Source: Thermococcus sp. (GTDB lineage Archaea; Methanobacteriota_B; Thermococci; Thermococcales; Thermococcaceae). Taken from it: 61,225 nt of DNA. Below the pieces are notes generated by a model that did no database searches, was not told where the DNA came from, and worked only from the letters and a program-made list of their open reading frames with translations. The position numbers were made by a program, and so were the translations under genes. The stretch's first letter is position 1; every line of letters starts with the position of its first letter. The stretch is from assembly GCF_027011145.1 (NCBI RefSeq), contig NZ_JALVAO010000045.1:1-61225 (forward strand). Direction: 5' to 3'. Below, piece after piece: positions 1 through 61,225 of this stretch.

Positions 1-2434
1 GCGGGCACTGTCTCAGCTTTACGTTCCTCAGGCGGGAGACTTTGGTTTTTGAATGCCACCCGCAGTTTGTACAAACTAAAACGACCTCGTGCTCAAGGAG
101 TCTCTTCCTGAAGAGTTCTACCAGTTCATCTCTCTCCATAACGCCTGAGAGCAGAAACTCCCCGCTTACCGTCATGTTAAGCCTGGCCAGCTTTGAAGGC
201 TCTTTTCTGAGAGTCGTCTTTACCCTCAGCGAGCCGGCCTTGAGGAGCTCCATGACGAGTTCGGCCCTTTTGATATCCACCTTGTCATGGTAGAGCTCGT
301 TTAAGGTCTCCCGCTCAATCACCGTTCCCTCGAAGAGCCTCTCTATTCTTCTTATCTTCGCGTCCCTTCTTAAAGCCCCAAAGCGCTTCGCCACGTTGAG
401 CATTCTCCAGCGGTACGCGTGGGAATCCCTAAGGGCGCGCGAGACCATAAACTCAACGTTCCCCGGTTCCTGATAGAGGTATCGCTTAACTTCCTCCGGG
501 TTAAGCTGGAAGGGTGTCTTGAACACTATGGCGTGTCCCTGACTCCTCACAGAGAAGACCCTTCCGTAGCGGAGGATTAAAAGCGAGTGCACTATTCTAC
601 CGATGGCCTCGTTCGCCCTGCTCCCGAAGTCGGCGTGGATTATCAATGCTTTCGGCGTGCTCTCCACAACAATATCCCTGTCGGTTGGGAACGGCTCATC
701 TTTGATTTCTTCAAAGGCCCTTCTGAGTTCCTTTTCCTCGAACTCAACGCCCTCCAGAAGCTCCTTTGCCCTATCAAAGTCGAAGGCCAGCTCCCTCCTT
801 AGCCTGCCAACATCGAGGGCAACGCCAAAGGGAACTGGAATCATCTCGCCCTCCCAGCTTGGAATTGCACTCTCAAGGCTCTTGCTCTCGCGAACCTTCA
901 AGAGTCTCGCCTCTTCGTCGATTTTGAGCACAATCCAGCTCCGTCCGTTCATAACGAACTCCATGCCCTCCTCAAGGTCCATAACAAAGCTTTCGTCGAG
1001 CCTGCCAACTATGTGCCCGCTCTTTGAATCGAACACCCGCCAGGAAACCTCGTCTGGAATCGTCGAGAGGTTCTCGTAGTAGTACTGGAACGCCCCCCTG
1101 CGGAGGTAGAGGAGGTTTTTCTCCTCGTCGAAACTGATTAGCCTAGCCTCCTCGAGGATGCTCAGAACGTCAAGGTAGTCCTCCCAGCTCAAATCTCTGT
1201 ACACGTAAGCCCTCCTCGCTATTTCATAGGGCCTCTCGCGGGGGAGTTTCTTATGCTCGATTAACAGGCCTACGACGAAATGTGCCAAAACGTCGAGGCC
1301 ACCGATGGGCTCAACGGCCTCAAAGCGCCCTTCAAGGGCCCTCTTGGCTATGATTAGGCTTTGAAGGTAGTCCTCCACGTTGGTCGCTATGATATAACCT
1401 TCGCTTACCTCCCCAATCCTGTGCTTTGCCCTTCCGACGCGCTGAACCAAACGGTTGACCTGTCTCGGGCTCATGTACTGTATCACCACATCGACGTCGC
1501 CGATGTCTATGCCGAGCTCCATTGATGACGTGCAGATTAGGGCTTTGATTTTTCCCTCTTTGAGGGCTTTTTCGGCCTTAACACGCGCCTCCTTTGAGAG
1601 CGAGCCGTGGTGGACCTCAACGGGTTTTCCCCAGGCTTTTAGGCGGTGCGCCAGAACCTCCGCGAACTGACGCGTGTTGGTGAAGACTAGGGCCTTGCCG
1701 TGGTTCTCCACGATTTCCCATAGAACCCTGAGACGAGCCGCTATCTCCGGCGAGACGCTCAGCCTCTCGGCCAGCTCCTTGTCCTTTTCCTTCGGCTCTG
1801 GATAGAGCACGTGAAAGCGGTAACCCTTTTTCCAGTTTGGCCTGACTATGACTTCCCCCTTCAGCCAGTCCCTCACCTCGTTTTCGTTGCCAACCGTTGC
1901 GGTCATTCCTATTCTCCTGAAGTCGGCAATCTCGGCTAAACGCTCAAGGTTGAGGAGGAGCTGTGCCCCGCGCTTGTTGTCCACAAGCTCGGCTATCTCA
2001 TCGACGATGACGAACTTGACGTTGCCGAGATGCTTTCTCAGGGATTTAACGGTCAAGATAACGCCGAGGGTTTCAGGGGTTATGATGAGCATCTGGGGAG
2101 GGTTCTTAACCTGCTTCGCCTTTCTGTACGCTGAAGTATCCCCGTGCCTGACCTCGACGGTTATTCCGAGCTTCTTTCCCCACCATTCGAGCCTCTCGAG
2201 CAAATCTCTGTTGAGGGCCTTGAGCGGGGCTATGTAGAGGGCGGAAATCGGCTTGAGGCCGTTCTCAAGGATTTCGTTGAAGACCGGCAGAACCGCCGCC
2301 TCAGTCTTTCCAGAGCCGGTTGGGGCTATAATCAGAACGCTCTTCCCCGAACTAACCTCCTTAAAAGCGTCCTGCTGGAGCCTGTTGAGCCTCCCAAAGC
2401 GTTCCCTGATGGCCTTTCTCAGGAGGGGGTGCAT
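1..2434 (-). CDS. Lhr-type superfamily 2 DNA/RNA helicase (3' end outside window)
   Basis: At least 811 codons are open from the ATG at 2434 to the window edge, so the C-terminus is missing. Motif I is PTGSGKTEA (about residues 38-46), motif II reads DEIA rather than the usual DEVH/DEIH, and motif VI is QRVGRAKHR, all as in the large archaeal Lhr helicases. Near the visible end lies CTNCGW followed about 20 residues later by a further Cys-Pro, which suggests a C-terminal zinc finger. Members of this family act in nucleic-acid unwinding, repair and RNA metabolism. Two TATA-like sequences (near 2458 and 2478 read on this strand) sit between this gene and the divergent exporter. The family call is firm; assignment to one Lhr subgroup is not. 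Confidence 0.88.
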   Translation of the reverse strand, partial: MHPLLRKAIRERFGRLNRLQQDAFKEVSSGKSVLIIAPTGSGKTEAAVLPVFNEILENGLKPISALYIAPLKALNRDLLERLEWWGKKLGITVEVRHGDTSAYRKAKQVKNPPQMLIITPETLGVILTVKSLRKHLGNVKFVIVDEIAELVDNKRGAQLLLNLERLAEIADFRRIGMTATVGNENEVRDWLKGEVIVRPNWKKGYRFHVLYPEPKEKDKELAERLSVSPEIAARLRVLWEIVENHGKALVFTNTRQFAEVLAHRLKAWGKPVEVHHGSLSKEARVKAEKALKEGKIKALICTSSMELGIDIGDVDVVIQYMSPRQVNRLVQRVGRAKHRIGEVSEGYIIATNVEDYLQSLIIAKRALEGRFEAVEPIGGLDVLAHFVVGLLIEHKKLPRERPYEIARRAYVYRDLSWEDYLDVLSILEEARLISFDEEKNLLYLRRGAFQYYYENLSTIPDEVSWRVFDSKSGHIVGRLDESFVMDLEEGMEFVMNGRSWIVLKIDEEARLLKVRESKSLESAIPSWEGEMIPVPFGVALDVGRLRRELAFDFDRAKELLEGVEFEEKELRRAFEEIKDEPFPTDRDIVVESTPKALIIHADFGSRANEAIGRIVHSLLILRYGRVFSVRSQGHAIVFKTPFQLNPEEVKRYLYQEPGNVEFMVSRALRDSHAYRWRMLNVAKRFGALRRDAKIRRIERLFEGTVIERETLNELYHDKVDIKRAELVMELLKAGSLRVKTTLRKEPSKLARLNMTVSGEFLLSGVMERDELVELFRKRLLEHEVVLVCTNCGWHSKTKVSRLRNVKLRQCP

Positions 2435-2485
2435 GGTCGTGGGTTTTGAATTGGGTTTATAACCATAACCACTAACTTTATAAGG

Positions 2486-2507
2486 CGATATATCGTTCGA
2501 CATATCG
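2486..2507. promoter_or_regulatory. 22-bp dyad (CGATAT N10 ATATCG) at the exporter start
   Basis: CGATAT at 2486-2491 and ATATCG at 2502-2507 form an inverted repeat. The left part is also a perfect 10-bp palindrome, CGATATATCG (2486-2495), followed by a near copy, CGACATATCG (2498-2507). The dyad lies just downstream of a TATA box (ACTTTATAAGG, about 2475-2485) and covers the expected transcription start of the exporter gene, a usual place for an archaeal repressor site. No regulator gene is adjacent, so the binding protein is unknown. Confidence 0.45.
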
Positions 2508-2516
2508 GTGAAGAAC

Positions 2517-4016
2517 ATGCAAGTCACAAGAAACGGCGAGACTTATGACCTGAGCTACGCCAAAAAGGCCACCCTTGTTGTAGTTCTCCTGCCCCTACTG
2601 GTTATGTACACTGAAGCGATGCTCACCCCGGCGTTGCCGACAATACAGAAGGAGTTCGCGGTAAACCCGAACGACGTCAGCTGGGTTCTCACAATTTACC
2701 TCCTCGTCGGAACAGTTAGTGTGGCAATCTTCGGAAAGCTCGGCGACATGTATGGAAAGAAGAAGATGTTCCTCGTCGCGCTGGGATTCTACACTCTGGG
2801 AGTTATCCTCAACGGCTTCGCCCCGAGCTTCCAGTGGCTCCTCGTAACGAGGGCCATACAGGGCTTCGGAATGGCAATCTTCCCGCTCGCTTTCAGCCTC
2901 GTCCGTGAGGAGTTCCCGCCCGAGATGGTGCCCCAGGTTCAGGGAATGATAAGCGCGATGTTCGGCGTCGGTATGGTTATAGCCCTTCCTCTCGGAGCTT
3001 ATGTAACACAGCACTGGGGCTGGCGCTGGACGTACCACACAGCCTCGCCGTTTGCAGTCCTGATGTTTATCCTTGCATGGAAAGTTCTCAGGGAGAGTCG
3101 TTACATAAACCCCGGAAAGCTCGACTGGCCCGGCGCGCTCTTCCTCACCTGGGCGGTTGTTCCGGCCCTTGTTGCTGTAACCCGCGCCCCAAACATCGGC
3201 TGGACGGCGGGGGAAACGCTTACCCTCTTTGGGGTTTCCTTAGTTGGCGCAGTCCTCTTGGTCATCTGGGAAAGAAGGGTTGAAAACCCGATACTTCCCC
3301 TTGGCATTATCACTTCCCGGAACCCGGCAATAGTGAACGTTGGAATAATGTTCGCCGCCTTCGGCATTTCCATGATGAGCCAGGCGAACACCTACATCTT
3401 CCAGATGAAACCCCCCTACGGCTTCGGCAAGAGCATCCTTGAGAGCGGTCTCCTCATGACCCCCATGGCAGGCGTTATGCTAATCGTCGCTCCAATCGCC
3501 GGAAAACTAATGCCAAAAATCGGCGCAAAACCACTGGCGATACTCGGTGCGCTGACTGCCAGTGCCGGTCTTGGAGTCCTGGCCAAATACGCCCCCCAGC
3601 TCCCGCCGAACCACCTCTGGACGTTTGTTGGTCTGATAACCCTCGTCGGGACTGGGATAACGCTAATGAACATCTCCCTAATCAACGTCCTTGTGTTCAG
3701 CGTTCCGCAGAGGGTCATGGGTGTAGCTACCGGTGCGAACAGCCTCTTCAGGAACTTCGGCTCGACCTGGGGGCCTGCAATAGCGGGAACCGTCATGAGC
3801 ACCTATTACGTGCTCTTCCACCCACCGGGGGCTCCCTCGTGGGTCAAGATAAAAATCCCGACGACGAAAGCCTACGAGGTGCTTTTCGGGACCTCTGCGG
3901 TGATATACCTCTTCCTTGCTATCCTTAGCCTGGCTATAGTCGAGGTGATGAAGGGTGGCAGGATTCGGGACGTTAAGGCGGGCGAAAATGAGGCGCTGAT
4001 TAATAATGGCTCTTAG
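2517..4016 (+). CDS. MFS multidrug exporter, 14-TM (DHA2/EmrB-like) type
   Basis: This 499-residue, very hydrophobic protein has about 14 predicted membrane segments. After the first helix comes MLTPALPTIQ, and the loop between helices 2 and 3 carries GKLGDMYGKKK, the major facilitator signature. The long length and the ALPTI motif fit drug:H+ antiporters of the DHA2 group, which pump toxic compounds out across the membrane. ATG 2517 was preferred over GTG 2508 because GGTGA at 2507-2511 lies 5 nt before it. A dyad over the promoter suggests ligand-controlled repression. The substrate cannot be told from sequence. A T-rich run just after the stop (4018-4027) could end transcription. Confidence 0.85.
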   Translation: MQVTRNGETYDLSYAKKATLVVVLLPLLVMYTEAMLTPALPTIQKEFAVNPNDVSWVLTIYLLVGTVSVAIFGKLGDMYGKKKMFLVALGFYTLGVILNGFAPSFQWLLVTRAIQGFGMAIFPLAFSLVREEFPPEMVPQVQGMISAMFGVGMVIALPLGAYVTQHWGWRWTYHTASPFAVLMFILAWKVLRESRYINPGKLDWPGALFLTWAVVPALVAVTRAPNIGWTAGETLTLFGVSLVGAVLLVIWERRVENPILPLGIITSRNPAIVNVGIMFAAFGISMMSQANTYIFQMKPPYGFGKSILESGLLMTPMAGVMLIVAPIAGKLMPKIGAKPLAILGALTASAGLGVLAKYAPQLPPNHLWTFVGLITLVGTGITLMNISLINVLVFSVPQRVMGVATGANSLFRNFGSTWGPAIAGTVMSTYYVLFHPPGAPSWVKIKIPTTKAYEVLFGTSAVIYLFLAILSLAIVEVMKGGRIRDVKAGENEALINNGS

Positions 4017-4502
4017 AACTTTTTTCCTTTAATATCACGTTTTTGACACTCCTTTTGAAGTTGTCACCTTTCAAGAGCATTTTTCGGCCAATTCGCTGGT
4101 TGAGAGTTCTCTGGAAGTTTTTAGTAATGTTTTGTTATTGTGGCACTAATCGTTTTATTCTGCGGTATGATTTGTAACGAAATTTTTTCGAGATATCCAG
4201 CGGGGCAATGATCACACCTGTATTTAGCTGAATCCTATGAAAATGCGATGTTTTGTTTGAAAACGTGTTGTAAGGCCGAAAAACTCCATTCAAAGCCCGT
4301 TTGTGTTTCTGGAAGTCTCGTGTATGGTTTTGTGCATTGGTGAATTAGGGGGATTATGCGAGCTTGGGTTGGTTGTTATTCCCGTTAAAACACCTGAATT
4401 CGAGGCTTCTGGCGGGAGTTTTAAGACCCCTTTGGAGAAAGGCTTATAAGATTCGAGGGTTTTTATTCCTTTGTATGATCCAATCAAGGAAAATTCCGCC
4501 CT
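4017..4502 (+). promoter_or_regulatory. CRISPR leader region
   Basis: No credible gene lies in these 486 bp. The DNA is AT-rich, borders the first perfect repeat, and lies on the side opposite the degenerate repeat, which is where a leader is expected. A TATA box (GGCTTATAAG, 4441-4450) about 60 bp before repeat 1 could start the pre-crRNA near 4473. The leader boundaries are inferred from position. Confidence 0.55.
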
Positions 4503-4798
4503 GTTGCAATAAGACTCTAGAAGAATTGAAAGCCGTGCCCGACGAAGCACTCCAGACTACACCAAGCAGGTTGCAATAAGACTCTAGAAGAATTGAAAGT
4601 GGATGAAATTGTCGTTGGGATAAAAGGGTTGGCTAGTTGCAATAAGACTCTAGAAGAATTGAAAGCAGGGCAACTGTCTTCCAATCCACTCCAAAGTACC
4701 TCGTTGCAATAAGACTCTAGAAGAATTGAAAGAAAATCATAATCAGGAAACTGATAATCCCCCGCAACGTTGCAATAAGACCCATCAGAACAATCAAA
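4503..4798 (+). CRISPR. Short CRISPR array: 5 repeats (last degenerate), 4 spacers
   Basis: Four identical 30-bp repeats lie at 4503-4532, 4570-4599, 4636-4665 and 4703-4732. A fifth at 4769-4798 keeps the first 13 bases but diverges after that. Spacers are 4533-4569, 4600-4635, 4666-4702 and 4733-4768 (36-37 bp). Each full repeat ends in ATTGAAAG, the 5' handle of crRNAs in Thermococcales, so transcription is on the plus strand and the decayed repeat is the old, leader-distal end. No cas gene is in the window, so the array must rely on Cas proteins encoded elsewhere. The spacers differ from each other; I saw no match to them in the rest of the window, but this was not a systematic search. 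Confidence 0.97.
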
Positions 4799-4852
4799 AC
4801 CCGAGGGACAACGCTTATCAAATTCCTTTCCGAGTTTTACCCTGGTGGTTGT

Positions 4853-5200
4853 ATGAAGGCCCGCGTCATCGAGCGCTTCAAGTTCGAGTCCGCCCACGCG
4901 GTTCTCATAGACGGCCAGGCAGAGGAAATTCACGGACACACCTTTAGACTCGAGGTGGCCGTCGAGGGAGAGCTGAAAAAGGATTACATCATGGACTTCC
5001 TGCAGTTGAGGGCTATCGTGGGAGATGTCATTAAAAAACTCGACCACCGGAACCTGACGGCGCTCTTCGAGAACCCAACAACCGAGAACATAGCCCTCTG
5101 GATTGCCAGCGAGATTGAGAAAAGACTTCCGGATGGTGTCAGGCTTCACCGTTTGAGGCTCTGGGAGGGTGACGAAAACGGAGTTGAGTTGGAGTTCTAG
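4853..5200 (+). CDS. 6-pyruvoyltetrahydropterin synthase-like protein (PTPS-III/VI type)
   Basis: This 115-residue protein has the zinc-binding histidines of the PTPS/QueD fold: His15 in ESAH and His27/His29 in IHGH. The catalytic Cys of the CxxxHGH motif is absent; Glu24 occupies an ExxHGH pattern instead. The LDHRNL and PTTENIA motifs of the family are present. The Glu variants (PTPS-III and PTPS-VI) are linked to making the pterin precursor 6-hydroxymethyl-dihydropterin rather than carboxytetrahydropterin. A second paralogue at 21113 keeps the Cys and is the better QueD. ATG 4853 follows GGTGGTTGT. The family is secure; the exact reaction is inferred. Confidence 0.8.
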   Translation: MKARVIERFKFESAHAVLIDGQAEEIHGHTFRLEVAVEGELKKDYIMDFLQLRAIVGDVIKKLDHRNLTALFENPTTENIALWIASEIEKRLPDGVRLHRLRLWEGDENGVELEF

Positions 5201-5202
5201 GT

Positions 5203-5673
5203 TCAAACGTCCTCTGCGAGAGCTTCCGTGATGTTCTCCGCCATGACGATACTGTTTGTTTTCTCAAACGAGACTTTTCCTGAAAGAGGAACCCCCACGG
5301 GAATGCTCTTTTTCTTATCTTCTGTTATCTCCCAGCTTATAAGGTCCCCTTCCTCAATCTGGAGAGCTTTTATCAATCCGGCTGGCCCCTCAATTATGTA
5401 CTTGGCAGGTTTTTTTGGTGAATAGACCCTCCATCTCTTTGCCCGTCTAAAATCAACGACCCTCTTCGTTGAATCCAGCCAGATGACATCGATGTCACTC
5501 AGCATAAAAAACATATGAATCGAGGCGTTAAGCCTGCTTTCAACCGGCAGAACGAAAACGAGGGAGTAGTTAACGTTGCTAACGAGCATTAATCCTCTAA
5601 ACCGCCGGAAAAAGTTGTCAGCCAACCTAACTGCTCCATGCCAGACCCGGTTCTTCGTCTCGTTGATTATCAT
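5203..5673 (-). CDS. DUF192 family protein
   Basis: This is a 156-residue protein from ATG 5673; a longer frame from TTG 5694 is possible but less likely. The central part, FRRFRGLM followed by [16 protein letters not shown] and later [12 protein letters not shown], matches the DUF192 fold, a small beta-rich domain of unknown role found in archaea and bacteria. No signal peptide is visible, unlike many bacterial members. The last about 50 residues are extra. It ends 3 bp from the convergent PTPS-like gene and diverges from prefoldin alpha. Confidence 0.75.
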
Positions 5674-5772
5674 ACTTCCGGGTAGGAGGTTCAAATTAAT
5701 AAGCCTGCCGGCGAAAAACTTTTAAATAACAAAATGTTACTAAAAAATGAGAACGGGAAGGGGGTGGTGGGA

Positions 5773-6201
5773 ATGGCCGAGGAGAAGAAGGTCAGGACCC
5801 TTGAGCAGATTCAGGACGAGATTAGGAGCTACCTCGGTGAAATTGAGTACCTCAGGAGCCAGGTGGGTGCAATCGACGCAACAATCGCTGACCTCAGGAC
5901 CGTTGATGCAACATTGGCCTACATAAAGGACAAGGGCAAAGGAAAGGCAATATACATTCCACTCGGTGGCGGAATCGCGATAAAGGGCAAGATTGAGGAT
6001 CCTGAGGACGTTATAATGGACGTTGGAGCGGGAATCCTCGTTGGAGCGACAATTGATGAGGCTAGGGAGAACATCGAGAAGAGGATAAACGCCCTCATGA
6101 ACCTCCGCCTGGCCCTGCTGAAGAAGATTGAGGAGGACACGAGAAAGGTCAACGAGCTCCTTAAAGAGCTCCAGGAGATGAGCCCTGAGGAGAAGGAGTG
6201 A
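5773..6201 (+). CDS. pfdA: Prefoldin alpha subunit
   Basis: The 142-residue protein has two long coiled coils flanking a beta-hairpin core (IYIPLGGGIAIKG, then DVIMDVGAGILV), the layout of archaeal prefoldin alpha. Two alpha and four beta subunits form the jellyfish-shaped chaperone that holds unfolded proteins for the thermosome. ATG 5773 follows GGGGGTGGTGGGA; an upstream in-frame ATG at 5734 lacks a ribosome site. A TATA box (TTTTAAATAA) lies at about 5719-5729. The next gene may be its partner. Confidence 0.93.
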   Translation: MAEEKKVRTLEQIQDEIRSYLGEIEYLRSQVGAIDATIADLRTVDATLAYIKDKGKGKAIYIPLGGGIAIKGKIEDPEDVIMDVGAGILVGATIDEARENIEKRINALMNLRLALLKKIEEDTRKVNELLKELQEMSPEEKE

Positions 6202-6244
6202 TTCTTCCTCGGCCATTCCTTTTTAATTCTCTGGGGGTGGTGGT

Positions 6245-6535
6245 ATGGAGGCAGTAAAGGCCTACGAGCTCCAGCTTGAACTCAGACAGATTAGAGAACT
6301 CAGAAAAGCCATCGAGCTCAAGATAAAGGAGCTTGAATACGCGGAAGGAATAATAACAGCAACAAAATCCGAGAGGAAACTTTACAGGGCGTTCTCAGAC
6401 CTGCTAGTTGAGATAACCAAGGACGAGGCCATCGAGCACATCGAAAGAATGCGCCTTGTCTACAAGAGGGAACTTGAAAAACTCAAGGAGAGGGAGAAGA
6501 AAATAATGGAGGAACTCTCAAAGCTCACTTCTTAA
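6245..6535 (+). CDS. Small coiled-coil protein, prefoldin-beta-like
   Basis: This 96-residue protein is almost entirely helical and charged: an N-terminal coiled coil, a short middle stretch (TKSERKLYRAFSDLLVEIT) and a C-terminal coiled coil. This layout resembles a prefoldin beta subunit, where the middle is a beta-hairpin, and it follows pfdA by 43 bp on the same strand with its own GGGGGTGGT ribosome site. Similarity to real beta subunits is weak by eye, so it could be a divergent beta or a separate partner. Its 3' end overlaps the convergent oxidoreductase gene by 11 bp. Confidence 0.6.
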   Translation: MEAVKAYELQLELRQIRELRKAIELKIKELEYAEGIITATKSERKLYRAFSDLLVEITKDEAIEHIERMRLVYKRELEKLKEREKKIMEELSKLTS

Positions 6536-7076
6536 GGCCTTCGGCTATCTCAAATCCTTTCTCGAGAGCCCTGACGTTTATCTCTTCCGTCCCGTGGGGG
6601 ACGGCGTCCCTTACTGCCTTTTCTATCGCTTCCCTGCTTACTATTCCAGTAACACCCACTAATATTCCAAGGGTTAAGATGTTCATGGTCAAGCTCAAGC
6701 CCGTTGTTTCCTCGGCTATCTCCGTGAGGGGGAGCGCTATGACGTTGAGCTTCTTTTCGAACTCAAAGTCCCTATGTGGCACAAGATCTTTCTCGACGAT
6801 AACGGTTGCCCCCTCCTTAACCGTGTGGAGATACTTGGTGTAGGCCTCCTGAGAGAAGAACACGGCGTAATCCGGGTGGAGCGTTTTAGGATAGTCTATA
6901 GGCTCGTCGCTTATAACAACCTCTGCCCTGCTCGCTCCACCCCTCGACTCTGGCCCGTAGCTCTGGGTCTGCACCGCGTAGAGGTTCTCGTACACAGCTG
7001 CCGCCCTTCCGAGGATGACACTCGCCAGGATAACGCCCTGCCCGCCGAAACCGCTGAAGAGGACTTCCTTCCTCAT
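6525..7076 (-). CDS. 2-oxoacid:ferredoxin oxidoreductase, gamma subunit (second set)
   Basis: The 183-residue protein begins with FSGFGGQGVILA, the gamma-domain signature, and has TQSYGPESRGG and ETTGLSLTMN further on. It is the last gene of a seven-gene minus-strand operon. With the alpha and beta genes just upstream it forms a coenzyme A-dependent oxidoreductase that decarboxylates 2-oxoacids and reduces ferredoxin in the cytoplasm. ATG 7076 was chosen because it overlaps the beta stop codon as ATGA and follows GGGGTGGGAGC. In P. furiosus this position belongs to the set of less certain substrate (often called XOR). A paralogue lies at 9063. Confidence 0.9.
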   Translation of the reverse strand: MRKEVLFSGFGGQGVILASVILGRAAAVYENLYAVQTQSYGPESRGGASRAEVVISDEPIDYPKTLHPDYAVFFSQEAYTKYLHTVKEGATVIVEKDLVPHRDFEFEKKLNVIALPLTEIAEETTGLSLTMNILTLGILVGVTGIVSREAIEKAVRDAVPHGTEEINVRALEKGFEIAEGLKK

Positions 7077-7921
7077 TGCTCCCACCCCATCATCTTCTTG
7101 GCGCGCTTTATGTATTCTTTATACTCCCTAACGAGGCCCGGCCTGTCCCTGTCAACGAACTCTCCTATGACAATCTTGCCCTCAAGCTCCTCCTCGCTCA
7201 TCTTCTTCGCTTTGGCGAGCGGAACCGTTATCTTCTGATACCAGCGAATTAGCTCCGGAGCGGTCTTCATCCTGTTCCTCCTTCCAAAGCTTATCGGACA
7301 TGGCGAGAGAAACTCGACGAGGGTGAAGCCCTCCTTGCTCAGGGCCTTCTTTATGCTGTTGATTCCCTGGAGGTAGTTGAAGACCGTCCATCTGGCCACG
7401 TAGTTGGCTCCCGCCGAGACGGCCAGCTGGGCGATGTCGAAGGGGTTCTCAAACTGGCCGTATGGAGCGGTTGTTCCCCGGAGGCCCTTGAGGGTTGTCG
7501 GAGCCACCTGCCCACCCGTCATTCCGTAGGTGAAGTTGTTGATGAGAATAACCGTAACGTCGAGGTTTCTCCTTATGGCGTGGATTAGGTGGTTTCCTCC
7601 AATGGCAGCTGAATCACCGTCTCCCATGAAGGCGATTATCTTGAGGTTTGGGTTGGTGAGCTTTATGCCCGTTGCAAAGGCCAGAGCCCTGCCGTGAGTG
7701 GTATGGAGGCCGTCGAAGTTCACAAATCCGGGGACGCGGGAGGAACAGCCTATTCCGCTCACCCAGACTATCTCGTCCTGGTTGAGGCCGAGGTCGTCTA
7801 TGGCCCTCAGTGTGAACTGGAGAACGCTACCGATTCCACACCCGGGACAGAATATCGTTGGGAGCATGTCCTTTCGGAGGTATTTGTCGCGAATCTCGTA
7901 AGCGGACTTCAAATACATCAT
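7073..7921 (-). CDS. 2-oxoacid:ferredoxin oxidoreductase, beta subunit (second set)
   Basis: The 282-residue protein carries CPGCG near residue 25 (cluster-binding Cys) and the thiamine-diphosphate motif GDGDSAAIGGNH followed by NNFTYGMTGGQ. It supplies the TPP site where the 2-oxoacid is decarboxylated. Two further conserved motifs, SPCPISFGRRN and GEFVD, lie in the C-terminal third. Both ends overlap neighbours by 4 bp, so translation of alpha, beta and gamma is coupled. It is clearly paralogous to the gene at 9579. Confidence 0.92.
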   Translation of the reverse strand: MMYLKSAYEIRDKYLRKDMLPTIFCPGCGIGSVLQFTLRAIDDLGLNQDEIVWVSGIGCSSRVPGFVNFDGLHTTHGRALAFATGIKLTNPNLKIIAFMGDGDSAAIGGNHLIHAIRRNLDVTVILINNFTYGMTGGQVAPTTLKGLRGTTAPYGQFENPFDIAQLAVSAGANYVARWTVFNYLQGINSIKKALSKEGFTLVEFLSPCPISFGRRNRMKTAPELIRWYQKITVPLAKAKKMSEEELEGKIVIGEFVDRDRPGLVREYKEYIKRAKKMMGWEQ

Positions 7922-9066
7922 CCCACCACCCTCTCAACTATCTCCATGGGCGTGTGAACCTCACCGCCTATCTTGCTTATCAGCTCCACCTCGGCCTTTC
8001 CATTGGCACCTTCCTTCACGAGGTGATACAGCTGTCCGAGGTTCATCTCGGGAACGTAGATTTTCCTCACCTGCTCGGCGAGCTCTTCAACCATCTCAAA
8101 GTCAAAGGGCCAGATTGTGTTGAGCTTGAGTAGGCCGGCTTTAACGCCCCTTTCCCTGAGAATCCTCACTGCCCTTACCGCGGAGCGGGAGACTATTCCG
8201 GTGCTTATTATCGCTATCTCTGCATCTTCAAGCATGAACTTTTCGTAGCTTATGATTTCGTCTTTGTGGTCCAGTATCTTCCTGAAAATCCTCCGTATGA
8301 GCCTCTCGTGAATTTCCGCATCGACGGTTTTCGGCCTTCCGCGCTCGTCGTGAGTTAAGCCGGTCACGTAGGTGCGGTAACCCTTACCGAATATCGGCAT
8401 AGGAGGAACTCCATCTCCGTGGGGGTCTCCGAAGGGGAGCTTAGCTTCTTCCTCGTTGGCGGGGAGCTTCCGGTTAATGATTTCAATCTCATCGGGATTT
8501 GGAATGTAAACTCTCTCACGCATGTGGGCTATCTCCGCATCAGTAAGCAGGACAACGGGAGTTCTGTATTTTTCCGCGAGGTTGAAGGCCCTAATCGTGA
8601 AGTCGAATGCTTCCTGAACGGTTGAGGGGCTCAAAACGATGAGCATGTGGTCTCCGTGCGTTCCCCAGATTGACTGCATTATGTCCCCCTGAGCGGGTAG
8701 GGTTGGCTGGCCCGTTGAGGGCCCACCGCGCTGAACATCAACGACCACAATCGGCGTTTCGGTCATTACGGCATAGCCAAGGTTTTCCTGCATGAGTGAA
8801 AAGCCCGGACCGGAGGTTGCAGTCATGGCCTTTGCACCGGCCCAGGAGGCGCCGATTATCGCGGCTATGCTCGCTATCTCGTCCTCCATCTGTATGCTCA
8901 CTCCATCAACGAGGGGCATGTAGAGGGCCATTGCCTCGAATATCTCGCTGGCCGGCGTTATTGGGTAGCCAGCGTAGAAGCGACAGCCAGCAAGGATAGC
9001 CGCCCTCGCTATTGCCTCATCACCCTGTATGAAATCGGACTTCCCAACGGGAAACGGATACCTCAT
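7918..9066 (-). CDS. 2-oxoacid:ferredoxin oxidoreductase, alpha subunit (second set)
   Basis: The 382-residue protein has the alpha-subunit motifs AGCRFYAGYPITPASEI, QMEDEIASIAA and GPGFSLMQEN. It contributes to TPP and 2-oxoacid binding in the heterotrimer with the two genes downstream. No ferredoxin-type delta gene is attached to this trio; the single delta gene at 11627 heads the operon and could serve both enzymes. Its start overlaps the preceding gamma stop by 4 bp. A 56-bp block (8753-8808) is identical to the other alpha gene (11274-11329). Confidence 0.92.
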   Translation of the reverse strand: MRYPFPVGKSDFIQGDEAIARAAILAGCRFYAGYPITPASEIFEAMALYMPLVDGVSIQMEDEIASIAAIIGASWAGAKAMTATSGPGFSLMQENLGYAVMTETPIVVVDVQRGGPSTGQPTLPAQGDIMQSIWGTHGDHMLIVLSPSTVQEAFDFTIRAFNLAEKYRTPVVLLTDAEIAHMRERVYIPNPDEIEIINRKLPANEEEAKLPFGDPHGDGVPPMPIFGKGYRTYVTGLTHDERGRPKTVDAEIHERLIRRIFRKILDHKDEIISYEKFMLEDAEIAIISTGIVSRSAVRAVRILRERGVKAGLLKLNTIWPFDFEMVEELAEQVRKIYVPEMNLGQLYHLVKEGANGKAEVELISKIGGEVHTPMEIVERVVG

Positions 9067-9575
9067 TTCAATCCCTCCTCAAATCCGGCTTTAAAAGCCT
9101 TGATGTTTATATCCTCAGTCCCCTTCGGGACACGCCTCTTAATGGCTTCTTCAACGCTCTCTTTCTTAACGACTCCCGTTTTGGCAACCAGATAACCCAG
9201 AGCCACCATGTTAACCGTTAGGGCAAGTCCGGTAGTTTCCTCGGCTATCCTCGTGAAGGGAGCACCTACGTAGTCCCTATCAGGCTTAACGAGGTCTGTC
9301 TCGATGATAAGGAGACCGTCCTCCTTGAGCGAGTCCTTAACCGTGTCGTAACCGAGCTGGTGAAGGGCAACGAGAACGTCAGCCTTCGTGACTATCACGT
9401 CGTAAATCGGCTCTTTGGAAATTATAACGTCCGCTATGGAGTGACCGCCCCTACTCGCTGAACTGTAGTCCTGGGTCTGGATGACGTTCAACCCCTCTAT
9501 CGCAGCAGCTTCCCCCAGAATCACGCCGGCCAGAACAATGCCCTGTCCTCCGATACCGGCGAGTCTAATCTGCAT
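9063..9575 (-). CDS. 2-ketoglutarate:ferredoxin oxidoreductase, gamma subunit
   Basis: The 170-residue protein begins with RLAGIGGQGIVLAG and has TQDYSSASRGGHS and ETTGLALTVN, as in gamma subunits. It belongs with the delta, alpha and beta genes upstream on the same strand and matches the order of the KGOR set of P. furiosus, which turns 2-ketoglutarate, CoA and ferredoxin into succinyl-CoA. The start follows GGGGGTGTGACTC and lies 3 bp after the beta stop. The naming as KGOR rests on gene order as well as sequence. Confidence 0.9.
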   Translation of the reverse strand: MQIRLAGIGGQGIVLAGVILGEAAAIEGLNVIQTQDYSSASRGGHSIADVIISKEPIYDVIVTKADVLVALHQLGYDTVKDSLKEDGLLIIETDLVKPDRDYVGAPFTRIAEETTGLALTVNMVALGYLVAKTGVVKKESVEEAIKRRVPKGTEDINIKAFKAGFEEGLK

Positions 9576-9578
9576 GAG

Positions 9579-10433
9579 TCACACCCCCTTAAGCCCAAAG
9601 TGCTCCTGCACCTCGTCAATCAGCTTGTTAAGTTCCTCCGTGAACTCGGGCCTTTCTCTGTTAACGAACTCGCCGATGACGAACTTACCCTCAAGCTCCT
9701 CCTCGCTCATCTTTCTGGCCTTGCTTATCGGGACGCTGTTCTTCAGGAACCAGCGGAGCATTTCAGCGGGCTCTTTCATCCTATTCCTCCTTCCGAACTG
9801 CACAGGGCACTGGGAGATGACCTCAACGAGGGAGAAGCCCTTGACGGTCAAAGCCTTCTTGATGCTCTCGATGAGCTGATAGACGTGGGCTGTCGTCCAT
9901 CTCGCGACATAAGAGGCTCCCGCTGAAGCTATCGTTTCACTTATCTTGAGGGGATGCTCGATGTTCCTGTAGGGGGTTGTGGTTGTCTTTGCTCCAAATG
10001 GTGTCGTTGGAGCAACCTGACCACCGGTCATTCCGTAGATGAAGTTGTTGACGAGGATTACCGTTATGTCTATGTTCCTCCTTGCCGCATGCAGGAGGTG
10101 GTTTCCTCCTATGCTTGCCAAATCGCCGTCCCCGCTTATGACGACGACCTTCTTGTCCGGAAGACCGACCTTAACGCCGGTGGCAAAGGCTATCGCCCTT
10201 CCGTGGGTCGTGTGGAGTGTGTCCGCTAAAAAGTAGGGCGAGGCTATCCATGCCGAACAGCCGATTCCGCTGACAACTACCAGGTCCTTGGGGTCTATCT
10301 TCAGCCCGTCAACCGCGTTGGCGAAGGCGTTGAGAACGGTTCCACCGCCGCAGCCTGGGCAGAGGGCCGTGGGAAGGGCCTCTTTTCGGAGGTACTTGAT
10401 GAGCGGATACTTTGAGTAAATCTCCTTGGCCAT
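9579..10433 (-). CDS. 2-ketoglutarate:ferredoxin oxidoreductase, beta subunit
   Basis: This is a 284-residue TPP-binding subunit. CPGCGGGTV lies near residue 23, the TPP loop is GDGDLASIGGNH, and NNFIYGMTGGQVAPTTPFG follows. The C-terminal part has SQCPVQFGRRN and GEFVN. It is colinear with the beta subunit of the second set (7073), pointing to duplication of an alpha-beta-gamma block. Its ATG overlaps the stop of the alpha gene by one base (TGATG). Confidence 0.92.
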   Translation of the reverse strand: MAKEIYSKYPLIKYLRKEALPTALCPGCGGGTVLNAFANAVDGLKIDPKDLVVVSGIGCSAWIASPYFLADTLHTTHGRAIAFATGVKVGLPDKKVVVISGDGDLASIGGNHLLHAARRNIDITVILVNNFIYGMTGGQVAPTTPFGAKTTTTPYRNIEHPLKISETIASAGASYVARWTTAHVYQLIESIKKALTVKGFSLVEVISQCPVQFGRRNRMKEPAEMLRWFLKNSVPISKARKMSEEELEGKFVIGEFVNRERPEFTEELNKLIDEVQEHFGLKGV

Positions 10434-11623
10434 CAGGCAACACCCCTAATCTCGCGAAGGATTTCCTCAACTGTTAAAGGAACTCCACCTATCTTGTTGA
10501 TTCCCTTTAGCAGAACGTCGTCGTTGACGAAGCGCTGAACCTCAAGAATCATCTGGCCGAGGTTCATCTCGGGAACGAGTATAGCCCTAACGCGCTTTCC
10601 TAGTTCCCTCATTCTCTCGCCCGGGAACGGATGGACTGTCTTCGGCACGAAGAGACCCGCTTTGATGCCCTCCTCTCTGGCCTTGAGAACGGCCCCAAGG
10701 GCCGGACGAGCGGTTACGCCCCAGCTGACGACGAGGATTTCAGCATCTTCCGTGAAGTGCTCCTCGTACTTCTCGTAAACGTCCCGGTTCTTCTCTATCT
10801 TCCGGTGTATTCTCCTAACGAGCCTGTCATGGACTTCCGGAGTGTAAACGTCCCTCAAACCGTTTTCCTTGTGGGTCGAACCGGTGACGTGGGTGAAGTA
10901 GCCGTGACCGAAGAGTGGCATGGGAGGAACTCCATCTCCGTGGGAGTCTCCGAAGGGGAGCTTGGCCTCTTCCTCGTTGGCAGGAAGCTTGCGGTAGGTA
11001 ATCTCCACTTCCTCAACGTCCGGAATCTTGACGAGTTCGCGCGTGTGGGCAAGAACGCCGTCGAAGAGCATAACCACAGGTGTTCTAAGTTTCTCAGCTA
11101 TGTTGAAGGCCCTTATGGTTTCCCAGAAGGCGTCCTGTCCGCTGGTTGGGGAAACGGCAACTATCGGGTGGTCACCGTGGGTTCCCCATCTGGCCTGGAA
11201 GAAGTCTCCCTGCGCTCCCTTCGTTGCCTGCCCCGTTGAAGGACCGCTCCTCTGTACATCGACAAGAACGAGTGGCGTTTCGGTCATTACGGCATAGCCA
11301 AGGTTTTCCTGCATGAGTGAAAAGCCCGGGCCTGCTGTGGCAGTCATGACCTTAAGGCCCGTCCACGAGGCGCCTATCATCGCCGCTATGCTCCCAATCT
11401 CGTCCTCCATCTGGAGGTAGTAGCCACCTAGCTTGGGTAGCTCTCTGGCCATCATTTCCGCTATCTCGCTCGAGGGAGTTATTGGATAGCCAGCGTAGAA
11501 GCGACAGCCCGCGAAGATTGCGCCGTAAGCAACTGCCTCATTTCCCTGCATGAAGTAGTTGCCGGGTTTGTAAAGCTTTTTAATGAGCCTAATCTGCTCC
11601 GGCTCGTCGCCGCGGATTATCAT
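10433..11623 (-). CDS. 2-ketoglutarate:ferredoxin oxidoreductase, alpha subunit
   Basis: The 396-residue protein has AGCRFYAGYPITPSSEI, LQMEDEIGSIAAMIGASW and GPGFSLMQENLGYAVMTETP. An N-terminal extension of about 14 residues separates it from its paralogue at 7918. The start follows GGTGGTGACTC, 4 bp downstream of the ferredoxin-type delta gene. Ferredoxin-dependent 2-oxoacid oxidation is central to peptide catabolism in Thermococcales and supplies reduced ferredoxin to hydrogenases. Confidence 0.92.
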   Translation of the reverse strand: MIIRGDEPEQIRLIKKLYKPGNYFMQGNEAVAYGAIFAGCRFYAGYPITPSSEIAEMMARELPKLGGYYLQMEDEIGSIAAMIGASWTGLKVMTATAGPGFSLMQENLGYAVMTETPLVLVDVQRSGPSTGQATKGAQGDFFQARWGTHGDHPIVAVSPTSGQDAFWETIRAFNIAEKLRTPVVMLFDGVLAHTRELVKIPDVEEVEITYRKLPANEEEAKLPFGDSHGDGVPPMPLFGHGYFTHVTGSTHKENGLRDVYTPEVHDRLVRRIHRKIEKNRDVYEKYEEHFTEDAEILVVSWGVTARPALGAVLKAREEGIKAGLFVPKTVHPFPGERMRELGKRVRAILVPEMNLGQMILEVQRFVNDDVLLKGINKIGGVPLTVEEILREIRGVA

Positions 11624-11626
11624 GAG

Positions 11627-11896
11627 TCACCACCTTACCGCGATGGCAAAGTCCGGGCAGAGAAGTTCACAGAGCTTACACTTGACGCACTTCTCGGCGT
11701 GAACAGGTATAGGATAATGAACGCCCTTTTCACTGAGCTCCTTGCTCCACTCGAAGACCTTTCTCGGACACATCTCGACACAGATTCCACAACCCTTGCA
11801 GAGAAAAGTATCAACGTCAATCTCAACAATTCCTTCCGCCTTTCCGACGACAAGATAGCCGTTTTTTTCGACAACAGTGTTCGCGTTTTCCGCCAT
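11627..11896 (-). CDS. 2-oxoacid:ferredoxin oxidoreductase, ferredoxin-type delta subunit
   Basis: This 89-residue protein has two 4Fe-4S binding motifs, CKGCGICVEMCP and CVKCKLCELLCP, typical of the delta subunit that passes electrons to ferredoxin. It is the first gene of the operon and the only delta present for two alpha-beta-gamma sets. ATG 11896 was chosen because GGGGTGA lies 5 nt upstream; longer starts at 11905 and 11902 overlap that site. A TATA box (GCTTTAAATG, about 11937-11946 on this strand) is the likely promoter of all seven genes. Confidence 0.92.
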   Translation of the reverse strand: MAENANTVVEKNGYLVVGKAEGIVEIDVDTFLCKGCGICVEMCPRKVFEWSKELSEKGVHYPIPVHAEKCVKCKLCELLCPDFAIAVRW

Positions 11897-12041
11897 CAAC
11901 ATCACCCCTCAACAAGGCCGTTTACGTTTGTCAACATTTAAAGCTTTCGCGAATGGACATTGATGTCCAGAAAACATGCATTCGAACAGGACCGTGCATT
12001 GGGAGAGAAGTTTAGAAAAGGCCAATAAAATTCCGAAACGA

Positions 12042-13016
12042 TTACCAAGTTAGAAGTTGCCAGTCGAGGAGGCCGTTCTCGACGATGTAGCTCCACCTGT
12101 CCTTGCACTCCGGTCTGAGGTTCTCAAGGTAACTGACGTCCTGCGTTGCTGAGAACTTCTTTATGGCCTTTCCTATCACCCTGTCGTAGTCAGTCAGGCA
12201 GTTGTGGGGTCCCCTTGGCGAGCCAGCTCCGACGGGGTCGCTGAGGATTCTCTTGTCTGGAAAGCGCTTCTTAGCCCATATGAGAACTTCAACCGCACTC
12301 CATAGCCACGGGGGTCTGTACTCCTTCTTCTCCCAGAGCCTTTCGTAAAGCGTCCCCTTCTGGATGTCGGTGATGTTTATTGAGAAGGTATCCGTATAAG
12401 GCTCGGCTTTGATTATGCTCTCCTTGGCGTCCCTTATGCCGTCCCTCTCGGAGAGGAATATCGGCTTGAGCAGGAGGTAGGTTTTCACCTTTGCCCCCGC
12501 CTTCCGAGTTATCTCCGATGCCCTGACGAAGTCCTCGAAGGTGTTGCCCTTGTTTATAGATACATCGGCAATATCGTCGTTCGCGGTCTCCAAGCCGATA
12601 GCGACCTCAAAGTGCTTGTCTGGAACTATTTCGGCGAGCTCTTTAACGGCATCGTATCTAACGAGCTCGCTTCTGCTCTCAATAACAATTTCCTCGACGT
12701 TGTCCATCTTTGAAAGAATCTCGAATATTTTCCTCCTGGTTTCTGGCTTTAGCTCACCGTTGTCTAGGAAAGAGCCAGATGTGAATATCCTGACCGCGAA
12801 GGGCCCTTTTTTACCCTCGATTTTTTTGAGGGCCTCGTGGACGTAGTCCACTATTGCCTCCTGGCTCCACTTTGTCTTGGGTGCAGAGGTTGGATAGGCG
12901 CACATGTAGCAGGCTTTTCCTATTCGGAAGCGGTAGCACCCTATAGTCGGGAGGATTATGAAGAGCGCCTTTCCGGGCTTTCCAGCCACGTTGTCCTCGC
13001 TCGTCCAGTACGTCAT
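12042..13016 (-). CDS. Archaeosine biosynthesis radical SAM protein (RaSEA)
   Basis: The 324-residue protein has GCYRFRIGKACYMCAYP near residue 26, giving three cysteines for a SAM-bound 4Fe-4S cluster in the unusual C-x8-C-x2-C spacing, then RIFTSGSFLDNGE and EVAIGLETAND. This matches the RaSEA partner of ArcS, which converts the preQ0-lysine adduct at position 15 of tRNA to archaeosine. The QueD homologue at 21113 feeds the same 7-deazaguanine pathway. No ArcS partner gene is adjacent. The stop lies about 145 bp from the ferredoxin operon promoter. Confidence 0.88.
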   Translation of the reverse strand: MTYWTSEDNVAGKPGKALFIILPTIGCYRFRIGKACYMCAYPTSAPKTKWSQEAIVDYVHEALKKIEGKKGPFAVRIFTSGSFLDNGELKPETRRKIFEILSKMDNVEEIVIESRSELVRYDAVKELAEIVPDKHFEVAIGLETANDDIADVSINKGNTFEDFVRASEITRKAGAKVKTYLLLKPIFLSERDGIRDAKESIIKAEPYTDTFSINITDIQKGTLYERLWEKKEYRPPWLWSAVEVLIWAKKRFPDKRILSDPVGAGSPRGPHNCLTDYDRVIGKAIKKFSATQDVSYLENLRPECKDRWSYIVENGLLDWQLLTW

Positions 13017-13062
13017 GCTCTCACCTATTGGTCAGCTTGTGGAGATGGTTTTTAAATATGGT

Positions 13063-14199
13063 CTATTCGCCCCTGTATGCTTTTAGATAGAGTTCCTTAA
13101 TTTCTTCGACGCTGGGCTCAACGGGGTTGAAAGCTACCAGTCCATCGCGGTAGGCCTTCTCCGCCATCTCGTCCAGCCTCGCCATGAACGTTTCTTCATC
13201 AACGAGCTCCCTCAGTTTGGGAACACCTGTTCTCTCGTTGAGCTCCCTGACTGCCTGAAGGAGGTCCCCCCAGTCCTTTAAGTTGAACTCCCTCGCTATC
13301 TCGTCGTAGCGCTTCCTCGCGTATTCGCTTTTGCTTGCGTTGAACTCGATAACGTATGGCAGGAATATCGCGTTTAACAGTCCGTGCGGACCAATCCAAG
13401 CCGCTTTGTGGCTCATAGCGTGACAAAGACCGAGGCGCGCGTTGAGGAAAGCTATCCCAGCCATCGTTGAAGCGTAGTGCATCTTCTCCCTTGCCTTTTC
13501 GTCGCCCTCAAGACTCCTCTCAAGGAAAGCAAAAACGGTCTTTATCGCTTTTATTGCCATTGCATCGCTGAAATCGTTGGCTACCTTTGTGGTGTACGCC
13601 TCTATCCCGTGAACAAGAACATCCAGCCCGGAGTTCCTCGCGACTTCCCTCGGCATCGTCATCGGCAACCTTGGGTCGAGTATAGCCACATCGGGCGCTA
13701 TCTCGGGCGTTACTATGTTGTATTTGATTCCGTTCTTTTTCAGAACGCTTGCCGCCGAGACTTCGCTTCCAGCCCCGCTCGTTGAGGGAATTGCTATGAG
13801 TTTCGTTTTCAGCTTCGGAACCGGCTTGGGCCTTGAAAAGCGGTCCATGAAGGCTATCTCCTCAAAGTTCAGCTCTGGGGCGTCGTAGAAGACCTTCAAG
13901 GCTTTGGTGGTGTCTATCACGCTTCCTCCGCCGAGGGCAATTAGGAGATCCGGTTTGAACTCCCTAACATCCGGCAGGAACTCCTCGATGACCTCGACGC
14001 TCGGCTCAGCTGGAAGGCCAGTAACTGAGAACACCTCCGCGCCGGCTTCCCTCACGTAGTCCTCGGCCTCGCTCAGGAAGCCGTGTTTTTTCATCGAGTT
14101 TGATGCGAGTATGAGAACTCTCTCGTGGTTTCTCACTTCCTTTTTGAGTCTCTCCAGAGAGTTCCAACCTTCAACGACCTTTGTCTTCAGCCAGAACAT
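13063..14199 (-). CDS. Iron-containing (group III) alcohol dehydrogenase
   Basis: The 378-residue protein has the cofactor motif ALGGGSVIDTTKA and the metal-ligand region: Asp and His in LDVLVHGIEAY, His in HAMSHKAAW and His in GPHGLLNA. Such enzymes in Thermococcus reduce aldehydes to alcohols with NAD(P)H, removing reducing power. ATG 14199 was chosen because GGTGAT lies just upstream; 14211 and 14205 are in-frame alternatives. A TATA-like CGTTAAAAGG lies at 14232-14241 and a SurR-like site is farther upstream at 14319. Substrate and cofactor preference are not visible. Confidence 0.88.
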   Translation of the reverse strand: MFWLKTKVVEGWNSLERLKKEVRNHERVLILASNSMKKHGFLSEAEDYVREAGAEVFSVTGLPAEPSVEVIEEFLPDVREFKPDLLIALGGGSVIDTTKALKVFYDAPELNFEEIAFMDRFSRPKPVPKLKTKLIAIPSTSGAGSEVSAASVLKKNGIKYNIVTPEIAPDVAILDPRLPMTMPREVARNSGLDVLVHGIEAYTTKVANDFSDAMAIKAIKTVFAFLERSLEGDEKAREKMHYASTMAGIAFLNARLGLCHAMSHKAAWIGPHGLLNAIFLPYVIEFNASKSEYARKRYDEIAREFNLKDWGDLLQAVRELNERTGVPKLRELVDEETFMARLDEMAEKAYRDGLVAFNPVEPSVEEIKELYLKAYRGE

Positions 14200-14318
14200 A
14201 AACATCACCATTCAGAATTTTCATGAATACCTTTTAACGTTCACGGGAATTTTTTGAGGGTGTATTACGAAATTCACATTTCTACAGCCTTATTTCTAGA
14301 ATGCCCCTATAACATCTT

Positions 14319-14335
14319 GTTTTGAACTTTAAGTT
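14319..14335 (+). promoter_or_regulatory. Candidate SurR site (GTTn3AACn5GTT)
   Basis: GTT TTG AAC TTTAA GTT fits the extended consensus of SurR, the redox-sensitive regulator that switches hydrogen and sulfur metabolism in Thermococcales. It sits directly upstream of the TATA-like element of the small gene at 14374 and about 80 bp upstream of the promoter of the divergent alcohol dehydrogenase, positions that would suit activation. A short motif can occur by chance. Confidence 0.45.
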
Positions 14336-14373
14336 TGGGAAATACCTTTAATCCAGTTTCTGTACTTTTTTCG

Positions 14374-14676
14374 ATGATTGTAAAAGGAAAGGTAGTTGGT
14401 GAGAGGGGAATCGCGAAGTTCAGGGCAGAGAAGGACGGTAGGATAGTAAAGGTCAAGGCGGAGTTCCCAGAGGGAGAACCCCTTGAATACTCCGTTGGCT
14501 GTCCGTGCCTAGAACCCCTTGAGCTGGTCGGCCTTCTTTTGCCTGCCTTCGAAGAGCGCCTTGGTAAGATAGAGGGTGTTTTTGTTGAGGAAGTTCAGGG
14601 TAAGAAATCCCTTAAATCCCTTTTTGAGAGAGTTAGAAAAATTTTTGAAAAGCAAAAAATAAATATTTCATCCTAG
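14374..14676 (+). CDS. Hypothetical protein with GCPC motif
   Basis: This 100-residue protein is not recognised. It has a beta-rich N-terminal half and a motif SVGCPCLEPLEL near residue 46, whose two close cysteines could bind metal or be redox active, and a basic C-terminal tail. ATG 14374 has no ribosome site but lies about 25 bp after a TATA-like CCTTTAATCC, so a leaderless transcript is likely. An in-frame ATG at 14335 would place the start upstream of the promoter. Its last 9 bp overlap the convergent mtnA gene. Confidence 0.6.
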   Translation: MIVKGKVVGERGIAKFRAEKDGRIVKVKAEFPEGEPLEYSVGCPCLEPLELVGLLLPAFEERLGKIEGVFVEEVQGKKSLKSLFERVRKIFEKQKINISS

Positions 14677-15741
14677 GTTCTTGAACAGTCTCTTCAAGTT
14701 CCTCTCAAAAGGTGGCCAGACAACGCCCCTGTCAGTTATTATGCCTGTCAGGTACTTATGAGGCGTAACGTCGAAGGCCGGATTGTAGACGTCGACATCG
14801 GGGGCAATCTTACAGCCACCGCAGGTCAAAACTTCTTCGGGCTTTCTCTCCTCAATGGGTATCTCCTTCCCGCTCTTAAGCGAGAGGTCTATTGTTGAGA
14901 GAGGCGCCACCGTGAAGAACGGTATCCCGTGCTCCCTCGCGAGGACGGCAAGGCTGTATGTTCCTATCTTGTTGGCAAAGTCGCCGTTCGCTACAATTCT
15001 GTCCGCCCCAACTATTATGGCATCGACCTTTCCCTGTTGCATCACGAAGCCTGCCATGTTGTCGGTTATCAGCTTGAGCGGAATGCCGTCGTAGTGGTAC
15101 TCCCAAGCGCTCAGACGGGCGCCCTGGAGAACCGGTCTCGTCTCATCCACCCAGAGGAGCTTAAGCGTTCCATCCTTGTGCATTACCCTCAGAACGGCCC
15201 CAACAGTCCCGAGCTGGACTGTCGCTAAGCTACCGGCGTTGCAGTGGGTCAAAACGTTTCCCTCCGGTAAAACTTCAGCGCCGTAGTGCCCCATCCTGAG
15301 GTTTGCCTCAACGTCTTCATCGGCAATCTTCTGGGCTTCGCTCACGATGAGGCGCTTTATCTCCTCCAGCGGACTCTCGAGGTGCTCTTCGACAAGCTTC
15401 CTAATCCTGTTGAGTGCCCAGAATAGGTTCACCGCCGTGGGTCTCGTGTTCTTGAGCCTGTCGTAAGCGGAATAAAAGCCATCCATGAACTCCTCTTTTG
15501 TCTTTGCCTTTGAAGTATCTGCATAGAGTGCCAAACCGAAGGCGGCAGAGGCTCCAATCGCTGGAGCACCGCGAACCTTCATTGTAACAATGGCTTCGGC
15601 AACCTCCTCAACCGTTTTCAGCTCAATCATCTTGAACTCCCGGGGAAGGAGCGTCTGGTCAATCATGATGACCTTTCCCTTCTCGTAGCGAACACTCCTG
15701 GGGAGTTTCGTTAGTTCCTCCGGCTTATACCTTACCTCCAC
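14668..15741 (-). CDS. mtnA: S-methyl-5-thioribose-1-phosphate isomerase
   Basis: The 357-residue protein of the eIF2B-alpha/MtnA fold has KVRGAPAIGASA, THCNAGSLAT and GADRIVANGD, with the catalytic Cys in HCNAG and the Asp in GADR. It converts methylthioribose-1-phosphate to methylthioribulose-1-phosphate in methionine salvage. The length and VRGAPAIG favour MtnA over the shorter ribose-1,5-bisphosphate isomerase of the archaeal AMP pathway. GTG 15741 was chosen because GGGGTGG precedes it by about 5 nt; GTG 15750 is the longer alternative and overlaps that site. Confidence 0.88.
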   Translation of the reverse strand: MEVRYKPEELTKLPRSVRYEKGKVIMIDQTLLPREFKMIELKTVEEVAEAIVTMKVRGAPAIGASAAFGLALYADTSKAKTKEEFMDGFYSAYDRLKNTRPTAVNLFWALNRIRKLVEEHLESPLEEIKRLIVSEAQKIADEDVEANLRMGHYGAEVLPEGNVLTHCNAGSLATVQLGTVGAVLRVMHKDGTLKLLWVDETRPVLQGARLSAWEYHYDGIPLKLITDNMAGFVMQQGKVDAIIVGADRIVANGDFANKIGTYSLAVLAREHGIPFFTVAPLSTIDLSLKSGKEIPIEERKPEEVLTCGGCKIAPDVDVYNPAFDVTPHKYLTGIITDRGVVWPPFERNLKRLFKNLG

Positions 15742-15796
15742 AGCGACCACCCCAAAGGGTTTAAGGCATCAACTTAAAGCTCCTTCGGTGATAAAA

Positions 15797-16333
15797 ATGG
15801 TCAGGGTTTTCGTAACCGGCCCGGCAGGGGTTGGAAAGACGACACTCGTCGAGAGGGTTGCAAGAGAAGTTGAGCGCTGGGGTTACATCGTCGGAGGCAT
15901 GGTAACGCGAGAAGTTAGAAGGAACGGAAGGCGCGTGGGCTTTAAGATAATCGCTTTGGACACCGGAGAGGAGGGAACCTTGGCGAGCCTCCGCGGGACC
16001 TCTCATCTGCCCGGAGTCCCTTTTGGGAAATACATCGTCCACGTTGATGAGCTCGAGCGGGTCGGTGTTTCGGCAATAAGGCGCGCGTTAGTTGAGGCCG
16101 ACCTGATTGTTATCGACGAAATCGGCCCGATGGAGTACAAGAGCGACGAGTTCATCAAGGCCGTTGGGGAGGTTTTAAAATCCGAAAAACCCCTTTTGGC
16201 CGTTGTTCATAGGAAAATGGCGGACAAGTTTAGACCCCTCGGAAGACTCCACGTTCTGAGCTTCGAGAACAGAAACAGGGAATTTGGAATAATCCTCGAT
16301 GAAATTATGAGAGAACTAAAGGCTAGAGGTTGA
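15797..16333 (+). CDS. Nucleoside-triphosphatase THEP1-type
   Basis: This 178-residue P-loop protein has TGPAGVGKTTL at residues 7-17, the substrate region GGMVTREVR, and Walker B VIDEIGPME, matching the THEP1 family (COG1618). Members hydrolyse several nucleoside triphosphates slowly; their cell role is unclear. ATG 15797 follows GGTGATAAAA, and GTG 15788 lies in that site. It diverges from mtnA and overlaps the convergent CBS gene by 11 bp. Confidence 0.88.
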   Translation: MVRVFVTGPAGVGKTTLVERVAREVERWGYIVGGMVTREVRRNGRRVGFKIIALDTGEEGTLASLRGTSHLPGVPFGKYIVHVDELERVGVSAIRRALVEADLIVIDEIGPMEYKSDEFIKAVGEVLKSEKPLLAVVHRKMADKFRPLGRLHVLSFENRNREFGIILDEIMRELKARG

Positions 16334-16847
16334 GGCTGTCCTTACAGCTCTCACAAATCCACCTCTCCTGACCCTCGATGTAGACCTTGTAGAGGGGCCC
16401 GTACTGACCACAGAGTTCGCAGATTCCATAAACTTCAGTCTCCTCGACTTCTTCCTCCTCTTCTTCGCTGTTCATCGCGTTCAATGCCGCGAGAAGGTCA
16501 GCGGCAGTGACAAAGCCCAGAGGCTTTCCAAGTCTCGTGACGAGGAGCCTTCTTATTCCCTTTTCCATCATCTTGTCTATCGCGTCACTTATATCGTAGT
16601 CGTCCTCGATGGTTATTGGGTTTTTGGTCATAACTTCGCGGACTTTGACGGTTTTTGGGTCGCGTCCCTTGGCGACGACCTTGTCGAGGATATCCCTGTC
16701 CGTTATGACTCCAACGATTTCCTCGTTTTCCACAACGACGGCGCTCCCGACTTTGTGTCTTGAGAGTATCTTCGCGACCCTTTCAATGGTGTCGTCGGGT
16801 TTTACAATCACTGCCTTTCTCTTGACTACCTGCCCCACGGTCATCAT
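16323..16847 (-). CDS. CBS-domain pair protein with C-terminal zinc finger
   Basis: This 174-residue protein has two CBS domains (about residues 5-60 and 70-128; VGVITDRDIL and GFVTAADLL mark their ends), an acidic linker of glutamates, then CELCGQYGPLY and WICESC, a four-Cys zinc-binding element. CBS pairs bind adenine nucleotides and tune partner proteins; the zinc finger suggests a nucleic-acid or protein contact. No partner is adjacent. ATG 16847 follows GAGGTGA by 5 nt; ATG 16856 touches that site. Confidence 0.85.
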   Translation of the reverse strand: MMTVGQVVKRKAVIVKPDDTIERVAKILSRHKVGSAVVVENEEIVGVITDRDILDKVVAKGRDPKTVKVREVMTKNPITIEDDYDISDAIDKMMEKGIRRLLVTRLGKPLGFVTAADLLAALNAMNSEEEEEEVEETEVYGICELCGQYGPLYKVYIEGQERWICESCKDSLNL

Positions 16848-16883
16848 AGCATTCACCTCACAGCGGGGGTTGGTTTGAGTTTC

Positions 16884-17441
16884 TTAAAAACGTTTCTTAA
16901 CGAACCACCCAATGGAAGCCACTAAGGCAAAGGTCGCTAAAGCCAGAATTATCGGGATATAACTTCCGGTAGAACTAGGTTGACTGGGAGCTCCCTTTGA
17001 GAAAATCCTTATGGTTTCAGTTTGAGCTTTCGAGCCCGTGTAGTGCTTCTTGGAGAGCCAATAAACGAGTAGCGAAAGCCCCGTTGCAATGGAAAGGGTT
17101 ATTACCTTCAGCCTGTCAAAGGGCATAGTTTTTTCCTGTTTGGCTGGTCTTGGTAGCAGAAGTATTGGCCGGCTCGAGGCTCGGTAAAGCTTTACCTCCT
17201 GCAGTCTCTTTCCATACTTCCTCCCAGAGACCTCAACAAGACCCACCCGAAGGAGTTTGTCGAGATGATACGAAACCGTTGACATCGGCATCTTCAGTTC
17301 CTTTGAAATCTCGCTTATCGAGAGCTCTCGCTCGCGAAGAAGCCTTAGAATCGCCATTGCCTTCTCGTTGGCGAGAACCTGAGCCAGCTCTTTGACCCTT
17401 TCGTCAGTAACGTCTATGGCCTCGTACTCCAAAGGAGCCAC
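16884..17441 (-). CDS. ArsR-like winged-helix regulator with C-terminal membrane segments
   Basis: Residues about 12-90 form a winged helix with the recognition region ISEISKELKMPMSTVSYHLDKL, as in ArsR/HTH_20 proteins. Two hydrophobic segments follow (near residues 110-128 and 160-180) with a Ser/Gly-rich loop between them, so the DNA-binding domain is held at the membrane inner face. Such membrane-bound one-component regulators are common in archaea. The start is uncertain: GTG 17441, or TTG 17432 with GGTGG 5 nt before it. Target and signal are unknown. Confidence 0.75.
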   Translation of the reverse strand: MAPLEYEAIDVTDERVKELAQVLANEKAMAILRLLRERELSISEISKELKMPMSTVSYHLDKLLRVGLVEVSGRKYGKRLQEVKLYRASSRPILLLPRPAKQEKTMPFDRLKVITLSIATGLSLLVYWLSKKHYTGSKAQTETIRIFSKGAPSQPSSTGSYIPIILALATFALVASIGWFVKKRF

Positions 17442-17512
17442 CAGAAAGAGGTATGGGTTGATGCTATTAAACCTTTACCAATAAATCCGAAGGAAAAGGA
17501 AAGGAATCAGAT

Positions 17513-17788
17513 TCACGGCTTCTCGAGAATGATCTCGATGGTTGAGGTGTTGGCAGTCCTACCGTCGGCGGTTGGAAGCTCTTCAGTACCTATCTTGATC
17601 TCCTTGACCCTGACCTCAGGAAGGAACCTGTTCCTGACAATCTCAGCGACGTCAACGGCCCTGCTGATAGCCCTACCGCGAGCCTTGATGCTAACCTCCT
17701 TGGCACCCTCGTTGAACTGGGTGATAACGGCCAGGACGTAGTTCATAACCGGCTTCTTTCCGATGTAGACAACGTGCTCCTCAGCCAT
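17513..17788 (-). CDS. albA: DNA/RNA-binding chromatin protein Alba
   Basis: This 91-residue protein has [14 protein letters not shown] with the Lys that is acetylated or methylated in other archaea, and the [15 protein letters not shown] helix and [14 protein letters not shown] strand of the Alba fold. It coats DNA and RNA as dimers. ATG 17788 follows GGAGGTGCCAGAA. The gene is single and flanked by AT-rich promoter DNA (near 17830-17900). Confidence 0.95.
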
Positions 17789-17969
17789 TTCTGGCACCTC
17801 CGGAAGTTTTGTCGTTAGGCTATCGCCGAGATATAGTTAAATACTTTTCGGTTCTGTCTCTGTTGAACGACTTTTATGTAAAGGGTTCATATCAAAACGT
17901 CTGTTTGTTAGGGGGCATAGCAAGAAAACATTATTAATCGAATTTATTGTCAGGAAAATAGTGATTACA

Positions 17970-19313
17970 ATGGCAATTCACCCCATCGATTATCGATACG
18001 GAAGCGAGAAAATGAAACGAATATGGGGCGAGGAGAACAAACTCCAAAAGCTCCTTGACGTTGAGGCGGCCCTGGCGAGGGCACACGCGAGGCTCGGCAA
18101 CATACCGGAAGAAAGTGCCCGCGTTATATCTGAGAGGGCCAACACGAAGTGGGTAAAGCTCGAGAGGGTGAAGGAGATAGAGGCCGAGATACACCATGAC
18201 ATAATGGCCGTTGTCAAGGCTTTAAGCGAAGTCTGTGGCGAGCATGGGAAGTACGTTCACCTGGGGGCAACTTCAAACGACATAATAGATACCGCCAACG
18301 CCCTCCTCATAAAGGAAAGCCTTGGGCTGATTGAAAGCTATCTTAGGGAACTCCGCGACGTTTTGATGAAGCTCGCTGAAGAGCATAAGTACACCGTCTG
18401 CATCGGAAGAACCCACGGTCAGCATGCCGTTCCAACCACATACGGTATGAAGTTTGCCCTCTGGCTCGACGAGGTGCAGAGGCACCTTGAAAGGCTGGAG
18501 GGGATTAAAAAACGGGTTCTCGTGGGTAAAATGCGCGGTGCCGTTGGGACTGCCGCCTCCTTTGGCGAAAGGGCCCTTGAGATTGAGAGGCTCGTCATGG
18601 AAGACCTTGGGTTAAGGCCTGCCCTAATAACGAACCAGCTCGTCCCCCGGGACCTGTATGCAGAGCTGGTGATGTTCCTGGCGTTGGTTGCGTCAACGCT
18701 CGACAAGATAGGCCTCGAAATCAGGAACCTCCAGAGGACGGAAATCCTCGAGGTGAGCGAACCCTTCGGTGAGAAGCAGGTTGGCTCGTCAACGATGCCC
18801 CACAAGAGAAATCCGATAAGAACCGAGAAGGTCTGCGGTCTGGCGAGGGTTCTCTACTCCAACGTTATTCCCGCTTTGCTCAACAACCCTCTGTGGCATG
18901 AGAGGGATTTAACGAACTCCTCGGTTGAGAGGGTTATTCTCCCCGAGAGCTTTGTCCTGCTCGACGAGATGCTCAGGGTTACGATTAGGGTTCTTAAAGG
19001 CCTAGAGTTCTTCCCGGAGAACATAGAGAGGAACCTCTATCTTACGAAGAATCTCATAATGGCCGAACCGCTGATGCTGAAGCTCACTGAGAGGGGCATG
19101 GGGAGGCAGGAGGCACATGAGCTTGTTAGACAGTTGGCGATGAAAGCTTTCCGGGAGGGAAGGGACTTCCTTGAAGTCGTTAGAGAGAGTGGGGAAGTTA
19201 GAAAGTACTTAAGCGAGGAAGATTTGGCCTCCCTGAAGCCGGAGAATTATATCGGCGTCGCTCCTGAGATAGTGGACAACGTGCTCCGCTATGTCCGCGA
19301 GCGGTCTCTCTGA
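17970..19313 (+). CDS. purB: Adenylosuccinate lyase
   Basis: The 447-residue fumarase-superfamily enzyme has the signature GSSTMPHKRNP (near residue 270), THGQHAVPTTYG with a catalytic His, and HLGATSNDIIDT. It cleaves SAICAR and adenylosuccinate in purine synthesis. ATG 17970 lies 5 nt after AGTGA; GTG 17961 is part of that site. T-rich runs just after the stop (19315-19329) look like an archaeal terminator. The long AT-rich relic region follows. Confidence 0.95.
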   Translation: MAIHPIDYRYGSEKMKRIWGEENKLQKLLDVEAALARAHARLGNIPEESARVISERANTKWVKLERVKEIEAEIHHDIMAVVKALSEVCGEHGKYVHLGATSNDIIDTANALLIKESLGLIESYLRELRDVLMKLAEEHKYTVCIGRTHGQHAVPTTYGMKFALWLDEVQRHLERLEGIKKRVLVGKMRGAVGTAASFGERALEIERLVMEDLGLRPALITNQLVPRDLYAELVMFLALVASTLDKIGLEIRNLQRTEILEVSEPFGEKQVGSSTMPHKRNPIRTEKVCGLARVLYSNVIPALLNNPLWHERDLTNSSVERVILPESFVLLDEMLRVTIRVLKGLEFFPENIERNLYLTKNLIMAEPLMLKLTERGMGRQEAHELVRQLAMKAFREGRDFLEVVRESGEVRKYLSEEDLASLKPENYIGVAPEIVDNVLRYVRERSL

Positions 19314-19506
19314 TTTTTCTAATTTTTACTACCAACTCTCTTGATTTTTGAGAGAGTGTTTATTATCTAAAACATTAATTTTATAACTTGATTAATTATT
19401 AATAAAAAATTTCTAATCACAGTTCTTATTTAACAAAATTCAATTTTATAATTTGTTCTGAGCCATAAAGTTATATCGACCTTTTGTTTATGTTTAATAT
19501 ATAACT

Positions 19507-20109
19507 CTGAAAAGTATTACAAAATCCGGAAAATCTACCATAGAAAGTGGAAGACCACGAGTAATTTGGGATATTCCTTCTATGGGCCAAATCGATGGGT
19601 ATAACCAAACTAAGCCCGCATTAATCCCAATTTTCCTTATTACAATTCATCGTAGTTAATAGTGTTGCCAGTTGTGTTCGCGGTTGAATCTGGAGGGCAT
19701 GCACTAAATGGAGCTAGTATATACTGGTCAGACTTTTACCTCAAACCGCTATGGGCTTCATTGATTAAAGCCGTTTTAGTTCTTTCCCCTGCTGACAAAA
19801 GTCCATTGATAAAGGCACCTTATAATGTATAGCTTTGTGCATAGAAATTAGATATAAGGTACATTATATCTCAAATTAATGACCTAAAATATACATTAAC
19901 AATTGTGGGAACCCCAGATAGGTGGATAATCAGAGAGGTGTTCTTTATGAAGAATATATGGGTAGATGATAGCTCATGCAATAATCCTTTCTCTAGTTGG
20001 GAATTGGTAAGTTTTACGGCATGGTAAACGTTGCACTAGGCTGTTTTCTTAGTGTAACTCTAACTTGCATTATTGGGGACAGTTTTCATAGTGTATGGAG
20101 CGATAGTTA
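19507..20109 (+). pseudogene. Decayed coding relics, possibly glycosyltransferase and membrane protein
   Basis: Three open fragments follow each other in different frames. 19507-19659 reads as a fragment containing SGRPRVIWDIPSMGQIDGYN. 19662-19832 contains SIYWSDFYLKPLWASLIKA followed by VLVLSPADKSPLIKA. 19845-20027 contains LKYTLTIVGTPDRWIIREVF. Beyond that, 20028-20109 encodes short hydrophobic pieces. The LSPADK and LTIVGTPD elements in this order are what a GT4-type glycosyltransferase with frameshifts might look like. No single frame makes a protein and base composition is AT-rich, so I read this as a decayed, probably acquired, gene or genes. The identity is tentative. Confidence 0.4.
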
Positions 20110-20686
20110 GCCTTCGTTCGGGTGTATAATTAGGTAAGAGGGATTATGAAATTATATCTGCAATGTATTTTTATCTCCATAAATAGCTCCTCTACTCCAC
20201 CTCTGGCTTTTTTTAAATTCTTAAACTCATGCATTTCACACCTCTTGATGACCACGTTTAATTGTAACTCGCTCTTGGTTCGTGTAATGGGGGCGTTGAA
20301 TACTGTTTTTATCCCTAATGAGTTGACATTACTGTTGTGGCTCCTTAGGGCTCCTAGTGGGTGCTTGTATTCATTTTGACGGGGATTTTCTTTGTATTTT
20401 AGTAAATTTTCCAAATTTTTTACTTGTTAATTTAAGGTACATATTTTTATTTGTAGTTTTGTTTTATTATTTGTTAAAATTTTATTAAATAGAAAATTAT
20501 TTAAAGTTATATTATAATTTTGTTGCATTCCTAAATATTTACATTTTAATTTAGTAATAACTCACCTAAAAATCTGGGAGATAAATCCAGCACTGAATTA
20601 GGGCAACCTAAAAAATAAAACTTTGCCCATATTCCTCTAATCCCTAAGAATGCCCCTATCAATTTAGAATTCGTGAATTAGAATAG
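20110..20686. other. AT-rich gene-poor DNA
   Basis: A 94-codon open frame on the minus strand (20130-20414) and a 77-codon one on the plus strand overlap here. Neither has a ribosome site, a recognised motif or the codon style of neighbouring genes, so I do not call either as a gene. From about 20395 to 20570 the DNA is strongly A+T with many T and A runs. No inverted repeats flanking a transposase, tRNA fragment or attachment site could be recognised. Confidence 0.5.
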
Positions 20687-21037
20687 TTATCGCTCTTCTT
20701 TGGTTCCCTTCGGAACCTCATTTCCCTGAGGAAGGATTATCAGCTCCCTCCCCTCAACGAGCATCTGGGCAACCTTCTTTCGAGCAGAGTTCAAAGCCCT
20801 CCAAACAGTGCCCCTGGAAACACCCATCCTTTTTCCAGCCTCCTCCTGGGTTAGGCCCTCGTAATCAACGAGCCTTAGGGCTTCAAACTCCTCATAGGTC
20901 ATGAATATCGGGGGCTTTGGCTGAGTAACCGGAGGGAGTGCGGGATAGAAGTGTCTGACCTGAGGAATGAACCCAATCATTCTCATCTTCCGCCTCCTTC
21001 CCCTTCCGCGTCCCCATCCAGGTCCTCCCATTGGCAT
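20687..21037 (-). CDS. DUF134 family helix-turn-helix protein
   Basis: This 116-residue protein starts with a Gly/Arg-rich stretch (GWGRGRGRRRK), then MTYEEFEALRLVDYEGLTQ and a sigma-70-region-4-like helix-turn-helix, EEAGKRMGVSRGTVWRALNSARKK. That is the DUF134 (COG1342) layout, thought to bind DNA. ATG 21037 follows AGGAGG; the open frame runs much further upstream but through the divergent queD promoter, so the longer form is unlikely. The target is unknown. Confidence 0.85.
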   Translation of the reverse strand: MPMGGPGWGRGRGRRRKMRMIGFIPQVRHFYPALPPVTQPKPPIFMTYEEFEALRLVDYEGLTQEEAGKRMGVSRGTVWRALNSARKKVAQMLVEGRELIILPQGNEVPKGTKEER

Positions 21038-21073
21038 TTCCAGTCCTCCTTTTGCCTCAATTTGTCCAGTTAG

Positions 21074-21083
21074 GGTTATAACC
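21074..21083. promoter_or_regulatory. Palindromic TATA element shared by DUF134 gene and queD
   Basis: GGTTATAACC is a perfect palindrome centred 34 bp from the queD ATG and 41 bp from the DUF134 ATG. No other TATA box is visible on either side, so one symmetric element may drive both divergent genes. Confidence 0.5.
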
Positions 21084-21112
21084 TTAACGGGAAAACGGCA
21101 AAGGGTGGGAGT

Positions 21113-21568
21113 ATGTTCAGGCTGGTGGAAAGGAAGATAGGCTGGCACAAAGACTTCGACAGTTCGCACTTTCTTGCCCTGCCATACGAGAGCAAATGCC
21201 TCAGGATACACGGCCACACCTACAATGTTGACGTGGAGATATGGGGTGAGCTTAACGAGAACGGCATGATATTCGACTTCAACCACCTCAGCAATCTAGT
21301 GAAGCTCCTCGACCACCGGATTCTAGTCAGCGAGAAGTGGGTTGTCCAGCGAAGCGGGGGCAGGGTCACAGTCGAGAAGAACGGCAAGAGGATAGAGCTC
21401 CCCGAAGACGAAGTCGTAATCCTTGACAAGCCCAACGTGACGGCAGAATACATAGCGGAGTGGTTCGCGGAGAGGATAGCCGAGAAGGCGGGAGAAAACG
21501 TGAAAAAAATTCTTGTCAAAGTTTGGGAGGACCCAAGGAGCTACGCCGAGGTTTTGCTTGAGCGTTAG
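21113..21568 (+). CDS. queD: 6-carboxy-5,6,7,8-tetrahydropterin synthase
   Basis: The 151-residue protein has His19 (DSSHFL) and His33/His35 in CLRIHGH for zinc, with the catalytic Cys29 in the CxxxHGH motif, then LDHRIL and PNVTAEYIAEW. This is the QueD form that makes carboxytetrahydropterin for preQ0, the precursor of archaeosine in tRNA; RaSEA at 12042 acts late in the same pathway. A loop of about 20 residues after VSEKW lengthens it. Its 3' end overlaps the convergent gene by 53 bp. Confidence 0.85.
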   Translation: MFRLVERKIGWHKDFDSSHFLALPYESKCLRIHGHTYNVDVEIWGELNENGMIFDFNHLSNLVKLLDHRILVSEKWVVQRSGGRVTVEKNGKRIELPEDEVVILDKPNVTAEYIAEWFAERIAEKAGENVKKILVKVWEDPRSYAEVLLER

Positions 21569-22091
21569 TTTTTCCCTCTATATCCTTTTTCAATTCGTTG
21601 ACCCTCTCAAGGAGTTCGTGGTAGTATTCTTCATCGAACTTCTCCGAGGCTTCCCTTGTGAGGTCCTCGATAAGCTTTGCGTAGGCAAGAGCCATGTCTC
21701 CCTCCTCGCGCTCGGCTATGAGGGGTAACATGCTAACTATGTAGCCGATAAAAGACCCTAAAACCCTGTCCCACTCCTTTTCAAAGCCATTCTCGAGTAG
21801 CCACCCTTTGAGGGTTAGGAAAACCTTTATGGCTGGCTTCACAACGCTGTAATCCCCAAAACGGCGGTATCTGATGAGAAGATACTGGAGCAGTGAGAGA
21901 AGAACTCCTCCAACCGCTTCCTTTCCCACGGTACTCTCGGCAAACTTTTCAAACTCGGAGAGGCCCTTTTTCCCGCTCTCGAGGAATGCTTTCAGGAGGT
22001 TCGGATACGGTGGGGAGTATTGCCTGAAGTCGACCTCGTCAAGTTCTTCAAGTTCGGGAAGTATCGCCATAATAGCCTCTTTAACCTCCAT
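21516..22091 (-). CDS. Hypothetical helical protein
   Basis: A 191-residue protein with no motif I recognise. It is mainly alpha-helical with acidic N-terminal (ELEELDEVDFRQY) and basic C-terminal ends and no membrane segment or signal peptide. ATG 22091 follows GGGTGGTTCG. The last 53 bp overlap queD tail to tail, so the two transcripts could form an antisense overlap. Function is unknown. Confidence 0.6.
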   Translation of the reverse strand: MEVKEAIMAILPELEELDEVDFRQYSPPYPNLLKAFLESGKKGLSEFEKFAESTVGKEAVGGVLLSLLQYLLIRYRRFGDYSVVKPAIKVFLTLKGWLLENGFEKEWDRVLGSFIGYIVSMLPLIAEREEGDMALAYAKLIEDLTREASEKFDEEYYHELLERVNELKKDIEGKTNAQAKPRRSSLGPPKL

Positions 22092-22145
22092 CGAACCACC
22101 CAAAGCGTTAAATTGTTGCGCTTTTATTAGCTTTGGGGTGGAAAC

Positions 22146-22568
22146 ATGGAGTTTGAACCGGGAAGGGTCTTTCTACTCAGGGTTCCGGAAGGGGTTGACC
22201 TGCTCGATTTTGTGAACGGTTTCGCCGAAAAGAACGGGATAAAAACCGCCATAGTTAAGGGCATTGGCTCGCTCAGAAACCCTGTGGTTGGGTATTACTC
22301 CGAGGAGATTAAGGCCTACAAGAGAATCGAGCTCTTTGGGACGTTTGAACTGCTGACACTGTTGGGTAACGTCAGCATCAAGGATGGGAAACCCTTTGCG
22401 CACCTCCACGTTACCCTCGGAAACGCGAACGGCGACGTCTTTGGCGGGCACCTCATGAAGGGGGAGGTCTTTGTTGCGGAGCTCTACGTTCAGGAGCTCG
22501 TTGGTGAGCCGCTGGTAAGGAAGGAGAGAGGTAATAACCTCAGCCTCTGGGACGAAGAACCTTTGTGA
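22146..22568 (+). CDS. PPC/DUF296 domain protein
   Basis: This 140-residue protein is a single PPC (DUF296) domain: RVFLLRVPEGVDLL at the start, GIGSLRNPVVGYY, LLGNVSIKDGKPFAHLHVTL and GGHLMKGEVFVAEL, including the conserved His residues of HLH and GGH. The fold forms trimers; plant versions are joined to AT-hooks, but archaeal ones stand alone and their role is unknown. It starts with GGGGTGG upstream and overlaps the convergent DUF998 gene by 29 bp. Confidence 0.85.
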   Translation: MEFEPGRVFLLRVPEGVDLLDFVNGFAEKNGIKTAIVKGIGSLRNPVVGYYSEEIKAYKRIELFGTFELLTLLGNVSIKDGKPFAHLHVTLGNANGDVFGGHLMKGEVFVAELYVQELVGEPLVRKERGNNLSLWDEEPL

Positions 22569-23118
22569 ACCTTTTCCATATTAGTGTGTAGTGCCACGCA
22601 ACGATTCCGAAGACCCCTACGAACTCGGCGGGTGCAACTCCGGCAAAGTGGTTCCTTGCCCACGTTGCCAGAACCCAGCCGGTGATGAAGAGCGCGACGG
22701 TGAACACTGCCAGGCCCTTCTCTCCAGACAGGCCAATCCCGATTCCGGCTATGAGAAGACCAAGGCTTGAAAAGACGAAGAAGCCCCAGCTGACGTAGTA
22801 GTGTGGTGAAGTTCCCTCGGGAAATATGCCGATTAGCGCGAGGAAGCCAAGGCCGACGATGAAAATGGCAATTCCTGCCTTCTCAATCAGATTCCTGACT
22901 TCTCCCAGAAGGCCAATCGCGTAGTAAATTGCCAAAACCGCAGAGATTACAAGGGAGACGTTTAGAACCCAGTTGTACCTGAGGCCAAGCCTTCCGAGGT
23001 CGCTTATCGCGTTTTCCGTGAGTTGCCACCAGGAGCGGTTCAGGAAAACACCCACCCCAATTCCCGATAGCGCGACAATTGGGGCTAGGATTCCCGCGTA
23101 GAGCGGGCTCTTTCTCAT
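22540..23118 (-). CDS. DUF998 family membrane protein
   Basis: The 192-residue protein has six hydrophobic segments. The loop after the first contains NRSWWQLTENAISDLGRLG, typical of DUF998, and GIFPEGTSPHYYVSW lies mid-protein. Function is unknown. ATG 23118 follows GGTGGCG. It ends inside the 3' end of the convergent PPC gene. Confidence 0.8.
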   Translation of the reverse strand: MRKSPLYAGILAPIVALSGIGVGVFLNRSWWQLTENAISDLGRLGLRYNWVLNVSLVISAVLAIYYAIGLLGEVRNLIEKAGIAIFIVGLGFLALIGIFPEGTSPHYYVSWGFFVFSSLGLLIAGIGIGLSGEKGLAVFTVALFITGWVLATWARNHFAGVAPAEFVGVFGIVAWHYTLIWKRFTKVLRPRG

Positions 23119-23171
23119 CGCCACCACATTCGGGTAAAATCAAGGAGACAAAAAGGGTTGCGCTTTGGACA

Positions 23172-23963
23172 TCAGAACACCGAGTTAAGCCTTCCTCCGT
23201 CAACCGGAATCATGGCGCCGTTTATGTAGCTTCCCAGCTCGCTCGCGAGAAAGGCCACGAGGTAGCCTATCTCCTCAGGCTTGCCGAGTCTTCCGAGGGG
23301 TATCGGCTTTGCATAATCTTGGAGGGCTTCCTCAACGGTCTTCCCTTCCCTTTGGGCCCTGTCCTTGGCCAGCTGTATCATCCTGTCTGTTCTTATTATG
23401 CCCGGCATTATCCCGTTGACGGTTATCCCCTTCGGCCCGAGCTCCTTTGCTAGAGTCCTAACGAGGCCGGCCATCGAAATCCTGACCACGTTGCTGAGGG
23501 CTATGTTGGGTATCGGTTCCTTTATGGCCACGCTCGTGGAGTAGACTATCCTGCCGAAGCCCTTCCTCTCCATCGCCGGAACGAGGGCCTTTGTCAGGTA
23601 GACCGCGGGGTAAAGGAGTAACCTAACGGCGCCTTCCCAGTCTTCCATGTTCATCTCCATAAAGTAGCCCGGCCTTGGCCCGCCGGTGGAGAAGAAGAAT
23701 ATATCCGGCTCGCCTATGTTTTCGAGCTCCCTCACCGTTCTCTCAAGGTCTTCGCGCTTTGTAAGGTCTGCAACTATGTAGTGAACCTCAACGTCGCTCT
23801 CCCTTCTTATTCTCTCCTTCGCCTTCCTCAGGTTCTCCTCGCTTCTGGAGAGCAAAATCACGTCAGCACCGGCCTTTGCGAGAACCCTGGCCACGCCGAA
23901 GCCTATACCCTTACTCGATGCAGTCGTGAAGGCCAGCTTTCCGGAGAGGTCTATTCCAATCAT
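23172..23963 (-). CDS. Short-chain dehydrogenase/reductase family protein lacking the usual YxxxK
   Basis: The 263-residue protein has the nucleotide motif ASSKGIGFGVARVLAKAG, LSRSEENL, the STGGPRPGYF strand and the C-terminal ITVNGIMPGIIRT. The catalytic Tyr-x3-Lys expected after the Ser (YSTSVAIK) is replaced by PNIALSNVVR, so standard SDR chemistry is doubtful. A group of SDR relatives with the same PIPN-LSN pattern exists in bacteria and archaea, often labelled oxoacyl reductases without proof. ATG 23963 follows GGGTGGCCCCG. The substrate is unknown. Confidence 0.85.
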   Translation of the reverse strand: MIGIDLSGKLAFTTASSKGIGFGVARVLAKAGADVILLSRSEENLRKAKERIRRESDVEVHYIVADLTKREDLERTVRELENIGEPDIFFFSTGGPRPGYFMEMNMEDWEGAVRLLLYPAVYLTKALVPAMERKGFGRIVYSTSVAIKEPIPNIALSNVVRISMAGLVRTLAKELGPKGITVNGIMPGIIRTDRMIQLAKDRAQREGKTVEEALQDYAKPIPLGRLGKPEEIGYLVAFLASELGSYINGAMIPVDGGRLNSVF

Positions 23964-24104
23964 CGGGGCCACCCTTAGTAATTCGGACCTGAAATAAAAA
24001 ACCTTTGGGGCGGACGTTTGACCTCGGGTTTAACAAGGGGAAGTCAAAATTCTCGCCAAAAACCTTAAATAAAAGGTCGTTTTTGCTCCGTTAAGGGAAA
24101 TCCA

Positions 24105-24752
24105 ATGAAGAAGTTTCCGGCGTATCTCGCTTCTTGGGAGGACATTGAAAGATGGGCTAAGGAAGGGGCATGGAAGGTTCTGGAAGATGGCTGGAGGCCG
24201 GACGTTATAGTCGGTCTTGCCCGCGGTGGATGGGTTCCGGCGAGGCTCTACTGCGACTACCTCGGCGTTAAGGACCTGGTGAGTCTCAAGGTCGAGCACT
24301 GGGGCGTTACAGCGACACCGGACGGCAAGGCCAGGCTCAAGTACGGTAGCAACTACAAGCTGGAAGGCAAGAAGGTTCTCATTGTCGACGATATCAGCGA
24401 CACAGGTGAAAGCCTAACCCTCGCGAAGAACTACGTGGAGAGCCAGAAGCCGGAGGAGATAAGAACCGCGACGCTACTCACAATCAAGGGCTCGCGCTTC
24501 AAGCCGGACTACTTCGGCGAGGAGATAGACTGGGCCTGGATAGTCTTCCCATGGAACTTCGTTGAGGACATGATTAACCTGGTGAACAACATCCTTGAGG
24601 AGAAGGAAGCGGTTTCTACCGACGAGATAGTCGAGCTCTTCAGGGAACTCCACGGTATGGACGTGCCAAAGGGCAAGCTTGAAGAGGCTCTCAGGATTGC
24701 AGAGAGGAGGAAGGTTTTTAAGTTCCGCGACGGGAAATGGCGCAAAGCCTGA
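24105..24752 (+). CDS. Purine phosphoribosyltransferase-like protein with C-terminal helical domain
   Basis: This 215-residue protein has a type I phosphoribosyltransferase core: VIVGLARGGWVPARLYCDYLG near residue 35 and the PRPP loop VLIVDDISDTGES near residue 91. After residue 150 a basic winged-helix-like tail (VSTDEIVELFRELHG to FKFRDGKW) follows. Relatives (COG2236) are annotated as hypoxanthine/xanthine or guanine phosphoribosyltransferases for salvage. A TATA-like CCTTAAATAA lies at about 24063-24072. Base specificity is not visible. Confidence 0.82.
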   Translation: MKKFPAYLASWEDIERWAKEGAWKVLEDGWRPDVIVGLARGGWVPARLYCDYLGVKDLVSLKVEHWGVTATPDGKARLKYGSNYKLEGKKVLIVDDISDTGESLTLAKNYVESQKPEEIRTATLLTIKGSRFKPDYFGEEIDWAWIVFPWNFVEDMINLVNNILEEKEAVSTDEIVELFRELHGMDVPKGKLEEALRIAERRKVFKFRDGKWRKA

Positions 24753-24764
24753 GGGAGTGGTATT

Positions 24765-25079
24765 TTGGACAGGGAAAAGAAAGTTCAGGAAATCAGGAAC
24801 CACAGCGTCTACGCGCGGGAAATCTACGACATGCACAGCGAGAGCATAGACAGCGTCATAGACAACTACGAAAGTTTAAAGGAGGACTACCTCAACGACC
24901 ACTCCCGGGCGAGAATCGTTCGGATAGTCTTCAACGAGGACAACGGCCTGCCCCTGGCTATAGAGTTCAACAGAAAGGACGACTCCTTCAAGGGCTTTAC
25001 GATAGCCATCGGCAAGCCACACATAAAGAGCGATAACCTCGACGAAAAGAAAGGGGAAGGTCAGGAAGAAACCGGCTGA
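24765..25079 (+). CDS. Hypothetical protein downstream of phosphoribosyltransferase
   Basis: A 104-residue, highly charged protein starting at TTG 24765, with GGGAGTGGT a few bases before it and 12 bp after the upstream stop, so the two genes are probably cotranscribed. The N-terminal half is helical and the second half (RARIVRIVFNEDNGLPLAIEF) looks beta-rich. I do not recognise a family. It overlaps the convergent gene at 25061 by 19 bp. Confidence 0.6.
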   Translation: MDREKKVQEIRNHSVYAREIYDMHSESIDSVIDNYESLKEDYLNDHSRARIVRIVFNEDNGLPLAIEFNRKDDSFKGFTIAIGKPHIKSDNLDEKKGEGQEETG

Positions 25080-26863
25080 ACGTAGAACCCCAGTTCTATT
25101 CCTTCTTTACTCCATATCTCGTAACTGCTGAGGTAGTAGGTCGGGTTCTCGAAGAGCGCCGTCAGGTTCCTGTTCTCGCCGGCGACCCAGACTAGGTAGT
25201 TGCTCTCGTTGTATGGATTCCTGATGGCCATTAAAACGCTCGCCCCGGAAACGTTCTTCAGGCTTCCAACGGCGACGGTAACGTTCCCATAGGTCTTTTT
25301 CAACGTGCTGTTCTCTCCAAGAAGGAGAAAACTCGTGACGTTCCTCGTGTGGGTCAAAACCCACTCTCCATTCATTTTTTCGAAGCGGAGCGGAAACTTT
25401 TCGTCGAGTTCATTTACAAGCCGGTTCGAGACAGGACCACCGACGAGTACGATAACTCCCTCGAGGTCGGACTCCGTAACGTTAACGTCCGGTTTCACAA
25501 CGACATTTACCGGCGACGTCCACTGAGAGTAGAACTTCTCAAGGTTCTCCGCTATCCTTTCAGCGGTCTCCTTGTCTTTCTCAGTCCCGCTCGGGTCGGG
25601 ATTGGCCGTTCCGTAAACGACCACAACCCTACCAAGTTCGGCCCCTCTGTCGAAGGCCCTCAGGGGTGTAACCGGAACTTCCCTTGAGTAACCCTCGCTG
25701 ACGTTCTCTGGTGATGCAAATTTCCTCATCTCGTCGAGGATTTCCCAGACGTAGTCTGAGAAGGGCCTTCCAGTTTTCCTGCTCAGCTTTGAATAGTAGG
25801 CCGTCCTGTTGAGGAGCCACCCGACCCAGAACTCGCCCCAGGCCTTCTGCATGTTGATTGCCAGAAGGGTGTAGTTCTCGTCTACGTGACTTATCGCGTA
25901 GTCCTCCCAGGCGTCGGCAAAGCCCTCGTAGAGCATTCCAGTTCTGCTCCAGAAGTGCATGTCGTATCTGCTGAGGTAGGGCATGTCTTTCCTAATTGCA
26001 TCGACAAAGTAGGTAAGGCTTGTCAGGTTTGGATACGAGTAGATTTCCGGGACAGTGACGTCATGCCCGAGCTCGTGGTAGATAAAGCCTAGGTAGAGGA
26101 GCTCGTTTAGGTTTTCGCTCACAACGTAGTCCCTGTTGAGGGGCAGGCCGAACATGGTGTCTCTCGCCGTTTTGTAGCTCCAGAGGGTTCTCTGGGGAGT
26201 TCTCCTCACGAGGGGAAGCATCCCACCGGCACCCCAGATCTCCGTGCCGTTGATTTCGGGGCTGAAGCTGTGGCCGTGAACTGCGACGAGATATGGATGA
26301 AGGAACTCGTAGGTAACGTTGTGAACCCCCGCGTTTCTGGCCATGAACTCATCGGGAGGGAGCATTCTGAGGGCGTTCTCATAAATCCTCAGGTCCTCAG
26401 CGTAGTAGTTCTCATGGGCCTTGTAAAAGGCCGTGAAGTTGGTTTCTCTCGCGAACTCCCCGAGGGCCGGGAGAAAAGTGTCCTCGAACCACGGGTAGTT
26501 GAGTTGCGTTAGGGGTTCAATCTCAGGGGGATTCGAGCAGAGCAGGAGGTAGTACTCAAGGTTCATAAGCAGGTAGTCCCTTTCGGGAATGTTTCTCGCC
26601 TGAGACATGTATGCCTTCAAGAGTAACACCGCCCTTGAGTCTCTGAACTTTCCGAAGTGCTCCTCGACATCGGCCAGATAGCTTCCCCTGTTTATGACGA
26701 AGGTGTCGTTTCCAAAGGCGAGGTAGTAGACTATTCCAAGCAGTTCAGCGTTCGGGTCTATTTCAACGCTGACGTTGGGAGTAACCCTAAGTGAAACCGT
26801 TCCAGGGATCTCAAGCGACATCATAAAAATCGCCAGAATTACCCACGCGAGGAATCTTTTCAT
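25061..26863 (-). CDS. Secreted putative metalloprotease-like protein (HELGH motif, DUF4932-like)
   Basis: The 600-residue protein begins with a signal peptide (hydrophobic residues 4-24) and carries more than ten NxS/T glycosylation sequons, so it is exported. FIYHELGHDVT (near residue 266) is an HExxH zinc motif, and YEGFADAWEDY about 50 residues later offers a Glu as third ligand in gluzincin style. The C-terminal 200 residues look like a separate domain with VVVVYGTANPDPSGTEKD and VIVLVGGPVSNRLVNEL, resembling S-layer-associated domains. No C-terminal anchor is seen. TATA box CCTTATAACC lies at 26893-26902. Protease activity is inferred from the motif only. Confidence 0.68.
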   Translation of the reverse strand: MKRFLAWVILAIFMMSLEIPGTVSLRVTPNVSVEIDPNAELLGIVYYLAFGNDTFVINRGSYLADVEEHFGKFRDSRAVLLLKAYMSQARNIPERDYLLMNLEYYLLLCSNPPEIEPLTQLNYPWFEDTFLPALGEFARETNFTAFYKAHENYYAEDLRIYENALRMLPPDEFMARNAGVHNVTYEFLHPYLVAVHGHSFSPEINGTEIWGAGGMLPLVRRTPQRTLWSYKTARDTMFGLPLNRDYVVSENLNELLYLGFIYHELGHDVTVPEIYSYPNLTSLTYFVDAIRKDMPYLSRYDMHFWSRTGMLYEGFADAWEDYAISHVDENYTLLAINMQKAWGEFWVGWLLNRTAYYSKLSRKTGRPFSDYVWEILDEMRKFASPENVSEGYSREVPVTPLRAFDRGAELGRVVVVYGTANPDPSGTEKDKETAERIAENLEKFYSQWTSPVNVVVKPDVNVTESDLEGVIVLVGGPVSNRLVNELDEKFPLRFEKMNGEWVLTHTRNVTSFLLLGENSTLKKTYGNVTVAVGSLKNVSGASVLMAIRNPYNESNYLVWVAGENRNLTALFENPTYYLSSYEIWSKEGIELGFYVQPVSS

Positions 26864-26914
26864 GACATCACCTAGTGGTAGTGAATGGAATGGGTTATAA
26901 GGGTTGCGGGGGAG

Positions 26915-26955
26915 GTTTTAAAACGGACAGTCCGACATGGGTTAGGGTGACCTAA
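26915..26955 (+). promoter_or_regulatory. Promoter with two dyads before the metal-binding lipoprotein-like gene
   Basis: A TATA element GTTTTAAAAC (26915-26924) is followed by CGGAC-A-GTCCG (26924-26934) and by TTAGG-GTGA-CCTAA (26942-26955). The second dyad resembles DtxR/MntR/IdeR-type operators and contains the ribosome site GGTGA, ending one base before the ATG. A metal-dependent repressor could thus block this gene; no such regulator is encoded nearby. Confidence 0.5.
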
Positions 26956-26956
26956 G

Positions 26957-27940
26957 ATGAGAAGGGTGTTAATAGTAATTGCCCTGCTGATGATTGGCCT
27001 CGTTCCAGTGAACGGTGTCTCAGCAGAGAAAAGCGTTACTGTGGTTGCTACAATAGCACCAATAGCCTCAATAGTTCAGGAGGCGTTTCCGGGCGTAAAC
27101 GTCGAAGTTATAGTCCCCCCGGGCGTGGACCCCCACGACTACCAGCTGACGGCTCAACAGGTCGAGCTGTTGTCCCGGGCGGGAGTTATAGTGACCACCG
27201 GGGGACACCTGCCGGTTGAGAAGAGGATTGCCGAGCTTGAAAAGGAAGGAACGATAACTGGGAAGGCCCTCTTCGTGGGTGACTACATGAAATACGGCTT
27301 TCACTATGCAAAGGAATACTGGTATCACAACAAGGACAACCCACACGGCGTCTGGCTCGACCCATATAACGCTATAGCCATAGCAGAGGCCACTGAAAAA
27401 GCGCTGATTGAAGTTGACCCGGCGAACGCGCAGACTTATCAAAGGGACTTCGAAAAGTTCGGGGAGAGGGTTCTGGCAATAGTTAAGGCCTACAAGTCCC
27501 TCGCACCAAAAAACGCCACCGCTGTAATCCAGATGCCCCCCGATGAGTACGCCCTCGACTGGCTCGGGATAAAGGCTATAGCGTCAATAAAACCTGAAGA
27601 AGAAGTTCCTGCCGTTGGTGTCGATGAACTACTCCCCCAGGCTGAGAGGAGCTCGCTTATAGTCTACGGCTCCGACAGCCCGGAACAGCTTAAAAAAGCC
27701 TCTATTGAACTTGCCCAAAAGAGCGGAAAGCCCCTGGCAGAGATAACGGTCTTCTGGAGTTCCGGAAACTATACTGAATGGCTGATAAAGAACACAGCCT
27801 CGATACTCAGGGCAATATCAACTCCAAAGAACGTGGAGAAGCCGGAAAAAAGCGAAAACACCGCCGTTACCTACGCTTTCCTTGCCCTTGTTACGGGTGT
27901 TGTTCTGGGGACAGCTCTCGGGGTGATATTGAAAAAATGA
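26957..27940 (+). CDS. Zinc/manganese ABC transporter substrate-binding protein (ZnuA-like, membrane anchored)
   Basis: The 327-residue protein has an N-terminal signal segment, then the A-1 family metal site: His in VDPHDYQLT, His in TTGGHLPVEK, His in NPHGVWLDP and Asp in YGSDSPEQ. A His-bearing loop (FHYAKEYWYH) precedes the third ligand. There is no lipobox; instead a C-terminal hydrophobic segment (about residues 302-324) followed by two lysines anchors it outside the membrane. It would deliver Zn or Mn to an ABC permease, but none of that type is adjacent. Dyads in the promoter suggest metal control. Confidence 0.88.
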   Translation: MRRVLIVIALLMIGLVPVNGVSAEKSVTVVATIAPIASIVQEAFPGVNVEVIVPPGVDPHDYQLTAQQVELLSRAGVIVTTGGHLPVEKRIAELEKEGTITGKALFVGDYMKYGFHYAKEYWYHNKDNPHGVWLDPYNAIAIAEATEKALIEVDPANAQTYQRDFEKFGERVLAIVKAYKSLAPKNATAVIQMPPDEYALDWLGIKAIASIKPEEEVPAVGVDELLPQAERSSLIVYGSDSPEQLKKASIELAQKSGKPLAEITVFWSSGNYTEWLIKNTASILRAISTPKNVEKPEKSENTAVTYAFLALVTGVVLGTALGVILKK

Positions 27941-27945
27941 AAGAA

Positions 27946-28857
27946 TCACTCGCGCTTGTAGGGCCTTCCGTCCCACTTGGGTGGCCTTGCCCTTCCTATT
28001 ATTCCCGCGACCACTATCAGTGTCACCACGTAGGGCAGGGTCGCTATGAACTGCCAGGGTATCGTTCCGGCGAGCCATGGGTTGTTCTGAATGTAGATGG
28101 CGAAGTTGTCGAAGAATCCGAAGAGGAACGCTCCTCCAAGGGCTATCAGCGGATTCCAGCCACTGAAGACCATGTTGGCCAGGGCTATGAAACCCCTTCC
28201 AGCGGCTATCGTCTTGGTCACCGTTCCAAGCCAGTCTACGCTGAGGTAAGCCCCTGCAACTCCAGCTAAGGCGCTCGCTATTAAAACTGCAGTGAAGCGG
28301 TAGAGCTCGACGTTTATTCCGAGTGCATCGGCCGCTTCGGGGTTCTCACCAACCGCCCTTATTCTCAGGCCGAATGGCGTCTTGAACAGCACCCACCAGG
28401 CTATTATCGCGACCGCTATAGTTATTGGCACGAGGGGGCTCAGGGAGTTTCCGAAGGCGTCCATCCACAGCGGGCTAATTTGGGCATTACTGGGAACCTG
28501 GTGCTGGCCGGCGGTTCCCCAGTAGGCCCTTATTCCAAAGGCCACCGCACCGTAGCCAAGGAGGTTGAGGCCTATGCCGGGAATCACGTGGTCGCCCTTC
28601 AGGTAAACCGTCAAGACGCCGTGGAGGACACCGAAGAGGAGTCCGATAAAGGCACCGCCAAGAAGGCCAATCCAGCCGTTGCCGGCTAACTCTGCAAAGA
28701 TTGCCCCGAAGAATGCCCCGAACATCAGAATTCCCTCGTAGCCTATGTTGACGACACCGGCCCTCTCGCTTATCACCGCGCCTATGCTCGTCAGGGCTAT
28801 AGGAACCATCGCCGCGAGTGACCCGAGGAGAAGGCTGATTACCATTGTCTCGTTCAT
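27946..28857 (-). CDS. Nucleoside-type ABC transporter permease, second subunit
   Basis: This 303-residue membrane protein has about eight to nine helices and the BPD_transp_2 features NIGYEGILMFGAFFGA, RAVGENPEAADALGI and GFIALANMVFSGWNP. It pairs with the permease encoded just upstream, with which it overlaps by 4 bp. The set resembles bacterial nucleoside importers of the NupQ/YufQ kind. It is the last gene of the operon and ends 5 bp from the convergent metal-binding protein gene. Confidence 0.88.
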   Translation of the reverse strand: MNETMVISLLLGSLAAMVPIALTSIGAVISERAGVVNIGYEGILMFGAFFGAIFAELAGNGWIGLLGGAFIGLLFGVLHGVLTVYLKGDHVIPGIGLNLLGYGAVAFGIRAYWGTAGQHQVPSNAQISPLWMDAFGNSLSPLVPITIAVAIIAWWVLFKTPFGLRIRAVGENPEAADALGINVELYRFTAVLIASALAGVAGAYLSVDWLGTVTKTIAAGRGFIALANMVFSGWNPLIALGGAFLFGFFDNFAIYIQNNPWLAGTIPWQFIATLPYVVTLIVVAGIIGRARPPKWDGRPYKRE

Positions 28858-29900
28858 GCCTTCCCCCTCCTGAAGAGCTTTGCGAATATGTCGAGCAGAC
28901 CGGGAACGGCAACGGCTATGATGATGATTCCCTCGATGACTTTGACCATCTCAAGGGGAACGTGGGCGTACTGTTGCATTGCCGTCGCTCCAGCGCTCAG
29001 CGCTCCGAAGAGTATTCCCGCAAAAATTATGCCGAGCGGATGATTCCTTCCGACAAGAGAAACGCCTATTCCATCGAAACCGTAGCCGTAGACGTTGGCC
29101 AGTCCCTGGGTTATTGCATAGCTTGGGGGCGTGCCCATCACTATCCCTGCACCAGCTAATCCCGCGGTCATTCCTCCAATGACAAAGGACCAGATTGCCG
29201 AGCGCTTGGGGTTTATTCCGCCGTATTCCGCCGCCCTCGGGTTCTGACCACTGGTTCTGAGTTCGTAGCCGAGTTTGGTGTGCCACATCACCACAAAGAC
29301 AATCACCGCGGTTATTATTGCGATTACAAACGCCCATGAAAGGCTCGTGTTCTTTACAAGGAGAGGCAACCTTGCCGAGGGGGGAACTGGAAGTGTACTG
29401 TTGGGGTCCTTAGGGTTGTAGTAAACGCTGACGGCCAGCCAGCTGACGAGGAAGAAGGCAATCCAGTTGAACATTATCGTTGAGATAACTTCGTGAACTC
29501 CGCGGTAGACTTTAAGAACTGCCGCTGGAAGGGCCCACAGGGCTCCAATGAGAAGGCCAGCTAGGAGGCCCGCTATTGGGTTCTGGAGATACTGGGTTAC
29601 TATTATAGCCGCTATCGCACCGAAGTAAACGGTTCCCTCGGCACCGATGTTAAAGAGCCCGGTTCTAGCACCTATCGCGAAGGTTATCGCCGTCAGTATT
29701 AGCGGGGCGGATTTGCTCAGTGTTTCCGCAATACCGTCTATTGATCCCAGTGAGCCTTTTATAAGCCAGTAATAGGCGGAACCAGCACTATAGCCACTGA
29801 ACCAGAGGACGAGTGCTCCAACAAACGCACCTATGAGGATGGCTAGAACGCTCTCAGCAACGGGCTTTGCGTATCCCCTGAGCTCATTTTTGAGGCTCAA
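28854..29900 (-). CDS. Nucleoside-type ABC transporter permease, first subunit
   Basis: This 348-residue membrane protein has RTGLFNIGAEGTVYFGA, RTSGQNPRAAEYGGI and GVSLVGRNHPLGIIFAGILFG, typical of the BPD_transp_2 family permeases paired with BMP binding proteins (NupP/YufP). TTG 29900 is favoured because GGAGGTG ends 6 nt before it; GTG 29909 overlaps that site. Its first bases overlap the ATPase gene by 17 bp. A longer extracellular loop (VYYNPKDPNSTLPVPPSAR) marks it off from the second permease. Confidence 0.88.
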   Translation of the reverse strand: MSLKNELRGYAKPVAESVLAILIGAFVGALVLWFSGYSAGSAYYWLIKGSLGSIDGIAETLSKSAPLILTAITFAIGARTGLFNIGAEGTVYFGAIAAIIVTQYLQNPIAGLLAGLLIGALWALPAAVLKVYRGVHEVISTIMFNWIAFFLVSWLAVSVYYNPKDPNSTLPVPPSARLPLLVKNTSLSWAFVIAIITAVIVFVVMWHTKLGYELRTSGQNPRAAEYGGINPKRSAIWSFVIGGMTAGLAGAGIVMGTPPSYAITQGLANVYGYGFDGIGVSLVGRNHPLGIIFAGILFGALSAGATAMQQYAHVPLEMVKVIEGIIIIAVAVPGLLDIFAKLFRRGKA

Positions 29901-31419
29901 CTTTAACACCTCCCATCATGAGTCCAATCTGTTCTTCGGTAACTTCATCGGGTTTCACTATGCCCATGAACTGTCCTTCGTACATTATGGCCATCCTGTC
30001 GCTGAGCTGGAGAACCTCATCGAGGTCGGCCGAGACGAGAAGAACTGCCTTGTCTTCGTTTCTCAGCTTGACCAAGTAGTTTCTTATGTACTCTGTCGAG
30101 GCAACGTCAACACCGCGCGTTGGCTGTGCCGCTATGATAAATTCCGGCTTCTTGCTTACTTCCCTCGCCACTATGAGCTTCTGCTGGTTTCCACCGCTCA
30201 GGCTTTTAACTGGTGCCTTGGTTCCCGGAGCACTGACCTCGAACTCCTCAATCAGCCTTTTCGCGTGTTCTTCTGCCCTGTTCCAGTCGAGTAGAAAACC
30301 CTTCGAGAACTCCTTTCTCCAGTGCATTCCGAGGATGGAGTTCTCGGTTACTGTCATTTCCAGAATTAATCCCATGTGGGTTCTATCCTCCGGAATGTGG
30401 GCCATTCCCATGTCGTAGAGCTCTCTGGGTTTTTTGCCGGTGATGTCAACGCCTTTGAGGTAAACCTTGCCCTTTTCCACCTTTCTCAATCCCGCTATGG
30501 CCTCTATCAGCTCGCTCTGACCGTTGCCCTCAACACCTGCTATGCCAAAAATCTCTCCAGCGCGAACCTCGAAGGTGAGCCCCCTTACTGCTTCTTCTCC
30601 CCTGTCTCCCTTCACCCAGAGGTTCTCAACTCTGAACACAACATCCCCGGGCTCTTTTGGGGGCTTTTCGATTCTTAGAACGACGTCCCTTCCGACCATC
30701 ATCCTCGCGAGGAGCTGGGGCGTTGCCTCGCTCGTCTTGACGGTTCCGACGACTTCCCCTTTCCTTATGACCGTAACCCTGTCCGTTATCTCCATGACCT
30801 CGTTGAGCTTGTGGCTGATGAAGATGATTGTTTTTCCCTGTTCTTTGAGCTTTCTCAGGACTGCGAAGAGTTCTTTGACTTCTATTGGGGTAAGAACAGC
30901 CGTGGGCTCGTCGAGAATCAGAATGTTGACATCACGGTATAGCATCTTTAAAATTTCAATCCTCTGCTGGACTCCGACGGGAAGGTTTTCAACGGGAACG
31001 TCCAGCGGAACCTGGAAGTTCAGCTCGTCCATTAGCTTTTGGAGCTTCTTTCTAGCATTTTCCACGTCAATCTTCGAGAGTAAGCCGTGTCCTTCCATTC
31101 CGAGGATGATGTTCTCAAGGGCGTTGAAAACCTCAACAAGGGTGAAGTGCTGGTGCACCATTCCAATACCGTTCGCTATAGCATCGGCGGGACTCTTAAA
31201 GCGGACTTCTTTTCCCCTAAGAAAGATTTTACCCTTTGTTGGCTTTAGCATACCAAAGAGGATTTTCATGAGCGTGGTTTTTCCGGCACCGTTCTCGCCG
31301 AGAAGACCGAGGATTTCACCTTCATAAACCTCAATCGTAACACCTTTCAGGGCTACTGTTCCATCAGGATAAACTTTGACAATGTCTCTCATCTCAAGCA
31401 CTGGAGTTCTCTCTTCCAT
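29884..31419 (-). CDS. Nucleoside/sugar-type ABC transporter ATPase (two ATP-binding domains)
   Basis: The 511-residue protein joins two ABC domains. The first has Walker A GENGAGKTTLMKI, the signature-like LPVGVQQRIEI and Walker B LILDEPTAVLTP. The second has a degenerate Walker A (GVEGNGQSELIEA), a true signature SLSGGNQQKLIVA and AAQPTRGVDV. This is the RbsA/NupO layout in which only one site is likely to hydrolyse ATP. ATG 31419 follows GGAGGTGATAGGA; the open frame extends 34 codons upstream without support. Confidence 0.92.
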   Translation of the reverse strand: MEERTPVLEMRDIVKVYPDGTVALKGVTIEVYEGEILGLLGENGAGKTTLMKILFGMLKPTKGKIFLRGKEVRFKSPADAIANGIGMVHQHFTLVEVFNALENIILGMEGHGLLSKIDVENARKKLQKLMDELNFQVPLDVPVENLPVGVQQRIEILKMLYRDVNILILDEPTAVLTPIEVKELFAVLRKLKEQGKTIIFISHKLNEVMEITDRVTVIRKGEVVGTVKTSEATPQLLARMMVGRDVVLRIEKPPKEPGDVVFRVENLWVKGDRGEEAVRGLTFEVRAGEIFGIAGVEGNGQSELIEAIAGLRKVEKGKVYLKGVDITGKKPRELYDMGMAHIPEDRTHMGLILEMTVTENSILGMHWRKEFSKGFLLDWNRAEEHAKRLIEEFEVSAPGTKAPVKSLSGGNQQKLIVAREVSKKPEFIIAAQPTRGVDVASTEYIRNYLVKLRNEDKAVLLVSADLDEVLQLSDRMAIMYEGQFMGIVKPDEVTEEQIGLMMGGVKVEPQK

Positions 31420-31462
31420 TCCTATCACCTCCAAAAGGGAAAACAAAAAAGGGGAAAAGAAT

Positions 31463-32773
31463 TCACTGCTTGTGGTTCTTGTAGTAGTCGAGGGCCCAGT
31501 AAGCACCGAAGCGGTAGCCACCCTCGAACTTGTAGAGAACCGGAATCTCCATACCGAGGACGATTCCGATGGTGTCCTTGTGGTCGTTGAGCGCTATAAG
31601 TGCCGCGAGGGCACCGGCGAGGGCTGAACCCTCGTTCTCCTTGAAGAGGACCATCTGGACGTTGTGTGGCATATTCGGATCGTAACCGTCAATAATGACG
31701 AACCTCTGCTTTGGATACTCCTTGGCAACCTGCTTAACCGCGTTGGTCATCATAAAGCCGACGGCTATTATTATGTCGTACTCTCCGGTCTTGGCGAGGC
31801 TCCTGAGGTTCGGGAGGTAGTCGTTCTCGCTGTTGCTCTGTATCTCGGTGAGCTGTAGACCGAACTCCTTGGCGGCCCTTTCGGCACCCATGTAGGCCAT
31901 GTCGTTGAAGCTCAGGTCACCCCTGCCACCGACGTCGTAAACTATGGCTATCTTTTTGGTGTTCTTCCTCTCGTTGAGGGTCTTGTTGAAGTATGTTTCT
32001 GGCTTTGGCTCCTTGGCAGCCCACTCCTTGGCGTATTTCTCCATTACTGTCCAGTTCTGAGCCTTCCTAAGGAGCTCGATCTGGTCTTTAGCTGTAGCCT
32101 TGGGGACGAGAATCTTTCCACTTATTATCTCCTGCTGAAGCTGGTCAACCGCCTGCCATATCCATGCCGGAACCTGCTGGCGGGTCTTGTTAAGGTATTC
32201 AAGGAGTTGCTCCTCGTTCTGGAATCCGAGGTCCTTAAGCTTCTTCTCCCTTACATCGGGCGGGAGGGAGTCGAACATGGCCTTGACATCTTGAAGTGTG
32301 CTGAGTTTGACACCACCTTCCTTGAGGCCAAGTTCTATAACGCCACCTCTAAACTGGTTCTCCTCTGCTTGCTTGACGGCGTTGTAGACACCAACATCAA
32401 CGCGCTTCATCATGCTTGCTATTATAACTCCTGGCTTGATCCAATCCTGGGCGGAGTCGACACCAATCGCGAATGGTGGGCCCATCTTCTTGTTGTGAGC
32501 CTTTAGGTAGTCCCCGACGGCCTCGAAAACACCGAGACCGGTTCCACCTGCGACCTGGTAAATTACCCAAGCACCCTGCTGAAGCTGGGCCTGTGCGGCC
32601 TGCTTACCCTTCGCAGGGTCACCAAAGGAACCGGTGTAGGTGTATAGGATGTTTATCTTTGTAGGTACGTTGGTTGCCGTTCCTGTTGAAGTTCCACCAC
32701 CGCTGATACAGCCGCTGGCCACGACGCTAAGGGCCATAAGGCCCACCAACAACAAACCGAACAGCTTTCGCAT
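31463..32773 (-). CDS. BMP-family substrate-binding lipoprotein with swapped halves (circular permutation)
   Basis: The 436-residue protein has a lipoprotein signal ending in VASGC (Cys22) and a Gly/Ser/Thr linker. In BMP proteins (PnrA, Med, TmpC) the order is VYDVGG, DKSFN, YxPNLR, VGF, FKExEGS, GMExPVxxKFExGY and then YTGSFxDPAKGK, GGTGLG, GVDSAQ, KRVDVxVY. Here the second half comes first (YTGSFGDPAKGKQAA near residue 50, GGTGLGVFEA, GVDSAQDWIKP, MKRVDVGVY), and the first half comes last (KKIAIVYDVGGRGDLSFNDMA near residue 265, FKENEGSALAG, IPVLYKFEGGYRFGAYWAL), stopping where the missing half should begin. Both halves are complete. It heads the ABC operon and would bind nucleosides. TATA-like TATTTATC is near 32825. 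Confidence 0.88.
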   Translation of the reverse strand: MRKLFGLLLVGLMALSVVASGCISGGGTSTGTATNVPTKINILYTYTGSFGDPAKGKQAAQAQLQQGAWVIYQVAGGTGLGVFEAVGDYLKAHNKKMGPPFAIGVDSAQDWIKPGVIIASMMKRVDVGVYNAVKQAEENQFRGGVIELGLKEGGVKLSTLQDVKAMFDSLPPDVREKKLKDLGFQNEEQLLEYLNKTRQQVPAWIWQAVDQLQQEIISGKILVPKATAKDQIELLRKAQNWTVMEKYAKEWAAKEPKPETYFNKTLNERKNTKKIAIVYDVGGRGDLSFNDMAYMGAERAAKEFGLQLTEIQSNSENDYLPNLRSLAKTGEYDIIIAVGFMMTNAVKQVAKEYPKQRFVIIDGYDPNMPHNVQMVLFKENEGSALAGALAALIALNDHKDTIGIVLGMEIPVLYKFEGGYRFGAYWALDYYKNHKQ

Positions 32774-32903
32774 AGCCTAACACACCTCATCTTATTTTGT
32801 AAAGGTTTATTCGTAAGGGCTCCGATAAATACTTTGCGGTGTCCACCTGTATCCAAACGGACGAAAATAATTTAACCTCGACACAAAAGTTAAAGGGAAG
32901 CGT

Positions 32904-33383
32904 ATGCTGAGGGAGATACTCAACCTCGACTCGGGCATTGTGATGGTCTCAGGGGGAGGCAGAAAGATAGCGAGGATTTACTTCCAATCGTGGGTAAAGC
33001 GGAGAAGAAAGGCCCTAGCTGAAGGGCTTCCTTTTTCAGTCGAGGGCGAAGTCTACGTTGGAAACCCCTTCCTGGCGGACTTTCCGGTTTATCTAATCGT
33101 CAATCCTCTGGCCAGAAAAAGTGTCGAGCGGGAAAAGTTGCTCCACTGGCTTGAACTTAAACGCAAGGAGGAAAAGCTCGTTCTCCTCTATGAGGAGCGC
33201 TACGTCGGGGATTCGATAGTCAGATACAGACTTAGGAACTACCTCGACTACCTCATAGCCTACCGGAGGGAAACTGTAGGAGTAGAGATTTTGAACGTTT
33301 ATAAGCTCGAAAACGGCCGGGTTGTTGAGAGGAAGACATACATAAGGCGCCCGATGACGAGTGGCTTCGGGTCTGAGAGGTGA
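32904..33383 (+). CDS. Hypothetical protein upstream of ftsY
   Basis: This 159-residue protein is not recognised. It is basic, has no membrane segment, and has alternating strands and helices; [15 protein letters not shown] and [20 protein letters not shown] are the most distinctive parts. ATG 32904 follows AAGGGAAGCGT. It lies divergent from the BMP operon and 62 bp before the ftsY start, with a TATA box of ftsY (TTTTTATATG) overlapping its downstream flank. Confidence 0.6.
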
Positions 33384-33445
33384 TGACACCAGCTATCGCC
33401 GAGGGCTTTTTATATGCCTTCCCCATTTCTTCTCAGGGTGAGAAC

Positions 33446-34432
33446 ATGTTTGGAAAGCTCAGGGAAAAGCTCAGGAAGTTCACCAAACAGGTGGAGGAGA
33501 AGATAGAGGAAGAGGAGAAAAAGGTCGAGAAAAAAGTTGAAACCGAGAAAAAGCCGGGTATAGTTGAGAGGCTTCTTCAGGTTGAGATTAAGGAGAAAGA
33601 CGTTGAAGATGCACTTGATGAACTTGAGCTTGAACTCCTTGAGGCGGACGTTGCTCTTGAAACGGTTGAAGCACTCAGAGAGAAAATCAAAGAAAAGCTC
33701 GTTGGGAAGAAGGTCCGCATAGGAACCAACAAGGCCAAGCTTATAGAAAACGCCCTTAGGGAGGCGATACTTGAGATTCTGACCCCCGAGAAAAAGCTCG
33801 ACCTCTTGGAGATGATTCGCTCCAAAGAGGAGAAGCCCTTTGTCATAGTTTTCGTCGGTTTCAACGGCTCGGGTAAGACTACGACAATAGCGAAGCTTGC
33901 CCACTGGCTGAAGAAGAACGGGTTAAGCGTTGTCGTGGCGGCGAGTGACACCTTCAGGGCCGGGGCCATAGAACAGCTGGAAGAGCACGCGAAGCGCGTC
34001 GGTGTTAAAGTTATCAAGCGCGATTACGGAGCCGACCCGGCGGCGGTGGCCTACGATGCCATACAGCACGCGAAGGCGAGGGGGATAGATGTCGTTCTCG
34101 TTGACACCGCCGGGAGGAACGAGCTCAACAGGAACCTCATGGACGAGATGAAGAAAATAGTCCGCGTCACGAAGCCTGACCTCGTTATCTTTGTCGGTGA
34201 CAGTCTGAGCGGAAACGCGGTTGTTGAACAGGCCAAGCAGTTCAACGAGGCGGTGAGAATAGACGGCGTGATTTTGACGAAGCTCGACGCAGATGCCAGA
34301 GGTGGAGCGGCTCTGAGCATAAGCCACGCTATTGGAGCGCCGATACTCTTCGTCGGCGTCGGCCAGGGCTACGATGATTTGAAGCCCTTCGACGAAAAGT
34401 GGTTCGTGGATAGGATTTTCGGGGAGGAGTGA
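33446..34432 (+). CDS. ftsY: Signal recognition particle receptor FtsY
   Basis: The 328-residue protein has an acidic, Lys/Glu-rich N-terminal A region ([14 protein letters not shown]), an N domain and the GTPase G domain with [42 protein letters not shown] and [10 protein letters not shown]. It receives ribosomes carried by the signal recognition particle at the membrane. ATG 33446 follows GGGTGAGAAC; the open frame runs 22 codons further but across the TATA box (TTTTTATATG, about 33408-33417). Confidence 0.95.
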
Positions 34433-34492
34433 GCTGTTTTTATTCTTCCTTGCCCAACGCCAGTTTTTAGTTCTTGTTCTAAGGTCAGGCAA

Positions 34493-35269
34493 TCATGGCC
34501 CTTCTAAGATTTCCCGGATCAAGTCAAAATCCACTCTGGCTGTCATGTCTATGTTTATCGGCGTAACGCTGACCTTCCGCTCAACCTTGAGGGCGTAAGC
34601 ATCGGTTCCGGGCTCGAATTCAGTCTTTCTTCTCCCCACAATCCAGTAGTAGGGATGTCCCCTCGGGTCAATCCTCTCCTCAACCGTTGGACAGTAGCGC
34701 TTTCTCGCGAGCCTTGTTATGGCTATCTCGGTCTCTTCGGTTGCATCGCTCGGAACGTTAACGTTGAGCATGTCCACTCCGGAGGGAAGACCTCTCTCAA
34801 GTATCGCCCGGGCAATTCTCTTGAGAAAACGGGCCGAAACCGAGAAGTCTATTCCCTCTCCCTCACCGAGGGTTTTCTTCCACTCAACTTCAAGGCTTAT
34901 GGCTATACTTGGGATTCCGTGCGTGGAGGCCTCTATAGCCGCTGAAGCAGTTCCGGAGACAGTTATTTCTGTGCTCAGGTTTTCTCCAAGGTTTATCCCA
35001 CTGACGGCCAAGTCAAACTTCCCAAAGCGGGCTATTGCAAAAACAACGCAATCCGTCGGAGTCCCATCTATGCCGTAAGCCACCTTTGCCCCCGGAACGT
35101 TCACGCGCTTTGCCCTTATCGGCCGGTGGAGGGTCATGGCTCTACCGCTTGCGCTCCTCTGGAAGAGAGGTGCAACTACGTAAACTTCACCGAGCTCGCT
35201 CAGGGCTTTTACTGCATTTCTCAGACCATTAGAATAAATTCCGTCATCGTTGGTGAGCAGTATTCTCAT
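34493..35269 (-). CDS. surE: 5'-nucleotidase SurE
   Basis: The 258-residue protein starts MRILLTNDDGIYSNGL, with the metal-binding Asp pair, then RSASGRAMTLH and SGINLGENLSTEITVSGTASAA with the Ser and Asn ligands. It removes phosphate from nucleoside 5' and 3' monophosphates. GGAGGTCAC precedes the ATG. A TATA element (reverse of GGTTTATAAT, 35319-35328) lies upstream. Confidence 0.94.
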   Translation of the reverse strand: MRILLTNDDGIYSNGLRNAVKALSELGEVYVVAPLFQRSASGRAMTLHRPIRAKRVNVPGAKVAYGIDGTPTDCVVFAIARFGKFDLAVSGINLGENLSTEITVSGTASAAIEASTHGIPSIAISLEVEWKKTLGEGEGIDFSVSARFLKRIARAILERGLPSGVDMLNVNVPSDATEETEIAITRLARKRYCPTVEERIDPRGHPYYWIVGRRKTEFEPGTDAYALKVERKVSVTPINIDMTARVDFDLIREILEGP

Positions 35270-35467
35270 GTGACCTCCCCATGCTTTATTGGTTGGTCAT
35301 CAAAGAAGAAATTTTCGGGTTTATAATATTCCCGACAAAAATCCCAGTTATCAGTCGAAGTTTTATGTTAAATTGTATATATTTCTTACCTAACTTAATA
35401 ACTCACCGTAATGTTTAAAACCCGCAGGTCTTATAAGCGCAGGGAACAACGGCATTCGGTGGTTGAA

Positions 35468-37660
35468 ATGGTGCGCTACATGGTTACTTCCGCTCTTCCA
35501 TACGCAAACGGGCCGATTCACGCGGGGCACCTTGCTGGAGCTTATCTCCCAGCGGACATCTTCGTGCGCTATCTCAGGCTGAAGGGCGAGGAAGTGCTGT
35601 ACATATGTGGAACCGACGAGCATGGAACTCCAATAACCTTCCGTGCGCTCAAAGAAGGAAAGAGCCCGAGGGAAATCGTTGATGAGTTCCACGAGCACAT
35701 CAAGACGACATTTGAGAGGGCAAAGATAAGCTTCGACTTCTTTGGAAGGACTGAACTGCCCGTTCACTACAGGCTCAGTCAGGAGTTCTTTTTAAAGGCA
35801 CTTGAAAACGGCCACCTCGTAAAGAAGGTCACCAAACAGGCCTACTGTGAGCACGACAAGATGTTTTTGCCCGATAGATACGTTATCGGAACCTGCCCCT
35901 ACTGTGGCGCCGAAAACCAGCGTGGCGACCAGTGTGAGGTCTGCGGAAGGCCCTTAACGCCCGAAATCCTCATAAATCCACGCTGTAACATCTGCGGAAA
36001 CCCGATAACCTTCAAGGACTCGGCCCACTACTACATCAAAATGAAGGACTTCGAGGAGAGGCTTAAGAAGTGGGTTGAGGGCCAGCACTGGAAGCCCAAC
36101 GTCAAGAACACAGTCCTTGGGTGGATTAACGAGGGCCTTGAGGAGAGGGCAATAACCAGGGACCTGGACTGGGGAATCCCGGTTCCGCTGGATGATGAGG
36201 ACGTCAAGGGGAAGGTTCTCTACGTCTGGTTTGAAGCACCTATCGGCTACATCTCCATAACAATCGAGGCCCTTAAGAGGGCTGGAAAAGAGGATGAATG
36301 GAAGAAGTTCTGGCTTAACCTTGACGGCGAGACGAGGGTCATACACTTCATCGGCAAGGACAACATACCCTTCCATGCGATATTCTGGCCGGCCTTCCTG
36401 ATGGCCTATGGCAAATACAGGGACGATGAAGTCGAGGCAGAATGGCTCCTTCCCTACGACATTCCAGCAAACGAGTACCTCAACCTCGAGGGCAGGAAGT
36501 TCTCAACGAGCAGGAACTGGGCCATATGGGTTCATGAGTTCCTTGACGTATGGCCGGCGGATTACCTCCGCTATTACCTTACAGCCATAATGCCCGAAAC
36601 GAGGGACAGCGACTTCTCCTTCGAGGACTTCAAGATAAAGATTAACGAGGAACTCGTGAACAACCTCGGAAACTTCGTGCACAGGGCCATGACGTTCGTG
36701 AACAGGTATTTCGACGGCGTTGTTCCCGAGAGGGGCGAGCTGAACGAGTTAGATAAGCGGGCCTTTGAGGAAATCGAGAAGGCCTTCAAGGAAGTCGGGG
36801 AGCTCATAATGAGCTACCGCTTCAAGGACGCTCTGAGAAGGGTCATGGAGCTGGCCATTTTCGGAAACCGCTACTTCGACCACCAGAGACCGTGGAAGAC
36901 CGCTAAAACAGACCGCGAGAGGACGGCCACAACGGTTAACGTCTCCCTCCAGATAGTCAAGGCCCTTGGAATCCTCCTTGAACCGTTCCTACCGGATGCC
37001 AGCGAGAAGATATGGCACCTCCTCAACCTTGAGGAGAAGAGGAAATGGGAATTCACGGAGGTTCCAGCCGGCCATCGTGTCAGGAAAGCCTTCCCGATGT
37101 TCAGAAAGGTAACCGACGACGAGATAATCTACTTCATCCTGAACTACATAGCCCGTGGCAACCCCGAGAGCGCCAGACTGCTCCTCGATAAGTACTACAA
37201 GCGCGATGACGTGGTGAAAGTCGCATACGAACGCTTCAAGAACGAAGACGAGGCGAGGGCAATACTTAAGAGCATCTACGGTGAGGAAATCGAGAAGTCC
37301 GGAAAGAAAAAGAAGGAGAAGGAGGCGAAGAAAATGAGCTATGTGAGCTTTGATGACTTCGCGAAGCTCGACCTTCGCGTTGGAAGAATAATCGAGGTCA
37401 AGGACCACCCGAACGCCGACAGGCTCTACGTGGTCAAGGTTGACATCGGAGACGAGGTAAGAACCCTGGTTGCAGGATTGAAGAAGTACTACAAGCCGGA
37501 AGAGCTCCTCAACAAGACGGTCGTTATAATAGCGAACCTTGAGCCGAAGAAGCTTCGCGGTGTAGAAAGCCAGGGAATGCTCCTCGCGGCAGACGACGGA
37601 GAAAACGTTGCCCTGCTGATGCCCGACAAGGAGGTTAAGCTGGGGGCAAGAATCAGGTGA
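35468..37660 (+). CDS. metG: Methionyl-tRNA synthetase
   Basis: The 730-residue enzyme has the HIGH motif as HAGH (residues 18-21), two zinc knuckles (CPYCGAENQRGDQCEVCG and CNICG) and KFSTS in place of KMSKS. A Lys/Glu-rich linker leads to a C-terminal tRNA-binding OB domain (FDDFAKLDLRVGRI to the end), which in some archaea is a separate protein. ATG 35468 follows GGTGGTTGAA; a TATA box (GTCTTATAAG) lies at about 35428-35437. The 3' end overlaps the convergent regulator gene by 8 bp. Confidence 0.96.
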   Translation: MVRYMVTSALPYANGPIHAGHLAGAYLPADIFVRYLRLKGEEVLYICGTDEHGTPITFRALKEGKSPREIVDEFHEHIKTTFERAKISFDFFGRTELPVHYRLSQEFFLKALENGHLVKKVTKQAYCEHDKMFLPDRYVIGTCPYCGAENQRGDQCEVCGRPLTPEILINPRCNICGNPITFKDSAHYYIKMKDFEERLKKWVEGQHWKPNVKNTVLGWINEGLEERAITRDLDWGIPVPLDDEDVKGKVLYVWFEAPIGYISITIEALKRAGKEDEWKKFWLNLDGETRVIHFIGKDNIPFHAIFWPAFLMAYGKYRDDEVEAEWLLPYDIPANEYLNLEGRKFSTSRNWAIWVHEFLDVWPADYLRYYLTAIMPETRDSDFSFEDFKIKINEELVNNLGNFVHRAMTFVNRYFDGVVPERGELNELDKRAFEEIEKAFKEVGELIMSYRFKDALRRVMELAIFGNRYFDHQRPWKTAKTDRERTATTVNVSLQIVKALGILLEPFLPDASEKIWHLLNLEEKRKWEFTEVPAGHRVRKAFPMFRKVTDDEIIYFILNYIARGNPESARLLLDKYYKRDDVVKVAYERFKNEDEARAILKSIYGEEIEKSGKKKKEKEAKKMSYVSFDDFAKLDLRVGRIIEVKDHPNADRLYVVKVDIGDEVRTLVAGLKKYYKPEELLNKTVVIIANLEPKKLRGVESQGMLLAADDGENVALLMPDKEVKLGARIR

Positions 37661-38648
37661 AGATTAGCTCCACCCAGTTCTCCTTTCCCCTTTTGTAGAC
37701 CCTCACAAGCCCCTTCTCCTCGAGGCGTTTGAACATCCTCCAGGCTGTTGTTTTTGGAATTCCCAGAGCTTTCCTAACGTCCGCCTGTCTCGCCTTTCCA
37801 CCGTGGTCGTAGACGTAGAGAAGTGCGTTTATTTCATCGTCTGTAAGACCGAGGTTCTCAAGCTTTGCAAGCAACTCCTCCCTCGATACTGGAAGGTTTG
37901 TTTTCTGGCTTTTACTCCTTTTCTTGAACAGGAAAGCGCCAATGGAAATCCCCACAACTGCGAGGATTCCAAAGAGGGGAGCATAGCTTTTTCCGTTTGT
38001 AGGCTGTGAAGTGTTCGAAGGAGTAACGAGGCTTTTGGAAGGGGTTTGGGGAGTCGAGGTCAAAGTCGGTGCCGTTGTACTGTTCGTTTGGGTATTTGAG
38101 GAGGTCTGGGTCTGGGAGGGACTTGGCGACTGAGATGAGGAAGTGGAGGTTCTTTCTGGAGTTGTGACTGGAGGCGGGAGTATGTAGGAGACGCTTTGAT
38201 TTCCGGGGGGCATGGTTATGGAGTCGGAAGTTATTGTCAGCGGGACGGCACTCAGGGCGACCACTATCGCCCCGGGTGGGAGCTTTACAGTCACGGGATA
38301 GGGAAAGCTGTAGCTTAAGTTCCAGATTTCGCTCTTCTTTGCCGTCAGCGATGCCGTGAAGTAAGTTACGTTGAACTGTGTAGTTGAGTTGAGGAGATAG
38401 ACGGTTAATGTACTCCCGTTCTTTTCGAAGAGAAGGGGCTTACCGTTCTGGTCAAAGACGGACAGCCCTGTAACGTTTGAACTTAAAAGCGGCACGTCTA
38501 CGGCCACCGAATAATTCGGCGGGACAATAACCTCAGTTACCTTAACATACCCATTAGGGTACACACTAACCACAACTTTTTCAATGCTCTGTGCCGTGAC
38601 CAAGGGTAGAGTGAGGAGTAGGAGTATTATCACAGGAAGTTTTTTCAC
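37653..38648 (-). CDS. Single-pass membrane regulator: secreted sensor domain, stalk, TM, winged helix (copy 2)
   Basis: The 331-residue protein has a signal peptide, an extracellular beta-rich domain (residues 20-165) with glycosylation sequons ending in SITMPPGNQSVSYI, a 55-residue Ser/Thr/Pro-rich stalk, one membrane helix (about 223-241), basic residues, and a cytoplasmic winged helix with RQADVRKALGIPKTTAWRMF. This layout points to a one-component regulator that senses something outside and acts on DNA inside. It is paralogous to 39696 and lies 15 bp after the helical secreted protein gene at 38664. Target and signal are unknown. Confidence 0.72.
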   Translation of the reverse strand: MKKLPVIILLLLTLPLVTAQSIEKVVVSVYPNGYVKVTEVIVPPNYSVAVDVPLLSSNVTGLSVFDQNGKPLLFEKNGSTLTVYLLNSTTQFNVTYFTASLTAKKSEIWNLSYSFPYPVTVKLPPGAIVVALSAVPLTITSDSITMPPGNQSVSYILPPPVTTPERTSTSSSQSPSPSQTQTSSNTQTNSTTAPTLTSTPQTPSKSLVTPSNTSQPTNGKSYAPLFGILAVVGISIGAFLFKKRSKSQKTNLPVSREELLAKLENLGLTDDEINALLYVYDHGGKARQADVRKALGIPKTTAWRMFKRLEEKGLVRVYKRGKENWVELIFT

Positions 38649-38663
38649 GAATCTCCCTCCGGG

Positions 38664-39560
38664 TTACCTCTTCTCTCCCGGCTCTTTTTCAGGAGGTTTC
38701 TTGGATGTCGTGTTCGAGGAACTTTCCATGGAGCTTCCCGGGAACGAAGGATGCCCGGGAATTGTGTGGGTGATTTCCCTGAGCTTTCCTTTCCTCTCCA
38801 TTTCCCTTAATACCTTTGGAACTTCCCTCAAAAGCTTCAGGATTTCGTCGGAATTTCCACTTTTTAAAGCTTGGTCTAACTCCGCCCTTAGGAGGAGGAG
38901 TTCTGTGGAGTTCGTTTTTTCGATTAGCATGTTAATCTTTTGAAGTTGCATCTCCCCAAGGAGCTCTGCCTTTGTTCTCACGGTATTCTGGACGACGTTA
39001 TTCAGGACATTTTCCAATTTTTCACGGGAGGCATGAAGGAGGGAAATTTTATGAGCCAAATCCTCTGTGTCTTTCTCTTCAAGGGCAATCTTTACCGCGT
39101 TGTAGGCAAAAAGCGTCTGGTTATAAGCCAGTTCGAGCTCTTTCAGATTTTCTCCCGTAACATCTCCTGACTTGATTAGTCTTTCCGCGTATTCCAGGGC
39201 ACTCTGGGCTATTGAAAGCTCGACTCTGGCGTTTGAAAGCAGGCTTTCATTGTATTCCTTTGGCTGGGGCTGTTGGCATTTGGCCAGCGCGGAGTAGTAA
39301 AGCTCCATGGCCTTTAGGGTTTCTTTTATACTTTCGTTGTAGCTTCCCGCCTTGTAGAGCTCCCAGGCCTTCATCCTAACCGCATCGGCATCGGTGGAAT
39401 TGCATCCTATCTCTTTGGTGTAGTTTGCCAGCCTGTCAAGTGTTAAGAGCAGGCCTCTGGCCTTGGTAGACGCTGAAATACTACCGGGGCTAACCCCACC
39501 GGAGTAGGGTATTAACGAAAGGAGGAGCATACCTGCAATCACGAGTGAAATCTCTCTCAC
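38664..39560 (-). CDS. Secreted helical protein of the duplicated sensor module (copy 2)
   Basis: This 298-residue protein has a signal peptide followed by an almost wholly helical chain with several NxS/T sequons and a disordered Ser/Pro/Lys-rich end (SSSNTTSKKPPEKEP). The part AWELYKAGSYNESIKETLKAMELYYSAL has the look of a tetratricopeptide-like helical pair and aligns by eye with the copy at 40554. It lacks a membrane anchor. It lies directly before the membrane regulator at 37653, so the two are likely translated together. Function is unknown; a ligand- or partner-binding role is a guess. Confidence 0.62.
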   Translation of the reverse strand: MREISLVIAGMLLLSLIPYSGGVSPGSISASTKARGLLLTLDRLANYTKEIGCNSTDADAVRMKAWELYKAGSYNESIKETLKAMELYYSALAKCQQPQPKEYNESLLSNARVELSIAQSALEYAERLIKSGDVTGENLKELELAYNQTLFAYNAVKIALEEKDTEDLAHKISLLHASREKLENVLNNVVQNTVRTKAELLGEMQLQKINMLIEKTNSTELLLLRAELDQALKSGNSDEILKLLREVPKVLREMERKGKLREITHTIPGHPSFPGSSMESSSNTTSKKPPEKEPGEKR

Positions 39561-39695
39561 AGCCTATCACCGTTGTATTTTACAACTCCACCATACATTA
39601 GGGAAGCGGTGAAACAAAACGCCCGAAACGTTTCTCCAAGTTCCTTTCAATTTCTCCTTACCTGGGTGTTGAGATAGGAGAATATAACGTTTTCC

Positions 39696-40529
39696 CTAAC
39701 CCCTTAACTCAATCCAGTTCTCTTTCCTGCCCTTTACGATTCTGATTAGTTTCTTCTCCTCGAGGCGTTTGAACATCCTCCAGGCTGTTGTTTTTGGAAT
39801 TCCCAGCGCGTCTCGTATTTCCGCCTGACTCGCCCTGCCACCGTGTTCCAGCAGGTATTTCAGCGCGAGCTTTTCTTCCTCCTTCAGCTCGTCGCTTTTG
39901 AGAATTTCTCTGAGGGAGTCCTCAAAGGCGCCTCCGTTGTCGAATCGGTTTTTACCCCTCCACCAGATAAGGACTCCCCCAGCTCCGAGAACAACCCCTC
40001 CAAGGGCCAATATAAGTTTAAGTGGGCTTTCTTGTCCGTTTTGAACCGGTGAAGGACTCTCAATGATGTAGGAGACGCTCTGATTTCCGGGAGGCATGGT
40101 TATTGATGTCTCACTTATCCTTAGTGGGATGTCACTTAAATCAACAATCACGGAATTCTCTGGGAGGACAACCTCAAATGGAACCTCGGAAGAAAAGTTC
40201 AGCGTCCAGACGATTCCGCTCTTCGAAGTTAGGTCGGGTGTGTAGTAGGAAACCCTGACGAGCTCCGTGCTTTCGGGATATATTAATAGCGTTCCGTTAA
40301 TTGTCTGGAAATCAACGGGGTTTCCCTCCGGGTCCTCTACAATAACGTCCTGGGCGTGCTCCGGAACAGAAACTATGATTGGAACCGTGCGATTATCGGG
40401 TATAATCGAGAGCTCCACTTTAACGTAACCGTCCTCGTAAACGATTAGTTTAACAGTCTCCTGGGCGAGAACGGGGGAAGCAAAAAGGAACACGATGAAA
40501 ACCACTGCCATGCATCGGAGTCCCTTCAT
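39696..40529 (-). CDS. Single-pass membrane regulator: secreted sensor domain, TM, winged helix (copy 1)
   Basis: A 277-residue paralogue of 37653. A signal peptide is followed by a beta-rich extracellular domain of about 150 residues ending in SITMPPGNQSVSYI, a short linker with no long stalk, a membrane helix near residues 175-192 and a cytoplasmic winged helix with SQAEIRDALGIPKTTAWRMFKRLEEKKL. A 54-bp block in the winged helix (39753-39806) is identical to the other copy (37713-37766). It follows the helical secreted protein gene at 40554 by 24 bp. Confidence 0.72.
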   Translation of the reverse strand: MKGLRCMAVVFIVFLFASPVLAQETVKLIVYEDGYVKVELSIIPDNRTVPIIVSVPEHAQDVIVEDPEGNPVDFQTINGTLLIYPESTELVRVSYYTPDLTSKSGIVWTLNFSSEVPFEVVLPENSVIVDLSDIPLRISETSITMPPGNQSVSYIIESPSPVQNGQESPLKLILALGGVVLGAGGVLIWWRGKNRFDNGGAFEDSLREILKSDELKEEEKLALKYLLEHGGRASQAEIRDALGIPKTTAWRMFKRLEEKKLIRIVKGRKENWIELRG

Positions 40530-40553
40530 TCCTCCACCTCCAAAATGAAAGGG

Positions 40554-41693
40554 TTAGGAGTGAGCCTTTATGAAGGCCTCCACCTCCTTGAGTAGGGCAA
40601 GCGCACTATCAAAGTGTTCCCTGGCCTTCTCCGGGTGTCCTGTGCGAAGCAGACGAATTCCAAGTTTGTACTCGTTCATGGCCACTTTTAGTTGAACCTC
40701 TGCCCTCGAAACATCTACACCTTCCCGTTTTAGCCTCATTAACTCTCTGCCGTCTTGGATAAGTCTCCTGTGAAGTTCCCTGAGCTCCTCGACGTTGTTG
40801 CTCCACCGGGAGTGGCCTCTTACCTTAACTTTTTCCATCATCAGGTCTCTCTGGAAGTTCCTGATAACGTCCCTCTTCTCGATTATTAAGTTGAGTGCCT
40901 CATCCCACCTGCCTTCATCCGCAAGGGCCTTGACATGGGTGTAAAGCTCAAGGAACGCGCTGTACGTCTGGTTCAGCTCGGGACTCGGGTTTTCGCTCAG
41001 GGTTCTGTTGGCGAGCTCAATTGCCCTTTCCCCCTTCAGGAGGAAGCGCTCAACGATTTTCTCGGAGTTCTGATGGAGCATCTCGGTTCTAAGCTCCCTA
41101 AGGGCCTCGTCGAGCTGGGCTTTTTTCTCAAGGGCGACGTTGTAATCCTCCCGGGCCTTCGTCAGGTTCCCTGAGCGGATGTCCTCAACCACGAGCTTGA
41201 ACGCATTGAGGGTTTCGTTGTAGAGCTCGCTCGCGCTGGTAACGTTTAGACCCCGCTCCTCCGCAACTGAGATAAGCCTACTGGCGTATCGGAGGTAGGC
41301 CATTGCCCTCTCGACCTGAGCCCTGAGCTGGGCGTTTGGACCAATCGCGGGAGTTTTGATATTCACCTCCGAGAGAACGAGCTTGTAATAGTGCATTGCC
41401 ATGAGCGCATCAACCATCGAGGCGTTGTAGTTTCCAGCTTGAAACTCGCTGAGGGCTTTGTTGTAGTGCTCCTCTGCCAGCTGGTAATATGTCGAGTTAG
41501 TCATGTTCTCAGGAACTCTGGCCTCGACGACTTCGGCCAGCTTTTTAAGGTTGTTTATGAGCTTTTCAGCGACTACCTTCTCCTGAGGAATCTCGTCCGT
41601 GGCCGAACTCGAACCGCTCGCGAGGGCGAAGGGCACGATGCTTCCAACGAGCAGGGCCACCAACACTACCACGGCCCACCGCTTCACGGCCAT
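40554..41693 (-). CDS. Secreted helical protein of the duplicated sensor module (copy 1)
   Basis: The 379-residue protein starts with a signal peptide (to about residue 26) and is otherwise helical, with repeated amphipathic helices (HYNKALSEFQAGNYNASM, then YNETLNAFKLVVEDIRSGN, REHFDSALALLKEVEAF). Several glycosylation sequons fit an exported protein. ATG 41693 lies 5 nt after a GGTGA element; 41702 is an alternative. It is the first gene of the four-gene duplicated block and about 80 residues longer than its paralogue at 38664. Its function is unknown. Confidence 0.62.
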   Translation of the reverse strand: MAVKRWAVVVLVALLVGSIVPFALASGSSSATDEIPQEKVVAEKLINNLKKLAEVVEARVPENMTNSTYYQLAEEHYNKALSEFQAGNYNASMVDALMAMHYYKLVLSEVNIKTPAIGPNAQLRAQVERAMAYLRYASRLISVAEERGLNVTSASELYNETLNAFKLVVEDIRSGNLTKAREDYNVALEKKAQLDEALRELRTEMLHQNSEKIVERFLLKGERAIELANRTLSENPSPELNQTYSAFLELYTHVKALADEGRWDEALNLIIEKRDVIRNFQRDLMMEKVKVRGHSRWSNNVEELRELHRRLIQDGRELMRLKREGVDVSRAEVQLKVAMNEYKLGIRLLRTGHPEKAREHFDSALALLKEVEAFIKAHS

Positions 41694-41748
41694 CACCGTC
41701 ACCCAATACTCCCCGGGGCTATTTTAGGGTCGCGGTGAAACGCGCGTT

Positions 41749-42021
41749 TCAAATCGTTCCTTTCTCCTCAAGCTCCTTTGCAAGGAGTGCAACGGTCAGG
41801 ATACCCTCCAAGATGCTCCCAAAGTTTGGGGTCTCGCCGAACTGGGCGAAAAGGGTTCCGTAGTTGGGGTGCCAGGCATCAACCTGCTTCCTGTCCCTGG
41901 CGGTTATGATGTAAACCACCCAACCTCTCTCCTCAAGCCAGTCAACGAGCTTCCAGGCGTCGGCCATGTTTTCAACTTCGAAACCGAACTTCTCCCGAAC
42001 TTTCCCGATGAGCTCCTCCAT
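41749..42021 (-). CDS. Hypothetical 90-residue protein
   Basis: A small acidic protein starting MEELIGKVREKFGFEVENMADAWK, with GWVVYIITARDRKQVDAW in the middle and a helical end. I do not recognise a family. The stop of the transporter gene upstream is 4 bp away, so both are probably on one transcript. No signal peptide or membrane segment is present. Confidence 0.6.
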   Translation of the reverse strand: MEELIGKVREKFGFEVENMADAWKLVDWLEERGWVVYIITARDRKQVDAWHPNYGTLFAQFGETPNFGSILEGILTVALLAKELEEKGTI

Positions 42022-42025
42022 GGAA

Positions 42026-42778
42026 TCACCTCAACCCGCTGATTATCATTCTGATTGCCAGCAAAAGCATGACCATTGCAAAGGCCGTCTTTAGGTTCCT
42101 TGCCTTAATCCTTTCGGCGAGTCTCGCACCTATCTGTGCCCCCACAATCAGTCCCGGCACGAGGAGGAGAAGCCAGTGAACGTCCACGTTGCCGAGGTAA
42201 TAGTGCTTGAGCGCACTGCTCGTTGAAGTGAACACTATCGCAAAGCTTGACGTGGCGACAGCGTAGTGCATCGGCATTCCAAGCCAGACAAGGAACGGAA
42301 CGTTTATGATTCCTCCCCCAACTCCAAGGAGGCCACTCGCTATCCCAGAGAAGAACCCGCCAATGGGGACAAGCCTGTAGTCTATTTTAATCTCACTGAG
42401 CCTGGTCTCATTCAGTTCAACGGTTTTCTTCCGGTAAATCCTGTAAGCCACGAAGAGGAGCGTTACGCCGAAGATGACCTTCAGCTCTCCTGGGGTAACG
42501 TACGTCGTCATGACGGCACCGAGGTATGCCCCAACTATGGCGGGAATCGAGAGCAGGACGCCTGTTTTGTAGTGTATCAGCCCCCTCCTTGAGTAAGCTA
42601 TGGTGGAGCTCAGTGCCGTGAACACGACCGCCGCGCTTGAGGTCCCCACAGCTCGATGAATCCCCACGCCCAGAATGTTTAAAACCGGGACTAACACGAA
42701 GCCTCCTCCGAGGCCGAAGAGGGCTGAGACTACCCCAACCGTGACTCCAACGGCGAAGTAAAGGGCGTAGTTGTTCAT
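42026..42778 (-). CDS. TauE/SafE family anion transporter
   Basis: This 250-residue membrane protein has about eight helices in two related halves: GVVSALFGLGGGFVLVPVLN in the first and GGFFSGIASGLLGVGGGIINVPFL in the second, the repeated signature of TauE/SafE (DUF81). Family members export sulfite, sulfoacetate or related organic anions. Starts at ATG 42778 after GAGGGGGA; the frame continues 29 codons upstream over the divergent gene. A close paralogue lies at 43356. Confidence 0.88.
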   Translation of the reverse strand: MNNYALYFAVGVTVGVVSALFGLGGGFVLVPVLNILGVGIHRAVGTSSAAVVFTALSSTIAYSRRGLIHYKTGVLLSIPAIVGAYLGAVMTTYVTPGELKVIFGVTLLFVAYRIYRKKTVELNETRLSEIKIDYRLVPIGGFFSGIASGLLGVGGGIINVPFLVWLGMPMHYAVATSSFAIVFTSTSSALKHYYLGNVDVHWLLLLVPGLIVGAQIGARLAERIKARNLKTAFAMVMLLLAIRMIISGLR

Positions 42779-42848
42779 GGGAGATAGTTCCCCCTCGTTT
42801 TTATAAAACTGACGAAAGCCTTTTACTGAAGAGGGAGAAACCATATTC

Positions 42849-43397
42849 ATGGAGGCAAAGGCCATATCCTACTGGTTCATCGTCAGTCTGGGGTTTACAC
42901 TCACCCAGCCGGGGGCCGTAGCTTTTGCAAACTGGGACGCTCCCTACGGCTTTTACAAAGACCTTTCGGTGTGGCTGAGCTGTGCGGGGGCGTTTCTCGT
43001 TCTCGTAACCCTTTACGGCCTAGCCCTGTGGAAAAGAGAAAAGCTGAACCCGGTTCACCCCATTGGTGCAGGAGTTTTGGCAACGCTCACACTCTTCCTC
43101 GGCTACTGGGCCGAGGGTTTCATCAGGGGACGGATGGGATACGGAAGTTCCAATGCCGTGATGTTCCTAATCGGCGGTTTTGTGGGACTTTTTCTGGCCC
43201 TGATGATACTCCTCATGATGATTCCCCATATCTTTGTTGGCGGGTTAGATGGCCTTTATTACCCCTACGATAGACCCCTCTTAACGGCGTGGGCTATTTC
43301 ACTGGCCATCTCGCTGGTTCTCCTTGGGCTCTACCTAAAAGCCAGGAGGGAATGGCTAAGGAATGGCAAGGCCGAGGCCCTTGAGAATCATCCTTAA
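42849..43397 (+). CDS. Membrane protein of unknown function between two TauE genes
   Basis: A 182-residue protein with five hydrophobic segments; the first is likely the N-terminal anchor. The loop FANWDAPYGFYKDLSVWLS after helix 1 and PHIFVGGLDGLYYPYDRPLL near helix 5 are distinctive, but I know no family for them. It lies between the two transporter genes, divergent from one and overlapping the other tail to tail by 42 bp. Role unknown; involvement in the same transport is only a guess. Confidence 0.6.
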   Translation: MEAKAISYWFIVSLGFTLTQPGAVAFANWDAPYGFYKDLSVWLSCAGAFLVLVTLYGLALWKREKLNPVHPIGAGVLATLTLFLGYWAEGFIRGRMGYGSSNAVMFLIGGFVGLFLALMILLMMIPHIFVGGLDGLYYPYDRPLLTAWAISLAISLVLLGLYLKARREWLRNGKAEALENHP

Positions 43398-44120
43398 TGC
43401 TAAAAGGGCCATAACAACGGCGAAGGCCTTTTTTAGGGAAGATGCCCTCGTTCTCTTCGCTATTTTCGCTCCAAGCTGTGCGCCGATTATCAACCCGGGG
43501 ACGAGGAGGACGAGCCACTGAACTTCAACGTTGCCCATAGCGTAGTGTTTTAACGCTCCAGCGGTGGCCGTGAACACTATTGCAAAGCTCGAGGTGGCAA
43601 CCGCGTAGTGGATGGGCAGTCCAAGGTACGTGAGGAAGGGCACGTTGATTATACCCCCACCTATTCCGAGTAGCCCGCTCGCTATTCCAGCGAAGAAGCC
43701 ACCAAGAGGGATGAGCCTGTAGTTTACCCTAACGTCCTCGAGTTTAATCTCATCTGGTTCTGCCGTCTTCTTGCGGTATATTCTCACCGCAACGAGGATT
43801 AGGGCAAGGCCGAAAATCACCTTCAGCTGGGAGGCACTTATAAAGCTCGTGAGCCAGGCACCAATGTACGCCCCGATTACAGCCGTTGAAGCCAGCAAAA
43901 GGCCGGCTTTGTAGTGTATTCTCCCCTGCCTGTGGTAGGCTATGGCCGAGCTGAGGGAAGTGAAGACAACGGCCGCGCTGGATGTTCCGACTGCATGGTG
44001 CATCTCAACGCCGAGGGAATTGAGGGTAGGCACTATTAGAAAGCCTCCCCCCAGACCGAAGAGCGCCGCGAGGATTCCGATGAAGACACCGACGGCGAGG
44101 TAGCCAAAGTATCTCAGCAT
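43356..44120 (-). CDS. TauE/SafE family anion transporter (second copy)
   Basis: A 254-residue paralogue of 42026, with GILAALFGLGGGFLIVPTLN and GGFFAGIASGLLGIGGGIINVPFL at matching places and highly similar loops (VGTSSAAVVFT). The copies probably arose by local duplication. It is followed upstream by a hypothetical gene 4 bp away, suggesting joint transcription with the genes at 44125 and perhaps 44594. The anion carried cannot be told. Confidence 0.88.
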   Translation of the reverse strand: MLRYFGYLAVGVFIGILAALFGLGGGFLIVPTLNSLGVEMHHAVGTSSAAVVFTSLSSAIAYHRQGRIHYKAGLLLASTAVIGAYIGAWLTSFISASQLKVIFGLALILVAVRIYRKKTAEPDEIKLEDVRVNYRLIPLGGFFAGIASGLLGIGGGIINVPFLTYLGLPIHYAVATSSFAIVFTATAGALKHYAMGNVEVQWLVLLVPGLIIGAQLGAKIAKRTRASSLKKAFAVVMALLALRMILKGLGLAIP

Positions 44121-44124
44121 TGAA

Positions 44125-44583
44125 TCACCACTCGAAGGCTATCGCTTCAATCAGCTTTATCAGGGCCTCGGCATCTTTCTCTATGAAGCCTTTCGGAAGG
44201 CCTAGTCCCCTCTCATCGCTCCGCTGGTAGTTTATTCCGTTCCTCTCGGCTATTTCAATTACCCTTTCAGGAGTTTTGCCCACGACCGGGCCCTTACCGG
44301 GCTCTCCGTTGAGGATTCCGAGCTCGATTACCTCTCCCCTGAACTCCGGGACGACTCCAAAGGCGAAGACGTTCCTCCCCGGAACGTCGTGGTCGGTTAA
44401 ATCGGCTATCGCTTTGACGGAAACATCGATGAGTGGCCAATCCTCGGGGTTTTCAACCACGAAGGCTAGCCTGTCAGTGAACTCGCCCTCGTCGTCCCCG
44501 AATTCGAATATTAGGCCATTACCTTCCTCGAAAACCTCGCCGTAAGGCTCGAGGAGTTTCTTAAGTTTCCCCTTCCAGTCCAT
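44125..44583 (-). CDS. Hypothetical cytosolic protein
   Basis: This 152-residue acidic protein starts MDWKGKLKKLLEPYGEVFEEG after GGAGGAAAC. It has alternating strands and helices (LIFEFGDDEGEFTDRLAF, ERVIEIAERNGINYQ) and no membrane segment. I do not recognise a family. It sits between the 2-hydroxyacid dehydrogenase (10 bp away) and the TauE copy (4 bp away), so the three genes are likely an operon. Confidence 0.6.
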   Translation of the reverse strand: MDWKGKLKKLLEPYGEVFEEGNGLIFEFGDDEGEFTDRLAFVVENPEDWPLIDVSVKAIADLTDHDVPGRNVFAFGVVPEFRGEVIELGILNGEPGKGPVVGKTPERVIEIAERNGINYQRSDERGLGLPKGFIEKDAEALIKLIEAIAFEW

Positions 44584-44593
44584 GTTTCCTCCC

Positions 44594-45595
44594 TCACAGC
44601 ATCTTGACCTTTTCAGGCGGGCGGATTTTGAGGACTTCCCTGTTGACGAGAGTATCTGGAACCTCACCTCGGAGAACTGAGAGAAGGTTCTTTACAGCCT
44701 GAAAGCCCATGTCCTCCATGGCCTCCTTAGAGAGGCCCGCATAGTGGGGCGTTAGAACGGTCTCCCACTCGTATTTGAACAGCTCGTGCTCCTGAACGGG
44801 CTCTTTCTCGAAGACATCTGTGGCGTAGCCTTTCAGCCTGCCATCTTCGAGGGCCTTGGCGACGGCGTTCTCATCGACGAGGCTTCCCCTGCCTATGTTC
44901 ACGAGGTATTTCCCCTCGAGGAGCTTCAGCCTTTCCTCGTTGATTATGTGGTAAGTTTCAGGTGTGGCCGGCAGTGCCAAGATAACGATATCGCTCTCCC
45001 TTAAGACGTCATCCAGGGGCATGTAAACGGCCCCAACTTCCCTCTCAATATCCTCCTTCCTCGAACGCGACCAGTAGAGTACCTCCGTCCCCATAGCCTT
45101 CATTCTCCTCGCTATGGCCTTTCCTATCGCACCCATGCCGAGGATTCCGACCCTTTTGCCGTAAACGGTCTCTATCTCCTTGAAACCGCTCCAGACGGTT
45201 TTATGGGAGTCCCACTTTCCGGAGCGAATGAACTTATCTGCGTAGGCTATCTTCCTGAGGAGAGCTATCGTTAAGCCGACCGCGAACTCAGCTACCGCTT
45301 CACTGAGCCATCCTGAAACCTTGGTAACGTAAATTCCCCTTTCCGTTGCTTTCTTCACGTCAACGTGGTCGTAGCCGGCTGAGTGACAGCTTATGACCTT
45401 GAGCCTCTCGGCTTTTTCTATGACCTCCCCGGGAACGGGGTTCAGTGGGGAAACGATTAGCCCGTCGTATTTCCCTATTATCTTCTTGAGTTCATCAACG
45501 CTCGGATAAAGGACAACGTCAACGTCAGCGTATTTTTTGAGCTCCTCCAGCGGTTTGCTCTTCATCTTGAAAAGAACGGCAACCCTGGGTCTCAT
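44594..45595 (-). CDS. D-2-hydroxyacid dehydrogenase family protein
   Basis: The 333-residue protein has the NAD(P) motif GILGMGAIGKAIARRMKAMG near residue 147 and the catalytic set: Arg in NIGRGSLVDE, Glu in DVFEKEPV and His in LTPHYAG. It oxidises or reduces a D-2-hydroxy acid such as lactate, glycerate or a related compound; the substrate is not clear and it is distinct from the classical glyoxylate reductase of the group. ATG 45595 follows AAGGTGGTGTT. Likely first gene of the operon with 44125 and 43356. Confidence 0.87.
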   Translation of the reverse strand: MRPRVAVLFKMKSKPLEELKKYADVDVVLYPSVDELKKIIGKYDGLIVSPLNPVPGEVIEKAERLKVISCHSAGYDHVDVKKATERGIYVTKVSGWLSEAVAEFAVGLTIALLRKIAYADKFIRSGKWDSHKTVWSGFKEIETVYGKRVGILGMGAIGKAIARRMKAMGTEVLYWSRSRKEDIEREVGAVYMPLDDVLRESDIVILALPATPETYHIINEERLKLLEGKYLVNIGRGSLVDENAVAKALEDGRLKGYATDVFEKEPVQEHELFKYEWETVLTPHYAGLSKEAMEDMGFQAVKNLLSVLRGEVPDTLVNREVLKIRPPEKVKML

Positions 45596-45713
45596 AACAC
45601 CACCTTGAGACCTTTATCGAAACGACCCTAATAAGATTTCCGGAGTATTAAGATGCGAAAACAGTCCGGGAAAGCTTAAAAACTCCTCCCTGTTCTCTCT
45701 TTAGGTGGTGCTC

Positions 45714-47162
45714 ATGGGGAAGGTAAAGCGCGAAAAGTGGAGCAACGAGTTCAGCGAGTGGTATAACGAGCTCCTCGAAACCGCTGGAATAATCGATAAG
45801 CGTTATCCTGTCAAGGGTATGAACGTCTGGCTTCCCTACGGTCTCAGGATTATGCGCAATATAGAGGCCTTCATAAGGGCCGAAATGGAGAGAACAGGCC
45901 ACGATGAGGTTCTCTTCCCTGCTCTTATTCCCGAAACGGAGTTCCAGAAGGAAGCAGAGCACATAAAGGGGTTTGAGGATGAGGTTTACTGGGTCACACA
46001 TGCAGGTCTGGACCCGCTCGACGTAAGGCTCATCCTTCGTCCCACCAGTGAAACCGCTATGTACTCAATGTTCTCCCTCTGGATTCGCTCCCACGCCGAT
46101 TTGCCTTTCAAGGTCTATCAGATAGTGAACGTTTACCGCTACGAGACCAAGCACACCAGGCCCCTCATCAGAGTCAGGGAAATCAGCCGCTTTTTCGAGG
46201 CCCACACCGCTCACGCTGACTTTGAAGACGCGGAGAGGCAGATTAAGGAGGACCTTGAGATATTTGATAGACTCGCCAGGTTCCTTGCTCTCCCCTACAT
46301 AATCTCCAAACGCCCGGAGTGGGACAAGTTCCCCGGTGCCTACTACTCCCTCGGGGCGGAGATAATGATGCCCGACGGCAGGACCCTTCAGATAGGCACG
46401 ATGCACAATTACAAGCAGAACTTCGCCAAGGCCTACGACATAAAATACGAGACGGAAAGCGGTGACCACGAATACGTTCACCAGACTACCTTTGGAATGA
46501 GCGAGAGGCTTTTGGCGGCGGTTATAGCGGTTCACGGAGACGACAACGGAATGGTCCTCCCACCAACTATTGCCCCGATTCAGGTTGTAATCGTGCCCAT
46601 ACCGAAGAAAGAGGCCAGCGTTGACGTCTTCGCATACGCGAGGGAAATTGCCGAGGAGCTTAGAAAAGCCGGCTTTAGGGTTCACGTTGATGAACGCGAC
46701 ATAAGGCCGGGCAGGAAGTACTACGACTGGGAACTCAAGGGAGTTCCCCTTAGAATCGAGGTCGGCCCGAGGGATGTTGAAGGGAGGAAGGCTGTTATAG
46801 CGAGGCGCGACACGATGGAGAAGTTCACAGTCGAGCGCGACAATATCGTTGAAGAGGTCAGAAAGACCCTGGATGAGATTCATGAAAACCTCTACAGCCG
46901 TGCTAAGGAGTTCCTTGAAGGCCACATCAAGCGCGTTGATACGATAGAAGAAGCCAAAGAGGTCTTCGAGGACAGGCGCGGGGTAGTTGAGATTCCCTGG
47001 TGCGGAAGCGAGGAGTGTGGCCTTAAAATGGAGGAAGAGCTCGACGCCAAGATGCTCGGTGTTCCCTACCCTGAGGAGAAGGCTAAAGCTCCAGAGGGCA
47101 AGAAGTGCCCGGTCTGCGGTAGGGAGGCAAAGTTCATAGCGAGGTTCGCGAGGACCTATTGA
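45714..47162 (+). CDS. proS: Prolyl-tRNA synthetase, archaeal/eukaryotic type
   Basis: The 482-residue class II enzyme lacks the bacterial insertion domain and has the archaeal C-terminal extension, ending in ARFARTY, with CPVCG and an earlier CGSEECG as zinc ligands. Motif 2 is [14 protein letters not shown] and motif 3 contains [20 protein letters not shown] 45714 follows GGTGGTGCTC. A TATA element GCTTAAAAAC lies at about 45674-45683. Confidence 0.96.
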
Positions 47163-47178
47163 TTTCCTTTCCCACCAA

Positions 47179-47227
47179 TATACTTTTAAGTAATTTACTT
47201 CTGAGTAAATTACTGGTGAGTAAATTG
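47179..47227 (+). promoter_or_regulatory. Promoter with AGTAAATTACT inverted/direct repeats before the DUF234 ATPase
   Basis: AGTAATTTACT (47189-47199) and AGTAAATTACT (47204-47214) are perfect inverted copies 4 bp apart; a third partial copy AGTAAATTG (47219-47227) runs into the TTG start. A TATA-like ATACTTTTAA (about 47180-47189) lies just upstream. The array would suit a dimeric winged-helix protein, and the ATPase itself has such a domain, so autoregulation is a fair guess. Confidence 0.5.
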
Positions 47228-48607
47228 TCTTGGAAGTTCGTGGACAGGAAGTGTGAGCTAAGCCTCTTGGAAAACCGATTGGGGAGTGGAAAGGGGGAGT
47301 TCATCGTAATCTACGGGCGTAGAAGGGTGGGAAAAACTGCTCTTATAACGGAGTTTCTAAAAAGACACGGTGGAATATACCTCCTCGCCAGAGAGACCAG
47401 CGACCTGGAAAACCTGAAGCGTTTTTCTGAGAGGATAGCGCTTTACTTTAACGACGAAGTCCTTCTAAAAAACCCCTTCCAGAGCTGGGACGCACTCTTT
47501 GAGTACCTTCATCAAAAAAGTCTTGAGGAGAAGCTAATCGTGGCCATAGACGAGTTTCCTTACCTTGTGCTCTCAAACAGGGCTTTACCCTCAATTCTGC
47601 AGGAGTACTGGGACACCAAGTTCTATAAGGGAAAGCTATACCTCATAATAAGTGGCTCAAGCGTTTCGATGATGGAAAGGCTCCTCGGCTACAAAAGTCC
47701 CCTCTACGGGAGGAGAACGGGTCAGCTGAAGATGGAACCCTTAGATTTTTTCAGCGCCAGGGAATTTCTCCCGGGGTTTACGCTTGAGGACTTTGTGAGG
47801 GCCTATTCGATTCTTGGTGGAACGCCGGCTTACCTGCTCGAATTTGAGGATAACCTAACCCTCGCGGAGAACCTTCTGGAGAGATACTTCAGACAGGACA
47901 GCCTTCTCTACAGCGATGCCCAGTTCGTTTTGAGAGAAGAACTCGACAGGCCGAGGCTTTATTTTGCAATTCTCGAGGCTATAGCCAGGGGCAGAACCAC
48001 AGTGGGTGAGATAATGAACGAGACTGGTCTCGAGAGGGCAACCGTTGGAAAGTACGTCTCAGTTTTGATTGACTTGGGCATTGTCCGTCGTGATGTTCCC
48101 GTGACTGAGAGCAGGAAGAGCAAAAAGGGAAGGTACTACATAAATGACCCCTACTTCGCCTTCTGGTTCAGGTACGTTTATCCAAACGCAGATTTAATCG
48201 AAACAGGTAACGGTGACATGCTTTTGAGAATCGTCATGAACGACCTCGATGAGTATGTGGGGAGAATCTTCGAGGATATCGCGAGGCAGTTCCTGCTGAA
48301 GAAATCCCGCGAACTTCCGTTGAGACCAACAAAAATCGGGAGATGGTGGAGCAAAGGTGAGGAAGTTGACCTCGTCCTCCTCGACGAAATCGAAAAAAAG
48401 GCCCTTCTCGTTGAGGTGAAGTGGAAGGAGTTAAGAAAGCGCGACGCGTTCAGGGTATTTGAGAAGCTCGCTGGAAAATCTCAACTCATGGGACTTAAGG
48501 ATTGGAAGTTTGAGTTTGGAATAATCGCAAAAAGAGTTGAGCCCAAGGAAGAACTAAGGGAACTCGGCTATGTTTGGGACCTCGATGACATGGGTGAGGT
48601 AGCATGA
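47225..48607 (+). CDS. Archaeal-type ATPase with winged helix and DUF234 nuclease-like domain
   Basis: The roughly 460-residue protein has Walker A YGRRRVGKTAL, Walker B VAIDEFPYL and the arginine-rich RRTGQLKMEPL of archaeal AAA ATPases (PF01637). A winged helix follows (TTVGEIMNETGLERATVGKYVSVL), then the DUF234 C-terminus with EVDLVLLDE and LLVEVKWKE, which fits a PD-(D/E)xK nuclease core. The true role of this expanded archaeal family is unknown; mobile-element or toxin-antitoxin links have been suggested. TTG 47225 was chosen because GGTGA lies 5 nt before it; ATG 47159 would start inside the promoter. Confidence 0.85.
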   Translation: MSWKFVDRKCELSLLENRLGSGKGEFIVIYGRRRVGKTALITEFLKRHGGIYLLARETSDLENLKRFSERIALYFNDEVLLKNPFQSWDALFEYLHQKSLEEKLIVAIDEFPYLVLSNRALPSILQEYWDTKFYKGKLYLIISGSSVSMMERLLGYKSPLYGRRTGQLKMEPLDFFSAREFLPGFTLEDFVRAYSILGGTPAYLLEFEDNLTLAENLLERYFRQDSLLYSDAQFVLREELDRPRLYFAILEAIARGRTTVGEIMNETGLERATVGKYVSVLIDLGIVRRDVPVTESRKSKKGRYYINDPYFAFWFRYVYPNADLIETGNGDMLLRIVMNDLDEYVGRIFEDIARQFLLKKSRELPLRPTKIGRWWSKGEEVDLVLLDEIEKKALLVEVKWKELRKRDAFRVFEKLAGKSQLMGLKDWKFEFGIIAKRVEPKEELRELGYVWDLDDMGEVA

Positions 48608-50220
48608 TACTCGGAGTCCACGACGGCCACGACGCCGGAGCCGTTCTGATAGACGGAGACAGGATTTTTGCCGTCAATGAGGAGCGCTTGAACAGAATCA
48701 AGAAATACCGCGGTTTTCCTGAGCTTAGCGTGAGGAAAGTCCTTGAAATGGCCAGTGCCACTCCTGAGGACGTTGATGTTATAGCCGTTGCGGGAATTTT
48801 CAGGAGACAGAAGCGCCTCCTTGAGCTTGAGGAAAACCTGAGGGCAATCTTTGGTAGGGACTTCAAGAGGAAGGTCATATTCGTCGAGCACCACCTCGCT
48901 CATTCCGCGTCAGCTTACTATACATCAGGCTGGCGTGGGGCACTCGCGGTTAGCATAGATGCTGCAGGAGATGGACTGAGTTCCTCGATTTATATAGCGA
49001 GAGACGGCGAGATGGTTAGGATTGCCCAGAGCACTTACCTTGATTCTCTCGGCGATTTTTATGCCTCTGTCACAGAACTGCTCGGCTTCAGGCCGATGAG
49101 ACACGAGGGCAAGGTCATGAGTTTGGCCGCCTACGGAATGCCGACATACGACCTAAGCGCGATAATCGAGCTTAACGGGCTGAGCTTTGACAACCACCTT
49201 AAGGTCATCGGCGTTGAAGCCACCAAGAAACTTGCCGAGTTCTTTGGCTATCCCCTTGAGAGCGCAAAGAGAATAGCAGATGAGATGAAACGCGGAAACC
49301 TTGATGGGAAGCTCCAGAGGAAGGCGATAGAAATAGCGGCCAGTGCTCAGGCTCACCTCGAAAAGCTCATCGAGGAACTCGGTGTAAAACTTAGAGACAA
49401 AGGGCTTCCGGTAGCATACTCGGGAGGAGTCGCCCAGAATGTCAAGGCAAACGCAGTTCTTAGAAAAATCGTCGGCGACGACAACCTCTGGGTCTTTCCG
49501 GCTATGGACGACGCTGGCTTGGCTTTTGGGGCGGCGGTTTTTGTGAAGGCCCAGTTGGAGAGGCTTGACGGCAGGTGGAGGTCCTTCAAGCTTGAGCACG
49601 TCTACCTCGGGCCGGCCTACAGCAGGGAGGAAGTGGAGGGCTTTCTCAAGGGGAAGGGTCTCGAATACGAGGAGGTAAGCGACGTTCCGTCATTTGTCGC
49701 CGACGCCTTGATGGAAGGAAAGCTCGTGGGCTTCTTCCAGGGCCCTATGGAGTTCGGGCCCAGGGCCTTGGGGAACCGCTCGATTTTAGCGGACCCGGGC
49801 GATGAAAGTGTCAAGGAAAGGCTCAACGTCGCGCTGAAGAGGGACGTCTTCCAGCCCTTCGCGCCCTCGCTCCTATGGGAGAAAGCCGGAGAATACCTCG
49901 AAGACTTAAACGGAACTCCCAACGAGTTCATGACGATGAGCTATAAGGCAAGCGAGGACTTTAGGAGGGAAGCGCCGGCGGTTGTGCACGTTGACGGCAC
50001 GACCAGACCGCAGGCGGTAAGGGAGGACGTCAACCCGGTGTATTATCGCATAATTGAGGAGTTCCATAAAAAGACAGGGATTGGAGCGGTGCTGAACACG
50101 AGCTTCAACATACACGGTGAACCAATAGTCTGCTCGCCGGAAGATGCATTAAGGACGTTCAGGAAAGCCGGACTGGACGTTCTGGTACTCGAGGGCTTTG
50201 CGGTGTGGAAAGAGGAATGA
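48604..50220 (+). CDS. NodU/CmcH-type O-carbamoyltransferase
   Basis: The 538-residue protein has the ASKHA-type N-terminal domain with GVHDGHDAGAVLIDG, EHHLAHSASAYY (metal-binding His) and GKVMSLAAYG, and a C-terminal domain with GPMEFGPRALGNRSILADP and LNTSFNIHGEP. The family moves a carbamoyl group from carbamoyl phosphate to a hydroxyl of sugars or antibiotics via carbamoyl-AMP. The acceptor is unknown. Start overlaps the ATPase stop by 4 bp, so the two are co-translated, though their functions look unrelated. Confidence 0.9.
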   Translation: MILGVHDGHDAGAVLIDGDRIFAVNEERLNRIKKYRGFPELSVRKVLEMASATPEDVDVIAVAGIFRRQKRLLELEENLRAIFGRDFKRKVIFVEHHLAHSASAYYTSGWRGALAVSIDAAGDGLSSSIYIARDGEMVRIAQSTYLDSLGDFYASVTELLGFRPMRHEGKVMSLAAYGMPTYDLSAIIELNGLSFDNHLKVIGVEATKKLAEFFGYPLESAKRIADEMKRGNLDGKLQRKAIEIAASAQAHLEKLIEELGVKLRDKGLPVAYSGGVAQNVKANAVLRKIVGDDNLWVFPAMDDAGLAFGAAVFVKAQLERLDGRWRSFKLEHVYLGPAYSREEVEGFLKGKGLEYEEVSDVPSFVADALMEGKLVGFFQGPMEFGPRALGNRSILADPGDESVKERLNVALKRDVFQPFAPSLLWEKAGEYLEDLNGTPNEFMTMSYKASEDFRREAPAVVHVDGTTRPQAVREDVNPVYYRIIEEFHKKTGIGAVLNTSFNIHGEPIVCSPEDALRTFRKAGLDVLVLEGFAVWKEE

Positions 50221-50239
50221 ATATCAAAGTGGATCAAAT

Positions 50240-51448
50240 CTAAAAAGCTATCCTCTCTATTTCGTCCCAGAGCCTTTCGGCCAGCTCTCTCTTGTTCATC
50301 TTTGGCAGTCTCTTAACGCTCTCCCTGGACACGAGCAGAACCTCGTTCTCGTCGCTCCCGAAGGCCTTCAGAGTGTTGGCAACGACTAAGTCGCTTCCGG
50401 CGCGGGCAATCTGTTTCCTAGCCTCTTCAACGAGCTTTTCCTCGCTCGTCTCTGCCTTGAAGCCAACGAGAAACACATCGGGCTGGAGGGCTTTCACGAT
50501 GTCTATTATCTTCGGCGTCGGCTCAAGCTCAAGCGTTAGAGCTTTCCCGCTCTTTATCTTTACCCCAGCCCTGTTCCTGACCCTGAAGTCGCTGACGGCC
50601 GCGGCCAGGACGACGACGTCGTATCTTTTGGCCTTCAGTTCGCTCTCTATCGCCTCCAGCATCTCCTCCACCGTCTCAACCTCAATCTGGTTCTCGACGA
50701 AGCTCGGAACGCTTCCCTTCGTTCTGATTAGCGTCACCTCAGCACCGCGGAAGTCAGCTTCCTCCGCTATGGCAACTCCCATCTTTCCACTGCTCGCGTT
50801 GGTTATGTAGCGAATGGGGTCTATGTACTCCCTCGTCGCGCCTGCTGTGACCAAAACGCGCTTGCCCTCGAGAGTCTTGGGGTGGAGCTTTTTGATGACG
50901 CGGTAGACTATCTCTTCCATCGAGGCTACCTTTGCCTTGCCCTCCTCAAAGCGGGGCCCTATGAACTCAACGCCGAGCTTTTTGAGCTTCTCAATGTTTT
51001 CCCTTACGATTGGGTGCTCATACATGCTGGAGTGCATGGCTGGGGCTATCATTATCGGTGTGTGGGAAAAGGCGGTGGTCACAACGGTAGTAACTGGAGT
51101 ATCGTCAATCCCGCAGGCGATTTTTGAGATGGTGTTGGCCGTCGCAGGACAGACGAGGATTAAGTCTGCCTTGTTTTCGTGCTCTCCGGCAAGTTCAACG
51201 TGCTCAATGAAGCCCGTTATTTCAGTCACGACGGGATTACCTGTGGCGAACTCCATAGCGTAGGGGTGGATTATTTTTTGAGCGTTCTCGCTCATGACCG
51301 CGTGAACTTCCGCTCCGTGTCTTATGAGCTCCCTCGCGAGCTTGACACACTCGACTGCCGCTATGCTCCCGGGAATTGCCAGAACGATTTTCTTGCCGAC
51401 GAGCTTTCTGCTCTTAGTGGCGTAAATTAGCTTGACGTGATGGAGCAT
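50240..51448 (-). CDS. coaBC: Coenzyme A biosynthesis bifunctional protein CoaBC
   Basis: The 402-residue protein fuses a flavoprotein decarboxylase (residues 15-185: LAIPGSIAAVE, CPATANTISKIACGIDDTP, HSSMYEHP) with a phosphopantothenate-cysteine ligase (GKRVLVTAGATREYIDPIRYITNASSGKMG, AAVSDFRV). Together they make 4'-phosphopantetheine from phosphopantothenate and cysteine. ATG 51448 follows GGTGGTTCCC. Confidence 0.94.
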   Translation of the reverse strand: MLHHVKLIYATKSRKLVGKKIVLAIPGSIAAVECVKLARELIRHGAEVHAVMSENAQKIIHPYAMEFATGNPVVTEITGFIEHVELAGEHENKADLILVCPATANTISKIACGIDDTPVTTVVTTAFSHTPIMIAPAMHSSMYEHPIVRENIEKLKKLGVEFIGPRFEEGKAKVASMEEIVYRVIKKLHPKTLEGKRVLVTAGATREYIDPIRYITNASSGKMGVAIAEEADFRGAEVTLIRTKGSVPSFVENQIEVETVEEMLEAIESELKAKRYDVVVLAAAVSDFRVRNRAGVKIKSGKALTLELEPTPKIIDIVKALQPDVFLVGFKAETSEEKLVEEARKQIARAGSDLVVANTLKAFGSDENEVLLVSRESVKRLPKMNKRELAERLWDEIERIAF

Positions 51449-51508
51449 GGGAACCACCGAAAATAGTTTAGAAGAGAGGTTAAGAAACTTCTGACATAGT
51501 TCAGATGT

Positions 51509-52027
51509 TCAGATCAAAACTATCTCAGTGTCTGATGCGCGAGGAATATTTGCCCTGAGTTGTATAAAAAGGCCATCATCTATAATTGAGCTTCTAACTC
51601 TTTCTGTTTCAAACAAATTGACTTTTCCGATTGTTAGGTTGAGAACTGTATCAACAAGCTCCTCTGGTGCATTGGCTGATGTTCCTACTATAATTGTATC
51701 CGGATAAAACTTGCTGACGTTATAAAGGAGCAGTATGACTACGGGGTATGATCCTGTTGAAACGTCAACTCTAAGGAGAAAAGCTTCATGAATAGCTTTA
51801 CCTGTTTCCTTTTCCTCAATTATTGTAACCTCCACTGGTACTTCCACAACGGAGGCCAGTCTGAGTAAAAACTTCTGAAGAGCGTTTTTCGAAACAGTTG
51901 TCCGTACAACAACGCTCTGGGTATCCTCTCGGTAATAAACCCACTGGAGCTTGGAGTCTTCCCTGAGTATAACGTCCATAACACTGTTGAGCCCCTTGAC
52001 TGGAATCTCGAATTCCAATGACATCAT
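51509..52027 (-). CDS. Hypothetical protein
   Basis: A 172-residue protein starting MMSLEFEIPVKGLNSVMDVI after GAGGGGAGTTACC. It has mixed strands and helices, no membrane segment or metal motif, and I do not recognise a family. It has its own TATA box (AATTATAAAC, about 52058-52067 on this strand) and lies 89 bp downstream of DUF190, so it is probably not part of the fluoride-related transcript. Confidence 0.6.
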   Translation of the reverse strand: MMSLEFEIPVKGLNSVMDVILREDSKLQWVYYREDTQSVVVRTTVSKNALQKFLLRLASVVEVPVEVTIIEEKETGKAIHEAFLLRVDVSTGSYPVVILLLYNVSKFYPDTIIVGTSANAPEELVDTVLNLTIGKVNLFETERVRSSIIDDGLFIQLRANIPRASDTEIVLI

Positions 52028-52116
52028 GGTAACTCCCCTCGTTGACAACAATTGTAACTTCAGTTTATAATTAGTTAGTTTTAATCCCTTATTAAGTTAT
52101 TGGGGGGACCTGTTAA

Positions 52117-52874
<758 letters not shown>

Positions 52875-52955
52875 CTAATCCCCCCTGTTCCACTGGTTTG
52901 GATTTATGGATAGAACTGTATCTGGCATCTGAGGTGGCTAATTGATTAGGTCTAT

Positions 52956-53390
52956 TTAAAATTTTTTGGTTTTGTCTCCGAAAGCATAGGACATGTAGTA
53001 GTGGATTAACTCTTCTACCTTTGAGAAGTCCCTCTCTTTCAGGCCCAGCATTTTTCTTAACCTTTTGTTCTCGGCAATTAAGCCCGAGAGAGTTATTGCG
53101 AGGTTTTGATTGTCTAAGGCGGAATAATAGGCCTTAAACTTTAGGGGCGACCACTTCCCTTCGAGCTCGTAGAGTTGCTCTTCAAGTTTTTCAATGTCTT
53201 TTTCAAGCTGAAGTATCTCCTCTTCACTGACGGACTTATCCAAATATCCATTGAGAAGTATTATTCTAAGGGCTTCATCAACTCGGAAACCGTTTCGTCT
53301 ACATGCTTCCTCTATTTTTCTCCACAATTCATCTGGAACGTTAAATGTTACTTTTCTCCACTTTCCCCTTCCACGTACGACTATTTTCAT
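52956..53390 (-). CDS. Ribbon-helix-helix protein with coiled-coil tail
   Basis: This 144-residue protein begins with a basic stretch and a ribbon-helix-helix-like domain (WRKVTFNVPDELWRKIEEACRRNGFRV is the strand and first helix; DEALRIILLNGYL the second). A coiled coil of about 35 residues and a helical tail follow. RHH proteins bind DNA as dimers. It is the last of four genes led by the fluoride riboswitch and overlaps the coiled-coil gene by 50 bp. ATG 53390 follows GGTGGGAAAA. The target is unknown; the operon promoter is one candidate. Confidence 0.7.
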   Translation of the reverse strand: MKIVVRGRGKWRKVTFNVPDELWRKIEEACRRNGFRVDEALRIILLNGYLDKSVSEEEILQLEKDIEKLEEQLYELEGKWSPLKFKAYYSALDNQNLAITLSGLIAENKRLRKMLGLKERDFSKVEELIHYYMSYAFGDKTKKF

Positions 53391-53691
53391 TTTTCCCACC
53401 TATCTGCTTTCTCAGTATTTCGTTTTCCCTGCTCAGCTCACTCCTTAGTTTAATCATATACTCCCTGTCTCGCTTTGCCCTTTTCTCGAACTCAAGGAGT
53501 TCCCTGTAATGAGCTTCCATCTCTTGGAGTTTTTTCGAGAGTTTTTCCTTTTGCTCAAGGAGAATCTCATATTTGAGGACTTTTAGAGTTCTTTCAAGTC
53601 CTTCAACGTCTTTCAGTCTTTCTTCTATCTCCCTTCTCCTTTTTCTGATTTTGTCAAGTTCCTCTCCACTTACCTCAATTTCAATGGCCAT
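53341..53691 (-). CDS. Coiled-coil protein of the fluoride-riboswitch gene set
   Basis: A 116-residue protein that is nearly all coiled coil, with two long charged segments (LDKIRKRRREIEERLKDVEGL and LSKKLQEMEAHYRELLEFEKR) and a basic end. ATG 53691 follows GAAGGAGGGAAAAGAA. It overlaps its upstream neighbour by 22 bp and the RHH gene by 50 bp, which shows tight co-translation. It may serve as a scaffold or partner for the neighbours; I know no family. Confidence 0.6.
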   Translation of the reverse strand: MAIEIEVSGEELDKIRKRRREIEERLKDVEGLERTLKVLKYEILLEQKEKLSKKLQEMEAHYRELLEFEKRAKRDREYMIKLRSELSRENEILRKQIGGKNENSRTWKGKVEKSNI

Positions 53692-54338
53692 TTCTTTTCC
53701 CTCCTTCTTTCCCTGCATTCTGGCCCGACTTCTCTCCCTGAAAAGAACTCGATTGTCTCGGCGAGAGCCCGTCTTTCCTTCTCACTAGGTCTTCTCTCTA
53801 CCCTGTAATCAAAAGTATCAACAAAGCTTTCAAGCCTCTTAAGGAGTCTTTCCAGTTTTCTCCTCTGGATTTGTGATAGTTTTTCCTTAAGCTTTTCATC
53901 ACTAATCCTATTTAATATTTCTTCGTAATGTCTTCTGCATAATATAGAGGGGGACTTTTCGTAGGACTCAATAAGAGATGGAAGTCTCTCAGAGAAGGAT
54001 TCAAGAAGAGTTTCTTCTTTTTCTGAGGAAAGCTTGCACAGAAAACATTCTTCTGTGCTCTGACCCCCCTTGAGGTACCATTTAAGAACGTCTTCGTAGA
54101 TTACTGAAATACCGTGGGGACCGAGGAGAGGATTTGAAAGGGCGAGTTTTAGCGTCTTCCATGCATGCCTTGGGCATAGTCCTAGGCTCTTTTGAAAGGC
54201 TTTTCTGACCTCTGGATCATTGGGGTGTTCGTAGAGTATCGTTTCTATCTCTTCCTTTTCGAACTTTTCAACTAACCTGCATATTGGACAGCCTTCTTCC
54301 TCCATTGATTTTTTAAGTTCAATCTCAATGATGTCCAT
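53670..54338 (-). CDS. DUF6062-like protein with two CxxC...LCxRH units
   Basis: The 222-residue protein has two similar units: GCPICRLVEKF with SLGLCPRHAWKT, and CFLCKLSSEKE with ILCRRHYEEIL. Each CxxC and Cys-x2-His pair could bind zinc in a helical frame, as in DUF6062. A basic coiled tail follows. ATG 54338 follows GAGGAGC 5 bp after the stop of the upstream gene. The function of the family is unknown. It is the second gene after the fluoride riboswitch. Confidence 0.72.
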   Translation of the reverse strand: MDIIEIELKKSMEEEGCPICRLVEKFEKEEIETILYEHPNDPEVRKAFQKSLGLCPRHAWKTLKLALSNPLLGPHGISVIYEDVLKWYLKGGQSTEECFLCKLSSEKEETLLESFSERLPSLIESYEKSPSILCRRHYEEILNRISDEKLKEKLSQIQRRKLERLLKRLESFVDTFDYRVERRPSEKERRALAETIEFFSGREVGPECRERRREKKWPLKLR

Positions 54339-54343
54339 GCTCC

Positions 54344-55213
54344 TCACGGAATGTACTTTATCATCGAGTCAACAACTGCTAGAGCCCGATATGTGTTCTG
54401 GAAGTTTGAAATACCCAGCTCGAGGCTCCTTCTAAAGCCTCCGTTTGGGTTTTGAAGCTGATGAATGAACCATATGTGCCTCTTGGGGCATGTTGGTGTC
54501 TCTTTTTGAAGTTCAAGGCCTCTAGTTGCGTAAAACGTTGGCTCAAGGTAGGGTGGAAGGCTGTAAGGCACCTCGGTAAAGCCACCCCAGTCACCACAGA
54601 GCTCGCAGTTCCTGAAGTGTGGGCTCTTTGGAGGTTTGTATCCGAGGGTGTAGAGGGTAAACAGCGCCTGGTATGTCATCGTGGTCGTTGGTTGTTTGAC
54701 TCCATAGCCGTTGCCGTTGCGGAACTTCATGACAAAGGTCCTGATGGCGTCCCTTTCCTCGGAATCAAATTTCACGCCTATCTTGTCAAAAGCCTTTGTG
54801 ACCCAGTATGTGGCCTCGAGTGGTGTCGCCGTTCCGAACTCCTCGCTTCCACCGAGACCGACGGCAAACTTTCCTTCGGCGGGGTTATATTTGGTGAATA
54901 CTATCTCACTCTTCTCCCTTGCGAGGTCTTTGGCGCCAAGAAGGGCAAGGCCTTCGAGGGCCATTGCTATGGCCACTACAGCAGTCTGGGGCTGTATTGA
55001 CCTGGACAGAAATTCTATTGTTTTCTCCGGTTCTGGAAACTCGAGTTCAAGAAGGTTATAGATTTTGATAGCGTAGTAGGTATCGTTCACGTTTGTATCG
55101 TCGAGAACACTGACGAAGCAGTAACCACCATCTTCATGACGTCTTTTCTCAACATAGCGAAGAGCATTATTAACGTCAACGTATCTACCAATTTCATACA
55201 GCTTCGAGCCCAT
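54344..55213 (-). CDS. Terpenoid-cyclase/prenyltransferase-fold (alpha-alpha barrel) protein
   Basis: The 289-residue protein consists of repeats of the squalene-cyclase/prenyltransferase beta type: EDGGYCFVSVLDDTNVNDTYYAI, GYGVKQPTTTMTYQALFTLYTL and NPNGGFRRSLELGISNFQNTYRAL. A CELCG motif near residue 207 and a Cys near 250 might bind metal. The DxDD and CaaX features of the classic enzymes are not seen, so activity is unclear. ATG 55213 follows AGGAGGTGAGAGA. It is the first gene after the fluoride riboswitch; its link to fluoride is inferred from that position. Confidence 0.75.
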   Translation of the reverse strand: MGSKLYEIGRYVDVNNALRYVEKRRHEDGGYCFVSVLDDTNVNDTYYAIKIYNLLELEFPEPEKTIEFLSRSIQPQTAVVAIAMALEGLALLGAKDLAREKSEIVFTKYNPAEGKFAVGLGGSEEFGTATPLEATYWVTKAFDKIGVKFDSEERDAIRTFVMKFRNGNGYGVKQPTTTMTYQALFTLYTLGYKPPKSPHFRNCELCGDWGGFTEVPYSLPPYLEPTFYATRGLELQKETPTCPKRHIWFIHQLQNPNGGFRRSLELGISNFQNTYRALAVVDSMIKYIP

Positions 55214-55235
55214 TCTCTCACCTCCTGTGGAGAAC

Positions 55236-55296
55236 AGGCGTCATCAGCCCTTTCGGGCGGTTCGGGCTCGAAGCCCACGGCGGACGCCATCGCCCT
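55236..55296 (-). ncRNA. Fluoride riboswitch (crcB motif) in the leader of the 54344 gene
   Basis: On the minus strand the leader reads GGGCGATGGCGTCCGCC and later GCCCGAAAGGGCTGATGACGCC (in parts). P1 pairs GGCGTC (55288-55283) with GACGCC (55242-55237). The pseudoknot pairs GGCG (55294-55291) with CGCC (55282-55279). The GCCC-GAAA-GGGC hairpin (55258-55247) is followed by the conserved TGATG. This matches the well-known Thermotoga aptamer feature by feature; an extra hairpin GGGCT-TCG-AGCCC (55276-55264) is inserted between the CGCC strand and the GNRA stem. A TATA box (CTTTTAAAGC, 55323-55314) places the start at about 55295, the first aptamer base. Confidence 0.9.
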
Positions 55297-55300
55297 TATT

Positions 55301-55311
55301 CACTTAAAGTG
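55301..55311. promoter_or_regulatory. Small dyad CACTT-A-AAGTG between TATA and start site
   Basis: This 11-bp inverted repeat (arms CACTT 55301-55305 and AAGTG 55307-55311) lies between the TATA box of the riboswitch transcript and its expected start. It could bind a repressor, possibly the RHH protein of the operon, but it is short and may be chance. Confidence 0.3.
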
Positions 55312-55391
55312 GTGCTTTAAAAGTTTCATGGTTCAATGCTCTTAAGAACCCTTATAAATACAACTCCCGCTACTGTTTCGAGAGGGGGATA

Positions 55392-56099
55392 ATGGAGTTC
55401 ATAGGTTTCACATACGCCACTAACTTCCTCGAAAATATACTGAAAGATGCAATGTTTGATATTATTGATAAGGCCAACAGGCTCTTTACAGACTGGGGAT
55501 TGTCACTCAAGTTTCTTTACCTTGACAGTCTCACTTTAGAGCCCGGTTACCTAATCAGCGTTAAAACAAAGGAAGGCAGTGTTAAACTTTATCCCTTGGA
55601 AGTTGTTATTGATTTTCTTGATTACCGTCTCAAGGTCGAGATGGAAAAGGAAGACGGTCTGGCAATGAATAAAATTCTCGGTCTGGTCAGCTTTCCGCTT
55701 GCTTCCAGAAACCGATACTTCGACATATACGAGAGTTTCCTTGGCTTTCAAACAGAAAGGGTTGGCAGAAGGATAATGGTGCTCTCCATGAGGCCCTTTG
55801 AATCCGACGTCCTGAGAATGACGCTAAGGGCCCTTGAGAGCCCCAGCGTTGAGGATGAAGTTAAAAGCCTTGCCACCAAAATCCTCCAGAGAGAGCTTGA
55901 GACCTTTAAAGCTCGCCTTCTAAAGGGTATACTCCACGAAGTTGGCCATGCATTTGGCCTTGAACACTGCTCAAACGCCTGCGTCATGAATCCACCGGCA
56001 ACTATTGAAGAGTGGGATTTGAGACCGGTGGGTTTCTGCAGGCCATGTATGGAGAAACTGAAAGAAAACCTCAGGACTTCCCGTTTTGTGCCCCGATGA
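55392..56099 (+). CDS. Archaemetzincin-type metalloprotease
   Basis: This 235-residue protein ends with HEVGHAFGLEHCSNACVMN and, about 20 residues on, FCRPC. This is the archaemetzincin motif HExxHxxGxxHCx4CxM plus CxxC: one zinc for catalysis and one structural zinc held by four cysteines. The N-terminal two thirds are mixed and family specific. The biological substrate is unknown. A TATA box (CTTATAAATA, 55351-55360) lies 32 bp before the start; ATG 55392 follows GAGGGGGATA. The 3' end overlaps the peroxiredoxin gene by 29 bp. Confidence 0.9.
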   Translation: MEFIGFTYATNFLENILKDAMFDIIDKANRLFTDWGLSLKFLYLDSLTLEPGYLISVKTKEGSVKLYPLEVVIDFLDYRLKVEMEKEDGLAMNKILGLVSFPLASRNRYFDIYESFLGFQTERVGRRIMVLSMRPFESDVLRMTLRALESPSVEDEVKSLATKILQRELETFKARLLKGILHEVGHAFGLEHCSNACVMNPPATIEEWDLRPVGFCRPCMEKLKENLRTSRFVPR

Positions 56100-56544
56100 G
56101 CTCTCTGACAATTTTGAGAACCCTTTCAGCGTGTCCCTTTGCCCTGACGTTGCGCTTTTCCCATACGATTTCACCATCAGGGTTTACGATGAAGGTGCTC
56201 CTAATTACGCCCTCGTACTCCTTTCCATAGCGCTTCTTCTTACCCCAGGCACCGAGGGCCTTTATGAGTTCGGTTTTCGGGTCGCTTAGAAGTTTGACCT
56301 TAAGGCCGTGCTTCTCCTTGAAACGCCTGTGACTTTCGACGGAGTCCTTGGAAACTCCGATTACCTGAAAGCCGAGTTTTTCAAACTCTGGCAAGAGCTC
56401 TGTGAACTCCTTTGCCTCTGTCGTACAGCCGGGGGTGTTGTCCTTTGGATAAACATAAAGAACCGTCCACCGCCCCTTTAGTATGTCCCCAACCCGAACT
56501 TTCTCGCCGTTTTCATCGAAGACCTCAATGTCCAAGTACGTCAT
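56071..56544 (-). CDS. Peroxiredoxin, BCP/PrxQ type
   Basis: The 157-residue thioredoxin-fold protein has YPKDNTPGCTTEAKEF with the peroxidatic Cys. The residue usually occupied by the resolving Cys five positions on is Phe, so a 1-Cys or intermolecular mechanism is likely. GVSKDSVESHRRF and STFIVNPDGEIVW are typical of the BCP group. It destroys hydrogen peroxide and alkyl peroxides. ATG 56544 follows GGTGATTTTT. Confidence 0.9.
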   Translation of the reverse strand: MTYLDIEVFDENGEKVRVGDILKGRWTVLYVYPKDNTPGCTTEAKEFTELLPEFEKLGFQVIGVSKDSVESHRRFKEKHGLKVKLLSDPKTELIKALGAWGKKKRYGKEYEGVIRSTFIVNPDGEIVWEKRNVRAKGHAERVLKIVRELIGAQNGKS

Positions 56545-56640
56545 AAAAATCACCCGGAGCGTTTAGGAAGCCCTAATTAATAAACCTTCCGCGGGAAACG
56601 TTTTTTAGAGACATGACATAGTTTTTTCTTAGGTGGTACC

Positions 56641-58077
56641 ATGAGACTTCCGGGGCAGAAAACTAAGATTATAGCGACGCTCGGCCCTGCCTCTTTAAAC
56701 GAAAAAACTGTTTCAGCGATGGTTCGTTCTGGAATGAGTGTTGCTAGGCTGAATTTTGCGCACGGTGACCTCAAACAGCACGAGAGGGCAGTAAAGCTCG
56801 TTAGAAAAGTCTCTGAAAAGCTCGACAGACCCGTTGCGATACTTGGCGATTTGCCCGGTGTCAAGATTCGCGTTGGGGAAATCGAGGGTGGCTCTGTAAA
56901 CCTGAGGCGCTGGCAGACGATAACGCTGACTACGAGGGACGTTGTTGGAAACGAGGCGGTAATTCCGGTCGAGTTCAAGGACTTCCCGAAGCTGGTCTCA
57001 AAAGGCGACGTAATTTACCTCAGCGACGGCTTCATAGCGCTTCGCGTTGAAGAAGTCCGCGGTCAGGACGTTATATGTAAGGTTCTCGTTGGTGGAACTC
57101 TCTTCTCCCACAAGGGGATAAACGTTCCAAAGGCAAGACTTGCAATCGAGGCCGTGACTGAGAAGGACTTGGAGTTCGTGAAGTTTGCCCTCGAGGTCGG
57201 TATTGACGCAGTTGGCATAAGCTTCGTTGGTTCGGCCTACGATGTCCTCAAAGTGAGGCGCTTCGTTGATTCTCATCGTGGACATCTTTTCTTGATTGCA
57301 AAAATAGAGCGTCCCGATGCGGTTAGGAACTTCGATGAAATCTTGAATGCTTCCGATGGAGTAATGATTGCAAGGGGAGACCTCGGTGTTGAGATGCCGA
57401 TAGAAAAGCTCCCCATTCTCCAGAAGAAGCTTATACGAAGGGCAAACTGCGCCGGAAAGCCCGTAATCACTGCCACTCAGATGCTCGAAAGCATGACCCA
57501 CGAGAAGCTTCCCACCAGGGCCGAGGTTACCGACGTGGCAAACGCAATCCTCGACGGAACAGATGCAGTCATGCTCTCGGAAGAAACTGCCGTTGGGAAG
57601 TATCCCGTTGATGCCGTTAAGATGATGGCCAAAATAGCGAAAACCACCGAGGCTTACAGGGACAGCCTGTGGGCTAGCAGGACGGTTGAGTGGAAGATGA
57701 ACGAGTGGAAGGGACGCAGATCAACGAAGGGGACCATCAAAGACGCAATAGCGAGGAGCATTATTGAGGCACTTAACTCCATCGACATTAAGTACATTCT
57801 GACTCCCACGAGAACAGGCCAGACTGCTAGGTTAATAGCCAGGTTCAAGCCAAGACAGTGGGTTCTAGCTTTTGTGACTCACGAGTGGGTTGCTCATACT
57901 CTAATGTTCTCCTATGGTGTTTATCCATTCGTAGTTGAAGAGACTAGCGAGAAAGAAATAATACGGGTTATCACTGGGTTGGGACTGGTAAACGAAGGAG
58001 ACACAGTTCTCCTCACTAAGGGAACGCCCATTGGAAGAACGGCTGGGACTAATACAATTAGAATTTTCAACGTTTGA
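56641..58077 (+). CDS. pyk: Pyruvate kinase
   Basis: The 478-residue enzyme has KIIATLGPAS, LARLNFAHGD-type (here VARLNFAHGDL), IAKIERPDAV with catalytic Lys, MIARGDLGVEMP and VITATQMLESM. It makes ATP and pyruvate from phosphoenolpyruvate in the modified Embden-Meyerhof pathway. AGGTGGTACC precedes the ATG. No Thermococcales glycolytic motif (TATCAC-N5-GTGATA) is visible in the 56554-56640 leader. The effector site common to bacterial enzymes is not clear. Confidence 0.96.
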   Translation: MRLPGQKTKIIATLGPASLNEKTVSAMVRSGMSVARLNFAHGDLKQHERAVKLVRKVSEKLDRPVAILGDLPGVKIRVGEIEGGSVNLRRWQTITLTTRDVVGNEAVIPVEFKDFPKLVSKGDVIYLSDGFIALRVEEVRGQDVICKVLVGGTLFSHKGINVPKARLAIEAVTEKDLEFVKFALEVGIDAVGISFVGSAYDVLKVRRFVDSHRGHLFLIAKIERPDAVRNFDEILNASDGVMIARGDLGVEMPIEKLPILQKKLIRRANCAGKPVITATQMLESMTHEKLPTRAEVTDVANAILDGTDAVMLSEETAVGKYPVDAVKMMAKIAKTTEAYRDSLWASRTVEWKMNEWKGRRSTKGTIKDAIARSIIEALNSIDIKYILTPTRTGQTARLIARFKPRQWVLAFVTHEWVAHTLMFSYGVYPFVVEETSEKEIIRVITGLGLVNEGDTVLLTKGTPIGRTAGTNTIRIFNV

Positions 58078-58093
58078 GCTTTGTCCTTTCTTT

Positions 58094-58891
58094 TTAATAG
58101 TTCAACCTTGGGTTGTACTCAAGAAGCATTAGCCCGTTCTTAAAAATTCTAATAGTCCCGCTCTCGGAAAGACTTATAGACATCGCCTTTGTCAGCTTGG
58201 TTATCCCGGCGGCCGCTATGTGCCTGCTCCCCAGACCTGGGGGGAGCATTAGGTCTATGACCTTTGGTTCGACCTCAAGGTACCTACCTGCGGAAACTAT
58301 CCTCCCGTCCTCCCTTATAAGGAAAGCCCCGTCCAGCTGGGCAAACTCCTTGATTATCTCTTTGCTCTCCTTGTCGAGAACGTTAATCTTGTGGCCTTTG
58401 AAGGGATTTGGAATCAGCTGGTGAGAATGCTTTAGAACCCTCCTCGTATCGCCGATAACAAATATTGTTCCAACGGGTGTTCCCTCCCTGCCTTCAACGC
58501 TGAGCTCGATGGCTATCTCAAGCATTCTTTGAAGAACGTTCTGATTCTGGGCAAAGAAGCTCTTCATGGCCGAGATACCTTTTTTGACGGTTCTAATCCC
58601 AATAGATTCCTCTGTAACGTAAACGAACGAATCGCCTTCTTTTAGAATCTCGTGTTCGAGGAGAAACGCTGAAAGTAAGTTCAGAATGTTGTTGAGGTCA
58701 AGGTTCTGAGGAATCGAGACTTTCTTAATTTTCTCGTCATCAACATCAAATGAGGAGCCAACTAGGACAACTGGCAGTTCCGTCTTTGGAATTTCTTCCT
58801 CTTTTATCTCCTCCATTATTACAAGGGCTTTGGCGTTTAGTTTCTCGGCAATGTCTATGGCACTTTCAATGAGAACGGGATTTATCTTCAT
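58094..58891 (-). CDS. dacZ: Archaeal diadenylate cyclase (DacZ type)
   Basis: The 265-residue protein ends with a DAC domain: LDGAFLIREDGRIVSAGR (DGA motif) and LGSRHIAAAGITKLTKAMS (RHxAA in place of RHR). The N-terminal half has no known fold; EEIKEEEIPKTELP and VEGREGTPVGTIFVIGD are conserved-looking parts. DacZ makes cyclic di-AMP from two ATP, a second messenger for osmotic and other responses in euryarchaea. No c-di-AMP receptor is adjacent. A promoter (TTTTTATACC type, near 58920) lies before the start. Confidence 0.88.
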   Translation of the reverse strand: MKINPVLIESAIDIAEKLNAKALVIMEEIKEEEIPKTELPVVLVGSSFDVDDEKIKKVSIPQNLDLNNILNLLSAFLLEHEILKEGDSFVYVTEESIGIRTVKKGISAMKSFFAQNQNVLQRMLEIAIELSVEGREGTPVGTIFVIGDTRRVLKHSHQLIPNPFKGHKINVLDKESKEIIKEFAQLDGAFLIREDGRIVSAGRYLEVEPKVIDLMLPPGLGSRHIAAAGITKLTKAMSISLSESGTIRIFKNGLMLLEYNPRLNY

Positions 58892-58957
58892 GGTTCTTCA
58901 AAGTTTTTCGGCCAAAAAGGTATAAAAAGATAGCGGATTAGGGGTGATGGTGATGGT

Positions 58958-59518
58958 ATGAGGATAGTTGTTGCGATAACCGGTGCAAGTGGAGCGGTTT
59001 ATGGTGTAAGACTTACAGAAGTTCTTCGTAAGTTTGGGCACGATGTGATTCTTCTCGCTACTGAGACGGGGATAAAAGTCACCCGTCACGAACTCGGCAT
59101 CGAGCTCAAGCCGGATTACTCGGAGGACAACCTCTTTGCCCCAACAGCTTCCGGCTCGTATCCTTTTGATGCAATGGTAATTGCCCCTTGCTCGATGAAG
59201 ACGCTCTCTGCAATAGCGAACGGCTACGCAGACAACCTAATTACCAGAACGGCAGATGTGGCGTTGAAGGAGAGGAGAAAGCTTGTGCTTTTGATTAGGG
59301 AGACTCCATTAAACTTAATCCATATTGAAAACATGTTGCGCGTTACTAAGGCCGGAGCGATAGTAATGCCGGCCTCCCCTGGATTTTACACAAAACCAAA
59401 GACTGTGGATGATATAATAAACTTTATAATCGGCAAAATCTTAGATATTCTGGAAATTGATAACGATATTTACCAACGTTGGGGGATTCCCCATGGTACA
59501 GCTGGACGATCTCGATAG
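58958..59518 (+). CDS. ubiX: UbiX-type flavin prenyltransferase
   Basis: The 186-residue flavoprotein has [16 protein letters not shown] at its start, the FMN loops [29 protein letters not shown] and [17 protein letters not shown]. It attaches a prenyl group to FMN for UbiD-type decarboxylases; no ubiD gene is in view. ATG 58958 follows GGTGATGGTGATGGT. Its 3' end overlaps the Lrp gene by 26 bp. Confidence 0.93.
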
Positions 59519-59975
59519 AGCCATACTCAGACTCCTCAAGGAGGATGCTCGATTAACTATCTCAGAAATAGCTGAAAAATTAAACCGGCCGGAATCTACG
59601 ATACACTTTAGAATAAAGAAACTGCTCGAGAAGGGTGTAATCGATAGATACACCATCATCCTTGGAGATTCTCTCCGTCCAAAGGCGATAGCTCTGATAT
59701 ACATCCAGGCAGAAACTCCGATCATCGAAGATTTCCTTGAGAAATACATCAGCTACATAACCAAAACGCTCTCGATTCTCCCTAACGTTCTTGCAGTTGC
59801 CAGGAGTGGTAAGGACAGTGTTATAGCCCTTGTGGGGGAGGAAAACGAGGACAAGCTCAACAAGTTCATTGATGAGACGATAAGAGTTCTCCCAACTCTG
59901 AAGCGCGTGGAAGTTATCCCAATAAAGAGCTTTGTTAAGGGCAAAGATCTCGTTGGTTTCCTCGTGGGGGTGTGA
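59493..59975 (+). CDS. Lrp/AsnC family transcription regulator
   Basis: The 160-residue protein has an N-terminal winged helix-turn-helix ([19 protein letters not shown] then [26 protein letters not shown]) and a ligand-binding RAM domain of beta-alpha-beta form. It likely binds amino acids or related ligands as an octamer and controls metabolic genes. ATG 59493 follows GGGGGATTCCCC; it overlaps ubiX by 26 bp. Targets are unknown. Confidence 0.9.
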
Positions 59976-59976
59976 G

Positions 59977-60489
59977 ATGGAAGTTGAGGTGAAGTTCAGG
60001 GTTGACTTCGAGAAAATTAAACTGAAAATCGAGTCCCTTGGGGCTTCTTTCGTTGGAGAAGAGCTCCAAGAGGACGTTTACTTCTCCCTTCCCTTTCCAA
60101 AGCTTCTTCGCGTTAGGAAAATCGAAAACCTCGGGAAGTCTTTTCTGACATACAAAGAAATCAAGGATCCAGGCAGGAACGAGGAGTTCGACGAGCTTGA
60201 GGTCGAAGTTTCCGACTTCCACACAACCGTTGAAATCCTTAGAAGGCTTGGCTATAGGGAGGATGTCACCGTTAGGAAACGTCGCCTGGTCTATAGGCTT
60301 GACGGCATTACCTTTGAGCTCAACGACGTTGAAGGCCTCGGCGGTTTTCTGGACATAGAGGTCATTTCCGAGGATGTTGAAGGGGCAAAGCGGAAAATCT
60401 GGGAAGTTGCGAAAAGGCTCGGACTGAGCGAGAAAGACGTTGAGCCGAGGCTCTACCAGGAGTTAATCCGGGAAAAAGAAGGGAGATGA
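59977..60489 (+). CDS. CYTH-domain protein (CyaB/thiamine-triphosphatase family)
   Basis: The 170-residue protein starts MEVEVKFRV, giving the ExExK triphosphate-binding motif of the CYTH fold, and has LRVRKI, FLTYKE and LDIEVISED with further conserved charged residues that form the tunnel. Archaeal members are annotated as class IV adenylate cyclases but many are triphosphatases. ATG 59977 follows GGGGGTGTGAG, immediately after the Lrp stop, so the two genes are co-translated. Confidence 0.9.
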   Translation: MEVEVKFRVDFEKIKLKIESLGASFVGEELQEDVYFSLPFPKLLRVRKIENLGKSFLTYKEIKDPGRNEEFDELEVEVSDFHTTVEILRRLGYREDVTVRKRRLVYRLDGITFELNDVEGLGGFLDIEVISEDVEGAKRKIWEVAKRLGLSEKDVEPRLYQELIREKEGR

Positions 60490-60495
60490 ACAACG

Positions 60496-61225
60496 TCACT
60501 TGGCCGTTGCAACTATCTTGATTATGTCGTTGAATTGGAGTTCGTAATCCTCCCCAACGCGCCTCTTCGTTCTGGCGTTCACCGCGTAGAGGAACGTCTT
60601 TCCAAGGTCGGTATGGACTTTGTAGGCCAAGTCCCTCGGCGTTGAGCCCTTCGGGAGGAGGTAGACATGGGGCAGAACGTTGCCGAACTGGTCGGTCAGC
60701 TTGTTCTCGTCCTGGACAGGATAAACTGGAATCAGGTTAAGCAACTCAAACACGGCCCTGTTTATGACCTCCTGAACGCCCGTTGAACCGAACCTGTTGA
60801 GAACCTTCTCCCTGATAAGCTCCAAGGCCTTTTCCTGCTTGGGGTTCATCTTTTTGAGGACTTTAAAGTCGGAACTTCCGGGTATGTAGTCTATGAATCC
60901 AGCTTTTGCGGCCTTTCTAAGGGTAAGCTCCGCGGCGGCACTCGTCGGGACGACTATATAGCCTCGCTTTTCTCCTTCTCTGATGAGCCTCTTGATTTCT
61001 TCATCGCTCGCCGCATCGGCCTTGTTTGCGGCGATTATTATGGGCTTGTTAATTTTGCGCAACTCGCGAACGAATGCCATCAAATCCTCGTCGCTCCACT
61101 TGGTGGGGTCACTTGAAAGCCCAACCCTGTGTATGGCCTCCCAGACGTCTTCCTCGCCCACGCCTATTCCCGATAGGTGGTCCGCTATTGCCTGCTCCAG
61201 CTTCATGTGCTGGAGTTTAATTCTC
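60496..61225 (-). CDS. YchF/OLA1-like GTPase, C-terminal part (5' end outside window)
   Basis: About 243 codons are visible; the frame stays open to the window edge, so the N-terminus with Walker A lies outside. The piece begins in the G domain (LQHMKLEQAIADHL; NKAD as the nucleotide-base motif in IIIAANKADAAS; SAAAELTLRK) and ends in a TGS domain (VYLLPKGSTPRDLAYKVHTDLGKTFLYA). It fits the archaeal YchF-like ATPase/GTPase that binds ribosomes. The ATG at 61206 is internal, not the start. The stop lies 7 bp from the convergent CYTH gene. Confidence 0.9.
   Translation of the reverse strand, partial: RIKLQHMKLEQAIADHLSGIGVGEEDVWEAIHRVGLSSDPTKWSDEDLMAFVRELRKINKPIIIAANKADAASDEEIKRLIREGEKRGYIVVPTSAAAELTLRKAAKAGFIDYIPGSSDFKVLKKMNPKQEKALELIREKVLNRFGSTGVQEVINRAVFELLNLIPVYPVQDENKLTDQFGNVLPHVYLLPKGSTPRDLAYKVHTDLGKTFLYAVNARTKRRVGEDYELQFNDIIKIVATAK

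Follow-up and report, generated by a model that had tools for sequence, protein, structure and literature searches.

The window analyzed here, a 61,225-nucleotide stretch of Thermococcus sp. DNA, carries an operon of the NupDABC type, with one ATPase and two permeases. An uninterrupted ORF of 436 aa at positions 31463-32773 of the reverse strand, whose coordinates and strand we confirmed, was identified by Pfam, phmmer and its orthologues as a nupD orthologue that encodes a permuted BMP-family lipoprotein. It is followed on the same strand by a nupA-type ABC ATPase (29884-31419; the listed ORF extends upstream into nupD, and the likely start is the ATG at 31419) and by two BPD_transp_2 permeases, permease A (28854-29909) and permease B (27946-28857). 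If four other genome pairs are a guide, exchange of the cassette described below would stop within the final ~100 bp of permease B. The flank, outside this cassette, consists of d159 (32904-33383, forward strand), which encodes a conserved 159-aa protein, and ftsY (33380-34432, forward strand). The d159 product has no Pfam match, and its gene is divergent from the nup operon and adjoins ftsY in most genomes. The overall order is ftsY, d159, the four genes nupD, ATPase, permease A and permease B, and then a znuA-like gene. Permuted and standard-order binding protein genes share this one slot in most of the genomes examined; in the majority of other Thermococcus, it is occupied by a standard-order orthologue. 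No second BMP gene was found in the window genome.

The protein begins with the lipoprotein signal MRKLFGLLLVGLMALSVVASGC, which contains the lipobox VVASGC with Cys22 (residues 1-22, positions 32708-32773). Membership in the BMP family, which the sequence-only reading had proposed, was confirmed by Pfam Bmp (PF02608), which scores 177.8 bits against a gathering score of 24.1 and matches the ORF in two reversed pieces (E 3.3e-52). Residues 276-424 correspond to profile positions 4-149, and the segment upstream of them corresponds to positions 152-272. The same swapped order was obtained with phmmer against the nearest solved relatives, 4pev, Lbp (7x0r) and PnrA (6yab), and in the alignment with standard-order archaeal proteins, and the motifs that had been quoted for each half occur in the order originally reported. 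The order of halves lies outside the Pfam score, and that of the window protein is not the one usual in the BMP/PnrA family; it is instead a variant feature held in common with NupD. Against the NCBIfam model ABC_BMP_B6 (NF047927) the protein scores 81.1 bits, below the curated cut-off of 400.

We located the junctions by alignment with standard-order archaeal proteins cut into halves. Residues 39-250 (32024-32659) hold the standard C-terminal part, profile positions 152-272 and beyond, including the archaeal C-terminal extension of ~85 aa, which is retained whole. A linker of ~23 aa unique to the permuted proteins follows (residues 251-273, 31955-32023) and joins the old C-terminus to the old N-terminus. 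Residues 274-436 (31466-31954) comprise the standard N-terminal part and, by profile, alignment and AlphaFold2, the first strand-helix unit of lobe II. The standard loop YYKQKTGKDV-KIDVLYQYTG is split such that YYKNHKQ is the C-terminus here and KINILYTYTG the start of homology, with the KTGKDV region falling between the C-terminus and the homology start KINILYTYTGSF. Given this cut, essentially no conserved residue is lost, in agreement with the earlier claim that no part was missing. A search for the source of the 23-aa linker was negative, and visual comparison showed no resemblance to the Ser/Thr-rich anchor linker or to the standard C-terminus.

Thermococcus genomes, among them several assembled as one closed contig, contain full-length permuted orthologues with 81-95% identity. 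Both halves were in swapped order in 21 of 94 Thermococcaceae genomes, all within one genus (21 of 61 sampled Thermococcus), and a 22nd permuted gene is cut by a contig end; the remaining genomes have a standard gene, a fragment or none. No permuted relatives outside Thermococcus were found among 114 genomes of the phylum, and none of 83 plasmid records had a place covering 80% of the query. The window comes from a 70-contig draft, in which an assembly error could have put the two parts of a standard gene together in reverse, a possibility of misassembly that the sequence-only reading had raised. Against this stand the identical full-length order in 21 genomes, the closed single-contig ones included, and the published permuted order of TK0657 (PMC12628685), and we consider that misassembly can safely be set aside. 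The closest orthologues are all permuted and the more distant ones all standard, the reverse of the pattern that had been named as speaking against the permutation. The retention of the swapped order at full length in 21 genomes goes far beyond what chance would allow. The whole permuted gene is also under strong purifying selection, with dN/dS of about 0.04-0.09 against seven relatives.

A functional counterpart has been described. TK0657 of T. kodakarensis is NupD of the nucleoside importer NupDABC, reported in Appl Environ Microbiol in October 2025, and deletion of nupD impairs nucleoside-dependent growth, with five nucleosides affected (PMC12628685). The knockout background was an evolved strain whose NupD already bore two mutations; the published mutations are T39M (position 559628) and K117E (position 559861) (PMC12628685). 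These positions fall exactly on the ACG (T39) and AAG (K117) codons of the permuted gene in our T. kodakarensis genome (G011), which is therefore NupD. It is 81% identical to the window gene, collinear over residues 3-436, at the same locus and in the same permuted order, and both residues are conserved in the window protein as T45 and K123. The window protein is the NupD orthologue, and as such would serve the ABC importer as its substrate-binding subunit. All six pocket motifs occur in it and in 27/27 permuted rows, some of which represent one species from two collections, and the equivalents of BmpA Phe27, Asp98, Phe176, Asp225 and Lys242, assigned by motif, are in place. It is conceivable that the permuted protein has changed function and binds a ligand other than nucleosides. 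Its N half is 74% identical to those of other genera, against ~80% for standard Thermococcus proteins, and the permeases of permuted operons differ from the standard ones by ~40%. The complete set of pocket motifs and the growth phenotype of the orthologue knockout on five nucleosides (PMC12628685) make such a change unlikely. We conclude that the window protein is a genuine, very probably functional, circularly permuted nucleoside-binding lipoprotein.

An AlphaFold2 model of the window protein had a mean pLDDT of 89.5 and a pTM of 0.87, from an input alignment that included half-length rows; the linker was predicted with confidence. The first strand comprises residues 41-46, and the last elements of the chain are strand 401-406 and helix 411-434. 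Their equivalents in the standard orthologue are strand 206-211 for the start and strand 165-170 with helix 175-199 for the end, which places the cut in loop 199-206. Using the known type I topology to assign the lobes, the cut is inferred to lie inside lobe II. The sequence-only reading had the lipoprotein signal fused to what is normally the second lobe. As a small correction, the cut probably does not coincide with the lobe boundary but follows the initial strand-helix unit of lobe II. The chain would then begin at the second strand of that lobe, run to the old C-terminus, pass through the new linker to the old N-terminus, and stop once the first strand-helix unit of lobe II is complete. 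The fold is expected to remain the usual type I clamp of two lobes, with the nucleoside surrounded by the same residues, and the lipid anchor would hang from lobe II rather than lobe I. The standard orthologue model matched 4pev with a Z of 40 and PnrA with a Z of 35, while the permuted model reached only Z 12 to PnrA. This drop is expected from a sequential alignment of proteins that differ in order, and is not evidence for a different fold.

Permuted rows form one clade in the tree of re-ordered BMP proteins (SH-aLRT 100), in the trees built from one half at a time (99 and 95), and for the linked ATPase and permeases combined (97 in a quick search, 100/100 in a careful one). The hosts are scattered. 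At least seven changes between permuted and standard forms are needed on the tree of the ftsY and d159 flank, and at least six on the DNA tree of the unlinked rpoB region, both obtained from quick searches. On both trees the permuted genomes G005, G011 and G081 group with the standard genomes G015, G020 and G076, respectively, and permuted G024 groups with standard G001 and G031 on the flank tree and with G001, G004, G031 and G034 on the rpoB tree. Several independent permutations at one place would account for this scattering with no need for exchange. However, the permuted genes have their linker and cut in common, they form one clade with every part of the operon considered, and in close pairs the identity falls across the whole operon, well beyond nupD. 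Repeated permutation is therefore highly improbable, and the trees indicate that the permutation arose once. The permuted operon's placement relative to other genera has support of only 63/0. Permuted and standard permease A are 61% identical, and either is 61-66% identical to those of other genera; with the two operon versions as far apart as they are from other genera, the split must be old. The permuted and standard BMP halves themselves are 70-75% identical.

One genome, G081, has a second BMP copy, the only such case in the 94 Thermococcaceae. It encodes a 1042-aa protein (L074, contig C1, 8340-11465) in which Pfam identifies a standard-order BMP domain, DUF7662 and a Ser/Thr protein kinase domain; a hydrophobic segment lies between the domains by eye, and this architecture suggests that it is likely a nucleoside-sensing receptor kinase. 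Around 95 residues of its BMP C-half appear by eye to be very close to the permuted clade, and its N-half groups with standard proteins.

Comparison of individual genomes indicated where the two versions differ. Between permuted G005 and standard G015, protein identity is 97% for ftsY and 93% for d159, 72/74% for the BMP halves, 80% for the ATPase, 61/65% for the permeases and 90% for the next gene. Between G005 and the window, both permuted, the corresponding values are 81%, 55%, 94/87%, 93%, 91/95% and 57%. Four close permuted/standard pairs differ mainly from the signal-peptide region to the last ~100 bp of permease B. On the left, the flank DNA alignment runs into nupD up to bases 68-77, just beyond the lipobox, and the signal peptide is identical in G005 and G015 and 99% identical in DNA in G081 and G076. 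For G024 and G011 the identity already drops over the last 75-150 bases; there, the left crossover may sit a little further upstream, or the signal peptide may merely have accumulated differences. On the right, identity in permuted/standard pairs stays at 59-68% until 100 bp before the end of permease B, rises to 73-83% over that final stretch, and is mostly 82-94% just past it (one pair has windows of 69-73%), with the opposite pattern in permuted-permuted pairs. In G005, a 2.2-kb insertion relative to G015 follows permease B, ~5.8-8.0 kb downstream of the nupD start and just outside the cassette boundary (L056).

The simplest reading is that nupDABC exists as two allelic cassettes at one locus, replaced whole by homologous recombination. 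The permuted gene with its cognate ATPase and permeases would form one of two versions of this chromosomal locus, and crossovers would fall close to the signal peptide on one side and where the second permease gene ends on the other. Since the signal peptide is for the most part a piece of the host flank and stays with it in close permuted/standard pairs, such exchange would explain why the lipoprotein signal sits on the "wrong" half and would maintain that fusion. Alternatively, both operons may have coexisted in an ancestor, as paralogues or a long-lived polymorphism, and been lost differentially without recent transfer. The depth of the split, comparable to that between genera, would suit this, as would a 53%-complete bin (G006) that holds standard and permuted nup operons (L109 and L110), in which a mixing of two species is likely. 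Yet there is a single common locus, no well-assembled genome among the 94 Thermococcaceae was found with both operons, and distant hosts have permuted operons more alike than their flanks (permeases 91/95% but d159 55% for G005 and the window), making differential loss a poor candidate. A different BMP operon, nearer to Desulfurococcales proteins and away from the ftsY locus, was seen in G022 (L108) and G066 (L089). For the explanation as a whole, a permuted NupD-orthologue lipoprotein of single origin within allelic cassettes exchanged by homologous recombination, we estimate a probability of about 0.92. It is probable, though less firmly so, that two topologically different, allelic importer versions, one with a permuted binding protein, pass between Thermococcus species as whole cassettes, that crossovers close to the signal peptide often leave the recipient its own promoter and export signal, and that the permuted protein perhaps works best with its own permeases.

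Textbooks derive a circular permutation from a tandem duplication whose outer halves are then lost. A possible origin of this kind for permuted nupD fits the conservation of both complete halves; no intermediate of this route was found among the sequences searched. To our knowledge, a natural circular permutation is as a rule found only when distant relatives are compared. In this case, permuted and standard forms share a locus in close relatives, including the genetically tractable T. kodakarensis, so that an effect of the permutation on function, or a need for its own permeases, can be tested by plain allele swap. A whole transporter operon with altered topology also apparently moves by homologous replacement in hyperthermophilic archaea. 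The permuted order itself is not new. Known BMP proteins had been said to have the other order, which is true of the family in general but not of NupD/TK0657, published as permuted in October 2025 (PMC12628685). As far as that paper was searched, it does not use the word permutation and covers neither the distribution, nor the standard-order orthologues that occupy the same locus, nor the operon's exchange. As far as the literature was searched, the distribution at a shared locus, the allelic cassettes and the exchange of nupDABC are new.

The nearest known systems are PnrA/TmpC (2FQW), the S. pneumoniae protein 6Y9U, Aeropyrum 4PEV and the standard Thermococcus orthologues, which have the family, pocket motifs and ABC operon in common with the window protein. 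The two-lobe type I fold of the three solved proteins is predicted for it as well. All of them differ in having the standard half order and the lipid anchor on lobe I. The best collinear match of the permuted model was 5ER3, a solute-binding protein of Rhodopirellula baltica (Z 18.0, 278 residues aligned, model residues 19-430), which was absent from the best 50 rows of the standard model. With 12% identity it was not retrieved by the sequence profile, and searches for a sequence link or for a paper on 5ER3 returned nothing; from the structural match, it may be another permuted binding protein. A "domain dislocation" precedent for OpuAC was not found in the open paper on that protein. An earlier permuted type I binding protein is Treponema TpMglB-2/Tp0684 (5JX2), classified as Type Ic / Cluster Bc, likewise a naturally circularly permuted lipoprotein, which keeps its ligand binding (PMC4990184). 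TpMglB-2 is a glucose binder of another family, and its permuted part is barely similar to its standard relatives (PMC4990184). Its cut falls in the N lobe, three strands of which have been transferred to the C-terminus (PMC4990184), whereas that of the window protein is inferred to be in lobe II. Here a single strand-helix unit (E401-406, H411-434) ends the chain and the strands of the N half are contiguous, an arrangement distinct from Type Ic / Cluster Bc.

Follow-up and report, generated by a model that had tools for sequence, protein, structure and literature searches.

Which gene is controlled by a fluoride riboswitch that stands, in Thermococcus sp., directly before a gene with no known fluoride role, and by what means? 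The classical target of this riboswitch is crcB, and to our knowledge only a small number of archaeal riboswitches are validated, with little known of their mode of action on expression. The placement before a gene of this type is already published: in T. kodakarensis, a report of 2014 noted that the crcB RNA surprisingly precedes TK0513 and not crcB (TK0514), and mapped a start site between TK0513 and TK0514 (PMC4247193). One fluoride riboswitch of T. kodakarensis is reported to work in vivo, with fluoride binding and a change in gene expression (Speed et al. 2018, doi 10.1128/AEM.02306-17, as cited in PMC8241225).

Results

A full-length fluoride riboswitch with an inserted hairpin

The window analyzed here is the whole stretch of 61,225 nucleotides. 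A preliminary description had placed a fluoride riboswitch at 55236-55296 and proposed a search of the minus strand with the Rfam fluoride model. This search gave a match above threshold: RF01734 (Fluoride) aligns at 55303-55228 (-) over the full length of the model (1-64), with 52.7 bits and an E value of 8.8e-12 (cmscan; gathering score, 34 bits). The element was right and its end points were about 8 nt too tight. Every part of the crcB motif listed in that description was found in the sequence, namely the core motif GGGCGATGG, the pseudoknot GGCG/CGCC, P1 GGCGTC/GACGCC, GCCC-GAAA-GGGC, and TGATG, and the extra hairpin appears as a 13-nt insertion in the RF01734 alignment. As a member of the family the element is ordinary; its expression platform appears to be a new variant. 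Judged by its sequence, the window copy would be expected to bind fluoride. It is the only copy found in this genome, and it sits between a TATA-like box (55323-55315) and the start of the first gene, PT (55213). The box spacing would put the transcript start at about 55295. The parts are as follows.

55315-55323, minus strand: TATA-like box CTTTTAAAG (BRE/TATA-like), predicted promoter of the riboswitch transcript (sequence reading)
55228-55303, minus strand: fluoride riboswitch aptamer, RF01734 (cmscan)
55291-55294, minus strand: pseudoknot 5' strand GGCG, partner CGCC at 55282-55279 (RF01734 alignment, sequence)
55283-55288, minus strand: P1 5' strand GGCGUC (RF01734 alignment, sequence)
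55264-55276, minus strand: inserted hairpin GGGCU-UCG-AGCCC; bases 55275-55263 are predicted to pair, in the OFF state, with the start region of PT (RF01734 alignment, duplex and fold prediction)
55247-55258, minus strand: P2 hairpin GCCC-GAAA-GGGC (RF01734 alignment, sequence)
55237-55242, minus strand: P1 3' strand GACGCC (RF01734 alignment, sequence)
55220-55225, minus strand: Shine-Dalgarno-like GGAGGU (sequence reading)
55200-55212, minus strand: strand UGGGCUCGAAGCU of the start region, beginning at the U of AUG and ending in codon 5, 13-bp partner of the inserted hairpin (duplex and fold prediction, codon constraint)

Elsewhere in the window, Rfam models matched a C/D box RNA (sR28, RF01136, 57.9 bits) at 33350-33404 and four above-threshold copies of a CRISPR repeat (CRISPR-DR6) at 4503-4732.

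crcB is the fifth gene behind the riboswitch

The riboswitch is followed on the same strand by a run of six genes.

54344-55213, minus strand: PT, a 289-aa alpha-alpha-toroid protein of the TK0513 type, first gene (PF00432, E 6.3e-11)
53670-54347, minus strand: DUF6062 protein (PF19538, E 2e-16)
53341-53718, minus strand: CC1, small coiled-coil protein (open reading frame with no Pfam match, recurring in most relatives)
52956-53399, minus strand: CC2, small protein, possibly with a ribbon-helix-helix-like N terminus and a coiled coil (open reading frame with sub-threshold matches only, recurring in most relatives)
52954-52964, minus strand: TATA-like AAATTTTAAAT before crcB, predicted own promoter (sequence)
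52503-52874, minus strand: CrcB (Fluc) fluoride exporter (PF02537, E 8.9e-31; TIGR00494 above cut-off)
52117-52497, minus strand: DUF190 protein, the usual crcB neighbor in the Thermococcales genomes examined (PF02641, E 2.6e-38)

The preliminary description had assigned the first gene to the terpenoid-cyclase fold and placed the riboswitch before it and not before crcB. A first gene of the terpenoid-cyclase/prenyltransferase fold without known fluoride role was indeed found, but crcB is present as gene 5 (52874-52503), and its absence from the locus was rejected. The riboswitch is linked to fluoride-resistance genes, crcB and DUF190 being genes 5 and 6 of the run, 2.35 kb downstream, and the surprise of the placement is partly dissolved by this downstream crcB. 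The TATA-like box suggests that crcB-DUF190 is probably under its own promoter, and this fits with T. kodakarensis, where TK0514 has a start site to itself (PMC4247193).

The riboswitch stays with PT across Thermococcales

In a genome search centred on the phylum of the window, 88 of the 94 Thermococcales genomes carried one or two RF01734 copies, a recurrence that puts the riboswitch far beyond chance. For reading of the gene context, 80 further sites were retrieved: 66 stand immediately in front of PT (one, in G076, is broken), 14 before a hydrogenase-type operon, and none directly before crcB. By coordinates alone, 21 more copies abut PT, so that, with the 66 and the window, every one of the 88 genomes has a single riboswitch before PT; a second copy (G046:C82) was left unclassified. 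PT itself was found in 90 genomes, all Thermococcales. No relatives outside the order were found by a contig scan with two short peptide patterns, which distant relatives could escape, and none in other members of the class at E 1e-8. Two of the 90 gave no aptamer match and are telling. In G012, which is 99% complete, PT is intact, only a 3' remnant of the aptamer is left, and crcB has no match (L166), while in G080 PT is broken, the aptamer lost, and crcB intact (L172). The genes that separate PT from crcB vary; the constant partner of the riboswitch is PT. Directly upstream of the g3 copies, Rfam detected no known structured RNA.

These data bear on the possibility that the whole six-gene run is under the riboswitch, crcB being the real target and PT, like the rest, a passenger. 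In favor of it, crcB is what this riboswitch classically controls, crcB-DUF190 follow the riboswitch on the same strand in most Thermococcales genomes, and genes 1-4 of the run overlap or abut. Against this reading, crcB never takes the first position in Thermococcales, and in G004-G009 and G020, where crcB lies tens of kb or more away, the riboswitch remains with PT. A separate riboswitch before the relocated crcB was considered and rejected, as these genes have short leaders with no RF01734 match. The TATA-like box before the window crcB, the mapped start between TK0513 and TK0514 (PMC4247193), and a predicted helix built from PT codons, described below, also argue against it, and we regard crcB as an unlikely main target.

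Complementarity between the inserted hairpin and the start of PT

The preliminary description had recognized the extra hairpin but missed its complementarity to the region of the PT start codon. Over 13 bp, the hairpin sequence GGGCUUCGAGCCC is the reverse complement of AUGGGCUCGAAGCU in the start region of PT, and duplex prediction in the window gives a helix of 13 consecutive pairs at -25.7 kcal/mol, hereafter the lock. In 45 of 66 loci, the leader pairs better with the start window than with 99% or more of that gene's other windows; about nine loci lack a strong lock in this duplex test. Pairing of Shine-Dalgarno sequences alone (TTCTAC/GTAGAA or CGCC/GGCG) was rejected as an account of the lock, as it occurs in only part of the loci and the first pairing can coexist with P1.

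The codons involved are constrained beyond the protein sequence. Among the 62 PT genes that start with MGS, codon 2 is GGC in all 62, compared with 35% of the Gly codons in the rest of the same genes; TCG is the third codon in 61, compared with about 10% of the other Ser codons. The canonical insert goes together with GGCTCG codons in 56/56 loci, whereas the codons are altered in five of the ten loci with altered inserts (Fisher p 3e-5, uncorrected for the relatedness of the loci, so that independence is overstated). One of these ten (L110) still keeps a complementary stretch. Nine of the ten genomes with altered inserts (G022, G042, G049, G051, G055, G057, G059, G065, and G066) are among the fifteen with a second riboswitch.

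At 37, 60, 80, and 90 C alike, the lock is part of the predicted minimum-energy fold, in ViennaRNA calculations that can weigh neither the pseudoknot nor bound fluoride and are rough at 80-90 C. Forcing P1 costs 7-10 kcal/mol in the fold prediction, pseudoknot and ligand not counted. When codons 2-7 are replaced by synonymous ones, the predicted unpaired fraction of the start region at 80 C is 0.57 instead of 0.23, and predicted long-range pairing drops from 0.75 to 0.37. This long-range pairing is kept in the predicted folds of 59 of the 66 loci.

The complementarity could instead reflect a protein-binding site or another constraint on the first codons and not a regulatory helix. In favor of this, no compensatory double change in the helix was found in the 56 canonical loci, where changes are one-sided only (G-U type), and the helix is missing in some loci; both points also weigh against the lock. 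On the other side, amino acids do not demand GGC and TCG at nearly every locus, codons and insert vary together, and recoding weakens the predicted pairing. A constraint of this kind seems to us quite improbable as the explanation.

We give similarly little credence to transcription attenuation in place of a translation block. In favor of it, many bacterial crcB RNAs overlap terminators (PMC2864571), and the T. kodakarensis RNA is described as an 86-nt species seen in growing and not in stationary cells (PMC4247193). In the window, however, no U-tract terminator was found between the aptamer and the PT start codon, a Shine-Dalgarno-like sequence and the start codon come directly after the aptamer, and codons 2-3 are conserved at synonymous positions.

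A second riboswitch class precedes a hydrogenase operon

The 14 sites before a hydrogenase-type operon form a second class.

L031, L034, L036, L039, L040, L043, L045, L046, L049, L051, L053, L055, L057, and L059: second-class riboswitches (n = 14)

None of the 14 has the inserted hairpin. All 14 carry, between the Shine-Dalgarno-like sequence and the start codon, a decoy GACGCC, a copy of the P1 3' strand, and in all 14 the codons contain CCCGGA, which pairs with UCCGGG at the 5' end of the aptamer. The predicted 80 C folds of the 13 copies that were folded use one or both helices. For this class the duplex test on single windows gave no significant result, and the predicted lock came out only in the two-helix fold. 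Our predictions suggest that the second-class switches carry at their start codon a lock different from that of the PT class.

Short CC1/CC2 homologues lie about 120-530 nt upstream of nine of these riboswitches (L031, L034, L036, L039, L045, L051, L053, L055, and L057), hinting at a shared fluoride-linked role.

PT is a toroid protein with no conserved zinc site or DxDD motif

The AlphaFold model of PT is a confident alpha-alpha toroid (pLDDT 90), with RabGGTase beta (E 2e-5, TM about 0.6) and squalene-hopene cyclases as best Foldseek matches. An alignment of 18 PT sequences (A1) showed no conserved D-x-C of the protein prenyltransferase zinc site (Asp-x-Cys ... His), C32 being the only invariant Cys. 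The DxDD of class II terpene cyclases is not conserved in the 18 sequences either; the nearest motif is [DNA][DE]TN, with variable acidic positions. As neither site is conserved, prenyltransferase and cyclase names and activities are not transferable to PT. Its fixed linkage to the riboswitch makes an accessory fluoride-tolerance protein the most likely role.

A genome from another family of the class (G099) carries, on the same strand, crcB-DUF190, a fluoride riboswitch, a dynamin-like GTPase directly behind it (L173, 5988-3113), a small ORF, and a gene for a toroid protein, for which PF00432 gave no second match in the genome. This toroid aligns with PT by profile comparison and is the one relative, at the fold level, that turned up outside Thermococcales. 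One case in one genome, it is suggestive of a toroid gene in the fluoride locus of a second archaeal lineage. In G110, the riboswitch directly precedes crcB.

Discussion

The reading that we favor, and hold to be reasonably likely, is that a genuine fluoride riboswitch controls the translation of PT, which is OFF without fluoride, by means of the insert/start-codon lock. In the modeled OFF state, the inserted hairpin would open and its bases 55275-55263 would pair with the start of PT, over a stretch that begins with the U of AUG and reaches into codon 5, blocking initiation. The lock helix crosses P1, as it joins the segment between the P1 strands to the segment beyond them, so that lock and folded aptamer should exclude each other. 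With fluoride, the pseudoknot and P1 would form, P1 would displace the long-range helix that it crosses, the insert would close on itself, and the PT start codon would be freed. Genes 2-4 may follow by translational coupling. Given the great stability predicted for the OFF fold, the aptamer probably prevails only if it forms while the RNA is still being transcribed.

As the lock is made from codons of PT itself, this gene is likely the direct target, which suggests that PT and not crcB is the main control target of the switch. The lock is likely a worthwhile new element; no description of it was found in the literature searched, a search that excluded Speed et al. 2018. If true, it provides a translational mechanism that can be tested directly at 80-90 C, accounts for the puzzling published finding that the RNA stands before TK0513 and not crcB, and marks out a protein family of unassigned function as a factor in the response to fluoride. 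For use as an expression tool, the untranslated leader alone, minus the first five codons, would lose the predicted lock.

A wider proposal, to which we would give even chances, is that PT is an unrecognized, order-wide archaeal fluoride-tolerance protein to which the riboswitch is dedicated via pairing of the insert with codons 1-5, that two different start-codon locks evolved for two Thermococcales fluoride regulons, and that a toroid protein was recruited to the fluoride locus in a second archaeal lineage too.

Comparison with known systems

PT shares the alpha-alpha toroid fold with RabGGTase/FTase beta subunits and class II terpene cyclases but differs from them in its lack of a conserved D-x-C zinc site or DxDD. 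As in T. kodakarensis, the aptamer lies before a non-crcB gene, with crcB downstream and its own start site, which is predicted in the window; here, DUF6062, CC1, and CC2 separate PT from crcB, and the available text of PMC4247193 does not describe the insert/start-codon helix. All core elements of the bacterial RF01734 type are present in the window copy, which differs by a 13-nt hairpin between the pseudoknot strand and P2 and by a lock on the start codon, predicted to act on translation, in place of a terminator. An association with hydrogenase genes is known in general, formate hydrogenlyase-type operons having been listed with fluoride riboswitches (PMC2864571); the 14 Thermococcales second copies likewise precede a hydrogenase-type operon, but they have no insert, and the elements predicted to lock their start codon are a decoy GACGCC and a CCCGGA.
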